Source: Cyclobacteriaceae bacterium (GTDB lineage: Bacteria > Bacteroidota > Bacteroidia > Cytophagales > Cyclobacteriaceae). Taken from it: a stretch of 45,967 nt of DNA. The notes under the pieces were generated by a model. That model saw only the letters and a program-made list of their open reading frames with translations, was not told the origin of the DNA and ran no database searches. This document shows, in pieces, positions 1-45,967 of the stretch (its first letter is position 1; each line of letters opens with the position of its first letter). The position numbers were made by a program, and so were the translations under genes. The stretch is from assembly GCA_947457095.1 (NCBI GenBank), contig CANGUK010000006.1:1-45967 (forward strand). The letters are read 5' to 3'.

Positions 1-198
1 TATATCTATCAGGAAATGTCGGAGGTAGAACAAGAACTCTTAATGCAAGCCTTGCACAGCGATGACGCCTTGATGCAAGAATACATTGAACTGCTGAGCA
101 CCGTGGAGTTTTTGGAGCAAGTAAAATTGCAGCCTTCCGAAAAAGTAGTGAAAGCCATCAAAAAAATGGCCGAGTCTACGGGACTTCAACAAGTCTGA
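1..198 (+). CDS. hypothetical small protein, 5' end outside the window (frame is open to position 1)
   Basis: ORF 16..198; codons 1-15 (YIYQE) are open in the same frame, so the start probably lies upstream; followed by a terminator. Confidence 0.6.
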   Translation, partial: YIYQEMSEVEQELLMQALHSDDALMQEYIELLSTVEFLEQVKLQPSEKVVKAIKKMAESTGLQQV

Positions 199-206
199 CC
201 TAAGGT

Positions 207-232
207 AACCCCGCTGAAAAGCGGGGTTTTCT
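207..232 (+). terminator. intrinsic terminator
   Basis: AACCCCGC-TGAAAA-GCGGGGTT followed by a T-rich run. Confidence 0.85.
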
Positions 233-346
233 TTTGCCTTAGGCTTAGCTAGTTTTTTTACTAGAGGCCCAATTAATCAAGGTTGGTAATTTAGGTAAAC
301 TTGCTGTAGACCGTGGACAGCCTGTAGACTGTCGTCTGTGGACCAA

Positions 347-1768
347 TTAAAACCACTTCATCATCGTAGCAATCAACTTCTTGACCCGAATCCCATAAGG
401 CGGGCGTAGTAAGCTGACGTTATTGAAACCAATCCGTTGCTTCAATACTCCTTTTTCATTGCTGAAGGCCAAAAATCCATACTTGCCATGTGCTTTTCCA
501 ATCCCACTGTTGTTGACCCCGCCAAAAGGGAGTTCGCTGTGCAGGAAATGAAGCACGCAATCGTTGATCACCAGGTTGCCGGAACTAGTTTCCGCCATCA
601 CCCGCTTGGCACGCCCCTCATCCTTGCCAAAAAAGTACAGGGCCAAAGGCTTGGGCTGGGAATGGATCAGTGCAAGGGCATCATTGAGGTGACTGTAGGT
701 GAGTATCGGTAGGATTGGTCCAAAGATCTCTTCCTGGAAGACAAGCATGTCCTCACGAATATTCGAAATCAAGGTAGGGGCCACATACCGAGTTTCTTCA
801 TCCAGCTCTCCTCCTGCTTCTACCTGCGCACCTTTTTGAAGTGCGTCTTCCAATAACTGCCGAATTCGATCAAAATGTTTGGCATTGATCAAACGAGCAT
901 AGTCTGGACTTTGCATGATTCCATTTTCCTCTGGATCGTAGTAGCGAGTAAGCACTTCACGCGCATGTCCGATAAAGATTTCCTTCTTGTCTTCAGGAAC
1001 TAGGATGTAATCGGGGGCGATACAGGTTTGCCCGCAGTTGACGAACTTGCCCCAAATCAATTTTTCTGCAGCATCCTTTAGGTCAGCCGAAGCATCTAGA
1101 ATCACGGGGGACTTGCCTCCCAATTCTAGGGTCACCGAACTCAGATGTTGTGCTGCGGCACGCATCACAATTTTTCCAATCGCTGGGCTGCCGGTAAAGA
1201 AAATATGGTCAAAAGGCAAAGCCAGAAGTTCTGAAGCCACTTCTTTTTCGCCCAAACAAACGGCAACCTCATGGGGAGCAAATAAGTCACTCACCAGATC
1301 CTGAACTAGCTGTGCGGTATGCGGTGCATATTCGGAAGGTTTGAGAATAGCCGTACATCCTGCCGCAAGTGCAGATACCAAAGGTCCGATGGCGAGGTTG
1401 AAGGGAAAATTCCAAGGCGAAATCAAAAGCGCTCTCCCTTTGGGCTCAGCTACCACAAAGGCGGAAGTCCCGAGCATGGGGAGGGGAGTGGGCTGTGGCT
1501 GAGGACGCATCCAGTTGGACAAATTTTTCAGGCAATGCTTGATTTCAGAGGTGACCGGAAAAATTTCATTGAGATCTACTTCTATAGCTGGTTTATTGAA
1601 ATCCAGCCAAAGCGCGTTATGAATTGCTTCCTGATGCGTCGTGATCCAGTTCAATATTTTGAGTAATCGCTCCTTTCGCTCGACAAGCGTGGAAGATCTC
1701 CAAGCAATGGAGGTGGGCAACTGGCTAGCAAAAAGTTCGGAAGGACTGGGTCGAAGGTCAGAAAGCAT
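347..1768 (-). CDS. aldehyde dehydrogenase family protein
   Basis: 473 aa; SPWNFPFNLAIGPLVSALAAGCTAILKPSEYAP, FTGSPAIGKIVM, LELGGKSPVI and NCGQTCIAPDY (catalytic Cys) motifs. Confidence 0.95.
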   Translation of the reverse strand: MLSDLRPSPSELFASQLPTSIAWRSSTLVERKERLLKILNWITTHQEAIHNALWLDFNKPAIEVDLNEIFPVTSEIKHCLKNLSNWMRPQPQPTPLPMLGTSAFVVAEPKGRALLISPWNFPFNLAIGPLVSALAAGCTAILKPSEYAPHTAQLVQDLVSDLFAPHEVAVCLGEKEVASELLALPFDHIFFTGSPAIGKIVMRAAAQHLSSVTLELGGKSPVILDASADLKDAAEKLIWGKFVNCGQTCIAPDYILVPEDKKEIFIGHAREVLTRYYDPEENGIMQSPDYARLINAKHFDRIRQLLEDALQKGAQVEAGGELDEETRYVAPTLISNIREDMLVFQEEIFGPILPILTYSHLNDALALIHSQPKPLALYFFGKDEGRAKRVMAETSSGNLVINDCVLHFLHSELPFGGVNNSGIGKAHGKYGFLAFSNEKGVLKQRIGFNNVSLLRPPYGIRVKKLIATMMKWF

Positions 1769-1828
1769 GGGAGCAGTGTTATTGAGAAAATGTCAGTTTC
1801 AAGTTAGCCAATTTTGTAGAAAACTTGG

Positions 1829-2557
1829 CTAGGTAGTTTTGGAACTATCCTGAATAAGGAGATTGAGTTGAGCCAGTTCCTTTTCACTGAGATCTCTCCA
1901 TTTGCCAACGGCGAGATCAAGTTGGATGTGCATGATTCGAATCCGTTTCAGTTGCGTGACCTGGTAGCCCAAGTGCGCGCACATGCGGCGAATCTGCCGA
2001 TTTAATCCTTGGGTGAGGATGATGCGGAATTTAAACCGGTTGATGGCCACTACGGTGCAGGGAGCTGTAACGGTATCTAAGATGGGAACTCCGGCACTCA
2101 TTTTTTGAACGAAACTCGGATGGAGTGGCTTGTCTACAGTGACCACGTACTCTTTTTCGTGGTTGTTTTTTGAACGGAGGATTTTATTGACCAGATCTCC
2201 CTCGCTCGTCAAAAGAATGAGCCCTTCACTGTCTTTATCCAGTCTGCCGATAGGAAAGATGCGTTCGGGATGGCCGATAAAATCGATGATGTTGTCTTTT
2301 TCCCCTTGGGTATCCGTCGTAGATACGATCCCTACAGGCTTGTTGAAGGCAATGTAAACGTGCTGCTGCTTGGGTTTTCCAATCAACTGCCCATCTACCC
2401 GAACTTCATCTTGGGGAAAAACTTGAGTGCCTAGCTCTGGGATTTTGCCATTGATGGTGATTCGTTTTTGTTCCAATAGTCCATCGGCAGCCCTGCGGGA
2501 GCAAAAGCCTACTTCGCTGAGGTATTTATTGATCCGAATGGAGGGCTCTTGACTCAT
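1829..2557 (-). CDS. rluF: 23S rRNA pseudouridine synthase, RluF type
   Basis: S4 domain start (IRINKYLSEVGFCSRRAADGLL) plus GRLDKDSEGLILLTSEGD and GLNRQIRRMCAHLGY motifs. Confidence 0.88.
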   Translation of the reverse strand: MSQEPSIRINKYLSEVGFCSRRAADGLLEQKRITINGKIPELGTQVFPQDEVRVDGQLIGKPKQQHVYIAFNKPVGIVSTTDTQGEKDNIIDFIGHPERIFPIGRLDKDSEGLILLTSEGDLVNKILRSKNNHEKEYVVTVDKPLHPSFVQKMSAGVPILDTVTAPCTVVAINRFKFRIILTQGLNRQIRRMCAHLGYQVTQLKRIRIMHIQLDLAVGKWRDLSEKELAQLNLLIQDSSKTT

Positions 2558-2604
2558 AACCTAGGCTTTCTAATCAAACTACTTGGGCACCCAAGTGTTC
2601 CGAT

Positions 2605-3894
2605 TTACTTCGGACTTTTAGTGGCAGTAGCCAACAAGCGATCGTCAATCGCGGGATCAATCGTTGTCAATTGCTTCATGCCCGCTATCTTTTTTTGATT
2701 GAATGCTTGCAGATTGGCTGCTGAAATAGGCTCGGACGGAGGGATTACTTCTTGCAACCAGTCTTCTTGCTTGCCATTTTTCCAGAAACGGAAACAGAGG
2801 TGAGGCCCTGTAGCCAAACCTGTACTCCCCACATATCCGATAACTTGACCTTGTCTGACACGTGTTCCTCTCCTCACCCCACTTCCGATTTTGGAGAGGT
2901 GTAGGTATTGGGTGGTGTAGGTCTCGTTGTGTTTGATTTTCACATAATTTCCGTTGGCAGATGAGTAGGTTGCTTCTACTACAGTGCCTTCGCCTACCGA
3001 GCGGATTTCGGTTCCGGTAGGAGCTGCATAGTCCGTGCCCAAATGTGCTTTGTATCGCTTTTGGACCGGATGAAACCGGTTTAAATTGTAGCGCGAACTG
3101 ATCCGTGTGTATTTAAGGGGATCGCGGAGAAAGGCTTTTTTGAAACTTTTGCCCTCCTGATCGAAGAATGTGAGTTGTCCATTTTGTTCAAATGGAATGG
3201 CATGCATCTCCACACCTTTGTGGTTGAAAAAAGCGAGATGGATTCCCGAGATGGACACCACCTGCTCCTCAATCACTTTTTCATCAAAGACCACTTTATA
3301 TACATCGCCTTTTTGCAGGGCTTGAAAATCTACCGACCAGCCGTAAAGATCTGCAAACTCATCGATCAACTCCGGAGAGATCCCTTTATCCACCATGGCA
3401 TTGTACAAGGAAGTTTCGATGACGCCTCCTACTTCTCTTTTTCGAGTCACTGCTGGCTTTTCCGCTTTGTGGATGGTGGCAGAATCTAGGTTAAACACCA
3501 CATATTCTGCGGGATTGGGCTCATAGATTAAAAAATGTGCCTTGGAAGAGTTGGGAGGGGTAATGACAGTGAATTTTTTATCTGCCGCTATTCTGCGTAC
3601 ATCAAAAACTTCAGCAGATTTTTTGGCGATTTCATCAATGATCTGGTAGGGCACATTGAAGGGAGTTAGAATGGTGGCAAGGGTTTGATTCTTTGCTACC
3701 GTTCCTTCGACAATATTTAGCCCGGTGACATTGATGCCATAGAGAAACTGTTCCTTGGGAGCGGAAAGGCTGTCTGCATTGGATTCCTTTTGCGCTGAAA
3801 ACCAGTTAGGAAATAGCCCCAAATCGGTTTGGTACACTCCGATAAGAAGTATAGACAACAGCAAAGTAATCGAACCAATCCAATTTTTTTTCAT
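2605..3894 (-). CDS. M23 family metallopeptidase (ORF extends to 3945; the likely start is the internal ATG giving MKKNWIG)
   Basis: HLGTDYAAPTGTEIRSVGEGTV...HLSKIG...GYVGSTGLATGPHLCFRFWKNGK LytM/M23 motifs; N-terminal TM segment begins after MKKNWIG. Confidence 0.9.
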   Translation of the reverse strand: MKKNWIGSITLLLSILLIGVYQTDLGLFPNWFSAQKESNADSLSAPKEQFLYGINVTGLNIVEGTVAKNQTLATILTPFNVPYQIIDEIAKKSAEVFDVRRIAADKKFTVITPPNSSKAHFLIYEPNPAEYVVFNLDSATIHKAEKPAVTRKREVGGVIETSLYNAMVDKGISPELIDEFADLYGWSVDFQALQKGDVYKVVFDEKVIEEQVVSISGIHLAFFNHKGVEMHAIPFEQNGQLTFFDQEGKSFKKAFLRDPLKYTRISSRYNLNRFHPVQKRYKAHLGTDYAAPTGTEIRSVGEGTVVEATYSSANGNYVKIKHNETYTTQYLHLSKIGSGVRRGTRVRQGQVIGYVGSTGLATGPHLCFRFWKNGKQEDWLQEVIPPSEPISAANLQAFNQKKIAGMKQLTTIDPAIDDRLLATATKSPK

Positions 3895-4158
3895 CTGCAA
3901 ATCACCAAGCCCATCAGGCCACAATTTTTTTGGGCCTCCAAACAAGCCAAAAGATGGCTTTTTTCCAAAGGAAAGTGGACAAAGTAATCGAGATAGCCCC
4001 GATTTTAACGTTTATTGACTTTTTTGGAGGGGCCAAAAGCATAGCGCTCCAGTAGATTTCTAGGCAACACGTTAAGTCATCAAGATAAAAAAGTGAAGAA
4101 AAACAGGTTTAAACGGGGGAATCTTAATAGAGCGCTATCGTTCTGTGTAGCATTTATT

Positions 4159-4166
4159 TATCTTTG
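4159..4166 (+). promoter_or_regulatory. putative Bacteroidota -7 box (TATCTTTG) for aspS
   Basis: matches TAnnTTTG, 26 nt before the aspS ATG. Confidence 0.6.
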
Positions 4167-4191
4167 ACCTCCCAAAAATTAGGAAATAGTC

Positions 4192-5946
4192 ATGTTAAGA
4201 ACGCATACCTGCGGCGAACTTCGCCTTCAACACGTCAATCAACAGATCACCTTGGCCGGCTGGGTACAGCGTGTCAGAAATAAAGGAGGCCTGATTTGGG
4301 TGGATTTGAGGGACCGCTATGGGGTTACCCAACTGATTTTTGAAGAAGGATCTACCGATAAAGCCTTGTTGGAAAAGGCCGCTCAACTTGGACGGGAATT
4401 TGTGGTTCAAGCTACCGGAAAGGTATTGGAGCGAACTTCCAAGAATGATAAAATGGCTACCGGAGACATTGAAATCAAGGTGGAGGATTTGTCTGTTTTG
4501 AATCCAGCAAAGGTTCCTCCATTCATTATTGAAGACGAGACCGATGGTGGGGATGAACTTCGGATGCGCTACCGTTACCTGGATCTTCGCAGAAATGTAA
4601 TCCGTGAAAAACTCCAGCTCCGTCATCGCATGATGCAGGAAACCCGGACCTACATGGACAAGCAGCAGTTTATCGAAGTGGAGACGCCAGTACTGATCAA
4701 GTCTACTCCGGAAGGGGCGCGAGATTTTGTGGTGCCTAGCCGTGTAAATCCAGGGGAGTTTTATGCCTTACCTCAATCTCCACAGACTTTCAAGCAACTC
4801 TTGATGGTCAGTGGATTTGACCGCTACTTTCAAATCGTCAAATGCTTTCGAGACGAGGACTTGCGCGCCGACAGGCAGCCTGAGTTTACCCAAATTGACT
4901 GTGAGATGGCCTTTGTCAACCAAGAGGACATTCTCAACACTTTTGAAGGACTCATCAAGCACTTATTTTTATCAGTAAAAGGGGTGAACCTAGGCCATGT
5001 ACCCCACATGACTTATGCCGATGCCATGAAATTCTATGGCAATGATAAGCCAGATTTGCGCTTCGACATGAAATTTGTGGACCTGACTACCCTTGCCAAA
5101 GGAACTGGGTTTGCTGTGATCGATCAGGCGGAAATAGTTCTAGGTATCTGTGCCAAAGGAGCAGGGGAATACACGCGCAAGCAATTGGATGAGTTGACGG
5201 ATTGGGTCAAGCGACCACAAATCGGCGCTAAAGGTTTGATTTATGTGCGCTACCAAGAAGATGGACTACTTAAGTCCAGCGTAGACAAGTTTTACTCTCA
5301 AGAACAATTGAAGACCTGGGCAGATGCCTGTGGTGCTGTTCCTGGAGATTTGATTCTAGTGCTTAGTGGAGATGAAAAAACCACCCGCAAGCAACTTTCA
5401 GAACTTCGCTTGAAGATGGGTGAAGACCTGGGCTTGCGCGATCGATCTGTATTTGTGCCGCTATGGGTGGTAGACTTTCCGCTACTGGAGTGGGATGAGG
5501 AATCTCAGCGCTTCCATGCCATGCACCACCCATTTACCTCTCCCAAGCGAGAAGACATACCGTTGCTGGAATCAGATCCAGGTTCTGTGCGAGCCAATGC
5601 CTACGACTTGGTGATCAACGGGGTAGAAGTGGGCGGAGGGTCGATTCGTATCCACGACCGCGCCACCCAGCAACTGATGTTTACACACCTAGGGTTTTCG
5701 GATGAGGAGGCACAGAAGCAGTTTGGATTTTTGATGGAAGCCTTTGAATACGGAGCTCCACCACACGGAGGAATTGCCTTTGGATTCGATCGATTGTGTG
5801 CCATTTTTGGTGGCTCCGACTCTATTCGCGATTACATTGCCTTCCCTAAGAATAACTCAGGTAGAGATGTCATGATTGATTCTCCGAGTACGCTTGCCGA
5901 TGCGCAATTGGAAGAGTTGTCTATTCGGGTGGCCTTGAAAAAGTAA
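4192..5946 (+). CDS. aspS: aspartate--tRNA ligase
   Basis: 584 aa; [44 protein letters not shown] and class II motifs ([27 protein letters not shown]). Confidence 0.98.
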
Positions 5947-5998
5947 AGAGAAGCCGAATAGGGATTTTCAAATGGCAACGAAAATTTAGGATTAATTG

Positions 5999-6026
5999 AA
6001 AAGAGTGGCTCAGGCCGCTCTTTTTT
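5999..6026. terminator. bidirectional intrinsic terminator between convergent genes
   Basis: AAAAGAGTGGC-TCAG-GCCGCTCTTTTTT. Confidence 0.85.
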
Positions 6027-6810
6027 ATTTGGCTCCGACCAGGTAGGAGCGGATTCCCATGACCAGCAAGAGTTGCGCTGTAGCGTAGGTTCCCATGATG
6101 AGAATGCCTGCTTCAGGAAAATCTTTATAAAATCGGGCGAGCGCCAAGATCCCATCAGACACCAAGAAAAATAGGGCTCCAATAAAAACTTGCCAGAAGG
6201 AGGCTGCATTTACCTTTTTGAAACGAGCCCGTGCAGTGGTTACCATGCCCACAATGACGAGGATGTAGGCGATGACTGGGATTTTCAAACCTCCTAGATT
6301 GGGATAGATAAAATAGAAAACCAATCCTGCCAAAAAATAGATGGGAAGGTTGTAAAAAAAGCTGCGGATAGTATACCAGGAATCTAGACGTCCTTCGGGT
6401 AGCTGTGCTAATCGAAAGCCAAAAATATAGCAAACATGAGCCATCAAAAACGCTCCTAATCCATAGATAAATAGGTCTGACCAGAGGAGTAAAATGTCAC
6501 CTAGCCAGGAAAATAAAAGTGCTGCCAAGATGGTTTTGGCCAGAAGGGTGGAGGCAATGGGCTTGCTGATGAAATAGAAATACAGAATCAAGCCCAGTAG
6601 AATTACTGGTTTGGAATATACGCGCATGGAATCATTTTGCTCAGTTAAGAAGCTTAAATCCACGATAGTAGCGATCAAAAACAGGTAAAGCCAGATGATA
6701 TTTTTGTCTCTCAAGGCAGGGATTGATTTTTTGCTAAAACTAAGGTTAAAATTTAATCCAATATCAATTCCATTGAAAATAGGGACATACTTGAAACAAT
6801 ATTTTGTCAA
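6025..6810 (-). CDS. lysoplasmalogenase / YhhN family membrane protein (N-terminus uncertain)
   Basis: multi-TM protein; KPVILLGLILYF...LLFSWLGDILLLW...HVCYIFGF pattern of the YhhN family. Confidence 0.8.
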   Translation of the reverse strand: MTKYCFKYVPIFNGIDIGLNFNLSFSKKSIPALRDKNIIWLYLFLIATIVDLSFLTEQNDSMRVYSKPVILLGLILYFYFISKPIASTLLAKTILAALLFSWLGDILLLWSDLFIYGLGAFLMAHVCYIFGFRLAQLPEGRLDSWYTIRSFFYNLPIYFLAGLVFYFIYPNLGGLKIPVIAYILVIVGMVTTARARFKKVNAASFWQVFIGALFFLVSDGILALARFYKDFPEAGILIMGTYATAQLLLVMGIRSYLVGAK

Positions 6811-6999
6811 AACAATTTCAGGCGATTTATGGTTTCGTTTGAGAATCAGTGATAGTGAACCGAAAAAGCATTAAAAATGTAGATTTTTTGCCAAAAACAT
6901 AAAAAATATTTGGCGGGAGTGTTAAGCTTTCGTTAAAAAATGTGAAATTTGGCAAGCAAAATTTAACCCACATTCTTAGTACCCCTTTCAATTCGAGTT

Positions 7000-7007
7000 T
7001 AACTTTG
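7000..7007 (+). promoter_or_regulatory. putative -7 box (TAACTTTG) for the TonB-dependent receptor gene
   Basis: matches TAnnTTTG about 45 nt upstream of the ATG. Confidence 0.55.
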
Positions 7008-7051
7008 CAAAGATTTATAATCAAAAACCAACTTTACCTAAAACCAAACTT

Positions 7052-10000
7052 ATGAGGCAAAATTTACTGAAGAATTTGCTGGCCGTATTTCTACTCGTGA
7101 TGAGTACGGGGCTAGCAATGTCACAGGGAGTTACGACTTCTGGTATCACCGGAACAGTAACAGAAGCCAACGGACAGGCCCTTCCAGGAGCCAACGTGGT
7201 TGCTACGCACCTTCCTTCAGGTACTCGCTATGGCGCTGTATCTAACGTAGAAGGTAAATATTCTATTCCAGGGATGCGTATTGGAGGACCATACAGAGTT
7301 TCTGTATCCTTCATCGGATTTTCTACGCAAGATGTAGAGGGTTTGATCCTTTCTTTGGGTACATTCTCCAATGTAAACATCACCTTGAAAGAAGATGGCC
7401 AGGAACTTTCTGAAGTGTTGATCACTGCAGATCAAAACAGCCTTTTCTCTAGCGAGCGTACAGGTGCTAACACTGCGATCGACAACAGAGCATTGAACAA
7501 GCTTCCTACCATCTCTAGAAGTATCAACGACTTCACAAGATTGTCTCCACAGTCAAATGGTCAGTCTTTTGCTGGTCAGGATTCTCGATTGAACAACATT
7601 ACTGTCGATGGATCTTACTTCAACAACTCATTTGGTTTGGGTTCTGGTTCTAACCCAGGTGGTAGAACAGGTGTATCTCCAATCTCTTTGGATGCGATCG
7701 AACAGATCTCTGTAAACGTGGCTCCTTATGACGTGAGACAAGGTAACTTTACTGGTGCTGGTGTAAATACAGTAACCCGTTCAGGTACCAACGAATTTTC
7801 AGGATCTGCTTACTATTTCACTAGAAATAACAACAACGTAGGTAAAGAGGCAGGATTAAACGCGTTTAACCCTGGTGATTTCAGCTACAAGCAGATGGGA
7901 TTCCGCGTAGGCGGTCCAATCATCAAAGACAAATTGTTCTTCTTCGCTTCTTTTGAAGATGAAGCAGAAGCAAGACCAGGTACCACTTGGACTGCAAATA
8001 AAGGTAGTGAGCCAATTACTGGTAACGTAACTCGCGTATTGGCTTCTGACCTTGATGGATTGAGCTCTTACTTGAAAAGCAAGTTTAACTACGAAACTGG
8101 CCCTTACCAAGGATACGACAACGAAACCTTAGGTAAGAAGTTTTTGATCAAGTTGGACTACAACATCAATGAAAAGAACAAGCTTAGCTTGAGATACAAC
8201 CAATTGGATTCTTCTACTGACGTGTTGATGTCTGGTTCTTCTTCTCTAGGTTTCGGTAACCGTAACTTCAGACCAGAAGCTTTGAACTTCCAGAATTCTA
8301 ACTACAGCATTATGGAGAACATCAAATCTGTAGTTGCAGAATTGAATACACGTATCAATGCCAACATGTCAAATAACTTGATCGTTGGTTACACCTATCA
8401 GGACGAAAGCCGTGGTTACAAGGGTGAATTCTTCCCAATGGTGGATATCTTGAACAACGGTGCTACCTATACTTCTTTTGGATTTGAGCCTTTCACTCCA
8501 AACAACGAATTGCGTTACAAGACTTTCCAAATCCAGGAAAACTTGCAAATCTTTAAGGGTAACCATACCATCACTACTGGTTTCAGCTACGAAAACTACC
8601 AGTCTGAAAACGTATTCTTCCCAGGTTCTCAGTCAGTATATGTATACAACTCTTTGGCAGACTTCTACAAGGATGCGGATAACTTCCTTGCCAATGGCAA
8701 CTCCGTTGCCTCAGGTGTAACTCAGAGAAGATTCCAGGTTCGTTGGAACAATATCCCTGGATCTGAGAAGCCAATCCAGCCTTTGGAAGTAAACTACGGT
8801 GGTGTCTTCATTCAGGACGAATGGCAGGCTAGAACCAACTTGAAATTGACAGCTGGTTTGAGAGTAGACGTGCCTTACTTTGAGCAGACTGCGCTTAGAA
8901 ATACAGAAATGGAGACCATGTACTTCAGAAATCCAGCTGGCGCATTTGTAAACTTTAGAACGGATGCTCTTCCTGATGCCAACCTATTGTGGTCTCCACG
9001 TGTAGGTTTCAACTGGGATGTGTTTAACAACCAGAAGACTCAAATTAGAGGTGGTTCAGGTGTATTCACCGGTCGTCCAGCTTACGTATGGATTTCCAAC
9101 CAAGTTGGTAATAACGGTATCTTGACTGGTTTTGCTCAGTTGGATAACACCACTACAAGACCATTCAATCCAGATCCTAATAAGTACAAGCCAACTGAAG
9201 TTTCTGGTACACCAGCATCTTCTTACGAGCTTGCCTTGACTGAGACCAATTTCAAGTTTCCTCAGGTATGGAGAACCAACATCGCAGTAGATCAGCAGTT
9301 GCCTGAAGGAATTATTGCTACAGGTGAATTTATCTACAACCAGGACGTGAACGGGGTAGCATACTACAACGCGAACTTGCCAGTTCAATTCTCTCAATTC
9401 GCTGGAAATGATACCCGTGCAAGATGGAATGCGCCTTCTAACCCCAACCGACTAAATGCTAAAATTCCAAATGCAGTAACCTTGTCTAACCAGGCGATAG
9501 GTTACTCATGGGTAGCTTCTTTCTCTTTGGAAAGACCATTCACAAACGGTCTATTCTTGAAAGCTGCTTATAGCTACGGTGAGTCTAAAAACACAGTCGA
9601 TCCAGGATCTATTGCTTCAGGTACTTGGTTTGGTAATCCAATTACTTCCGATCCAAACAACCCTGGTTTAGCAATGTCTTCCAACTTTATGGGTCACAGA
9701 GTTTTCGCTACCGCGTCTTACTCTAAAGATATCTTCAAGTTTGGAAACACCTCCATCTCAATCTTCTGGGAAGGTAGAACAATCGGTAACGCCAGCTACG
9801 TGGTTGGTGGTGACTTGAATGGTGATGGTGGTACCGCTAACGACTTGATCTACATCCCTGCTACTAAGGCAGAAATGAACTTCCAATCTTTTACGGCAAG
9901 TGGTAAGACCTTTACTGCTGCAGAGCAAGCAGATGCATGGGAAGCGTATATCCTTCAGGACAAGTACTTGAGCGCCAACAGAGGTGGATATGCTCAAAGA

Positions 10001-10330
10001 GGTGCCGTGATCATGCCAATGGTATACCGTGCTGACCTTTCTTTTGCGCAGCAGTTGTTTACCAACATCGGAGGAAAGAGAAATACTTTGGAATTCCGTA
10101 TGGATATCTTGAACGTGGGCAACTTGCTTGATTCTGATTATGGTGTAGGCAAGACCTTCAACTCTACGCAGCCTATTGTTGTAGGAACGCCTGTTGCTAG
10201 TGCAGATGGCAGACCTCAGTACAGAATGAGAAACTTTGGAACAAGCTTAGTTTCTGAAACGTACAGAGCCACCGCTGGTGTAGCTGACGTTTGGAGAATG
10301 CAGTTTGGTTTGAGATATATCTTCAACTAA
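7052..10330 (+). CDS. Oar-like TonB-dependent outer-membrane receptor with N-terminal carboxypeptidase-regulatory-like domain
   Basis: signal peptide; GITGTVTEANGQALPGANVVATHLPSGTRYG; plug region VDGSYFNNSFGLG...NVTRSGTNEFSGSAYYFTRNN; C-terminal beta strand ending in FGLRYIFN. Confidence 0.93.
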   Translation: MRQNLLKNLLAVFLLVMSTGLAMSQGVTTSGITGTVTEANGQALPGANVVATHLPSGTRYGAVSNVEGKYSIPGMRIGGPYRVSVSFIGFSTQDVEGLILSLGTFSNVNITLKEDGQELSEVLITADQNSLFSSERTGANTAIDNRALNKLPTISRSINDFTRLSPQSNGQSFAGQDSRLNNITVDGSYFNNSFGLGSGSNPGGRTGVSPISLDAIEQISVNVAPYDVRQGNFTGAGVNTVTRSGTNEFSGSAYYFTRNNNNVGKEAGLNAFNPGDFSYKQMGFRVGGPIIKDKLFFFASFEDEAEARPGTTWTANKGSEPITGNVTRVLASDLDGLSSYLKSKFNYETGPYQGYDNETLGKKFLIKLDYNINEKNKLSLRYNQLDSSTDVLMSGSSSLGFGNRNFRPEALNFQNSNYSIMENIKSVVAELNTRINANMSNNLIVGYTYQDESRGYKGEFFPMVDILNNGATYTSFGFEPFTPNNELRYKTFQIQENLQIFKGNHTITTGFSYENYQSENVFFPGSQSVYVYNSLADFYKDADNFLANGNSVASGVTQRRFQVRWNNIPGSEKPIQPLEVNYGGVFIQDEWQARTNLKLTAGLRVDVPYFEQTALRNTEMETMYFRNPAGAFVNFRTDALPDANLLWSPRVGFNWDVFNNQKTQIRGGSGVFTGRPAYVWISNQVGNNGILTGFAQLDNTTTRPFNPDPNKYKPTEVSGTPASSYELALTETNFKFPQVWRTNIAVDQQLPEGIIATGEFIYNQDVNGVAYYNANLPVQFSQFAGNDTRARWNAPSNPNRLNAKIPNAVTLSNQAIGYSWVASFSLERPFTNGLFLKAAYSYGESKNTVDPGSIASGTWFGNPITSDPNNPGLAMSSNFMGHRVFATASYSKDIFKFGNTSISIFWEGRTIGNASYVVGGDLNGDGGTANDLIYIPATKAEMNFQSFTASGKTFTAAEQADAWEAYILQDKYLSANRGGYAQRGAVIMPMVYRADLSFAQQLFTNIGGKRNTLEFRMDILNVGNLLDSDYGVGKTFNSTQPIVVGTPVASADGRPQYRMRNFGTSLVSETYRATAGVADVWRMQFGLRYIFN

Positions 10331-10349
10331 TCCTCATTTCGAATAACTT

Positions 10350-10382
10350 GAAAGCGCCCCGAACTTCGGGGCGCTTTTTTTG
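10350..10382 (+). terminator. intrinsic terminator
   Basis: AAAGCGCCCCGAA-CTTCGGGGCGCTTTTTTTG. Confidence 0.92.
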
Positions 10383-10508
10383 TTTTAATCTATAGAGATT
10401 TTAAAAACCTAATTGAATCAGTCTTTTCGGGAATATCCCGCTTATTTTCCATTGATGGCGAGGATTTGCCATCCTTATGTTTTCTAAAGAACTGCAAAAA
10501 AACTATGG

Positions 10509-10516
10509 TATATTTG
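10509..10516 (+). promoter_or_regulatory. putative -7 box (TATATTTG) inside the annotated 5' end of the hydrolase ORF
   Basis: matches TAnnTTTG; 38 nt before the internal ATG at 10555. Confidence 0.5.
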
Positions 10517-10554
10517 TAGTTCTGTGGAAAGTTATCTCCATTTCGTCTTACCTC

Positions 10555-11337
10555 ATGTTATACTTTAAGCAATTTCTTCATCCTAAAAGCAGCGAGTGGG
10601 TCGTCTTTATCCACGGCGCAGGGGGAAGTTCTGCGGTATGGCACAAGCAGTTGCGAGATTTTCAAAAGGACTTCAATCTGCTCTTGATCGATCTTAGAGG
10701 CCATGGGAAGTCTGCAGAAATGCCTCAGGCTATATGGGATAAGCAGTATACATTTGAGGCGGTCACTCGGGATATTTTGGAAGTATTGGATCACCTTCAG
10801 ATCCCCCCGGCTCATTTTATGGGAGTATCCCTAGGTACGATTTTGGCTAGGCAGCTGGCAGAGATGGCTCCTTCTCGGGTCAAGTCATTGATCATGGCAG
10901 GCGCAGTCACTCGGTTGACTGTTCAAAGTAGGGTATTGGTTTTTCTTGGGAATACCTTCAAGCGTATCATTCCTTACATGTGGCTGTACAGACTTTTTGC
11001 TTTTGTGATCATGCCTCGAAAGCAGCATGCCGAATCTCGAAGCCTATTTATTCATGAGGCTCAAAAATTGTGTCAAAAGGAGTTTATCCGCTGGTTCAAA
11101 TTAACCAAGGACATCAATCCGCTATTGCGCTATTTCAAAGAAAAGGACTTGGGAATTCCTACACTCTATGTGATGGGGGATCAGGATGTGATGTTTTTAG
11201 AGCCGGTCCGAAATTTAATTCAGTTCCATAAAAATTCCCTCCTTGAGGTTTTGGATCACTGCGGCCATGTGGTCAATGTGGAAAGACCAGAGGAGTTCAA
11301 CCAACTGTCATTGGCCTTTATAAAAAACCAACTGTAA
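10555..11337 (+). CDS. alpha/beta hydrolase (longest ORF starts at 10477; start re-assigned to 10555)
   Basis: VVFIHGAGGSSAVWHKQ, MGVSLGTILARQLAEMAP nucleophile elbow, DHCGHVVNVERPEEFN catalytic His region. Confidence 0.88.
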   Translation: MLYFKQFLHPKSSEWVVFIHGAGGSSAVWHKQLRDFQKDFNLLLIDLRGHGKSAEMPQAIWDKQYTFEAVTRDILEVLDHLQIPPAHFMGVSLGTILARQLAEMAPSRVKSLIMAGAVTRLTVQSRVLVFLGNTFKRIIPYMWLYRLFAFVIMPRKQHAESRSLFIHEAQKLCQKEFIRWFKLTKDINPLLRYFKEKDLGIPTLYVMGDQDVMFLEPVRNLIQFHKNSLLEVLDHCGHVVNVERPEEFNQLSLAFIKNQL

Positions 11338-11352
11338 CTGCTCAATTTTGCG

Positions 11353-12435
11353 ATGAAAAAACAAACCAAAATCTTTCTAGTTCTTGGCATTCTGCTGCTT
11401 ATTGCCTTAGCCTTTTTTTATCCAAGACTTGGAAATCAAGGACCGGGAAATGCCCCTGAATCATCAGGTCAAAAAGGCGGTAATGGGGGTGAACCTTTGG
11501 CTGTCAATGTGATCAAACTTAAAATGGAGACCCTAAACAATCAGTTGCAGGTTTCTGGAACTATTCTCCCCAATGAATCGGTAGACATCAAGCCTGAAAT
11601 TAGTGGTTTGGTGACCAAGGTAAATTTTAAGGAAGGACAGTATGTCACTAAAGGGACCCCAATTTTGTACCTCAATGACAACGAACTACAAGCCCAGTAC
11701 CAGCGCCTGCAGTATACTCAAAAGTTGTTTCAAACTCAGGAATCGAGACAAAAGCAGCTCTTAGCCAGAGAGGCGATTAGCCAGGAAGAATACGATATTG
11801 TGCTCAACCAATACAATACAGCCCTTTCAGACATCAAGTTGGTACAGGCACAATTGGAAAAAACAGTGATTCGCGCCCCCTTCAATGGGAGATTAGGTCT
11901 GAGACAAGTTTCCGAAGGAGCAGTAATCAATGCGTCCAATATCATTGTAAGTATAGTCAATATTGATCCCATCAAATTGGAGTTTTCCATCCCAGAGCGC
12001 TATGCGGGTATGGTCACCGAAGGGTCTCCTATATTTTTCAGTAGTGAATCTTCTAAAGAAGAAGTGGAGGGTAAAGTTTATGCCTATGAACCTCAAGTAG
12101 ATGCGGCCACCCGTACCATCAAATTGCGTGCACAAAGCCCCAACAAAAGTGGAAAATACCTCCCAGGGATGTTTGTGAAGATTAGATTTGTATTGGAGGT
12201 TAAAGAAGATGCCTTACTGGTTCCTGCTGAAGCAGTCATTCCCGAGTTGTCTGGATACAAGGTATTCGTCGTAGGGGCTGATGGAAATGCTGAGCAGCGG
12301 ATGATTGAGATTGGTACGCGAACAGACACGCAAGTGCAGGTGCTTTCAGGATTGGCTGAAGGAGATTTGGTGCTCATCACTGGAGTGATGCAAGTACGTA
12401 AAGGAATGCCGATCAAGCCCACACCAGTAAATTAA
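11353..12435 (+). CDS. RND efflux periplasmic adaptor (membrane fusion protein)
   Basis: SGTILPNESVDIKPEISGLVTKVNFKEGQYVTKGTPILYLND, KTVIRAPFNGRLGLRQVSEGAVI. Confidence 0.95.
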   Translation: MKKQTKIFLVLGILLLIALAFFYPRLGNQGPGNAPESSGQKGGNGGEPLAVNVIKLKMETLNNQLQVSGTILPNESVDIKPEISGLVTKVNFKEGQYVTKGTPILYLNDNELQAQYQRLQYTQKLFQTQESRQKQLLAREAISQEEYDIVLNQYNTALSDIKLVQAQLEKTVIRAPFNGRLGLRQVSEGAVINASNIIVSIVNIDPIKLEFSIPERYAGMVTEGSPIFFSSESSKEEVEGKVYAYEPQVDAATRTIKLRAQSPNKSGKYLPGMFVKIRFVLEVKEDALLVPAEAVIPELSGYKVFVVGADGNAEQRMIEIGTRTDTQVQVLSGLAEGDLVLITGVMQVRKGMPIKPTPVN

Positions 12436-12443
12436 GCCATTCT

Positions 12444-15400
12444 ATGTCTAGTCTTTCAAGTATCAGTATCAAGCGGCCAGTATTGGCCATCGTGATGTCT
12501 CTGGTCATCCTGCTTTTTGGCGGGATAGGCATTTCTCTTTTGGGAGTACGGGAATATCCTTCTGTAGATCCGCCTGTCATCAATGTGAGTACCTCTTATG
12601 TGGGTGCAAATGCGGATGTAATTCTGGCCCAAATCACCGAACCTCTGGAAGAACAAATCAATGGAATCCAGGGAATCAAGTCACTGACCTCAACCAGTGC
12701 TGATGGACGTAGCAATATCACGGTAGAGTTTGAAGTGGGCGCAGACCTAGAAGCTGCTGCCAACGATGTGCGTGATAAGGTTTCTGGTGCGCAACGAAGC
12801 CTTCCTCCTGATGCCGATCCTCCTGTAGTATCGAAGGCAGATGCTGATTCACAGCCTATCGTAGGGGTCAATGTAAAAAGTGATCAGCGGGACTTGCTTG
12901 AGCTTACAGAAATCGCCGATAACGTATTTAAAGAGCGTCTTCAAACTATCCCTGGTGTAAGCCGGGTTCAGATTTGGGGAGAGAAAGAATATGCGATTCG
13001 ATTGCGCATGGATCCGCTGAAAATGGCATCCTATGGAATTACTCCTATGGATGTACTCAGCAAAATTCAAACAGAAAATGTGGAACTTCCTTCGGGTCGA
13101 ATTGAAGGGCAAAATATTGAGCTTTCTGTACGAACCAAAAGCCGCTTGAGCTCTCCTCAAGAGTTTGATCAATTGATCATTAAAGAAAGTGAAACCAACA
13201 TTGTTCGCTTTCAGGATATCGGGACGGCTGAGCTCTCTGCCTTGAATGAGAAAACTTTACTCCGTAGAGATGGGATCCCGATGGTTGCGGTGGTTTTGGT
13301 TCCTCTGCCTGGATCCAACAACATTGAAATTGCAGATGAGTTTTACAAGCGTTTGGAGTTTATCAAAAAGGACTTGCCAGCAGATGTTGGGGTAGAAGTA
13401 GGCTTTGATGGAACTGAATACATTCGCCAGTCGATTTCCGAGGTGGAAGAGACAATCATTACCGCATTTATCCTCGTAGTTGCCATTATCTTCCTCTTTT
13501 TGCGAGATTGGCGCACCACCTTTATTCCGGTAGTGACGATTCCTATTTCGCTCATCGGGGTATTTTTTATCATGTATTTGATGGATTTTTCCATCAATGT
13601 CCTTACGCTCCTTGGTATTGTACTCTCGATTGGTTTGGTGGTCGATGACGCCATTGTGGTATTGGAGAATATCTATGCCCGAATAGAGAAAGGCGAAAAA
13701 CCCATGGAAGCTGCAGCTAAGGGATCTGAAGAGATTTTCTTTGCTGTAATTGCAACTACCATCGCCCTTGCGGCGGTATTCTTACCAGTAATTTTCTTGA
13801 CAGGAACCACGGGAAGATTGTTTCGAGAGTTTGGAATCGTAGTGGCAGGATCTGTACTGATTTCCGCATTTGTAGCACTTACGATGACTCCCATGCTGAG
13901 TGCACGCATGCTGAAAAACCGTGAAAAGCAGAATGCTTTTTATCGATTTACTGAACCCTTCTTTGTCCAAATGAACCTGTTCTATGAACGAACACTGACT
14001 CAATTCATGAAGATAAAATGGGTTTCTTTCCCCATTATCGGAATCATGGGCCTTGGGATTTATTGGTTTTTTACTAACCTGCAAACTGAGTTGATCCCTA
14101 TGGAGGACAGATCAGAATTGCGGATCAACATGACTGGCCCAGAGGGAGCTACCTTCTCCTTTATGGATCAGGTCATTACCGACTTGAACTCACAGCTTCA
14201 GAAGGAACTTCCGGCGTCGGAACTTGCTAGCATTACTAGTATGACCTCACCAGGTTGGGGTACAGCAAATACCAACTCTGGATTTATTCGTCTCTTTTTG
14301 ACGGATGCTTCCCAGCGTTCTCGCACCCAGCAGGAGATTTTTACGCAAGTCAACGGCTCTCTGAAAGGGGTGACTGCAGTACGTGCCTTTGCGCAGCAGC
14401 CCGCCTCCATTGGAGATCGTCGTGGAGGCCTTCCCGTTCAGTATGTCATTCAAGCGCCAACCTTGGAAAAACTCAAGGAAGTAATTCCTCCTTTCTTGGA
14501 AAAGGCTTCCCAGAATCCAGCCTTTATTTTCACGGATATCAACTTGAAATTTACCAAGCCCGAACTTGAGATTGAGATAGATCGTGAGCGAGCAAGGAAT
14601 ATGGGCGTGTCGGTACAGGAAATTGCCCGTACCTTGCAGCTTTCCTACTCAGGACAGCGCTTTGCCTATTTCATTCGGGGTGGCAAGCAGTACCAGGTGA
14701 TTGGAGAGATGCAGCTTCAAGACCGAAATGAACCAGTCAACTTGAGAATGCTCTACGTGAGAGGAGATAATGGTCAGCTTATTCAATTGGATAACTTGGT
14801 GCGCGTGGTAGAAAAGAGTACGCCGCCACAGCTCTATCGATTCAATCGATTTGTGAGTGCAACTATCTCTGCAAACTTAGCCGATGGCGTGACTATTGGT
14901 GCCGGTTTGGATGAAATGGACAAAATCGCTGCGGAAGTCTTGGATGATTCCTATTCCACGGATGTGACTGGGCCTTCCAAAGAATTTAGAGAGAGCTCCA
15001 ACAGCTTGTTGTTTGCCTTTATTTTTGCTTTGGTCTTGATCTACTTGGTGCTTTCTGCACAGTTCGAAAGTTTTGCCGATCCATTGACCATCATGTTTAC
15101 AGTGCCTTTGGCCATTTTTGGTGCTTTGGCCACGCTGTGGGCATTTGACTTTACCTTGAATATCTTCAGTCAAATCGGCATCATCATGCTCATTGGTTTG
15201 GTAACCAAGAACGGCATTTTGATTGTTGAATTTGCCAATCAACGGAAAGAGGAAGGGATGAATGTGGATGAGGCGATTTTTGGGGCAGCTATATCTCGCC
15301 TTCGACCTATTTTGATGACCAGTTTATCCACCATTTTGGGGATTTTACCAATCGCCTTGGCCCTAGGGGCAGGTGCAGAAAGTAGAGTACCTATGGGTGC

Positions 15401-15509
15401 TGCGGTGATTGGGGGTCTTGCCTTTTCTACCATATTGACCCTATTCATTATCCCTGGTGTGTATACCTACCTTACTTCTAAAAAAGGAGTTTTAGCAAAA
15501 ACCGCATGA
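12444..15509 (+). CDS. RND efflux transporter permease (AcrB/MexB-like HAE1 type)
   Basis: 1021 aa; SIKRPVLAIVMSLVILLFGGIGISLLGVREYPSVDPPVI; GLVVDDAIVVLENI; SQIGIIMLIGLVTKNGILIVEFANQ. Confidence 0.97.
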   Translation: MSSLSSISIKRPVLAIVMSLVILLFGGIGISLLGVREYPSVDPPVINVSTSYVGANADVILAQITEPLEEQINGIQGIKSLTSTSADGRSNITVEFEVGADLEAAANDVRDKVSGAQRSLPPDADPPVVSKADADSQPIVGVNVKSDQRDLLELTEIADNVFKERLQTIPGVSRVQIWGEKEYAIRLRMDPLKMASYGITPMDVLSKIQTENVELPSGRIEGQNIELSVRTKSRLSSPQEFDQLIIKESETNIVRFQDIGTAELSALNEKTLLRRDGIPMVAVVLVPLPGSNNIEIADEFYKRLEFIKKDLPADVGVEVGFDGTEYIRQSISEVEETIITAFILVVAIIFLFLRDWRTTFIPVVTIPISLIGVFFIMYLMDFSINVLTLLGIVLSIGLVVDDAIVVLENIYARIEKGEKPMEAAAKGSEEIFFAVIATTIALAAVFLPVIFLTGTTGRLFREFGIVVAGSVLISAFVALTMTPMLSARMLKNREKQNAFYRFTEPFFVQMNLFYERTLTQFMKIKWVSFPIIGIMGLGIYWFFTNLQTELIPMEDRSELRINMTGPEGATFSFMDQVITDLNSQLQKELPASELASITSMTSPGWGTANTNSGFIRLFLTDASQRSRTQQEIFTQVNGSLKGVTAVRAFAQQPASIGDRRGGLPVQYVIQAPTLEKLKEVIPPFLEKASQNPAFIFTDINLKFTKPELEIEIDRERARNMGVSVQEIARTLQLSYSGQRFAYFIRGGKQYQVIGEMQLQDRNEPVNLRMLYVRGDNGQLIQLDNLVRVVEKSTPPQLYRFNRFVSATISANLADGVTIGAGLDEMDKIAAEVLDDSYSTDVTGPSKEFRESSNSLLFAFIFALVLIYLVLSAQFESFADPLTIMFTVPLAIFGALATLWAFDFTLNIFSQIGIIMLIGLVTKNGILIVEFANQRKEEGMNVDEAIFGAAISRLRPILMTSLSTILGILPIALALGAGAESRVPMGAAVIGGLAFSTILTLFIIPGVYTYLTSKKGVLAKTA

Positions 15510-16855
15510 AAAAAGGAACACTTTTGCTTTTAGCCATTCTGTGCATGACTGGGGTTTGGGCTCAAGCTCAGGAAGCACTTGACCTAGAAAAGGCACTTCA
15601 ATTGGGCTTGGAGAATAACCTTCAGGTAAAAATTGGTGTCGAAAATCGAAACCTACGCGAGCTGGACACGAAGATAGCCGCAGGAAACTTGTTTATGCCT
15701 ACGCTCAATGCCAACTACCTACGTACTTTTTCTACGGAGGATGTGACGCAGACCTTTGTCAGTGACCCCAATAATCCTCGGGAGATTGATGCCGCAAAAT
15801 CCAAAAACAAAGCCTATAGTGTGGTTGGAATTTATGGATTTCGCCCAGAGTCAGTGGTGACCCTGCGTAGGCTTGGGATGTTGGAGGAAATCAGCGATCT
15901 GGATGCAAAGGTTATTGTGGAGAATACGGTAGCTGGGATTTCCACTGCCTATTACCGCTTGATTTTAGAATTGCAGCGCTACAAGGTGCTCCAACAAACC
16001 TTGCAATTGAGTAAGGCTCGATTGGAAATTGCTGAAGCCCAGTACGATTTGGGAGGAGCAGGAAAAAGAGACTTTCTTGCCGCACAAGTTGACTACAATG
16101 GAGATTCCAGCTTGTTGATGACGCAAATTCAAGTCATCCAAAATGCTCGGGTCAACCTGAATGAGTTACTCGCTGCGGATCCAGATACGGATTATTCTAT
16201 CCAGGATAGCACGATTGCTATTGGGGAAACTTTGTCCCTCGAAACGCTTTATGAAAGTGCCTTCTTAGAAAATAAGCTTTTATTGGTCAATCAACGAAGA
16301 AATAACGAGGCATTTCTACGAGTTAAGGAATTGCAAGCATCCCGGCTTCCTGGAATCAACCTGAATTCAAGTTATACCAATTCTGTTTTCAACTCAGACG
16401 CAGGGTTTTTGATTCAAAATGAGCGACAAGGGCTCAATTATGGAGGAACCATCACCTTCAATCTATTTAGTGGACTCTCACTCAATCGACGGATTCAAGG
16501 TGCTAAGGTGAATCAACGTATACAGGATTACTCCTTGGAGCAGTATGAAATCCAGTTGAAATCGGATATTCAAAGAGCCTATAATACCTACGACACCAAC
16601 CTAGGGTTACTCTCAATTGAAGAAAAAAACTACCAGGTAGCCAAAGAAAACTCAGAAATTGCTCTGGAACGTTTTCGATTGGGGATTGCTTCCTATCTCG
16701 AATTTAGAGATGCTCAGGTCAACCTGCTTTCAGCAGAAAATCGACTGATTACTTCCATTTTTCAGATCAAACAGCAGGAGATCGAATTACTTCGCTTGTC
16801 TGGAAAGATCTTCTTTAGCAACAGCATGGAGGACTTTGAGATCCCAGAAAATTAA
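15506..16855 (+). CDS. TolC family outer-membrane efflux protein
   Basis: signal peptide, ALDLEKALQLGLENNLQVKI, coiled-coil repeats; ATGA overlap with the permease. Confidence 0.94.
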   Translation: MKKGTLLLLAILCMTGVWAQAQEALDLEKALQLGLENNLQVKIGVENRNLRELDTKIAAGNLFMPTLNANYLRTFSTEDVTQTFVSDPNNPREIDAAKSKNKAYSVVGIYGFRPESVVTLRRLGMLEEISDLDAKVIVENTVAGISTAYYRLILELQRYKVLQQTLQLSKARLEIAEAQYDLGGAGKRDFLAAQVDYNGDSSLLMTQIQVIQNARVNLNELLAADPDTDYSIQDSTIAIGETLSLETLYESAFLENKLLLVNQRRNNEAFLRVKELQASRLPGINLNSSYTNSVFNSDAGFLIQNERQGLNYGGTITFNLFSGLSLNRRIQGAKVNQRIQDYSLEQYEIQLKSDIQRAYNTYDTNLGLLSIEEKNYQVAKENSEIALERFRLGIASYLEFRDAQVNLLSAENRLITSIFQIKQQEIELLRLSGKIFFSNSMEDFEIPEN

Positions 16856-16860
16856 ATTTT

Positions 16861-16887
16861 AAGGAGGTTTTTACCTCCTTTTTTTAT
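16861..16887 (+). terminator. intrinsic terminator of the RND operon
   Basis: AAGGAGG-TTTTTA-CCTCCTTTTTTT. Confidence 0.85.
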
Positions 16888-16967
16888 TTTTATCAAAATC
16901 ACAGAATTTAATTTGGCATAGGCTTTGCCAAGGTTACTCAAACTAAGCGGAGTTAAGCTCCACTAGA

Positions 16968-18347
16968 ATGGAAAAAAAGAAAGTAATACTACTTGTTGTT
17001 GTAGTAGGGATTTTTTTGGGAATAGGAGCCATAGGGTACCTGAATAATTGGTTTAACAAGTCTTCAGCATCAGAATTTATCCTCGACAAAGAAGGGGTTC
17101 AGGCCCGTGGAACCCTACGCGTGGCCGTAGATAACAATTCCAGCAGCTACTACATCTATCGAGGGAGAAGAATGGGTTTTGAATACGAACTTCTTCTAGA
17201 TCTCGGGAAGCGGCTGGGCGTTCAGGTTGAATTTATTGTTGCCGCAGACATTGACGATGCATTTGCTCAGTTAGAAGATGGCCGAGTTGATTTGATCGCG
17301 ATGAATCTCCAGCAAAATACAGGTACGAATGTGTCCTATACGGAAGCGATTGGTTCAATGAGCACCGTCCTTGTGGGAAGAGAAAAATTGCTCTCTTGGG
17401 ACAGCTTGGGAAAAGATACAGTAGTAGTGCGAAAAGGGGCAGTGTACACCAGCCAGCTCGCACGGCTTAAGGATTCCCTAGATCTCGATTTTAGTATCCT
17501 AGAGGTTCCGGATCACGAAGAAACACTGTTGGATCGACTAGTGGAAAAGGAGATAAATTGGACTGTAGCTGAAAAGACGGTGGCCCAAACCAACGCAACT
17601 TACTACGACGATCTTCGCTTAGGTTTGGATGTGTCCAAGGAAGGAACTGTTACTTGGGCTTTGCGGAATACCTCCACCGATTTGCTGCAAGTAGTCAATA
17701 CTTGGCTTCTAGAGAAAAAGAAACGCTTAATCCCCGATCTCTACACGAAGTATTTTCTCAATTCAAAAAATCAACATTTTCGAACGACCAGTACCTATTC
17801 CTCTTTGGGAGGAAATCGGATTTCGGTCTACGATGAACTGATACAAGAAAATGCAAAAACCTTGGGCTGGGATTGGCGCCTTCTTGCAGCTGTGGTTTAC
17901 AAGGAATCTGCCTTTGATACCACTGCCCTCTCCTATGCGGGAGCGCAAGGTCTGTTGCAGTTGATGCCCGTGACGCTCGAGCGATTTGGGGTTACCAACC
18001 CGAGCGACCCAGCAGAGTCACTTCGTGGTGGGGTTAAATACCTGCAGTACTTGGATAAGTTTTGGCTGGAACGAGTCCCTGAAACCAACGAACGAATCAA
18101 GTTCATTTTGGCTTCCTACAACATTGGCCAAGGACATGTGGAAGATGCCTGGAAATTGACCTTGAAGTACAGAAAGAATACCCAAAGCTGGCAGGAGGTG
18201 TCTAACTTTCTGAACCTAAAAAGTGATCCAAAATACTACCGCGATCCTGTGGTGAAAAGCGGGTATGCCAAAGGGCACATTGCCGTGAACTATGTCCGCG
18301 ATGTGCTTGGATTGTTTCAATCCTACAAGGCCTTAGTAGATCCTTAA
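16968..18347 (+). CDS. MltF-like membrane-bound lytic murein transglycosylase (SBP3 domain plus SLT domain)
   Basis: RGTLRVAVDNNSSSYYIYRGRRMGFEYELLLDLGKRLGV followed by YKESAFDTTALSYAGAQGLLQLMPVT and ASYNIGQGHVEDA. Confidence 0.92.
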   Translation: MEKKKVILLVVVVGIFLGIGAIGYLNNWFNKSSASEFILDKEGVQARGTLRVAVDNNSSSYYIYRGRRMGFEYELLLDLGKRLGVQVEFIVAADIDDAFAQLEDGRVDLIAMNLQQNTGTNVSYTEAIGSMSTVLVGREKLLSWDSLGKDTVVVRKGAVYTSQLARLKDSLDLDFSILEVPDHEETLLDRLVEKEINWTVAEKTVAQTNATYYDDLRLGLDVSKEGTVTWALRNTSTDLLQVVNTWLLEKKKRLIPDLYTKYFLNSKNQHFRTTSTYSSLGGNRISVYDELIQENAKTLGWDWRLLAAVVYKESAFDTTALSYAGAQGLLQLMPVTLERFGVTNPSDPAESLRGGVKYLQYLDKFWLERVPETNERIKFILASYNIGQGHVEDAWKLTLKYRKNTQSWQEVSNFLNLKSDPKYYRDPVVKSGYAKGHIAVNYVRDVLGLFQSYKALVDP

Positions 18348-18351
18348 GAAA

Positions 18352-18816
18352 TTAATGGAGTTCAAATAGTCCCTCTATTTCTACGGGGATATTGTCTGGT
18401 AGAGATCCCATGCCTACTGCAGACCGCACTCCTATGCCCATCTCTTGCCCCCAAACAGCTGCAAAGAGTTCGCTGCACCCGTTCATGACATAGGGGTGTC
18501 TTTCAAAAGAGGGAACACAATTGACCATTCCAAGAACCTTGATGACACGCTTTACTTTGTCCAAAGAGCCGAGTGAGGATTTGATAGTGGCCAGCATCGC
18601 GAGCCCTACTTGCCGTGCAGCAAGTTTTCCTTGTTCGATATCCAAGTCTTCCCCAATTCGTCCTACAATAAGGCTTCCATCGATTTTTACTGTTCCATGG
18701 CCGGATAAGTAAAGAAAATTACCCACCACTAAGCTGGGTGTATACACGCCCAAAGGCTTGGGTGCTGGTGGAAGGATTAAGCCAAGTTTTTCAAAATTCT
18801 GCTCAGGACTTTGCAT
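18352..18816 (-). CDS. RidA family protein (YjgF/YER057c/UK114)
   Basis: PPAPKPLGVYTPSLVVGNFLYLSGHGTV...ARQVGLAMLATIKSSLGSLDKVKRVIKVLGMV. Confidence 0.9.
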   Translation of the reverse strand: MQSPEQNFEKLGLILPPAPKPLGVYTPSLVVGNFLYLSGHGTVKIDGSLIVGRIGEDLDIEQGKLAARQVGLAMLATIKSSLGSLDKVKRVIKVLGMVNCVPSFERHPYVMNGCSELFAAVWGQEMGIGVRSAVGMGSLPDNIPVEIEGLFELH

Positions 18817-18917
18817 AGGATTTGGGATGGATGACTGGTAAGTAAACGAGTTTTAAAGGGATTGGAGTAAAATTAAAGGTAGTATTTTTCTCTGGTTTGG
18901 TGGAATTGAAAGTTGCC

Positions 18918-20240
18918 TTAAAGGACTTTTAGAAGTAGATCCAAAAGCAATACCCCACCCAATCCAGCCACTGCTACGATCGTTTCCATTAGTGTCCAAG
19001 ATTTCAGGGTATCCTTGATACTTAGGTTGAAGTATTCTTTACACATCCAGAAGCCACCATCGTTGAAGTGGGAAAATACCAAACTTCCTGCACCAATTGA
19101 TAGTACCAGCAAATTAGGATCTACGTCAAGTGTGGGTACCAAGGGAGCAAGGATACCTGCTGTGGTCAATCCGGCTACAGTGGCCGAACCCACAGCAATA
19201 CGAATCACTGCAGTAATCAACCAAGCCAAAATCAGCGGATGCATATCCCAAGATTGAATCCCTTCGGCTAGTGCCAAGCTTACCCCTGAATCTGTAAATA
19301 TCTGCTTCAATGCGCCTGCCCCCGCCACAATCAATAGGATCATGGAAATGTCCTTGGTGGCAACCGTGTAAATGTCCATCAGCTGAGCCATGGTCTGCTT
19401 TCTCCGTAGGCCTAAGGAATAAGTAGCATAGGCTACCGATACCAGCATGACAACACTTGGGTTGGCTAGAAAGTTGAGTAGTGGTCGCTGGGGATTATCT
19501 GGGGAAACGGACAAGGATAAAACTGTCGTTGCCACAAGAAGTACCACAGGGAGTAAGGCGGTAAACACGCTATTTCCAATACTTGGGAGCTCGGACTCGG
19601 GCTTTGGTTCTGCTTGAAAGGTTTTCAAGGGTTGCGAGGAAATGCCTTTGAGAAAAGGAGCGAGTAAGGGACCGGCGAGGATGATGGTAGGAATAGCAAC
19701 AATGCCTCCATAGAGTAGGGTAAGGCCCATGTTGGCACCAAACTGACCTACTAAAGCTGCTGGTGAGGGATGAGGAGGAAGAAAGCCGTGTGTAACCGAC
19801 AAAGCAGCGAGTAGGGGTATTCCTACATACACCGCAGGCAATTTGTATTGATAGGAAAGGGTGAAAGCAAGTGGGACGAGTAAGACAAAACCTACATTGT
19901 AGAATAGGGGAATGCCCACTACCAAGCCGGTTAATGCCATGGCCCAGGTGATGTATTTTTCACCAAACACCCCCATCAAGAAACCAGCAATTCGCTGGGC
20001 AGCCCCACTCTCTGCTACTAATTTACCGAGCATGGCTCCCGTAACAATTACAATGACCAAGTCACCCAAAAGCGCACCCATTCCTTTTTGAATAGAGCTT
20101 GCTACTTGGTCTGCTGGTAAGCCCAATAGAAAGCCTGCCGCGATGGCGGAAATGAGAAAGGATAGAAAAGGATTGAGCTTGGCCCAGACGATCAGAATGA
20201 CCAACAGGGCAATGGTAAGTAATACAAAGAGTAAGGTCAT
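18918..20240 (-). CDS. GntP family permease (gluconate/organic acid:H+ symporter family)
   Basis: 440 aa multi-TM; AAGFLLGLPADQVASSIQKGMGALLGDL, VTHGFLPPHPSPAALVGQFGA, GSLVFSHFNDGGFWMCKEYF. Confidence 0.93.
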   Translation of the reverse strand: MTLLFVLLTIALLVILIVWAKLNPFLSFLISAIAAGFLLGLPADQVASSIQKGMGALLGDLVIVIVTGAMLGKLVAESGAAQRIAGFLMGVFGEKYITWAMALTGLVVGIPLFYNVGFVLLVPLAFTLSYQYKLPAVYVGIPLLAALSVTHGFLPPHPSPAALVGQFGANMGLTLLYGGIVAIPTIILAGPLLAPFLKGISSQPLKTFQAEPKPESELPSIGNSVFTALLPVVLLVATTVLSLSVSPDNPQRPLLNFLANPSVVMLVSVAYATYSLGLRRKQTMAQLMDIYTVATKDISMILLIVAGAGALKQIFTDSGVSLALAEGIQSWDMHPLILAWLITAVIRIAVGSATVAGLTTAGILAPLVPTLDVDPNLLVLSIGAGSLVFSHFNDGGFWMCKEYFNLSIKDTLKSWTLMETIVAVAGLGGVLLLDLLLKVL

Positions 20241-20305
20241 GGGTTTATTCAGGCTGCTCGTCTTTGAAAGTTAGGGAAATCTTCGAAAATCCCTCCGATC
20301 CCCTT

Positions 20306-22141
20306 TCAAAATCTTACCCTACTTTCTTTATCAATTTTTCTACGAAGGGGGAGAACAGTTGCCTCCCGGTAGCTCCCAATTGTAAGCTCAGTGTCAAAGA
20401 GATCAGCCCACCTTAGCTTTCTTTTTGCCCAAGGGTATTTCTCCAATACTCCAGGAATTGAGATCCCTGGTGCAGCTTGGCCCCTGCTTACTACGCGCAA
20501 GTCAACGACCTGGTCCAGCAAGAGACTATCCGCTGAGATTCGAAGTTCTAGCTCCTCTTGCCCTAGATGCGGATTGGCCGACACCTTAAAATGACTGTTG
20601 AGTTGATATAGGATTTCTTTTCCGTCCACATCCTGAAAATTAGCATCGTGGTTGGCCCCGCCCTGCTCGATAAACTGGATGTTCAAGTTTCCTCCAACTG
20701 GGGTTGGCCCAAGGATTTGTAGTCCTCGAAAACCTCCATTGGCAAGGTCTTCAAAAGGGAAGGTTCCTGAGGTAGGTGTAAGGAGGCTGGGAAGCCCAAA
20801 AAAGCTGAATTGCCCCAATTTGTGCCAGCTCCCACCTTGGTAGTCGAATGTGCCGAGGCTGGAGGTATTGATTGCAAGGTCATGTCCTTGAAAGTCCAAA
20901 ACCCCTTCCACCATTGTCAGGCTCCGGTAAATACTAAGATCGGCCCCTAGACTTACCTTCCCTGCAGGTTTTTGGAGAATTAGGGAGCCTATCAGCAAGG
21001 TTTGAGCCTGGAGGGATTGGTCTTCGCCTCCACTCAGGGTAAGTTGGGTAGGTGCAAGTTGGAATCCACCCTGCCCCATTTGGAGAAGATTACCCTGAAG
21101 AACTAGGTTGGTAGGCATAATTACATCCGCATCCCCGTCCACTACCAGATGCTTTACCAAATTAGGCTTAGAAGAGGAAAATAAGCTGCTCGCAAGAAAG
21201 TTCATTGTGCCTTGATTACCTCTAAAAATCAGGGTTCCTTCAAGGCTGAAGTTGGCAGCTTCCATCTTGGGGTCTTGCCCTTCTAGGAGCAATGTAGCAT
21301 CTCGATGCACCTCCACCAGAAAGGCAGGGGTGGATCCTCCACGGTGGATCAGTAGGCCATTGCATACCGAACGAAAGGTAGCCCCTGACTCCACCGTAAA
21401 AGTTCCGAATGGACCAGATCCATAAATGGAGTTTTCGGTATTGAAGGATAGGGTATAGCAGGGGGAGGAGCTACTGGAAACGTCATTTTTTTGGTGAAGA
21501 GTTCCCGAGCGCACCCGAATGGAAAGGGCCTTGAAGGGAGCTTGGAGTGTCAATTCCTGACCTGTACCCGGATCAAAAATCACCCCAAATCGGCTTTGAG
21601 TGGTTTGGGCACTCCAACTGGCCTTATCGACAATCACTCGGCTCTCTCCCTTGAAGGTTAGCGTGCTGTTTGGGGAATTTCCAATCCAGTTTTGACTGTT
21701 CCAAGCACCGCGAGACTGTCCAGGAGCTGGGCCTGAAAAGGCAGCCAAGACTCCGTACACATCTAAATTGAAACTGTTTAGGTTTAGTTTTTGACCTGCG
21801 CCAGCACCTGCGTGGAGGTACAGGCTTTTCACAGATTCGGGACCGAGAAGTCTCAGCGTATGTCCTTGGTCAATGTAGATGTCCGTTGTACTTCCTGGTT
21901 TTTGACTAGTACTCTCCCAGGCGCTTCCGTTCCAAACTTCCCAAATGGAGACCTGGTTAAAATCACCGGATGCCCGGGTTTTGTAAGCACCGATTTCTTG
22001 ACCCAAACAGGGAATTAGGAAAGAAAGTAGAGATACAACTGCGAGGAATATCCTGTATATTGTACGCTGAAAATGGAACCTAGATTGAGGCGGTTGGCGA
22101 AGAAAAACTTCCATTGTAAAGTAGTTTAAAAAGTAGATCAA
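20306..22141 (-). CDS. secreted beta-rich surface protein, possibly lacking a C-terminal T9SS sorting domain (likely start 22114)
   Basis: signal-like segment FLAVVSLLSFLIPCLGQ, then GDFNQVSIWEVWNGSAWESTSQKPGSTTDIYIDQGHTLRL, typical of Bacteroidota surface proteins; ends abruptly after ELTIGSYREATVLPLRRKIDKESRVRF. Confidence 0.7.
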   Translation of the reverse strand: MIYFLNYFTMEVFLRQPPQSRFHFQRTIYRIFLAVVSLLSFLIPCLGQEIGAYKTRASGDFNQVSIWEVWNGSAWESTSQKPGSTTDIYIDQGHTLRLLGPESVKSLYLHAGAGAGQKLNLNSFNLDVYGVLAAFSGPAPGQSRGAWNSQNWIGNSPNSTLTFKGESRVIVDKASWSAQTTQSRFGVIFDPGTGQELTLQAPFKALSIRVRSGTLHQKNDVSSSSSPCYTLSFNTENSIYGSGPFGTFTVESGATFRSVCNGLLIHRGGSTPAFLVEVHRDATLLLEGQDPKMEAANFSLEGTLIFRGNQGTMNFLASSLFSSSKPNLVKHLVVDGDADVIMPTNLVLQGNLLQMGQGGFQLAPTQLTLSGGEDQSLQAQTLLIGSLILQKPAGKVSLGADLSIYRSLTMVEGVLDFQGHDLAINTSSLGTFDYQGGSWHKLGQFSFFGLPSLLTPTSGTFPFEDLANGGFRGLQILGPTPVGGNLNIQFIEQGGANHDANFQDVDGKEILYQLNSHFKVSANPHLGQEELELRISADSLLLDQVVDLRVVSRGQAAPGISIPGVLEKYPWAKRKLRWADLFDTELTIGSYREATVLPLRRKIDKESRVRF

Positions 22142-22149
22142 GTTAAAAA

Positions 22150-23328
22150 ATGATGGCTAAATACAAACTAGGTTTTCTCCTAATTCTTTTAACCTTCGTC
22201 AGCTTCATACCTGCCAAAGCCCAATTTTGGGAAGTGAGTTTGCTGACTGCAGATCCTGGAACTGAGCTTTATTCTTCATTTGGACATAGTGCCATCCGCC
22301 TTCGAGAAATCAATCCTGAAGGAGGGAAAGATTTGGTCTTCAACTTCGGCACCTTTGACTTTGATACGCCTAATTTCTACGGAAAATTTGCCACAGGTAA
22401 GCTCAACTACATGTTGAGCATGACTACCTACGATCGCTTTATTGTCGAATACGATTATTACAAGCGGGGGCTTCGAGAACAGGTTCTGAACCTGAATGAG
22501 GAGCAGAAAGACTTCCTACTGCAGCACTTAGATGCGCAATACGCTCCCGAAAGACGGTTTTACAAGTATGATTTTTTCTTCAACAACTGTGCTACCAAGA
22601 TTCGAGATGCCTTTGAAATCTCCATGGGAGATAAATTGGTATGGAATGACTCAACTGCCGCAGAAGAAAAGACCTTTAGAAATCTCCTCGATGAATTTTT
22701 AGTACCGCTTCCTTGGGCAGATTTTGGAATTGACCTGGCCTTGGGCGCGGTCATTGATCGTCCAGCAACCTCACGCGAACAGCAGTTTTTGCCGACGTAT
22801 ATGGAACAAGCATTTGCTAATGCAACAGTTGTAGAAAATGGAGTATCTCGGCCCTTGGTTAGAGAAAGCAGAGTTGTTTTGGAGTACCCCAAAGAGGAGA
22901 GCCAACCTTCCCTGTTCAATCCATTTGTTGTATTCTGGATTTTAGTCTTGATTTTTGTGGGCTTGACCGGCTATGGGTTCAAAAAAGGCAAATTGATGAA
23001 AGGCTTGGATCTCCTACTATTTGGAGGCCTAGGCACTCTCGGTTTGGTAGTGGCGTTCCTTTGGTTTTTTACAGATCATACTGCGACGCTATGGAATTGG
23101 AATCTCCTATGGGCGTTTCCTGGGCACTTGGTTTTGGTATGGGGATTATTCTACCGCCCCAATGCCACTTGGCTTTCTCCCTACCTCATCTTTGTGACGG
23201 GAGCGACAGTGGTGGCCTTATTGCTTTGGATGTTTGGCCTGCAATCCTTTGCCCCTGCACTGATTCCAATTCTCTTGCTAATCCTGTTGCGCGCTAATTT
23301 TCTGTACTACAACAGGAGAAATGCCTGA
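22150..23328 (+). CDS. DUF4105 domain-containing membrane protein
   Basis: LLTADPGTELYSSFGHSAIRLREIN...FNFGTFDFDTPNFYGKFATGKLNYML...FFFNNCATKIRDAFE. Confidence 0.9.
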   Translation: MMAKYKLGFLLILLTFVSFIPAKAQFWEVSLLTADPGTELYSSFGHSAIRLREINPEGGKDLVFNFGTFDFDTPNFYGKFATGKLNYMLSMTTYDRFIVEYDYYKRGLREQVLNLNEEQKDFLLQHLDAQYAPERRFYKYDFFFNNCATKIRDAFEISMGDKLVWNDSTAAEEKTFRNLLDEFLVPLPWADFGIDLALGAVIDRPATSREQQFLPTYMEQAFANATVVENGVSRPLVRESRVVLEYPKEESQPSLFNPFVVFWILVLIFVGLTGYGFKKGKLMKGLDLLLFGGLGTLGLVVAFLWFFTDHTATLWNWNLLWAFPGHLVLVWGLFYRPNATWLSPYLIFVTGATVVALLLWMFGLQSFAPALIPILLLILLRANFLYYNRRNA

Positions 23329-23394
23329 GATCCCGACAACTAGTTTGAACGGGAACTAAACCTTTTTACCCTAAATCTGTGTTGGAGATACGCT

Positions 23395-25431
23395 ATGGAA
23401 TTTAAACTTACCTCAGATTATCAGCCAACAGGAGATCAGCCAGAGGCCATAAAGCAGCTGGTATCCGGCTTGCAATCAGGCGACACGGCGCAGGTCTTGC
23501 TTGGAGTGACTGGATCTGGTAAAACCTTTACCATTGCGAATGTCATCCAACAAACCCAGCGACCCACGCTTGTCTTGAGCCACAATAAAACATTGGCGGC
23601 TCAACTCTATGGGGAGTTCAAGCAGTTTTTTCCAGAGAATGCGGTAGAATACTTCATTTCCTACTACGACTATTACCAACCCGAGGCGTTTATTCCCAGT
23701 TCGGGCACCTATATAGAAAAGGACCTCAGCATCAATGAGGAAATCGAAAAGCTTCGTCTGAGCGCCACTTCTGCCCTCCTTTCTGGAAGAAGAGATGTCA
23801 TCGTGGTGGCTTCGGTGTCCTGCATCTATGGAATCGGCAATCCTGAGGAGTTTGGAAAAAATGTCTTGCGTCTTCAAGAAGGCGATCGGATTCCTAGGAA
23901 TCAACTCTTATTCAAGTTGGTGGACATCCTGTACAGCCGCACCCAGCAAGACCTGGGTCGAGGCACTTTTCGGGTCAAGGGGGACACGGTCGATGTATAT
24001 GTAGCCTATGCAGATTTTGCGTACCGCATTGTTTTTTGGGGAGATGAAATTGAGGCTATCCAGCGGATTGAACCCAGCACGGGTAAAAAACTTTCGGACG
24101 AGAAGATCATTTCTATTTTTCCCGCCAATCTTTTCGTTACCGGTAGAGACACCATCGATACGGCCATTCATGAAATCCAAGATGACTTGATGGCACAGTT
24201 GACCTTTTTTGAAAAAGAGGGCAAATTTTTGGAAGCAAAACGACTGCAGGAGCGCACCGAATTTGACTTAGAGATGATTCGAGAATTGGGCTATTGCTCT
24301 GGGGTGGAAAATTACTCCCGCTATTTTGATCGTAGAAAGCCCGGTACGCGCCCATTCTGTCTGTTGGACTATTTTCCGGAGGATTACCTACTGGTGATCG
24401 ATGAAAGTCACGTGACCGTACCGCAAGTAAGGGCGATGTGGGGAGGAGACCGATCTCGAAAAGTCAACTTGGTGGACTATGGCTTTCGCTTGCCTTCAGC
24501 TTTGGACAATAGACCCCTCAAATTTGAGGAGTTTGAGCAATTGATCAACCAGATTGTCTACGTGTCGGCTACTCCCGCAGACTATGAACTGAACCTGACT
24601 GAAGGGGTAGTGGTGGAACAGATTATCCGTCCAACCGGTCTTTTGGATCCTACGATAGAAGTGCGGCCTAGTTTGAATCAATTGGATGACCTCCTAGAAG
24701 AAATAGATCAAACAATCAAAAAAGAGGCTCGAATCCTAGTGACTACACTGACCAAGCGCATGGCCGAGGAGCTTCAAAAGTACTTGGAGCGGGCTGGCAT
24801 CAAGTCACGCTACATCCATTCGGAGGTGAAAACCTTGGATCGAGTGGAGATTTTACGTGAGCTTCGCTTGGGGATTTTTGACGTGTTGGTTGGGGTCAAC
24901 TTGCTTCGGGAAGGCTTGGATTTGCCAGAAGTTGCTCTAGTCGCCATTTTGGATGCTGACAAGGAAGGGTTTTTGAGAAATGAACGTTCTTTGGTACAGA
25001 CCATTGGCCGTGCTGCACGAAATTCCGAAGGAAGGGTGATTATGTACGCAGATCAGGTGACCCATTCCATGCAGGCAGCAATTGACGAAACAAAGCGTCG
25101 ACGAGCGCTTCAGATTGCCTACAACCTCGAACACGACATTACTCCCACCACCGTCATCAAGTCCCGAGACAAGATTATGGGTCAAACTAAGGTGGCCGAT
25201 TCCAAGAAGAATCCAAAAATGTATGCTGAGCCCATGCCAGGAGAGACTTTATTGGTTGCCGACCCTGTGGTGCAGTACCTCAGCAAGGATAAATTGGAAA
25301 AATTGATTCAGCAAACGCAAAAAGGAATGGAAAAAGCCGCCAAAGAATTGAACTTCATGGAGGCTGCGCGGTTGAGAGATGAATGGATGGCGCAAAAGAA
25401 ACGATTGGAAGAATTGAACCGAGGAATTTAA
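23395..25431 (+). CDS. uvrB: excinuclease ABC subunit UvrB
   Basis: 678 aa; VLLGVTGSGKTFT Walker A, YYDYYQPEAFIPSSGTYIEKD, ARILVTTLTKRMAEELQ, C-terminal UVR domain. Confidence 0.98.
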   Translation: MEFKLTSDYQPTGDQPEAIKQLVSGLQSGDTAQVLLGVTGSGKTFTIANVIQQTQRPTLVLSHNKTLAAQLYGEFKQFFPENAVEYFISYYDYYQPEAFIPSSGTYIEKDLSINEEIEKLRLSATSALLSGRRDVIVVASVSCIYGIGNPEEFGKNVLRLQEGDRIPRNQLLFKLVDILYSRTQQDLGRGTFRVKGDTVDVYVAYADFAYRIVFWGDEIEAIQRIEPSTGKKLSDEKIISIFPANLFVTGRDTIDTAIHEIQDDLMAQLTFFEKEGKFLEAKRLQERTEFDLEMIRELGYCSGVENYSRYFDRRKPGTRPFCLLDYFPEDYLLVIDESHVTVPQVRAMWGGDRSRKVNLVDYGFRLPSALDNRPLKFEEFEQLINQIVYVSATPADYELNLTEGVVVEQIIRPTGLLDPTIEVRPSLNQLDDLLEEIDQTIKKEARILVTTLTKRMAEELQKYLERAGIKSRYIHSEVKTLDRVEILRELRLGIFDVLVGVNLLREGLDLPEVALVAILDADKEGFLRNERSLVQTIGRAARNSEGRVIMYADQVTHSMQAAIDETKRRRALQIAYNLEHDITPTTVIKSRDKIMGQTKVADSKKNPKMYAEPMPGETLLVADPVVQYLSKDKLEKLIQQTQKGMEKAAKELNFMEAARLRDEWMAQKKRLEELNRGI

Positions 25432-25450
25432 CCGACTCGACCCGAGCAGC

Positions 25451-26086
25451 ATGACGCTTCAGGAAGTAAAAGAATTAGCAGGTAAGGGTGAAGGACTCCA
25501 AATTGAATTCAAAAAAAAGGCTTCCTTCCCCGAGAAGATTGTTCGCGAGGTCATTGCCCTGGCCAACACTCAAGGGGGCTATCTATTGATAGGAGTAGAC
25601 GATGACGGCACAGTAAGTGGGCAGCGATTTATTGAGGAGGAGATTTTTGTGATGGAAAAAGCCATTCGAGAATTCATTTTCCCCGCTCTCGAGGTGGAGG
25701 TATCAACCGTGAAGCTCTCAGAGAAGAAAGGTGTAGCCGTATTTCGAATCCAGCATAGTCCAAATCGCCCCCATTACTTGTTTATCCAGGACAAGAAAAC
25801 CTCCTACATCCGAGTGCAGGATCGAACTGTGCAGGCCAGCCGGGAGGTGTGGGAAGTGCTGCGCAAAAGCAGAGTGCCTCGAGACACGGTGTTTACCTAT
25901 GGAAAAAAGGAAGAGGTGTTGATGAGATATTTAGCGGATCGTGAAAAAATCACCCTCAAGGAGTATGCGAAGGTGGCCGGTATCCCCATGTATATGGCGT
26001 CTAAAACCTTGGTTCGTCTGACAGTTGCCAATGTATTGCAACTTCATCCCCAAGAGGTAGAAGACTACTTTACGATTAAGGACTAG
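25451..26086 (+). CDS. AlbA_2/Schlafen-type putative DNA-binding ATPase-like protein
   Basis: EGLQIEFKKKASFPEKIVREVIALANTQGGYLLIGVDDDGTVSG motif. Confidence 0.82.
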   Translation: MTLQEVKELAGKGEGLQIEFKKKASFPEKIVREVIALANTQGGYLLIGVDDDGTVSGQRFIEEEIFVMEKAIREFIFPALEVEVSTVKLSEKKGVAVFRIQHSPNRPHYLFIQDKKTSYIRVQDRTVQASREVWEVLRKSRVPRDTVFTYGKKEEVLMRYLADREKITLKEYAKVAGIPMYMASKTLVRLTVANVLQLHPQEVEDYFTIKD

Positions 26087-26993
26087 GGAGTGCGATTCCT
26101 GTTCGCTGGGTAAATCCACGAATTCCTTGAAGACCTCCTGTGTGAATCAAACCAATGCGGGAGCCTGGAGGAAAGTGGTTTCGCTGCAGTAAATCCCAGC
26201 ATGCAAAGGCCATTTTTCCGGTGTAAATGGGATCTAATGGGATAGCAAACTCATCCCAAAACCAGTGGATAAAGTCGATCAATTCAGGAGTCCATTTGGC
26301 ATAGCCGCCCTGGTGGTACTGGGTCAGTACAGTTAAATTTCCAGGGGATTGAATCCCTTCTATATTTAGAAGATCGGTCAATTCCTCGCGTATTCCCTCA
26401 CCTTTTAAGGCCGAGATACCCAGCAATTGTTGGTGAGGAAGAAGAGAGGTCGCAATCCCTGCAAAAGTGCCTCCTGTACCAATAGGAGTCAGGAAATGTG
26501 AGAAGCTGGAATGACTAGCACTTAAAATTTCACGCGTACCTTGTATGGCCAAGGCATTGGTGCCTCCTTCTGGGATCAGGTAAAAATCTCCAAATTGTTT
26601 TCGTAGGTTTTCAAGAAAATCAGCTTGGCTTTTTTGTCGGTAACTCTCCCGCGATATACCCAGAAGAGTCATGCCTGCAGCTCGAGCAAAACTGAGGGTA
26701 GGATTCTGCGCATCAAGTTCTTCCCCTCGGATGATCCCCACGGAAGCAAGTCCTACTTCTCTTGCGGCAGCTGCGGTAGCAAAAATATGGTTGGAATAGG
26801 CTCCACCAAAAGTCAGTACTTGGCGATGGTTTTGGCTGAGGGCTTCATGTAAGTTGTACTGGAGTTTATAGAATTTATTCCCAGTAACTTCCGGATGCAC
26901 TTTGTCCAGGCGGAGAACCTGTAGTTCTACTTGCTTTTGATCCAGTAGTGGATGTGAGAGCAGGTCGCAGGGGATGGACTGGGGGAGAAGCAT
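26076..26993 (-). CDS. PLP-dependent enzyme, ACC deaminase / D-cysteine desulfhydrase family
   Basis: LRLDKVHPEVTGNKFYKLQYNL (PLP Lys), LTFGGAYSNHIFATAAAAREVGL, PIGTGGTFAGIA. Confidence 0.9.
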   Translation of the reverse strand: MLLPQSIPCDLLSHPLLDQKQVELQVLRLDKVHPEVTGNKFYKLQYNLHEALSQNHRQVLTFGGAYSNHIFATAAAAREVGLASVGIIRGEELDAQNPTLSFARAAGMTLLGISRESYRQKSQADFLENLRKQFGDFYLIPEGGTNALAIQGTREILSASHSSFSHFLTPIGTGGTFAGIATSLLPHQQLLGISALKGEGIREELTDLLNIEGIQSPGNLTVLTQYHQGGYAKWTPELIDFIHWFWDEFAIPLDPIYTGKMAFACWDLLQRNHFPPGSRIGLIHTGGLQGIRGFTQRTGIALPSP

Positions 26994-27007
26994 CTAAACT
27001 ATTTTGA

Positions 27008-27015
27008 CAAAGTTA
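27008..27015 (-). promoter_or_regulatory. putative minus-strand -7 box (TAACTTTG) for the PLP-dependent enzyme gene
   Basis: plus strand CAAAGTTA; lies 15 nt upstream of the minus-strand ATG. Confidence 0.5.
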
Positions 27016-27028
27016 CGGGACATCCTCC

Positions 27029-27036
27029 TATTTTTG
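27029..27036 (+). promoter_or_regulatory. putative -7 box (TATTTTTG) for the RluD-like gene, with TTTTG at 27002-27006 as a possible -33 element
   Basis: TTTTG-N22-TATTTTTG; only 4 nt between the box and the ATG. Confidence 0.55.
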
Positions 27037-27040
27037 TGTC

Positions 27041-28078
27041 ATGAGCGAACAGCACCTGGAAGAAGACTTTGAAGAAGATGAGTTAGCCTTGTATGAGCAC
27101 CATCGAATCGTGGTGGACAAGGGGCAATCTCCCGTTCGGATTGATAAGTTTTTAACGGAACGGATTGCAAATTCCACGCGCAACAAGGTGCAGCAAACCA
27201 TCGACTCTGGAGGAGTACAGGTCAATGGCCATTCCGTCAAGTCCAATTACCGGATCAAGGGATTAGATGATATTCGGGTGCTTCTGGAGAAGCCTCCCCG
27301 TGATACAGAAGTGATTTCGGAAAATATTCCCCTAGATATTGTCTATGAGGATGCGGATTTATTGGTGGTCAATAAGCCTCCTGGCATGGTGGTTCACCCG
27401 GCCCATGGCAATTGGTCCGGCACTTTGGTGAATGGATTGGTGTACCATTTTGAAAATTTGCCTGAGATGAAAGGAAATGTGGGAAGGCCTGGCCTTGTAC
27501 ACCGAATCGATAAAGATACTTCCGGTCTTCTGGTGATTGCCAAGACGGAAGAAACGATGGCGCCTTTGGCCGCTCAATTTTTTCATCATACCATTCAGCG
27601 CACGTACCTAGCCTTAGTTTGGGGAGAGCCAGAGGCGGATGAAGGTACTATTGTAGGCAATGTGGGGCGTAGTGCCAAAGATCGCAAGGTAATGGATGTT
27701 TTTCCGGATGGAAGTCAAGGCAAGCATGCAGTCACGCATTGGAAAGTATTGAAACGCCTGCGCTATGTGTCACTCGTTCAGTGCACCTTGGAAACGGGCA
27801 GAACACACCAAATCCGAGCACATTTTAAATTTTTGGGACATCCCTTATTCAATGATGCGATGTATGGTGGAGATAAGATTCGAAAAGGGACTCAATTTGC
27901 CAAGTACAAAAGTTTTATCAGCAATTGCTTTGATGCAATGCCACGACAGGCACTACATGCGCAGAGTTTGGGGTTTGTTCACCCTATCACGAAGGCAAAC
28001 CTCTATTTTGAAGCTCCTATTCCAACCGATTTTGCTACAGTGTTGGAGAAATGGGAGCAGTATGTGCAGTTAGATTGA
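27041..28078 (+). CDS. RluA/RluD family 23S rRNA pseudouridine synthase
   Basis: S4 domain PVRIDKFLTERI; VHRIDKDTSGLLVIAKT; GRTHQIRAHFKFLGHPLFND. Confidence 0.93.
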   Translation: MSEQHLEEDFEEDELALYEHHRIVVDKGQSPVRIDKFLTERIANSTRNKVQQTIDSGGVQVNGHSVKSNYRIKGLDDIRVLLEKPPRDTEVISENIPLDIVYEDADLLVVNKPPGMVVHPAHGNWSGTLVNGLVYHFENLPEMKGNVGRPGLVHRIDKDTSGLLVIAKTEETMAPLAAQFFHHTIQRTYLALVWGEPEADEGTIVGNVGRSAKDRKVMDVFPDGSQGKHAVTHWKVLKRLRYVSLVQCTLETGRTHQIRAHFKFLGHPLFNDAMYGGDKIRKGTQFAKYKSFISNCFDAMPRQALHAQSLGFVHPITKANLYFEAPIPTDFATVLEKWEQYVQLD

Positions 28079-28286
28079 CTTTATTTTTTTGATAAAAAGA
28101 GAAAAAGAAGGGTTCAAAAACTTGCTTATTTAACAATCAGACGGATTTTTTATGCCAATTCCTCAATTTTAATTGTTCAAACAAGTTGATAATTGACAAA
28201 TTGGTATATTTCAATCGATTTCCTTAAAAATAATGTAAATTTTTGGAATAATTGTTGAAATTTATGTAATACACGTGCCCATTCTG

Positions 28287-28294
28287 TATCTTTG
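28287..28294 (+). promoter_or_regulatory. putative -7 box (TATCTTTG) for tRNA-like RNA 1
   Basis: exact TAnnTTTG, 32 nt upstream of the tRNA-like acceptor stem, in a non-coding region. Confidence 0.55.
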
Positions 28295-28325
28295 TCCTGT
28301 TGAAATGATTTAAACATCTCAATTG

Positions 28326-28430
28326 TGTAAGAAAAAAATTTGGTGTTTTTTGCCAAATTTCAGGGAAAGAAAACAAAAGCAGTGATTATCTGTTAGTTAT
28401 CTTGAAGGTTCGATTCCTTCTCTTACAACA
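28326..28430 (+). ncRNA. tRNA-like RNA 1: acceptor stem, T-arm and an enlarged D-domain (9-bp hairpin)
   Basis: acceptor TGTAAGA (28326-28332) / TCTTACA (28421-28427); T-arm GAAGG-TTCGATT-CCTTC (28404-28420); hairpin AAATTTGGT-GTTTTTT-GCCAAATTT (28336-28360); 5-bp/7-nt arm AGCAG-TGATTAT-CTGTT (28378-28394); terminator downstream. Confidence 0.65.
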
Positions 28431-28460
28431 GGTTATTTTGGGTTTATTGTTAATTGACTA

Positions 28461-28490
28461 AAACCATGAAAATTATTTCATGGTTTTTTT
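28461..28490 (+). terminator. intrinsic terminator of tRNA-like RNA 1 unit
   Basis: AAACCATGAAA-ATTA-TTTCATGGTTTTTTT. Confidence 0.85.
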
Positions 28491-28685
28491 ATTTGCCTTT
28501 TTCGGCCTAGGCTAGCGAGCTTTTTTTAATTTTTTCTCGCAAGAACCCATTTTTAAATCCGCAATTTTCTCCCAATTCTTCGCCATCTTAGTTTTCAAAA
28601 AAGCAATGAAAAGCCTTTTAAAATAAAAAAACAATAAAAAAATAAACAAAACATTAAATAAATTTTAAATAAACAACCTTTTTAA

Positions 28686-28693
28686 TACATTTG
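28686..28693 (+). promoter_or_regulatory. putative -7 box (TACATTTG) for tRNA-like RNA 2
   Basis: exact TAnnTTTG, preceded by a G-free A-rich 60-nt tract. Confidence 0.55.
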
Positions 28694-28750
28694 CTCTTGT
28701 TGGCATTAAGGCTAGCGAAAAGAAGCGAAAAATACGTGCTTCATCCATCT

Positions 28751-28890
28751 TGTAGGGTGTTGAAATTGGCAGACAAGCCCTCCTGTCTCGGGGGTGGGGA
28801 TCCTGGTCATTAGATCGGAACGGGATAAAGCGTGTTTCAAAAGTTCATGCCTAACTGCCGCGTGGAGGTTCGAATCCTTCCCCTACAGCA
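28751..28890 (+). ncRNA. tRNA-like RNA 2: full cloverleaf elements with GUC anticodon-like loop and a 69-nt variable domain
   Basis: acceptor TGTAGGG/CCCTACA; U8; D-arm TTG-AAATTGGCAGA-CAA; anticodon arm CCCTC-CTGTCTC-GGGGG; variable 28795-28863; T-arm GGAGG-TTCGAAT-CCTTC; G73; no encoded CCA. Confidence 0.75.
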
Positions 28891-28892
28891 AC

Positions 28893-28920
28893 AAAAAAGC
28901 AGCCATTTGGCTGCTTTTTT
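28893..28920 (+). terminator. intrinsic terminator of tRNA-like RNA 2 unit
   Basis: AAAAAAGCAGCC-ATTT-GGCTGCTTTTTT. Confidence 0.9.
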
Positions 28921-28965
28921 CGTATACGGGATTTAGTAGGTATATTTCACAGTTATTACTTTTCT

Positions 28966-31900
28966 ATGGTACCCAAGTCTACTGCACAGGAAAAACCCAA
29001 AAGGTCTGCTTCCAGAAAAAAATGGCTTAGGATCCTCGGGGTAAGTTTACTTTCTCTACTTACCCTAGAATTTGCGCTTTATTTTGGCTCAAACCTGTTT
29101 TTAGGGAACTTACTCAGAAAAAAGCTGAATGATTCATTCAATGGAGTCTATGAACTAGATTTCAATCGCGTACACCTTTCCCTAATTCGTCGAGGAATTT
29201 TTTTAGACGGCATTGTCATGAAGCCCGTGCATCCAGAAAAGGCTTCTGCCAAACAGGTCTTATTTGAATTGACCTTAGATCAATTAGCATTTAAAGGACT
29301 TTGGTATGGGCTTTGGGATCAAGAACTCGATGTTCGAGAGATCAGTCTTGATCGTCCTAATTTCCAAGTATTAGCATCCACCCCTCCATCTTCTCTGGAT
29401 AAAGATGCCGGTAGCAGAACCACCACCAGGTCTCCTGTTTTTCTTTTGGAAAATGAATTGAAGAAGAGCATTGCAAATCTTCCTTTTTCCGGTGTAAAGG
29501 TGAGCACTCTAGTTGTTGATCATGCCCAAGTATTTTTTCTAAATTTTTTGAGTAAAAATGAACTCCTCGCAAAAAATGCCTCATTTAGAGCAGTGGATAT
29601 GCATTGGCTGCCAAATAGAACTTGGAATACTCCCTTCAACGCCCGTGGTTTTGAGTTTGAATTGGAGGATGTCAGCTTCCCACTTCCCGATGGAGTTCAC
29701 AGAATCACCTCGGACTTGGTTTTACTTTCTTCCTTGGAAGGTACCATGGACCTGCAGAAATTCAGAATAATTCCTGAGCGTACACAAACAAGTGATTCCT
29801 ACTATTCTCTAGAATTGGAAGAACTTCATGTGCAGCATGTCAATCTGAACCAGGCATTTAGAACTTCCACACTTGACCTCGAAGAGCTTATTCTCGAGGC
29901 CCCGCGAATTGAAGTGATTCAATCTGCTTCAAGGCCTTCTTCTTCATCCACCATCGAAGGGGACTTGCATGCATTTATTCGCGGAAAACTCAAACGCTTT
30001 TCAATCAAAGAATTAACCATCCGAGACGCAAGCTTCTTGCGAAAAGAAAAGGAGGATTCGCTTCGAAATCGAATTCAATTGGAGCAGCTTGACCTAAAAA
30101 TGGTGGATTTTTACCTGGGCGATGATTCCCTTCGAAAGCGGGATCAATTTTTTTATGGATCAGATGCCTCCCTAGAAATAGGACGAGCGGAACTCTTTTT
30201 GGGGGATGGAGTTCACGTCTTGAAAGGGGAAAAACTGGAAGCCTCGACCTTTAAAAACGAATTAGCTGGAACCAATATTCAATTAATTCCGAGAGATTAT
30301 GAAACACTAAAAGCCCGCAATCATCCTAGCTATCAAATCGATCTACAGGAATTGACCTTTGAAAATGTAGACCTAAAAAAGTGGTATCGCCAAGGGGAAC
30401 TAGAGATTGAAACCTTGACCATGCAAAAGCCCCAGCTAGCGATTAGACAAACCAAAACCCCCGCAGCCAATCAAGAAAACGAGACCTTCATTTCTCTACT
30501 CGCAGGCCTTGTCAATGAAGTAGCCATTCAAACCTTCCAAGTTGAGGAGGGAACCTTAGTTTTGAATGAGGAGTCTGGGGCAAAAAGCACCGACTTGGAC
30601 TTGGGTAAGTTTAGTCTAGAGTTGGAAAAGTTTCGTCTGCTACCCAATCGTTACCTTCCTGTTCAAGAGCAATTTCAGTTTGAGGAAGTCTTGCTCACGC
30701 TATTCGATTACCGCTTAAAGCTCCGAGACAACCTGCATGAATTTTTGGCTCAGGAGCTTTCTATCGATTCCAAAAAGGAGATTCTCAAAATAAAGAATCT
30801 GAGTATTCATCCTGCAGAATCGGCCCAAGTGCGAGAGCAGTTGCAAACTCTTGGTAAAACTACTGCAGTAGATTTTTCAATTCCCAATTTTCAAGCCAAG
30901 GGAATTGGCTTGAAAGAAGCCTTGTTTGATCAAAAATTGAGACTGAATCATCTTGAATTAGATGCTCCCACGTTCCATTGGTCTACCTACCGATCCAAGG
31001 AAAGTAAAGCCTCTGAAAATGCATTACGCTCTGCTGAGGATTTAAAAGTCCTTTTACTTGGATATTTTGAGGACATTCAGGTAGACTCAGTTACCATTTC
31101 TAATGCCAAAATTCACTATGAAAATAAAGTGAAGGAAGCGGTAACTCAATTTGAGGAGAACCAACTGTTTTTTAAGCTCAAGAATTTTGCTCTTCACAAA
31201 AATGACACGCTCAACGAGGGACGAGCACTGTTTTCTGATGAAGTCAATTTGACCTTCAATTCGTACTCATTTAGCCTCGCTGGAGGAAAATATGTAGTGG
31301 ATACAGATTACCTCAACTACAACTCCCGAACGCGCACCTTGGATTTTGAAAACTTAAGGTTACAGCCTGGAAAAGTAGGAAATCAGCGCCTAGCCTTGGG
31401 CTTTAACTTTCCCAAAGTGGCCCTTCGTGGAGTCAATGTGGAGCAATTCATTTTTGACAATGTTCTCAACCTTCAGAAGCTTGAAATCAATGGGGGAGAA
31501 ATTGCCCTAGGTGTAGATCGACAGGTACAAGCGTCGAGCAAGAGTGCCTTGCGCTCAAGAAATTTAGCTCTACAACGTACCGTGGAACGGGTACATATTG
31601 ACACCATTTCCACATCCAATGCGACCTTGCAACTCAACTATTTGGATCAAACCCAGTCTAAAAAAGCCATAAAAACAGGCTTTGGTCTCAACCTCACCCA
31701 GTTTGATTTGGATAGCCTTCGCGTACGGACTCAAGACCTTTCCAAGACCTATCAAGGAGTCAATTTAGGCTTAAGTAACTTTGAATTTGCCCTTCCGGAC
31801 AGTGTGCATACGCTAAAGTTTGATGCATTTGGCTTTGGGGATGAGGAGGACGTGGTCTTTTCAGGATTAAGCATCCATCCTAAAAATCAGATTGGAACGA

Positions 31901-33327
31901 ATGGAAAGCCTGTATTCGATGGAAAAATTGAGCGGGTAGTTTTCAAGAAGAATAGTCTGTTGGATATTTTCACCAGCAAAAAGGTGGACCTACGGGAAGT
32001 GCGCGTTCAAAATCCCATTTTTTCCATTCACTTGGATAGTTTGCCTACCCCTATAACGTCCCGATCCGGAAGTTTCAAAAAAAACCCAGAGCGGGTAATT
32101 CACTCCATTCTCGTAGAGGATTTGATTTTGGAAAACGGGAAGTTTGATTTCTTTAGAAAAGGAGGAGCAGCTATTTCCAATCTAAGTTTTCCAAAAGTAG
32201 ATGGGCGACTGGAAGAATTGGGAATTGACCTTTTGGGGATGGAAAAGCTTCCTACTTGGAAGGATTTGCTCACCAAAACTAAATCCCTGAGTTTGGCGAA
32301 CTACCAGGCCTACGTTCAAGACAGTGCCTACCTTTTACAGGTAGACAGTCTTCAGTTTTTGGACAAAAGACTGCGGGTGAGTGGCATCCAATATGCTCCC
32401 CTCTTTGGGACTTATGGATATTTGAATAGCTTGCCATTTCAGCAGGAGGCGGTAAGTGCTCGTGTGGACAAACTCGACATTCGTGAAATTGAAACCCAAG
32501 AATTAGTCCAAAATGGATTGTTCAAAGGAGAATCTCTGCAAGTAGATGGGGCTAAGGTTACGCTATTCCGAGATAAGCGAAAGCCAATGGATCCGCTTGG
32601 CTACAAGCCTCTTCCACAGTTCTTGATGGAGCATGCGCCGGTCAATCTTGACCTTGCATCCCTCCAATTTAGTGATAGTCGTTTGCAGTATTGGGAATTT
32701 GGAGAAAAGTCCGCCCTGCCAGGAAGCATCGCTTTTCAGAAGATTCAACTAGATGCGAGCCCATTTTACCTTCGTAAACAAGGGGAACATTATCCAGTAT
32801 CCTCCTTTAAGTTGGGAATCTCCGGACAAGTAAGCGATAGCAGTCAGCTGAATGTAACTAGTCAGCTCTACTTTGAGAAAGACTATCCCATGGATGTAGA
32901 AGTAAGCTTCGTGCGTTTTGCCTTTGCAGAAGCGGAAGATTTACTTTCCAAGACTGCCTTTGTGAGACCCTTAGGAGGTGGAGTGACGCAGGGTACTTGG
33001 CAGTTTCGCTTGGATGAGCAGGAGGCCCGGGGAAGCATGGCCTTGGGCTATACGGGCTTAAAGATCCAGTTTTTGGATAGTTTGACTCTTGGCCCAGGCA
33101 AAGGGAAATTGAAGTTCTATACCTATTTTGCCAACCTTTGGGCCAAAAAATCCAATCCAGGTGCAGGTTCTAATTCTTTACGCAAACGGGAAATCTACCG
33201 CTTGCGAGACACCCAAAGATCCATGGTCAATGCCTGGTGGAAAGCGACCTATGTAGGGCTAAAAAGTTCTATTGGATTTGGAAAGGTTAAGGCACCAAAA
33301 AATCTTCGAAAAGAAGATGAGTACTAG
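28966..33327 (+). CDS. giant AsmA/TamB-like repeat protein (hypothetical, N-terminal TM anchor)
   Basis: 1453 aa; N-terminal TM LRILGVSLLSLLTLEFALYFGSNLFLG; seven recurring segments of the type LDLEELILEAPRIEV at about 178-aa spacing. Confidence 0.8.
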   Translation: MVPKSTAQEKPKRSASRKKWLRILGVSLLSLLTLEFALYFGSNLFLGNLLRKKLNDSFNGVYELDFNRVHLSLIRRGIFLDGIVMKPVHPEKASAKQVLFELTLDQLAFKGLWYGLWDQELDVREISLDRPNFQVLASTPPSSLDKDAGSRTTTRSPVFLLENELKKSIANLPFSGVKVSTLVVDHAQVFFLNFLSKNELLAKNASFRAVDMHWLPNRTWNTPFNARGFEFELEDVSFPLPDGVHRITSDLVLLSSLEGTMDLQKFRIIPERTQTSDSYYSLELEELHVQHVNLNQAFRTSTLDLEELILEAPRIEVIQSASRPSSSSTIEGDLHAFIRGKLKRFSIKELTIRDASFLRKEKEDSLRNRIQLEQLDLKMVDFYLGDDSLRKRDQFFYGSDASLEIGRAELFLGDGVHVLKGEKLEASTFKNELAGTNIQLIPRDYETLKARNHPSYQIDLQELTFENVDLKKWYRQGELEIETLTMQKPQLAIRQTKTPAANQENETFISLLAGLVNEVAIQTFQVEEGTLVLNEESGAKSTDLDLGKFSLELEKFRLLPNRYLPVQEQFQFEEVLLTLFDYRLKLRDNLHEFLAQELSIDSKKEILKIKNLSIHPAESAQVREQLQTLGKTTAVDFSIPNFQAKGIGLKEALFDQKLRLNHLELDAPTFHWSTYRSKESKASENALRSAEDLKVLLLGYFEDIQVDSVTISNAKIHYENKVKEAVTQFEENQLFFKLKNFALHKNDTLNEGRALFSDEVNLTFNSYSFSLAGGKYVVDTDYLNYNSRTRTLDFENLRLQPGKVGNQRLALGFNFPKVALRGVNVEQFIFDNVLNLQKLEINGGEIALGVDRQVQASSKSALRSRNLALQRTVERVHIDTISTSNATLQLNYLDQTQSKKAIKTGFGLNLTQFDLDSLRVRTQDLSKTYQGVNLGLSNFEFALPDSVHTLKFDAFGFGDEEDVVFSGLSIHPKNQIGTNGKPVFDGKIERVVFKKNSLLDIFTSKKVDLREVRVQNPIFSIHLDSLPTPITSRSGSFKKNPERVIHSILVEDLILENGKFDFFRKGGAAISNLSFPKVDGRLEELGIDLLGMEKLPTWKDLLTKTKSLSLANYQAYVQDSAYLLQVDSLQFLDKRLRVSGIQYAPLFGTYGYLNSLPFQQEAVSARVDKLDIREIETQELVQNGLFKGESLQVDGAKVTLFRDKRKPMDPLGYKPLPQFLMEHAPVNLDLASLQFSDSRLQYWEFGEKSALPGSIAFQKIQLDASPFYLRKQGEHYPVSSFKLGISGQVSDSSQLNVTSQLYFEKDYPMDVEVSFVRFAFAEAEDLLSKTAFVRPLGGGVTQGTWQFRLDEQEARGSMALGYTGLKIQFLDSLTLGPGKGKLKFYTYFANLWAKKSNPGAGSNSLRKREIYRLRDTQRSMVNAWWKATYVGLKSSIGFGKVKAPKNLRKEDEY

Positions 33328-33357
33328 AGACTCTTGCTAGACCATAGAATTTAGAAT

Positions 33358-33391
33358 AAAAAAGGGGCCTCCATTCGAAGGCCCCTTTTTA
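33358..33391. terminator. bidirectional intrinsic terminator between convergent genes
   Basis: AAAAAAGGGGCCT-CCATTCGA-AGGCCCCTTTTT. Confidence 0.9.
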
Positions 33392-33411
33392 GTAGCTAGC
33401 GTTGAGCTGGC

Positions 33412-35202
33412 TTAGCTATTCATGCTGATCAAGAACTCCGCATTGTCGCGGGTGCCTTTCATACGTTGAAGTAGGAATTCCATGGATTCTTGAGAGGTCA
33501 TGTCGCTCATCAATTTTCTCAAAATCCAGACACGCTGCATTTCTTCCTTATCCATCAAAAGGTCTTCTCTACGTGTTCCAGAGCTGAGGACATCGATAGC
33601 AGGATAGATTCTACGGTTGGCCAACTTACGATCAAGGGCCAATTCCATGTTGCCCGTACCTTTGAATTCTTCAAAGATTACTTCGTCCATTTTTGAACCG
33701 GTTTCTACCAAGGCAGTTGCGATGATTGTCAATGAGCCGCCATTTTCCACATTACGAGCCGCACCGAAGAAGCGCTTCGGTTTGTGTAGCGCATTGGCGT
33801 CCACACCTCCGGAGAGGATTTTACCGGAGCTAGGAACTACAGTATTGTGTGCTCTTGCAAGTCGAGTGATGGAGTCCAAGAGGATCACGACATCATGCCC
33901 TACTTCCACCATGCGCTTTGCTTTTTCAAGGACAATATTGGCCACTTTTACGTGGCGTTCGGCTTGCTCATCAAAGGTTGAGGAGATCACCTCTGCATTG
34001 ACAGATCTAGCCATATCGGTCACTTCCTCTGGGCGTTCATCGATCAACAAGATCATGAGGTGCACCTCGGGGTGATTTTGGGTAATGGCATTTGCGATTT
34101 GTTGCAAGAGTACGGTCTTACCCGTTTTAGGCTGAGCTACGATCATCCCGCGTTGGCCTTTTCCAATTGGGGCAAACAAATCTAGGATTCGGGTGGAATA
34201 GCCATCCGCTTTTGTAGATAGGTTTAAGCGCTCTTCTGGGAAAAGTGGCGTCAGGTATTCAAAAGGAACTCGGTCTCTGATTTCGTCTGTGGTTTTGCCA
34301 TTCACCGTGTTGATTTTGAGAAGGGCAAAGTATTTTTCCCCTTCTTTTGGAGGGCGAATGGATCCCTTGATATGGTCACCTGTCTTCAAACCAAAGTGTT
34401 TGATTTGACTTGGGGAAACGTATATATCGTCGGGAGAAGCGAGGTAGTTGTAGTCTAGGGAGCGCAAGAAAGCATAGCCATCTTGAACGATTTCTAATAC
34501 CCCTTCATTTTCGATGACTCCATCAAATTCTCTAGGGCTGATAAAGGGCTTTTTTCTAGTGTTGCCTGGAACTGTTTCTGCTGCAGGAATGTGCGCGTCT
34601 TCTGGAGATTTGAAATTTTTGCGTCTCGGCAGTTCAGCTTCTCCTCGATACGAATTTTCATCCTCTTGAGAAGCAGGTACTGTTCCTTCTACGCTTCCTT
34701 CCTGAACACTTGGAGCAGATGGGTCCTCGTCAAATACGCGTTTGCGGGGCTTGAAGGATTTAGGTTCCTCCGAAGACTCAACTTGAGGTCTCCGCTCTGG
34801 TCTAGGTGTAAATTCCTTGGCAGGCTTTGCATGAGGTTTTGGGGCTCTTTCTTCTCTTGGAGCGGGCTGTGTTTCCTCTGAAGTGGAGGCGGAAGTAGCC
34901 TCTGGGGTTTCAGTGACGTTTTGTCTTCTGAATTTGGGTTTGAATTCTTGAGGTTCTTCGGTAGTGGCTGCAGCAGCGGCAGGAGTAGGAGCGTCGTTTT
35001 TCGCTTCTCCATCGGTTCCTGTTTCTACTACTAAAGGTTTTTTCTTGGGGAGTGCTTGTTCTGGGATGATTGCTTGTTGGTCAAGAATCGCATACACCAG
35101 TTCGTCTTTTTTCAAAGATTTGGAATTCTTCACTCCAAGTTCCTCAGCAATCTCCTTTAATTCAGATAAAGGTCTGATTCTGAGTTCTTCTATGTTGTAC
35201 AT
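33412..35202 (-). CDS. rho: transcription termination factor Rho with large disordered N-terminal insertion
   Basis: Rho N-terminal [81 protein letters not shown]. Confidence 0.97.
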
Positions 35203-35402
35203 AAAGAGGGGATGAAATAATTAGATCGGTAAAATGTGGTTTTGGGAAGGTGAATAATTTTCTGAGCGAAAAAGGTCTGCAGGAAAAGTTCAAGCCAAAG
35301 TGGGCCGAATGCTTTATTCACTTATTGAATACAATATTACTTGTTGAAGTTGGATTAAACAAATTTTTCTTTTTTGCCGATTTTCCATCACTTTGGTCTC
35401 AA

Positions 35403-36092
35403 TCATCCGATTAACTGCCGAATGATGGGAAGTGATTTGAGTGGATGGGGATGGGCAAGGTGTTGGGCGTGAAATGCAACCAAGTGGTCTAGGAGTTTTC
35501 GCCGAAGTGGTAAGGATAAGCTGGAGGTAGGATGGTATCCTTGATCTTGTAAATTTTTCAAATAGGGAAGTACAAGGTTAATTTCTTCTGAACTAAAGGG
35601 ATGGTGAAGGCTTTCTACCAAAAACCCTTCGGCCTCCTCAGGAGCGAATCCCAGGTGCTTGGCATTTTCAAGTAGGAAGACGAGTGGAAAATGGGCCAGG
35701 CTAGTCTTCGGGTCGTCTAAGGTGGAGATACTTGTAGATAAAAAATCAAAGAGTTCCTCATTTTGGTAGCCTTCCAGAATACTTCTGCTGATCACCTCTG
35801 TGGCAAAAAGGGCCAGACTGGTGCGTGCCATATCAAAGGGGATTAGCCGTTGAGGAGTATTGATTTTTGCTTCGGAGATTCGTTGCAATCCGGAATTTTC
35901 TTTGTCATAGACGACCAGGTCAAGCAATGTCAGTGGTTGGTAAAGCGCAATCTTGCTCCCTTTACTCATGCTTCTTACCCCATTGACGAGGTAGGCTTTC
36001 AACCCGAGGTCTCGGGTAAAAATACGGACAATGATACTCGTTTCCTGGTATTTGATATGGCTTAATACGATCCCGCTCGTTTTTTTAAGCAT
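35403..36092 (-). CDS. recO: DNA repair protein RecO
   Basis: LKKTSGIVLSHIKYQETSIIVRIFTRDLGLKAYLVNGVRS. Confidence 0.9.
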   Translation of the reverse strand: MLKKTSGIVLSHIKYQETSIIVRIFTRDLGLKAYLVNGVRSMSKGSKIALYQPLTLLDLVVYDKENSGLQRISEAKINTPQRLIPFDMARTSLALFATEVISRSILEGYQNEELFDFLSTSISTLDDPKTSLAHFPLVFLLENAKHLGFAPEEAEGFLVESLHHPFSSEEINLVLPYLKNLQDQGYHPTSSLSLPLRRKLLDHLVAFHAQHLAHPHPLKSLPIIRQLIG

Positions 36093-36104
36093 GGCTAATT
36101 TCGA

Positions 36105-36689
36105 TTAAACCTGATCTTCAAGGAAGCACTTTCTGCATCGGGCTTCGTAGCTGTCTTTTTCACCCAGCATTACTTTTTCCTTAGCTGCGGAAAGGCGGAA
36201 AGAGTATGCGGCCAAATCCCCGCATTTCATGCAAATGGCATGTACCTTGGTTACGTATTCGGCAATGGCCATGAGATCGGGCATGGGATCAAAGGGTTTG
36301 CCTTCAAAATCCATATCCAATCCAGCTAGGATTACTCGCTTCCCCTGGTTGGCAAGGAGCTGTACTACTCGAACAATCTCTCCATCAAAAAACTGTGCCT
36401 CATCGATTCCTACGACATCGCAGGTGCCGCTTAGCAGAAGGATGTCCCCAGCAAAACTAACAGGTGTCGAACGGATGCTTGTTTCGTTATGCGACACCAC
36501 ATGGGTATCGTGGTACCGTGTATCAACACTGGGTTTAAAAATCTCAACGTGCTGTTTGGCTAAACGTGCCCTTGTGAGTCGCCGGATCAATTCTTCAGTT
36601 TTGCCTGAAAACATGGATCCGCAGATCACTTCAATCTGACCTTTCTGCTCGGCATGTTTCCTACTGATGGGTGAGGGTTCAATAAACAT
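36105..36689 (-). CDS. tdk: thymidine kinase
   Basis: GQIEVICGSMFSGKTEELIRRLTRA, GIDEAQFFD, zinc-binding Cys pairs CMKCGD and CRKC. Confidence 0.96.
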   Translation of the reverse strand: MFIEPSPISRKHAEQKGQIEVICGSMFSGKTEELIRRLTRARLAKQHVEIFKPSVDTRYHDTHVVSHNETSIRSTPVSFAGDILLLSGTCDVVGIDEAQFFDGEIVRVVQLLANQGKRVILAGLDMDFEGKPFDPMPDLMAIAEYVTKVHAICMKCGDLAAYSFRLSAAKEKVMLGEKDSYEARCRKCFLEDQV

Positions 36690-36691
36690 AC

Positions 36692-37018
36692 TTATTCGGT
36701 GTAGGTCAAGTGGGAAAGTTTACTAGTTTCAGGTACGCGCAGGATCAATTCTCCTTGCAAGATATTCGCTTGACAAGCCAATCGCTCGTCGGGAAGAAGT
36801 CTCCCCAGGGTTCTAAAGTTGAGCTCTTCTGGTGTTTCTGGACTTAAATGCTCTTGGCCTGCTAAGATATGCATTTTGCAGGTGGTACATCTTCCTTTTT
36901 TACCGCAAGCATGCATCCAATCTATTCCATTTTCATGAATTAATTCGATAACTTTACGTTCCGTATTTTCCGTTTCAATTGATCGGTTTCCGAGATTTTG
37001 AATCCGTATTCGGACCAT
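36692..37018 (-). CDS. 2Fe-2S ferredoxin (ORF extends to 37063; likely start MVRIRIQN)
   Basis: CGKKGRCTTCKMHIL...RLACQ 2Fe-2S ligands; upstream start would overlap the divergent CDS at 37052. Confidence 0.88.
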   Translation of the reverse strand: MVRIRIQNLGNRSIETENTERKVIELIHENGIDWMHACGKKGRCTTCKMHILAGQEHLSPETPEELNFRTLGRLLPDERLACQANILQGELILRVPETSKLSHLTYTE

Positions 37019-37051
37019 GCCTTTGTTTGTTTTTGAAAACAATATCCACTT

Positions 37052-38179
37052 ATGACCGCTCAAATTAACGGCAATTATTTAGAAAATTATGCCAGATCCT
37101 ATGCAGAATTGGTTTGTGATCAATTTTTCAGCACAAGACAGTTTATTACAGGACAGGAAATCATTCAGTTGACTCCAAGCGCTCAAGTTAATTTTTTCAT
37201 CATCAAACGCTTATTTGAGTTGTGGCAGGAAGAATTGGGCAAGTTGAAATCCAGTCCCTATTTCGATTACCGAGATATTGCAGTCCATGAGGCCCTCACG
37301 CAGTTTATGAATGTCCTTTCTCGTCGGATCAAGGTGGAGCGACGCTATTTTGAAGGCACGGTACAAGAGGCAGTTCAAGAAGCCATTCAATTAGCCACAA
37401 ATCCAGTTCATTTTTATCAAGCGGAACTGGAAAAAGCGCCCGCAGGAAAAATCAACGAGTACCTCAAGGAGAACAAGAAGTACTTCAAATGGAATGAAAA
37501 GTTAGTCACTTCTTTAATTGATAAGGCGGGAATTATTCAGGATTTGGCAAGTTACCAGCAAGCGATTGCTTCCAATTTTCAGTCCCTTGGAGGGAGTTTG
37601 GATTCTCCAAAAGAACTCCTGGCTACAGTAAGTGCTACGCTTTTCTTTGATTTGGATCTGTACATAGGTAAAGAAGATGCAGCTCTACCCGAAAGCGAAG
37701 ATGAGGAAGTGATTTTTGTATCGAGCGAAAGCGAAGTTGTAATTGAGTCGAATGACGATTACTACGAAGCCCCGGCGCCTGAATTTGACGAACAAGAAGA
37801 ATCCGATGAAGAACCTGTAGAAATGCCGCAGGTAGAGCGGCCTGTTTCTACTGCAGGAAGTGCTCCTTCAGGGAAGGGCTTGGATGCAGCCCATTTAAAG
37901 GCTGTATTTGCTACAGAAACCTACAAAGGAATGAAGGGGATTTTGGGAGAATTGGCAGATAGTCTTGCGCTCAACCAGCGCTTTATGTTCACCAAGGAAT
38001 TATTTGATGGAAATGCGGATTTGCTTCGACTTGCCCTCAAGTCGGTGGATGAGGTCAGTACTTTTGAAGAAGCAGTGGAACTCATCAATGCCCGTTTTGT
38101 ATTTGAACTAGGTTGGGATATCGAATCTGAGGTGGTGCATGAGTTTATGCAGCAGGTCTATCGGAAGTTTGTTCGTTAG
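37052..38179 (+). CDS. conserved hypothetical protein, two domains joined by an acidic linker
   Basis: 375-aa ORF with coding-like composition; linker LPESEDEEVIFVSSESEVVIESNDDYYEAPAPEFDEQEESDEEP; strong terminator downstream. Confidence 0.8.
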   Translation: MTAQINGNYLENYARSYAELVCDQFFSTRQFITGQEIIQLTPSAQVNFFIIKRLFELWQEELGKLKSSPYFDYRDIAVHEALTQFMNVLSRRIKVERRYFEGTVQEAVQEAIQLATNPVHFYQAELEKAPAGKINEYLKENKKYFKWNEKLVTSLIDKAGIIQDLASYQQAIASNFQSLGGSLDSPKELLATVSATLFFDLDLYIGKEDAALPESEDEEVIFVSSESEVVIESNDDYYEAPAPEFDEQEESDEEPVEMPQVERPVSTAGSAPSGKGLDAAHLKAVFATETYKGMKGILGELADSLALNQRFMFTKELFDGNADLLRLALKSVDEVSTFEEAVELINARFVFELGWDIESEVVHEFMQQVYRKFVR

Positions 38180-38197
38180 CATACCAAAAAATCATGC

Positions 38198-38236
38198 AAA
38201 GGGCGGCAAGGTTTATTCCTTGCCGCCCTTTTTTTT
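38198..38236. terminator. intrinsic terminator
   Basis: AAAGGGCGGCAAGG-TTTATT-CCTTGCCGCCCTTTTTTTT. Confidence 0.93.
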
Positions 38237-38363
38237 AATTGGGTAAAGATGTTAGCTGGGCATTCGCTTTTTTTACCTGTATCCAAAGGAAATCTCTTAT
38301 GAGGTTCAATGAACTGTGCTGTGGTCTGTGGAAAGTCGACTGGTCGATTATCCGCAGGTGCAC

Positions 38364-39638
38364 TTAACTCATTCTTCCCAATTGGCTTGCTCTGGAAGAG
38401 TCTAGCTTGATGAAGATAAAAAGCAAGACGGTAAAGGACCAGAGTGAGGATCCTCCGTAACTGAAAAAGGGAAGTGGGATACCGACCACGGGAAAGAGGC
38501 CGATGGTCATGGCAATGTTGACCATGAAATGGAAGAGCAGGATGGATATTACCCCATAGCCATAGATTCTTGAGAAGCGTGTTTTTTGTCGTTCGGCCAT
38601 GATGACCAAGCGGTAGAGTAGTCCAGCAAAAAGGCTGATCACTACGAAGCTTCCTAGCCAGCCAAACTCCTCACCTAGCGTACAGAAAATAAAGTCAGTG
38701 TCTTGTTCAGGGACAAAGTCAAACTTAGTTTGGGTCCCTTCTAGGTATCCCTTTCCAAGCAAGCCTCCTGATCCGATTGCAATTTTGGATTGGGTCACAT
38801 TCCAGCCCACCCCAAGTGGATCAATGTCTGGATTGAAGAGTACCATGATTCGATTTTGTTGGTGGGACGGGAGCTTGGATACCACAAAATCAATGGAATA
38901 GATGTAGGCAATGAGTCCTATACCGATCAGGGAGAAGGCCAGAATGCGCTGCCAGGATTTTTTTCCCAGGTAAATCAATCCGCCAATGACCAAAACAATG
39001 ATTGCCGCTAGGTAAAGGTTGTTGTCCACGCCCAAGGCGAGTAGGGTGATGCTGACTGCTCCGATGCCCAATACATAGTACCATTGAGGAAGGCCTTCTC
39101 GGTAAAACATGATCAACAGGGAAAAATACACCATGGCGGTTCCTGTATCGGGTTGGAGTAGGATTAGGGCTACAGGAATCAGTAATACTCCGAAAGCAAT
39201 GAATTGGTAGTTTCGTTTAGAAAGGTCAAAGGTGGGTCGCTCCATAACCTTGGCTAAAGCCAGAGCAGTGGCAAATTTTGCAAATTCACCCGGTTGAATT
39301 CGGAACTCTCCAACACCTATCGAAAGGATTTGTCCATTTACCTCCTTCCCGAAAATTGGCGTGACGATGAGGATGAGCAGAAAAATGAGGTAGATTACTA
39401 AGGAAAGATTTTCAAAAAAGCGGTAATCCGCCACCATAATCAAGGTAATCAGTCCGATGGCTGTACCTATCCACACCAATTGCTTCCCTGAGCTGATGGT
39501 TAAATCAAAAATGCTTTTCTCTACTTGGCTATCGTAAACTACGGCGTAGATGTTAAACCAGCCGATCATCACCAAGGCAAAATAGATGGATACTGCGATC
39601 CAGTCAACCCGATTGATTTGAACTTCTGATTCTTTCAT
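38364..39638 (-). CDS. rodA: rod shape-determining protein RodA (SEDS family)
   Basis: IGVGEFRIQPGEFAKFATALALAK, LQPDTGTAMVYF, SKIAIGSGGLLGKGYLEGTQTKFDFVPEQDTDFIFC. Confidence 0.96.
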   Translation of the reverse strand: MKESEVQINRVDWIAVSIYFALVMIGWFNIYAVVYDSQVEKSIFDLTISSGKQLVWIGTAIGLITLIMVADYRFFENLSLVIYLIFLLILIVTPIFGKEVNGQILSIGVGEFRIQPGEFAKFATALALAKVMERPTFDLSKRNYQFIAFGVLLIPVALILLQPDTGTAMVYFSLLIMFYREGLPQWYYVLGIGAVSITLLALGVDNNLYLAAIIVLVIGGLIYLGKKSWQRILAFSLIGIGLIAYIYSIDFVVSKLPSHQQNRIMVLFNPDIDPLGVGWNVTQSKIAIGSGGLLGKGYLEGTQTKFDFVPEQDTDFIFCTLGEEFGWLGSFVVISLFAGLLYRLVIMAERQKTRFSRIYGYGVISILLFHFMVNIAMTIGLFPVVGIPLPFFSYGGSSLWSFTVLLFIFIKLDSSRASQLGRMS

Positions 39639-41441
39639 TTAATTAATAAAATTGCCCGCAATCACATAGTCTTGAAGCTCGGGTCGGGAAATGGTTCTTC
39701 GAATGTACTTTTCAATCATCAGGGAGGCTGTACTTGCAGCAGCTCTTCCTCCCCAGCCTGCATTTTCTACGTAGACGGCGATGGCTATTTTTGGATTCTC
39801 TTTGGGAGCAAATGCGATAAATACAGAGTGATCTTCCCCATGTGGGTTTTGTGCGGTCCCTGTTTTTCCAGCAATCACCAAATCCTTCATTACTGCACGG
39901 TTGGCGGTACCATAAAGTGCTTCTGCCATCGCATCTTGAATCAGGTCAAAATGACGGGCATCAATCCCTACCGAATGTTTTTCCTGGAATTTGGCAGGAA
40001 TTTTCTTTGGATTTCCATCGATGGCTTTCACCAAATGAGGGGTGAAATAGTAGCCTTTGTTTGCGAAAATTGCCGCAAGGTTTGCCATCTGAAGTGGGGT
40101 CACTTGCATTTCTCCTTGGCCAATGGACAAGGAATAAATGGTCGAGTATTTCCAGTGACCGGAACCATAGATGCGGTCGTAAAGCTTGCTCGAAGGAATA
40201 TCTCCCCCCTTTTCGCCGCTCATGTCCATGCCAAGGGGACCTCCTAGACCAAACTTCAACACTTTTTCCCTCCAGGCATTTAACCCGATTTCGGTGTCCT
40301 TGAAGGTGTTTGAAGAAACTTCCCGGTTGATGATCTGCCGAAAAGCCTGGTGGTAATAGGGGTTACACGAATTACGGATAGCCCCAAATAAATTCACAGG
40401 ATTTGGATGGTTGTGGCAGGCCACCAAAGATCGATTACAAGCAAAAGTCGTGTTCGGGGTCAATATTCCCTCCTGCAAACCAATCAAGCTCTGCACGATC
40501 TTAAAGATGGAACCAGGAGGGTAGGTTGCCATAATCGGTCGATTGAAAAGAGGCTTGGAACCATCCCTGTTCAACTTACTGTAGGTTTTGCCAAACTCAG
40601 CCCCTGTCAGTTGGTTGGGGTCATAAAAAGGAGCAGAAATCATGGCTAAAATCTCTCCCGTTTTGGGTTCAATTGCCACAACCGAACCGGTTTTTCCATT
40701 CATGAGTAGTTCACCATACCGCTGCAGATCCAAATCAATGGTGGAGGTCAGGTTTTTGCCAGCAATAGAAATGGTGTCGTATTCTCCTTCCTTGAAGGGA
40801 CCTTTGTCCACGCCTCGGACATTCACCATTTTGTATTTTACCCCTTTTTGACCGCGCAACTCATTTTCATAGTATTTTTCTAAGCCGCTCAGTCCGATGT
40901 AGTCGCCTTGGGAATAGTACTTGACAGTATCTCTTTCCAATTGCCCCGCATTAATTTCTCCGATATAGCCCAAAGCATGTGCCGCCGTAGGGGTAGGGTA
41001 GGATCTGACCGATCGGGTAAGGATAAATAAGCCTGGGTAGTCCACCAAGAAGTCTTGAATTCGTGCAAAGTCTTTGGTGGATAGCTGTTTGATTAATGGG
41101 GAGGGCTTTACTCTAGAGTAGCTTTTTGCGGCATTGTATCCCTCGATCAACTCCTCTTTGCTGATGCGGAAAAGTTCGCAAAATCGTGCCGTATCTCCCA
41201 CTTGAAATTCCCGAGGCACCACCATCAAGTCAAAGATTGGGTTATTGAACACCATCAATTTACCTGTGCGGTCATATACTAGACCCCGGTAGGGGTGGTC
41301 GACGACACGTTGAATGGCATTACTCTCTGCACGTTTCAAGAAGCTGTCGTCCAAAACCTGGATAGCAAAAAGCTTAACCAGTAAGACTCCACTTACTAAA
41401 AAAATCAACAAGAGAATGACTGCAGGACGTTGGTCTCTCAT
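39639..41441 (-). CDS. mrdA: penicillin-binding protein 2
   Basis: YPPGSIFKI (SxxK region), AGKTGTAQNPHG (KTG), directly adjacent to rodA. Confidence 0.96.
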   Translation of the reverse strand: MRDQRPAVILLLIFLVSGVLLVKLFAIQVLDDSFLKRAESNAIQRVVDHPYRGLVYDRTGKLMVFNNPIFDLMVVPREFQVGDTARFCELFRISKEELIEGYNAAKSYSRVKPSPLIKQLSTKDFARIQDFLVDYPGLFILTRSVRSYPTPTAAHALGYIGEINAGQLERDTVKYYSQGDYIGLSGLEKYYENELRGQKGVKYKMVNVRGVDKGPFKEGEYDTISIAGKNLTSTIDLDLQRYGELLMNGKTGSVVAIEPKTGEILAMISAPFYDPNQLTGAEFGKTYSKLNRDGSKPLFNRPIMATYPPGSIFKIVQSLIGLQEGILTPNTTFACNRSLVACHNHPNPVNLFGAIRNSCNPYYHQAFRQIINREVSSNTFKDTEIGLNAWREKVLKFGLGGPLGMDMSGEKGGDIPSSKLYDRIYGSGHWKYSTIYSLSIGQGEMQVTPLQMANLAAIFANKGYYFTPHLVKAIDGNPKKIPAKFQEKHSVGIDARHFDLIQDAMAEALYGTANRAVMKDLVIAGKTGTAQNPHGEDHSVFIAFAPKENPKIAIAVYVENAGWGGRAAASTASLMIEKYIRRTISRPELQDYVIAGNFIN

Positions 41442-41962
41442 GAGATGCCTCGTTTACGTCTGAAGAAAAGCAATTGCACCAAAATGGTGAGCAGGAGTGT
41501 AAACAGAGCAGAAAAGAAGCTTTTGCTCAATACACCAATTACTCCTCCTGTACCCCATTGATCGGCAGTAAAAAACGCAAGAGAATACACAAAAAGTAGC
41601 GGAAAGGCATAGCTCACATAGCGACCTAAACCAATTTGGGGAAGGCTAGGTTCTTCTGCCTCATCAAAACCTCCGGTAGGGCTTGCAGTTTTCAGCCAAA
41701 AGGGCTTTAAAAATGCAAACAAGGTAGCAGCTGCGGCATGCATGCCGATTGTTTCAAAGAACACATCCAAGATAAAACCAAGAACAAATGCCAGCAACAT
41801 CAAAGGAATGGTTCGTAGCGTGCTTGGTAAAATTAATAAGCCAAGCAGGTACAAAAATCCAAACGCATGTCCAAAAAGGGCCAGATTTTTTAGAAATAGA
41901 ATCTGAACCAATCCCAAAATCAGGATCACTAAGGAATAGGAGATCAAGTTTCTAATATTCAT
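41438..41962 (-). CDS. mreD: rod shape-determining protein MreD
   Basis: small multi-TM protein between mreC and mrdA; LGFILDVFFETIGMHAAAATL. Confidence 0.85.
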   Translation of the reverse strand: MNIRNLISYSLVILILGLVQILFLKNLALFGHAFGFLYLLGLLILPSTLRTIPLMLLAFVLGFILDVFFETIGMHAAAATLFAFLKPFWLKTASPTGGFDEAEEPSLPQIGLGRYVSYAFPLLFVYSLAFFTADQWGTGGVIGVLSKSFFSALFTLLLTILVQLLFFRRKRGIS

Positions 41963-42791
41963 TGGGCAAATCGGATTGGCGGTAAAGCGAATCTATCTCT
42001 TGGTACTGGGTGTTTTCCACCAAGTACACGTAGGTTAATTTACTAAAATCAGTGCTCAGTTTTACTGTAATTGCCAAGTAATTGGGATCTTTTTTATTGA
42101 CCTCCACCTTTGAGATTTGTCCAATAAGGATCCCCTCCGGAAATACAGCGTTAAATCCTGAAGTGATTACTGTGTCCCCTTTGGTAGCTTTTACGTGTCG
42201 AGGCACATAGAGCAGCTGTACTTCAGAAGTATTCCCGCCGTCCCATTGTACCGAACCAAAGACTTCTGAAGACTTGATTTTGGCAGAAATGAGCAAGCTG
42301 GTATTCAAAACAGAAAATGCAACAGAATAATTATCCGATACGGATTTGACCCTGCCCACAATTCCTTGGGAGTTAAACACGCCCATTCCCGGTTTAATTC
42401 CATCTTTAGAACCTTTATGTAGGGTCAGATAATTTTGTGAAAACCGCAAAGAGTAGGCCACTACTCGGGCTCCTTTCAGTTTAAAGTTTGCTTCTAAGGT
42501 GGAATCAATTGCCAAAGGCATGCTATCTGGCTTGACTTGAAATTTTAAAAGCTCCTGCTTCAGTTTTGCATTTTCGTCTACCAACGCGGAATTAGCATCC
42601 GCAAGCGAGAAAAATTGAACTACATCCGCTTGTTTTTTGAGCGCGTTGCCTACCAATTCATTCGAACTATTAAAGAATGCGGCTCCTTGTGGGGAATTGT
42701 TGGAGACAATCATCCAGATCGCCAAAAACTCAAGAAATGCGAATAGTAAAAATGCTCTTACACGGTAAAGGAACTGAAGGATGCGTAGCAT
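41952..42791 (-). CDS. mreC: rod shape-determining protein MreC
   Basis: N-terminal TM, coiled coil, NYLTLHKGSKDGIKPGMGVFNSQGIVGRVKSVSDNYS. Confidence 0.93.
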   Translation of the reverse strand: MLRILQFLYRVRAFLLFAFLEFLAIWMIVSNNSPQGAAFFNSSNELVGNALKKQADVVQFFSLADANSALVDENAKLKQELLKFQVKPDSMPLAIDSTLEANFKLKGARVVAYSLRFSQNYLTLHKGSKDGIKPGMGVFNSQGIVGRVKSVSDNYSVAFSVLNTSLLISAKIKSSEVFGSVQWDGGNTSEVQLLYVPRHVKATKGDTVITSGFNAVFPEGILIGQISKVEVNKKDPNYLAITVKLSTDFSKLTYVYLVENTQYQEIDSLYRQSDLPNEY

Positions 42792-42797
42792 TCAGAA

Positions 42798-43826
42798 TTA
42801 GGTCATCAGAACGGTTCGGAAGTGTTGAATGTTTTTCAATGCAGTCCCTGTGCCGCGAACAACAGCTCTTAATGGATCTTCTGCAATGTGAATGGGAAGC
42901 TTTGTTTTTTGGTGCAGACGCTTGTCCAGCCCTTTCAATAAGGCCCCGCCACCAGTAAGGTGAATACCATTGTCGTAAATATCTGCAGACAATTCAGGCG
43001 GAGCTATTTCCAAAGCTTTTAGTACTGCTTCCTCGATTTTTGAAACTGACTTGTCCAATGCAAAGGCAATTTCAGAGTAGGATACCTTGATTACTTTTGG
43101 GATACCTGTCATCAAATCTCTACCTCTGATTTCGTAATCTTCTGGCGCGTCATCTAGTTCAGTCATGGCAGAACCGATCGCAATTTTTACCTTTTCTGCA
43201 GAACGCTCCCCAATCAGCAAGTTGTGCTGTCTTCTCATGTAATCCAAGATGTCCTTAGTAAAGGTATCTCCAGCAATTCGGATAGATTGGTCAGCTACGA
43301 TTCCAGACAAGGCGATAAGCGCAATCTCAGTTGTACCCCCTCCAATATCGACGATCATAGAGCCCATGGGCTTTTCAATATCAATGCCAATACCGATGGC
43401 TGCAGCGATGGGCTCATAGATCATGTATACTTCCTTCGCTCCTGCATGTTCGGCAGAGTCACGAACCGCTCTTTTTTCCACTTCTGTAATGCCAGAAGGG
43501 ATACAAATCACCATTTTGTGGGATTGGGGAAACATGCCCTTTTTCTGACCTGGAATCATTTTGATCAAGCCACGGATCATTTGTTCTGCAGCGTAGAAGT
43601 CTGCGATCACACCATCCTTAAGAGGACGTATCGTTTTAATATTTTCATGGGTCTTCTCATGCATGTTCATCGCTTCTCTCCCTACAGCCAATACCCGGTT
43701 GTTGGTTTTGTCGATCGCGATAATCGAAGGCTCGTCCACCACAATTTTGTCTTTATGGATAATTAAGGTATTTGCAGTACCCAAATCAATGGCGATATCA
43801 CTTGAAAAAAAGTCAAATAGTCCCAT
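42798..43826 (-). CDS. mreB: rod shape-determining protein MreB
   Basis: IAIDLGTANTLIIHKDKIVVDEPSIIAID, MIVDIGGGTTEIALIALSGIV, LTGGGALLKGLDKRL. Confidence 0.98.
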   Translation of the reverse strand: MGLFDFFSSDIAIDLGTANTLIIHKDKIVVDEPSIIAIDKTNNRVLAVGREAMNMHEKTHENIKTIRPLKDGVIADFYAAEQMIRGLIKMIPGQKKGMFPQSHKMVICIPSGITEVEKRAVRDSAEHAGAKEVYMIYEPIAAAIGIGIDIEKPMGSMIVDIGGGTTEIALIALSGIVADQSIRIAGDTFTKDILDYMRRQHNLLIGERSAEKVKIAIGSAMTELDDAPEDYEIRGRDLMTGIPKVIKVSYSEIAFALDKSVSKIEEAVLKALEIAPPELSADIYDNGIHLTGGGALLKGLDKRLHQKTKLPIHIAEDPLRAVVRGTGTALKNIQHFRTVLMT

Positions 43827-43905
43827 TTTTAAATTTTTTTGGCTTTGAACTTGGTAATGAACGATTGTGCTAGTCCTTGCAGTCTAGTAGTTGCCCAAGA
43901 ATCGA

Positions 43906-43913
43906 CAAAATTA
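43906..43913 (-). promoter_or_regulatory. putative minus-strand -7 box (TAATTTTG) for the mreB operon
   Basis: plus strand CAAAATTA matches the reverse complement of TAnnTTTG. Confidence 0.55.
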
Positions 43914-44077
43914 TGACCTTAAATCGATAAAACAGAGAAAAAGCAGAATTTTTGTTTTTGAAGAAAAGAATTAAATCTCAGTAGATCTCCAAAATAATTT
44001 TCCAGGGCAACGGATTAAAATTACAGAAAATTTGGCAGCATTCGATGTGCTATTTTGCATTTCCTCAATCTTTCTAT

Positions 44078-44085
44078 TACTTTTG
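44078..44085 (+). promoter_or_regulatory. putative -7 box (TACTTTTG) for the rimP-nusA-infB operon
   Basis: matches TAnnTTTG about 59 nt upstream of the rimP ATG. Confidence 0.55.
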
Positions 44086-44143
44086 TGGGGTATTCTAAAA
44101 TTTCTAGAGGGGACAACAGTCCCCTCTTTCATTATCCTCCTGT

Positions 44144-44617
44144 ATGAGTGACCTAAAGCATGTGATCGTTGACCTTGTGGAAAAGCACCTTCCTGATGCG
44201 GAGCATTTTATCGTGGAGGTGAAAATTGAGCGTGTAGCGGACAAAACAAAAGTGCTGGTTTTAGTCGATGCAGATCAAGGAATGACGATAGCCTCTTGTG
44301 CACTCCTGAGTAGAGCTCTTTCGGGGGAACTCGAGACCAGCGACCTCTTGGAGGAAGCCTACACCTTGGAGGTATCTTCACCAGGTTTGGATTATCCGCT
44401 GACGGAAAAAAGGCAGTACCTCAAAAACCTAGGGCGATTGCTCAAGGTGTATTTGGTAACAGGCGAAGAGGTTTTAGGAAAATTGAAGGAAGTTGAAGAT
44501 TTGGGAATTAAGCTTGGAGTAACCAAGAAAGAAAAAGGAAAAAAAAGTATCGAAGAGGAGCGTATTGTTTCCTTCACTGAAATAAAAAAATCTATCGTAC
44601 AAGTATCTTTTAACTAA
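44144..44617 (+). CDS. rimP: ribosome maturation factor RimP
   Basis: DADQGMTIASCALLSRALSGELE...YTLEVSSPGLDYPLT; directly upstream of nusA. Confidence 0.93.
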   Translation: MSDLKHVIVDLVEKHLPDAEHFIVEVKIERVADKTKVLVLVDADQGMTIASCALLSRALSGELETSDLLEEAYTLEVSSPGLDYPLTEKRQYLKNLGRLLKVYLVTGEEVLGKLKEVEDLGIKLGVTKKEKGKKSIEEERIVSFTEIKKSIVQVSFN

Positions 44618-44622
44618 TACCA

Positions 44623-45867
44623 ATGGATGCAAAAATCTTAATTGAATCCTTCGCAGAATTTGCGAGATCTAAAAATGTGGATCGCCCTACCATGATCCGT
44701 ATTCTGGAAGATGTATTTAGAGCGATGATTCGCAAGAAGTTCGAAACGGACGAAAATTTTGATGTAACTATCAATGCCGATAAGGGGGATTTGGAAATTT
44801 TCCGCATCCGTGAAATTGTCGATGACAATTCTGAAGATATTTGGGATTTTGACAAAATCAGCCTTACCGATGCTCAGAAAATTGAGCCCGACTTTGAGGT
44901 TGGAGAAGAGGTTTATGAAAAAATTGAGCTAGAAGAATTTGGAAGACGTGCGGTACAGATGGCACGTCAAACCTTGATTCAACGTATCAAAGACCTGGAG
45001 AAGGATATCCTATTCAGCAAGTACGAGGAGCAGGTTGGAGAAATTATTTCTGCTGAAGTATACCAGATTCTCGGACGCGAGATTCTCCTTATTGATGGAG
45101 AAGGCAATGAATTGATTTTGCCGAAAGGCGAACAAATTTCCAAGGATCGATTTAGAAAAGGAGATTCTGTAAAAGCCATTGTCCATCGCGTAGACATGAT
45201 CAATGGAAATCCCAAGGTGATTTTGTCTCGTACGTCACCGGTGTTCTTGGAAAGACTTTTTGAAAACGAAGTTCCTGAGGTGTACGATGGCCTAATCACG
45301 ATTGTGAAGGTAGTTCGTGAACCAGGTGAGCGAGCCAAAGTGGCCGTTGAATCTTACGATGACCGTATTGATCCTGTAGGTGCTTGTGTGGGGATGAAAG
45401 GTTCCCGTATCCATGCAGTCGTACGTGAACTACAGAATGAAAATATTGATGTGATCAATTTCACTGAAAATTTGGATCTCTATGTATCGCGTGCCTTGAG
45501 CCCAGCAAAAGTTTCTTCCCTATCTATCAATAAGGAATCCAAGCGAATTTCAGTGTTTTTGAAGCCTGATCAGGTTTCTTTAGCCATTGGAAAAGGTGGA
45601 TTCAACATCAAATTGGCTAGCCGATTGGTGGGTTATGAAATCGACGTATTCCGTGAATTGAATGAATACGAAGAGGAAGATGTGGACTTGAACGAGTTCT
45701 CAGATGAGATCGATCAGTGGATCATTGACGAACTCAAAAAGACCGGTTTGGATACCGCAAAAAGTGTGTTGGTGCTGAGCAAAGAAGATTTGATCCGCAG
45801 AACAGAGTTGGAGGAAGTCACAATCGATGAGATTTTCCGCATACTTAGAACAGAATTTGACCAATAA
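44623..45867 (+). CDS. nusA: transcription termination/antitermination factor NusA
   Basis: S1 domain then KH domains: DPVGACVGMKGSRIHAVVRELQNENIDVI; AIGKGGFNIKLASRLVGYEIDVF. Confidence 0.98.
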   Translation: MDAKILIESFAEFARSKNVDRPTMIRILEDVFRAMIRKKFETDENFDVTINADKGDLEIFRIREIVDDNSEDIWDFDKISLTDAQKIEPDFEVGEEVYEKIELEEFGRRAVQMARQTLIQRIKDLEKDILFSKYEEQVGEIISAEVYQILGREILLIDGEGNELILPKGEQISKDRFRKGDSVKAIVHRVDMINGNPKVILSRTSPVFLERLFENEVPEVYDGLITIVKVVREPGERAKVAVESYDDRIDPVGACVGMKGSRIHAVVRELQNENIDVINFTENLDLYVSRALSPAKVSSLSINKESKRISVFLKPDQVSLAIGKGGFNIKLASRLVGYEIDVFRELNEYEEEDVDLNEFSDEIDQWIIDELKKTGLDTAKSVLVLSKEDLIRRTELEEVTIDEIFRILRTEFDQ

Positions 45868-45927
45868 GGGGCTTAACCCCAAAGATTACCCTAATTTTAC
45901 TTAAGATTTCGAAAGAGGTTTTTGCTT

Positions 45928-45967
45928 ATGTCAGAAGAAAAAATGATGCGATTAGGCCAAATAGCCA
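45928..45967 (+). CDS. infB: translation initiation factor IF-2, N-terminal fragment (truncated by window end)
   Basis: MSEEKMMRLGQIA start; position downstream of nusA in the conserved rimP-nusA-infB order. Confidence 0.8.
   Translation, partial: MSEEKMMRLGQIA

Follow-up and report, generated by a model that had tools for sequence, protein, structure and literature searches.

The island between positions 28,079 and 28,965 of a 45,967-nt stretch of Algoriphagus DNA (the window, by which we mean the whole stretch analysed) appears to hold two members of a single family of tRNA-like RNAs, the first of them followed by a 3' trailer that is better conserved than anything else in its unit. We propose, with a rough probability of 0.55, that a FopS-like sRNA, released by this tRNA-like processing module, would repress susC-type leaders and would itself be titrated by an antisense sponge RNA. 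A preliminary description had seen here a conserved, paired, tRNA-like and non-coding system, which was borne out; it overlooked the invariant trailer, a trans-encoded antisense partner and sites lying close to start codons, and these three features together suggest that a tRNA-like module launches a regulatory sRNA. As a family the tRNA-like RNAs look new, while the regulatory logic is made of known kinds in a new combination.

Two tRNA-like units in a non-coding island

The window is contig 6 of an Algoriphagus genome (Bacteroidota; 2.47 Mb, 84% complete). On one side the island is flanked by a pseudouridine synthase gene (27041-28078, PF00849) and on the other by an ORF of 1453 aa (28966-33327). 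The latter has no Pfam match, so that of the rluD-like to AsmA-like setting first proposed only the pseudouridine synthase is confirmed. An ORF check agrees that no credible protein-coding frame covers the island, and both boxes, the U1:A72 acceptor stems and the terminators stand exactly where they had been placed, or at most one base away. Conservation of the pair in relatives, on which the preliminary description had staked its case, was found: both units recur together across Algoriphagus, the 3' half of element 1 in 36 of 37 genomes (that of the window counted) and element 2 likewise in 36 of 37. The genus genome in which the 3' half of element 1 is missing (G013) has no more than a short match, which falls in the antisense gene described below.

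Both units are read from the + strand. The first opens with a -7 box, TATCTTTG (TAnnTTTG, 28287-28294), a motif that most related copies also have, some 38-47 nt ahead of the acceptor. Element 1 itself (28326-28428) is a mini or degenerate tRNA-like RNA, which retains only the acceptor and T-arm among the features of a tRNA: an acceptor TGTAAGA/TCTTACA (28326-28332/28421-28427) of seven Watson-Crick pairs, a 10-bp hairpin replacing the D-arm (28336-28360), a T-arm (28404-28420) and the discriminator A28428. It folds better than its own shuffles (z -3.4). Two tRNA-like units are thus present, as had been claimed, yet not as sister tRNAs of equal rank, since element 1 has lost its D-arm and anticodon arm. 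In most Algoriphagus the first copy is a full tRNA-like RNA with both of these arms; in the reduced-genome clade of the window its body is a long hairpin followed by an A-rich stretch, the acceptor and T-arm being kept. In all of 26 trailer-bearing copies examined the acceptor is able to pair at 6-7 of its 7 positions (the 5' strand was placed by best match, which slightly biases the figure toward pairing), and the T-stem pairs at 5 of 5 in every copy except that of L340. Because these acceptors pair despite differing in sequence (TGTAAGA/TCTTACA or AGTAGGA/TCCTGCT, for example) while the trailer stays constant, the minihelix is kept as structure and the trailer as sequence.

Element 2 (28751-28888), preceded by its own -7 box TACATTTG (TAnnTTTG, 28686-28693), is a type-II tRNA-like RNA with every arm in place. 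Its acceptor UGUAGGG/CCCUACA (28751-28757/28881-28887) leads to a D-stem (28760-28762/28774-28776) in a Leu-like D-arm, UUGAAAUUGGCAGACAA, and then to an anticodon stem (28777-28782/28790-28795; CCCUC/GGGGG plus a 26-44 G-U pair) closing the loop CUGUCUC (28783-28789), with GUC at 28785-28787. A variable region of about 68 nt forms a giant structured arm, with a base stem (28796-28799/28858-28861) and a conserved internal-loop motif (28824-28855) that runs from GAUAAAGC (28824-28831) to GCCUAAC (28849-28855); it is structured across the family as well, with a median of 73 nt. The T-arm (28864-28880) and the discriminator G73 (28888), behind which no CCA is encoded, complete the element, and an intrinsic terminator follows (28893-28920). 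A reading of the AUAAA/CUAAC motif of the variable arm as a GNRA receptor was considered and found unsupported. In some genera (L043, L047, L049) one or two bulged U are seen in the T-stem, which is unusual.

Folding of the single sequence did not recover the cloverleaf of element 2 (z 0.17 against shuffles), and it is covariation that we take as decisive for the predicted structure. In an alignment of 21 sequences made without a covariance model, 97.1% of cells pair and 14 of the 28 pairs show double changes, against a shuffle mean of 5.6, no shuffle reaching 14; among 119 distinct sequences, in an alignment fitted to the covariance model, 18 of the 28 pairs have changes on both sides and 97% of pair cells are standard. 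U1:A72 is found in 118 of these 119, and G2:C71 and U3:A70 in all. Element 2 and its relatives share a 7-bp acceptor, a D-arm, a 7-nt anticodon loop and a T-arm with a TTCRANN loop, so that the acceptor/T domain is 7/5 (7-bp acceptor, 5-bp T-stem) and not the 8/4, 9/3 or 8/5 of allo-tRNAs and tRNA-Sec. The likeness of the acceptor/T ends in both elements is consistent with common processing, and their differing bodies suggest different jobs, both as first supposed.

ARAGORN called no tRNA or tmRNA in the island or elsewhere in the window, and neither element was called in a tRNA search of the window's own genome. Rfam 15 at gathering score gave no match in the window, in either element or at the antisense loci, in line with the earlier claim of an undescribed RNA; loose E-values yielded nothing credible, RF01852 giving a weak sub-threshold match to element 1 only and RF00023 (tmRNA) chance-level matches only. 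A tmRNA identity for the island was rejected on these Rfam and ARAGORN results. Literature searches, whose reach excluded most subscription papers, did not find a description of the family.

The 3' trailer, its antisense partner and candidate targets

The 3' end of unit 1 had been taken for a plain terminator, a view that must be given up: the trailer (28429-28490), our proposed sRNA, is the best-conserved part of the unit. It comprises a conserved core, GGTTATTTTGGGTTTATTGTTAATTGACTAAA (28431-28462), of which 32-33 nt are identical across genera of the Cyclobacteriaceae (Cyclobacterium, Belliella, Mariniradius and Aquiflexum among them) while the tRNA-like bodies diverge, and an intrinsic terminator (28460-28490); in the predicted fold the terminator is strong and the part upstream weakly structured. 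Outside Algoriphagus the trailer was found in 12 of 15 Cyclobacteriaceae genomes searched, all 12 having two exact copies in different places, of which one nearly always follows a full tRNA-like RNA and the other a mini form of about 50-75 nt. A coding trailer was rejected: no base of the core varies, not even at third codon positions, and start-to-stop frames seen in it run to 7 codons at most. Other lineages have conserved trailers of their own, for example TTTTTGGGTTAATGTTGTTTATTTGAA in Marinoscillum and in Ekhidna, or ATTTGGTTTTTAGTTTGTTGATGAAGTGTAA in genomes of Dyadobacter type. Behind the copies of Saprospiraceae and phages there is only a terminator or the next gene, and the full tRNA-like RNA must therefore have another role. 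Two further arrangements may be recorded: Marinoscillum furvescens (L310:2649-8203) has three full copies and some 14 tandem partial 3' halves, each made of a T-arm with an insert in its T-loop, the acceptor 3' strand and the trailer, that is, 17 trailers in 5.6 kb; and in G018 (L270:1967-1988) 22 nt of the trailer core recur exactly, in sense orientation, directly 5' of the terminator of an apparent mRNA.

A segment of the trailer (28437-28467) is complementary to an sRNA encoded elsewhere. The gene is unlinked and conserved in eleven congeners, and is read from the strand opposite that of the trailer match; in the window's own genome its 5' 64 nt are present (G000:C59:15285-15348), up to the end of a contig. 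In Algoriphagus it reads as an sRNA of about 110-115 nt, and diverged homologues occur in 11 genomes of eight other genera. In Algoriphagus as in these eight, the gene comes with a -7-like box and a terminator of its own. In the non-reduced congeners the antisense sequence ATGGTTTTAATCCATTAACAATAAACCC and the reverse-complemented trailer agree in 26 of 28 bases. Trailer and partner are complementary in 20 of 20 genomes, with a predicted duplex of -30 to -50 kcal/mol, which beats all 60 shuffles in 19 of them (G036 being the exception). Core duplexes of cognate pairs (-33.2/-34.7 kcal/mol) are about 4 kcal/mol stronger than those formed across clades (-28.8/-30.7). The trailer AAAACCAU of Algoriphagus is matched by AUGGUUUU in the partner, and AAAGCUGU of other genera by AUGGCUGU or ACGGCUGU, an A-U pair becoming G-C between clades; in G170, where GACTA of the trailer has become GATTA, the partner carries the matching A. 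The genomes being related, such clade-matched changes are not a tally of independent events. Marinoscillum- and Ekhidna-type genomes gave no clear conserved antisense gene, only isolated sites in 5'UTRs and 3'UTRs. In members of these two genera (L319, L327) words complementary to the trailer stand between an apparent gene end and its own terminator, possibly as 3'UTR-encoded sponges.

Candidate targets were sought in five Algoriphagus genomes with the word TAACAATAAACCC, at most one mismatch being allowed and trailers and antisense genes being left out. Raw counts of target words were only modestly above control (77 vs 54). The sites examined numbered 69 for the word and 51 for its reversed form, counts that are near-complete rather than complete. 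Thirteen of the 69 lie in an intergenic leader within 60 nt upstream of a same-strand start codon, most of them at 0-13 nt, as against none of the 51 control sites (Fisher p 6e-4), a control that may leave some leader bias in place, for leaders in Bacteroidota have a composition of their own. Eight of the 13 precede SusC-type proteins, recognized through Pfam by a CarboxypepD_reg-like domain and, where the stretch was long enough, by a Plug domain; three of these eight genes are apparent orthologues from three species. Among the others are genes for a BNR-repeat (sialidase-like) protein and for a LacI-type regulator. In Dyadobacter the word of that lineage's own trailer is also found at start codons, with counts of 24 vs 27 for the control (trailers included) and with no control of location; leader composition may on this account lie behind the start-proximal placement.

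The sequences themselves show the anatomy, its conservation, the trans complementarity with clade-matched changes and where the sites lie at susC starts; from transcription through cutting and release to repression and the direction of the sponge, the steps are inferred. The mechanism we have in mind would run as follows. Element 2 would be the full form (type A) of the family and would be transcribed; element 1 would be its stripped form, whose acceptor/T-arm minihelix would be the handle for processing. Cuts by RNase P and RNase Z would excise element 1 and free the trailer, an sRNA of about 60 nt in which a weakly structured, near-invariant 5' segment is followed by a terminator. This sRNA would pair with leaders in which AACAAUAAACCC stands a few bases before the start codon, mainly those of susC-type TonB-transporter mRNAs, and pairing would block translation, as FopS does in Bacteroides; the trailer sRNA may in this way switch off nutrient-uptake genes. 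The trans-encoded sRNA, having the same target-like sequence, would pair along about 28 nt of the trailer and act as its sponge.

The complementarity and its clade-matched changes fit equally well a reverse direction, where the antisense sRNA would regulate mRNAs and the tRNA-like trailer would be the sponge, as is the 3'ETS of leuZ. A tRNA-trailer sponge has an exact precedent (PMC8166272), and the conserved core of the antisense RNA reaches beyond the pairing segment. By contrast, the antisense RNA carries the susC-leader word, and so resembles a decoy of the targets rather than a binder of leaders; the trailer, for its part, occurs twice per genome in many genera and 17 times in Marinoscillum. 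Since the leaders and the antisense RNA of Algoriphagus have this word in common, we favour that RNA as a decoy for the trailer over the reverse direction, which we hold to be unlikely.

The family in Bacteroidota and in phages

Membership was set at a covariance-model score of at least 85 bits. Clear members score 85-136 bits; three intermediate matches are found at 67-76 bits, and below them matches of 85-90 nt, up to about 63 bits, are taken to be ordinary tRNA-Leu. Above the cut-off the family is present in 41 of 398 sampled Bacteroidota genomes, from 7 families, the holders including Algoriphagus, Cyclobacterium, Echinicola, Belliella, Hymenobacter, Pontibacter, Dyadobacter, Spirosoma, Emticicia, Aquirufa, Marinoscillum, Ekhidna, Portibacter and Saprospiraceae bins. 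It is also present on 47 IMG/VR viral contigs, often packed within phage tRNA arrays, with at least three ordinary tRNA genes in 16 of these stretches; distant blastn searches of INPHARED phages and of PLSDB plasmids gave no match. Several viral copies lie 3-7 nt from the flanking tRNAs, such as that between tRNA-Gly and tRNA-Ser in L220 (3167-3319) and that between tRNA-Ser and tRNA-Leu in L224 (7301-7453), and owing to this packing we infer that the tRNA-like RNA is probably cut from precursors as a tRNA is. Cis-regulation of the adjacent genes, one of the roles suggested at first, sits badly with this distribution: surroundings differ between lineages and phage copies lie inside tRNA arrays, so that the RNA probably acts in trans. 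The other roles suggested at first, those of aminoacyl donor, of sensor of CCA or processing state and of primer, gained no support here. The large phages of the group have, besides, another set of tRNA-like RNAs, Leu-like and several per phage, with the acceptor AGTCAGG/CCTGACT and common D- and T-arm ends around differing inserts and anticodon arms (L220:6141-6262, 6476-6616, 7681-7830; L224:4907-5051, 5866-5975; L251:3170-3300; also in L252 and L254). On two viral contigs, L217 and L239, a tmRNA is found near the tRNA-like gene.

Tight packing beside real tRNAs, together with tRNA core features, would also suit a translating tRNA of an unusual sort: element 2 would be a type-II tRNA with anticodon GUC, possibly accepting Ser or Asp, element 1 a decaying duplicate, and the trailer incidental. 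GUC is indeed the anticodon of most family copies, and G73 with a long variable arm are identity features for SerRS (PMC7609411). Yet canonical tRNA-Asp(GUC) coexists in phage arrays, loop position 33 may be other than U, and C, A or U can stand at position 34 (CUC among the Hymenobacter copies listed); the variation at these two positions argues against a simple decoding role. A decaying duplicate, moreover, would not be expected to preserve acceptor pairing while its sequence changes, nor to keep a promoter box and a trailer that does not vary, and we find this explanation distinctly improbable. An AspRS identity was rejected: U35, C36 and C38, mostly kept across family loops, would fit, as would G73, but position 34 is variable.

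In G008 the first copy is interrupted within its T-arm (L273:4720-6143) next to a tyrosine-integrase-like gene (PF13102, with PF00589 just under cut-off), its 3' part lying about 22.7 kb away across the ends of the record, and the tRNA-like gene there looks like an integration site. That the repeated 3' halves, of which the Marinoscillum tandem array would be another case, are attachment-site remnants of integrative elements targeting the tRNA-like gene is nevertheless very improbable, for mini copies have promoter-like boxes and a paired 5' acceptor strand of their own, the trailer is invariant between genera, and no integrase-like ORF was seen near the copies of the window.

Comparison with known systems

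A wider reading, which we hold tentatively and at a little less than even odds, is that type-II tRNA-like RNAs that do not decode, a family widespread in bacteria and phages, became in Cytophagales a modular sRNA launcher, with a handle that can shrink to an acceptor/T-arm minihelix and is processed, a near-invariant global sRNA acting on transporter leaders, a dedicated trans sponge and trailers specific to lineages in different families. If true, this would give a conserved family of tRNA-like RNAs to a phylum whose post-transcriptional control has only begun to be charted; it would reveal a second, independently organized sRNA layer on susC-type transporters, outside Bacteroides, and supply a natural case in which a tRNA fold has shrunk to a handle for processing. 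The large phages that carry the full form in their tRNA arrays would offer a further route to its cellular role.

The TMERs of gammaherpesviruses, which are viral and made by Pol III, use a tRNA-like element as a processing module that releases microRNAs. The likeness lies in a tRNA-like module freeing a small RNA, and no evolutionary link is claimed. Allo-tRNAs, reported from Clostridia, Proteobacteria and Acidobacteria, have 8/4 or 9/3 domains (PMC7609411); they share with the present family a long variable arm, SerRS-type identity features and anticodons that do not match the body, whereas this family is 7/5, belongs to Bacteroidota and has a structured variable region with a median of 73 nt. 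Closer at hand, and a parallel for the launch side, is 3'ETS-leuZ of E. coli, a tRNA-trailer sponge for RyhB and RybB (PMC8166272), where, as here in 20 of 20 genomes, the 3' trailer of a tRNA-type transcript is complementary to a trans-encoded sRNA. In our case the trailer follows a tRNA-like RNA, no canonical tRNA, that can shrink to a minihelix while the trailer is invariant, and the direction is probably opposite, the trailer being the regulator and its partner the sponge. Finally, as the parallel for the target side, FopS of Bacteroides thetaiotaomicron is a paralogous family of sRNAs with a single-stranded seed and a terminator, repressing initiation at susC; its members have promoters of their own and are intergenic, antisense or derived from 3'UTRs, and one FopS sequence is known from a phage (PMC11697453). 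As far as the described features go, the trailer RNA resembles them in being multicopy and in having a single-stranded 5' seed followed by an intrinsic terminator, and may, as predicted, also pair beside susC-type start codons; it differs from them in standing behind a tRNA-like module and in having a conserved antisense partner encoded in trans.

Follow-up and report, generated by a model that had tools for sequence, protein, structure and literature searches.

A putative tRNA-derived regulatory RNA family in Bacteroidota and their phages

Results

Two tRNA-like RNAs at the locus

The window (the whole stretch of 45,967 nucleotides analysed, from a Cyclobacteriaceae bacterium) encodes two tRNA-like RNAs on its forward strand: a reduced sister RNA, copy A (28326-28430), and copy B, whose predicted mature body from nucleotide 1 to G73 spans 28751-28888 and was delimited by sequence, homologues and covariation. 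Both have as neighbors a gene for an RluA-type pseudouridine synthase and, on the other side, the gene for a 1453-amino-acid protein (28966-33327, downstream of the RNA), which gave no Pfam match.

Each RNA carries a -7 box of the Bacteroidota type (consensus TAnnTTTG) and an intrinsic terminator. In copy B these are TACATTTG at 28686-28693 and GCAGCC-ATTT-GGCTGC-T6 at 28899-28920. The acceptor 5' strand TGTAGGG (28751-28757, with U1:A72) pairs at 7/7 positions with the 3' strand (28881-28887), which is followed by G73 (28888) and an encoded C74 (28889); C75 and A76 are not encoded. A Leu-type D-arm, TTG-AAATTGGCAGA-CAA (28760-28776), and an arm at the anticodon position (28778-28794) with the loop CTGTCTC (28783-28789) are followed by an oversized variable domain of 69 nt (28795-28863) and the T-arm GGAGG-TTCGAAT-CCTTC (28864-28880). 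In the variable domain, the hairpin TGGTC-ATTA-GATCG (28804-28817) precedes two internal-loop motifs that are conserved in the alignment of relatives, GATAAA on the 5' side (28824-28829) and CTAAC on the 3' side (28851-28855), and these enclose the hairpin GCGTG-n11-CATGC (28830-28850). All the parts named in a preliminary description of this locus were found in place when the sequence was checked. Of the two hairpins it had proposed in the variable domain, GCGTG/CATGC coincides with a terminal hairpin found family-wide by alignment and covariation, but TGGTC/GATCG is a local insertion seen only in reduced-genome relatives within Algoriphagus and is missing from most relatives.

Standard searches did not recover copy B. 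ARAGORN called zero tRNAs in the window, and an Rfam 15 scan of the window gave nothing at gathering score. When Rfam was run in E-value mode, tRNA-Sec matched copy A only, at 23.6 bits; the matches to CrcZ, STnc370, rimP and others were dismissed as chance, their scores being far under the gathering cut-offs. Folded as a single sequence, copy B was no more stable than its shuffles (z = -0.14), and the case for this RNA therefore depends on comparison. A covariance model, R1, built from an alignment of 37 diverse copies, scores copy B at 117.9 bits; one V-stem position of copy B, as of its clade, does not follow the consensus pairing.

Copy A (fold z = -3.09) keeps an acceptor stem, TGTAAGA/TCTTACA, and a T-arm, GAAGG-TTCGATT-CCTTC, and its D- and anticodon arms have been replaced. 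Its -7 element is TATCTTTG (28287-28294). Downstream lie a 38-nt trailer, GGTTATTTTGGGTTTATTGTTAATTGACTAAAACCATG (28431-28468), which is near-invariant among relatives, and an intrinsic terminator (28464-28490). At the equivalent site in larger-genome Algoriphagus relatives copy A is full-length. In the reduced-genome species it has been cut to the acceptor stem, the T-arm and a new hairpin, and the trailer and terminator are near-invariant. The trailer could possibly be a small RNA in its own right. A wider version of the trailer motif was found in 15/340 host copies and 0/118 viral copies, and the idea of a family-wide trailer was rejected in favor of one limited to a lineage. In one Algoriphagus genome copy A is split into two parts (L024, about 1060-1075; G008:C1:4804708-4804835) that lie on either side of the record ends, with about 22 kb between them; the right edge cuts into the 3' end of this tRNA-like gene, which looks as though it served an integrating element as attachment site.

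Distribution among hosts and viruses

Among 61 genomes of the same genus, Algoriphagus, BLAST found the RNA in 59. The larger-genome species normally have two copies on the same strand with about 550 nt between them, in the order A then B. At the family level, 125/150 genomes and 76/87 genera carried the RNA, each genome having between one and eight copies, sometimes in tandem. A phylum-wide scan with R1 yielded long matches (>105 nt and >75 bits, with a few weaker exceptions) within the same order, in further families of the class and in a single family beyond it. R1 also matched sequences of 84-88 nt, as long as ordinary type II tRNAs, at 50-60 bits. When 60 genomes from seven families, picked for already having matches, were searched with R1, all 60 gave one or more matches at E<=1e-15. 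When named genomes were scanned with a sequence pattern, the matches listed included Cytophagales, Chitinophagales, Saprospirales, Sphingobacteriales and one record labelled Ignavibacteriales. We are highly confident that 28751-28890 is one copy of a real, conserved RNA family.

No match was found in plasmid records, and annotated phages gave one distant match, in an uncultured 636-kb phage record. The IMG/VR collection contained more than 120 viral contigs with the RNA, and most of the viral copies tested with R1 scored 60-124 bits. Genes for a portal, terminase, DNA polymerase or helicase were found near the RNA in the viral loci checked. Some viral copies lie inside tRNA arrays; in 6/12 loci, an ordinary tRNA was absent from the scanned stretch. 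The R1 matches of 84-88 nt that ARAGORN identified in phage arrays include tRNA-Leu genes.

Short viral forms (92-97 nt) that lack the large V domain were also observed (L268, L270, L276, L284, L289 and L340). Two short viral forms were called tRNA-Asp(GTC) by ARAGORN, one of them within a tRNA array. It is possible that the short forms are ancestral or decoding, and perhaps mis-annotated in phage genomes.

A covarying cloverleaf of the tRNA-Leu type

In the alignment of 37 sequences, 99.2% of cells pair, and 91 cells show double changes, compared to 30 in shuffles and 2-13 in slid controls. In an alignment of 94 sequences that includes viral and distant copies, pairing is 97.5% and there are 405 double-change cells, compared to 97 in shuffled and 31-79 in slid controls. 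Since this second alignment was fitted to the R1 model, the 37-sequence count is the cleaner of the two. Double changes occur in all six helices of the 94 sequences. They extend to all seven acceptor pairs, the V-stem pairs, the T-arm and the D-stem, where pair 10:25 is A-U, U-A or G-C and pair 11:24 is U-A or C-G. None of the 94 sequences deviates from U8, G9, G73 and C74, and U1:A72 is kept in 89 of the 91 distinct rows. The family V-arm begins with a 4-bp stem, continues through an internal loop that carries (G)GAUAAA and CUAAC, and ends in a hairpin whose sequence varies; two bases that stay unpaired (GU) separate this arm from the T-arm.

As judged by this comparison of sequences, a full tRNA-Leu-type cloverleaf is under selection for its structure. 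The preliminary description had viewed the RNA as a chimera. It is indeed unusual, conserved and tRNA-like, but the tRNA-Leu genes matched by R1 and the unpaired GU indicate a body that is of tRNA-Leu type throughout. The D-arm and the attachment of the V-arm are those of tRNA-Leu. On the other hand, position 73 is G in 94/94 sequences where the tRNA-Leu genes of the host have A73, and the loop, YNGUCUC, holds no Leu anticodon.

Two other structural proposals were rejected. A pairing of the D-loop with the anticodon loop through AGACA/TGTCT is broken in families that have GGCAGCC. A group I or other intron, which the length had suggested, is not compatible with an insert in the V region and a cloverleaf that covaries as a whole.

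The anticodon-position loop and the 3' end

The preliminary description had read the loop as that of an Asp-type RNA. In the 94-sequence set, position 33 is T in 73 sequences, C in 10, G in 7 and A in 4. Position 34 varies in a few copies and positions 35-38 (UCUC) never vary. Because many of the 94 sequences were fetched with a pattern that fixes GTCTC, a fairer view of position 34 comes from the host copies that were recovered with the loop left free; these have CTGTCTC (most), CGGTCTC, CTTTCTC, CTATCTC and CCGTCTC. The family thus lacks both a conserved U33 and a conserved GUC anticodon. It also lacks the short variable loop of a type I body, being type II and Leu-like with a 69-nt V domain in copy B. 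A complete Algoriphagus genome possesses two ordinary tRNA-Asp(GUC) genes. An Asp-decoding tRNA is therefore unlikely, the Asp-type reading is not supported, and we are fairly confident that the RNA is not an ordinary decoding tRNA.

At the 3' end, G73 and C74 were present in 94/94 sequences and the next base was free. In most tRNA genes of the host itself, the encoded sequence includes the discriminator and C and leaves out the final CA. As C74 is encoded in both, a tRNA-like 3' maturation is likely, and the sequences suggest processing by RNase Z and CCA addition as for the host tRNAs.

Palindromes in the variable arm

The apical loop of the V-arm is a palindrome in many relatives, and this palindrome is absent from copy B of the window. 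For the viral copies we counted perfect palindromes in the 18 nt after a conserved GACCAC, in 51 distinct segments. Palindromes of at least 6 nt occurred in 45/51 segments compared to 11.3 expected from shuffles, those of at least 8 nt in 36/51 (2.7 expected) and those of at least 10 nt in 25/51 (0.7 expected), counts in which related viral copies are included and are not independent. These palindromes, 6-12 nt long, occupy a fixed place in the V-arm and comprise many different words, such that the self-complementarity is constant. Host copies with a simple hairpin showed a weaker excess (14/86 with at least 8 nt, compared to 3.8 expected), mostly of the GAGCTC type and also TGATCA and TGTACA. 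Host copies with the GACCAC motif showed no palindrome excess.

Self-complementary palindromes whose sequence changes, as sought for a homodimeric kissing loop, were found in phage copies and not in that of the window. A precedent comes from the OLE and GOLLD RNAs, in which palindrome swaps supported intermolecular kissing loops (PMC12286853). By this precedent the swapping palindromes strongly suggest that the phage forms homodimerize through self-complementary V-arm sequences; a cause at the DNA level is possible.

Palindromes were also seen elsewhere. In some viral copies (L257, L264, L267 and L294) the D-loop contains inserted palindromes, among them GCGTACGC and GATTGACACGCGTGTCAATC. Several Algoriphagus copies (L014, L017, L018 and L021) contain a REP-like palindrome, (C)CCGATAGCTATCGGG or close variants, inside the variable domain, with the rest intact.

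A divergent Lrp/AsnC regulator

At each of the nine distant loci inspected, a gene of about 155 codons lies directly upstream and is divergently oriented, and in 9/9 cases the product is a regulator of the Lrp/AsnC family. An earlier candidate for this neighbor, smpB, was thereby discarded. When one of these Lrp proteins was searched in the 60 genomes, each had one clear ortholog (E 1e-53 to 1e-97), with second matches that were mostly far weaker. The RNA was divergent to this ortholog in 42/60 genomes and in six of the seven families, its nearest copy being 122-226 bp away. The genes flanking the pair differ between groups. The pairing has been lost from the genus of the window itself and from family f8. 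In genomes that lack the RNA, the best Lrp homologues were at most 50% identical or absent, and no tRNA-like element was seen beside them at the loci inspected; this comparison is confounded by distance.

The frequent divergent pairing of the RNA with one Lrp/AsnC regulator emerges from genome comparison, and control of the RNA by this regulator may be inferred from it. A conserved, promoter-like motif close to TTTGAATTATTTGCAAA is found about 75 nt upstream of host copies (e.g., 59/136 compared to 9.6 expected) with no enrichment in viral copies. We did not adopt it as an Lrp site because it overlaps the -33 promoter box.

Discussion

On the basis of these comparisons we file the RNA as a candidate new tRNA-derived regulatory family of Bacteroidota and their phages. 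No earlier description was found in the open-access journal literature searched.

Our leading explanation, to which we give somewhat less than an even chance, is that 28751-28890 encodes a tRNA-derived, non-decoding regulatory RNA that is matured like a tRNA, is probably dimeric at least in phages, is regulated by an Lrp-type protein and acts on a partner that binds tRNA. The RNA would have its own promoter, and RNase P and RNase Z would trim the transcript before CCA is added. Amino-acid supply would set its production via the neighboring Lrp-type regulator. As a non-decoding tRNA mimic, and probably a dimer, it could occupy a tRNA-binding protein or the translation machinery, and translation would thereby be tuned to the nutrient state. 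Phages might carry the RNA to take over or protect this host function. Against this explanation count the loss of the Lrp pair in the genus of the window and in family f8, the lack of a palindrome in copy B, the modest palindrome excess in hosts, and the short phage forms called tRNA-Asp, which could mean that some members decode. The preliminary description had allowed for a non-ribosomal or regulatory role, and this fits best as a reading of a conserved tRNA-like RNA.

It could be speculated further that this is a new class of homodimeric tRNA, phylum-scale and phage-borne, that never decodes and that uses V-arm self-pairing to couple Lrp-type amino-acid sensing to translation, e.g., as a molecule that bridges or blocks ribosomes or a synthetase. 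We consider this bolder version somewhat unlikely.

One alternative is that the RNA is a dedicated aminoacyl donor off the ribosome, passing its amino acid to a lipid, a peptide or a cell-wall enzyme. The acceptor stem, G73 and C74 are among its best conserved parts, its loop is unlike a decoding loop and a regulator of an amino-acid-responsive type adjoins it. However, no transferase gene is consistently near the RNA, it has G73 instead of the A73 of host tRNA-Leu, and a cell-wall donor would be hard to explain in phages, where this is sometimes the sole tRNA-like gene. We regard a donor role as unlikely.

Another possibility, which we judge quite unlikely, is a processing platform: the tRNA-like fold would bring in RNase P and RNase Z, and the RNA that functions would be the downstream trailer. 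This would account for the copy A of reduced-genome Algoriphagus, in which the trailer and terminator persist near-invariant next to little more than the acceptor and T-arm, but most copies have no trailer, among them copy B and every viral copy examined, and the conserved loop and V domain would be left unexplained.

A decoding tRNA active at Asp codons is distinctly unlikely. Variable positions 33 and 34 next to an invariant U37 and C38 are the reverse of a decoding loop, a relative has normal tRNA-Asp, the base of the V-arm is Leu-type and a ubiquitous Asp-to-Ser missense would be costly. The prospect of serine arises because SerRS recognizes a long V-arm with G73, and allo-tRNAs place Ser at non-Ser codons (PMC7609411). 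A decoding role would be consistent with the complete tRNA architecture, with G34-U35-C36 in most copies, with G73 and with the short phage forms, assigned to tRNA-Asp(GUC) by ARAGORN and in one case set in a tRNA array.

It is very unlikely, finally, that the RNA serves phages as a decoy or in counter-defence, or is what tRNA-cutting defence systems attack, the host copies having been derived from phage copies or matched to them. Such a role is suggested by the more than 120 viral contigs, some with this RNA as the only tRNA-like gene in the scanned stretch, and by the finding that phage tRNAs can evade tRNA-targeting defences (PMC11555353); broad host presence and the conserved Lrp pairing, however, point to a housekeeping function in the host first. 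A decayed tRNA or attachment-site remnant, to which the roughly 22-kb insertion that appears to use the copy A 3' end in one relative (L024) might be referred, can practically be dismissed, as strong covariation and near-invariant segments across families indicate purifying selection and not decay. Neither decay nor a lack of covarying homologues, either of which would have undone the preliminary description, was borne out.

The RNA appears to be widespread yet unlisted in large parts of Bacteroidota (Cytophagales, Chitinophagales, Saprospirales and Sphingobacteriales, with an occurrence labelled Ignavibacteriales); it has been overlooked since its variable arm leads tRNA finders to reject it. 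If the leading explanation is true, a non-decoding, self-pairing relative of tRNA joins amino-acid sensing to translation, and phages find it worth carrying. The neighboring regulator is a clear test subject, and cultivable hosts include Pedobacter, Chitinophaga and Algoriphagus.

Among known RNAs, bacterial tRNA-Leu (type II) is alike in U8 and G9, the 3-bp D-stem, the GGCAGAC D-loop, the 5-bp anticodon stem, the long V-arm and the two unpaired bases before the T-stem. The family differs in having G73 not A73, U1:A72, the loop YNGUCUC and a V-arm of several times the length, which has motifs in its internal loop and is often palindromic at its tip. Bacterial Y RNAs (YrlA) are noncoding RNAs that mimic tRNA. 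In contrast to YrlA, this family has a tRNA-like acceptor stem and 3' end and no Rfam match at gathering score, and we rejected membership since the Ro/TROVE protein was missing in 14 of the 15 genomes searched and present in one. tmRNA likewise combines a tRNA-like acceptor and T-arm with the lack of a usual decoding loop, but the family keeps its D-arm and anticodon-position arm, and a separate tmRNA in 14/14 high-completeness genomes led us to reject this assignment also.

The tRNA-Other of Bacillus cereus, a pseudo-tRNA that is not used in translation, is found in extended transcripts and has a regulatory role (PMC3399842), is similar as a tRNA-like RNA outside translation; it flanks a genomic island, whereas the family described here is phylum-scale with covariation, Lrp pairing and phage copies. 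The GOLLD, ROOL and OLE RNAs are homo-oligomeric with kissing loops, and GOLLD and ROOL are often near tRNA islands (PMC12286853). They share with this family a bacterial or phage origin but are much larger and not tRNA-shaped. Allo-tRNAs are also non-canonical tRNA genes with long V-arms (PMC7609411); they do decode, and their acceptor branches are 8/4 or 9/3, whereas the family has a 7/5 branch and a loop unlike a decoding one.
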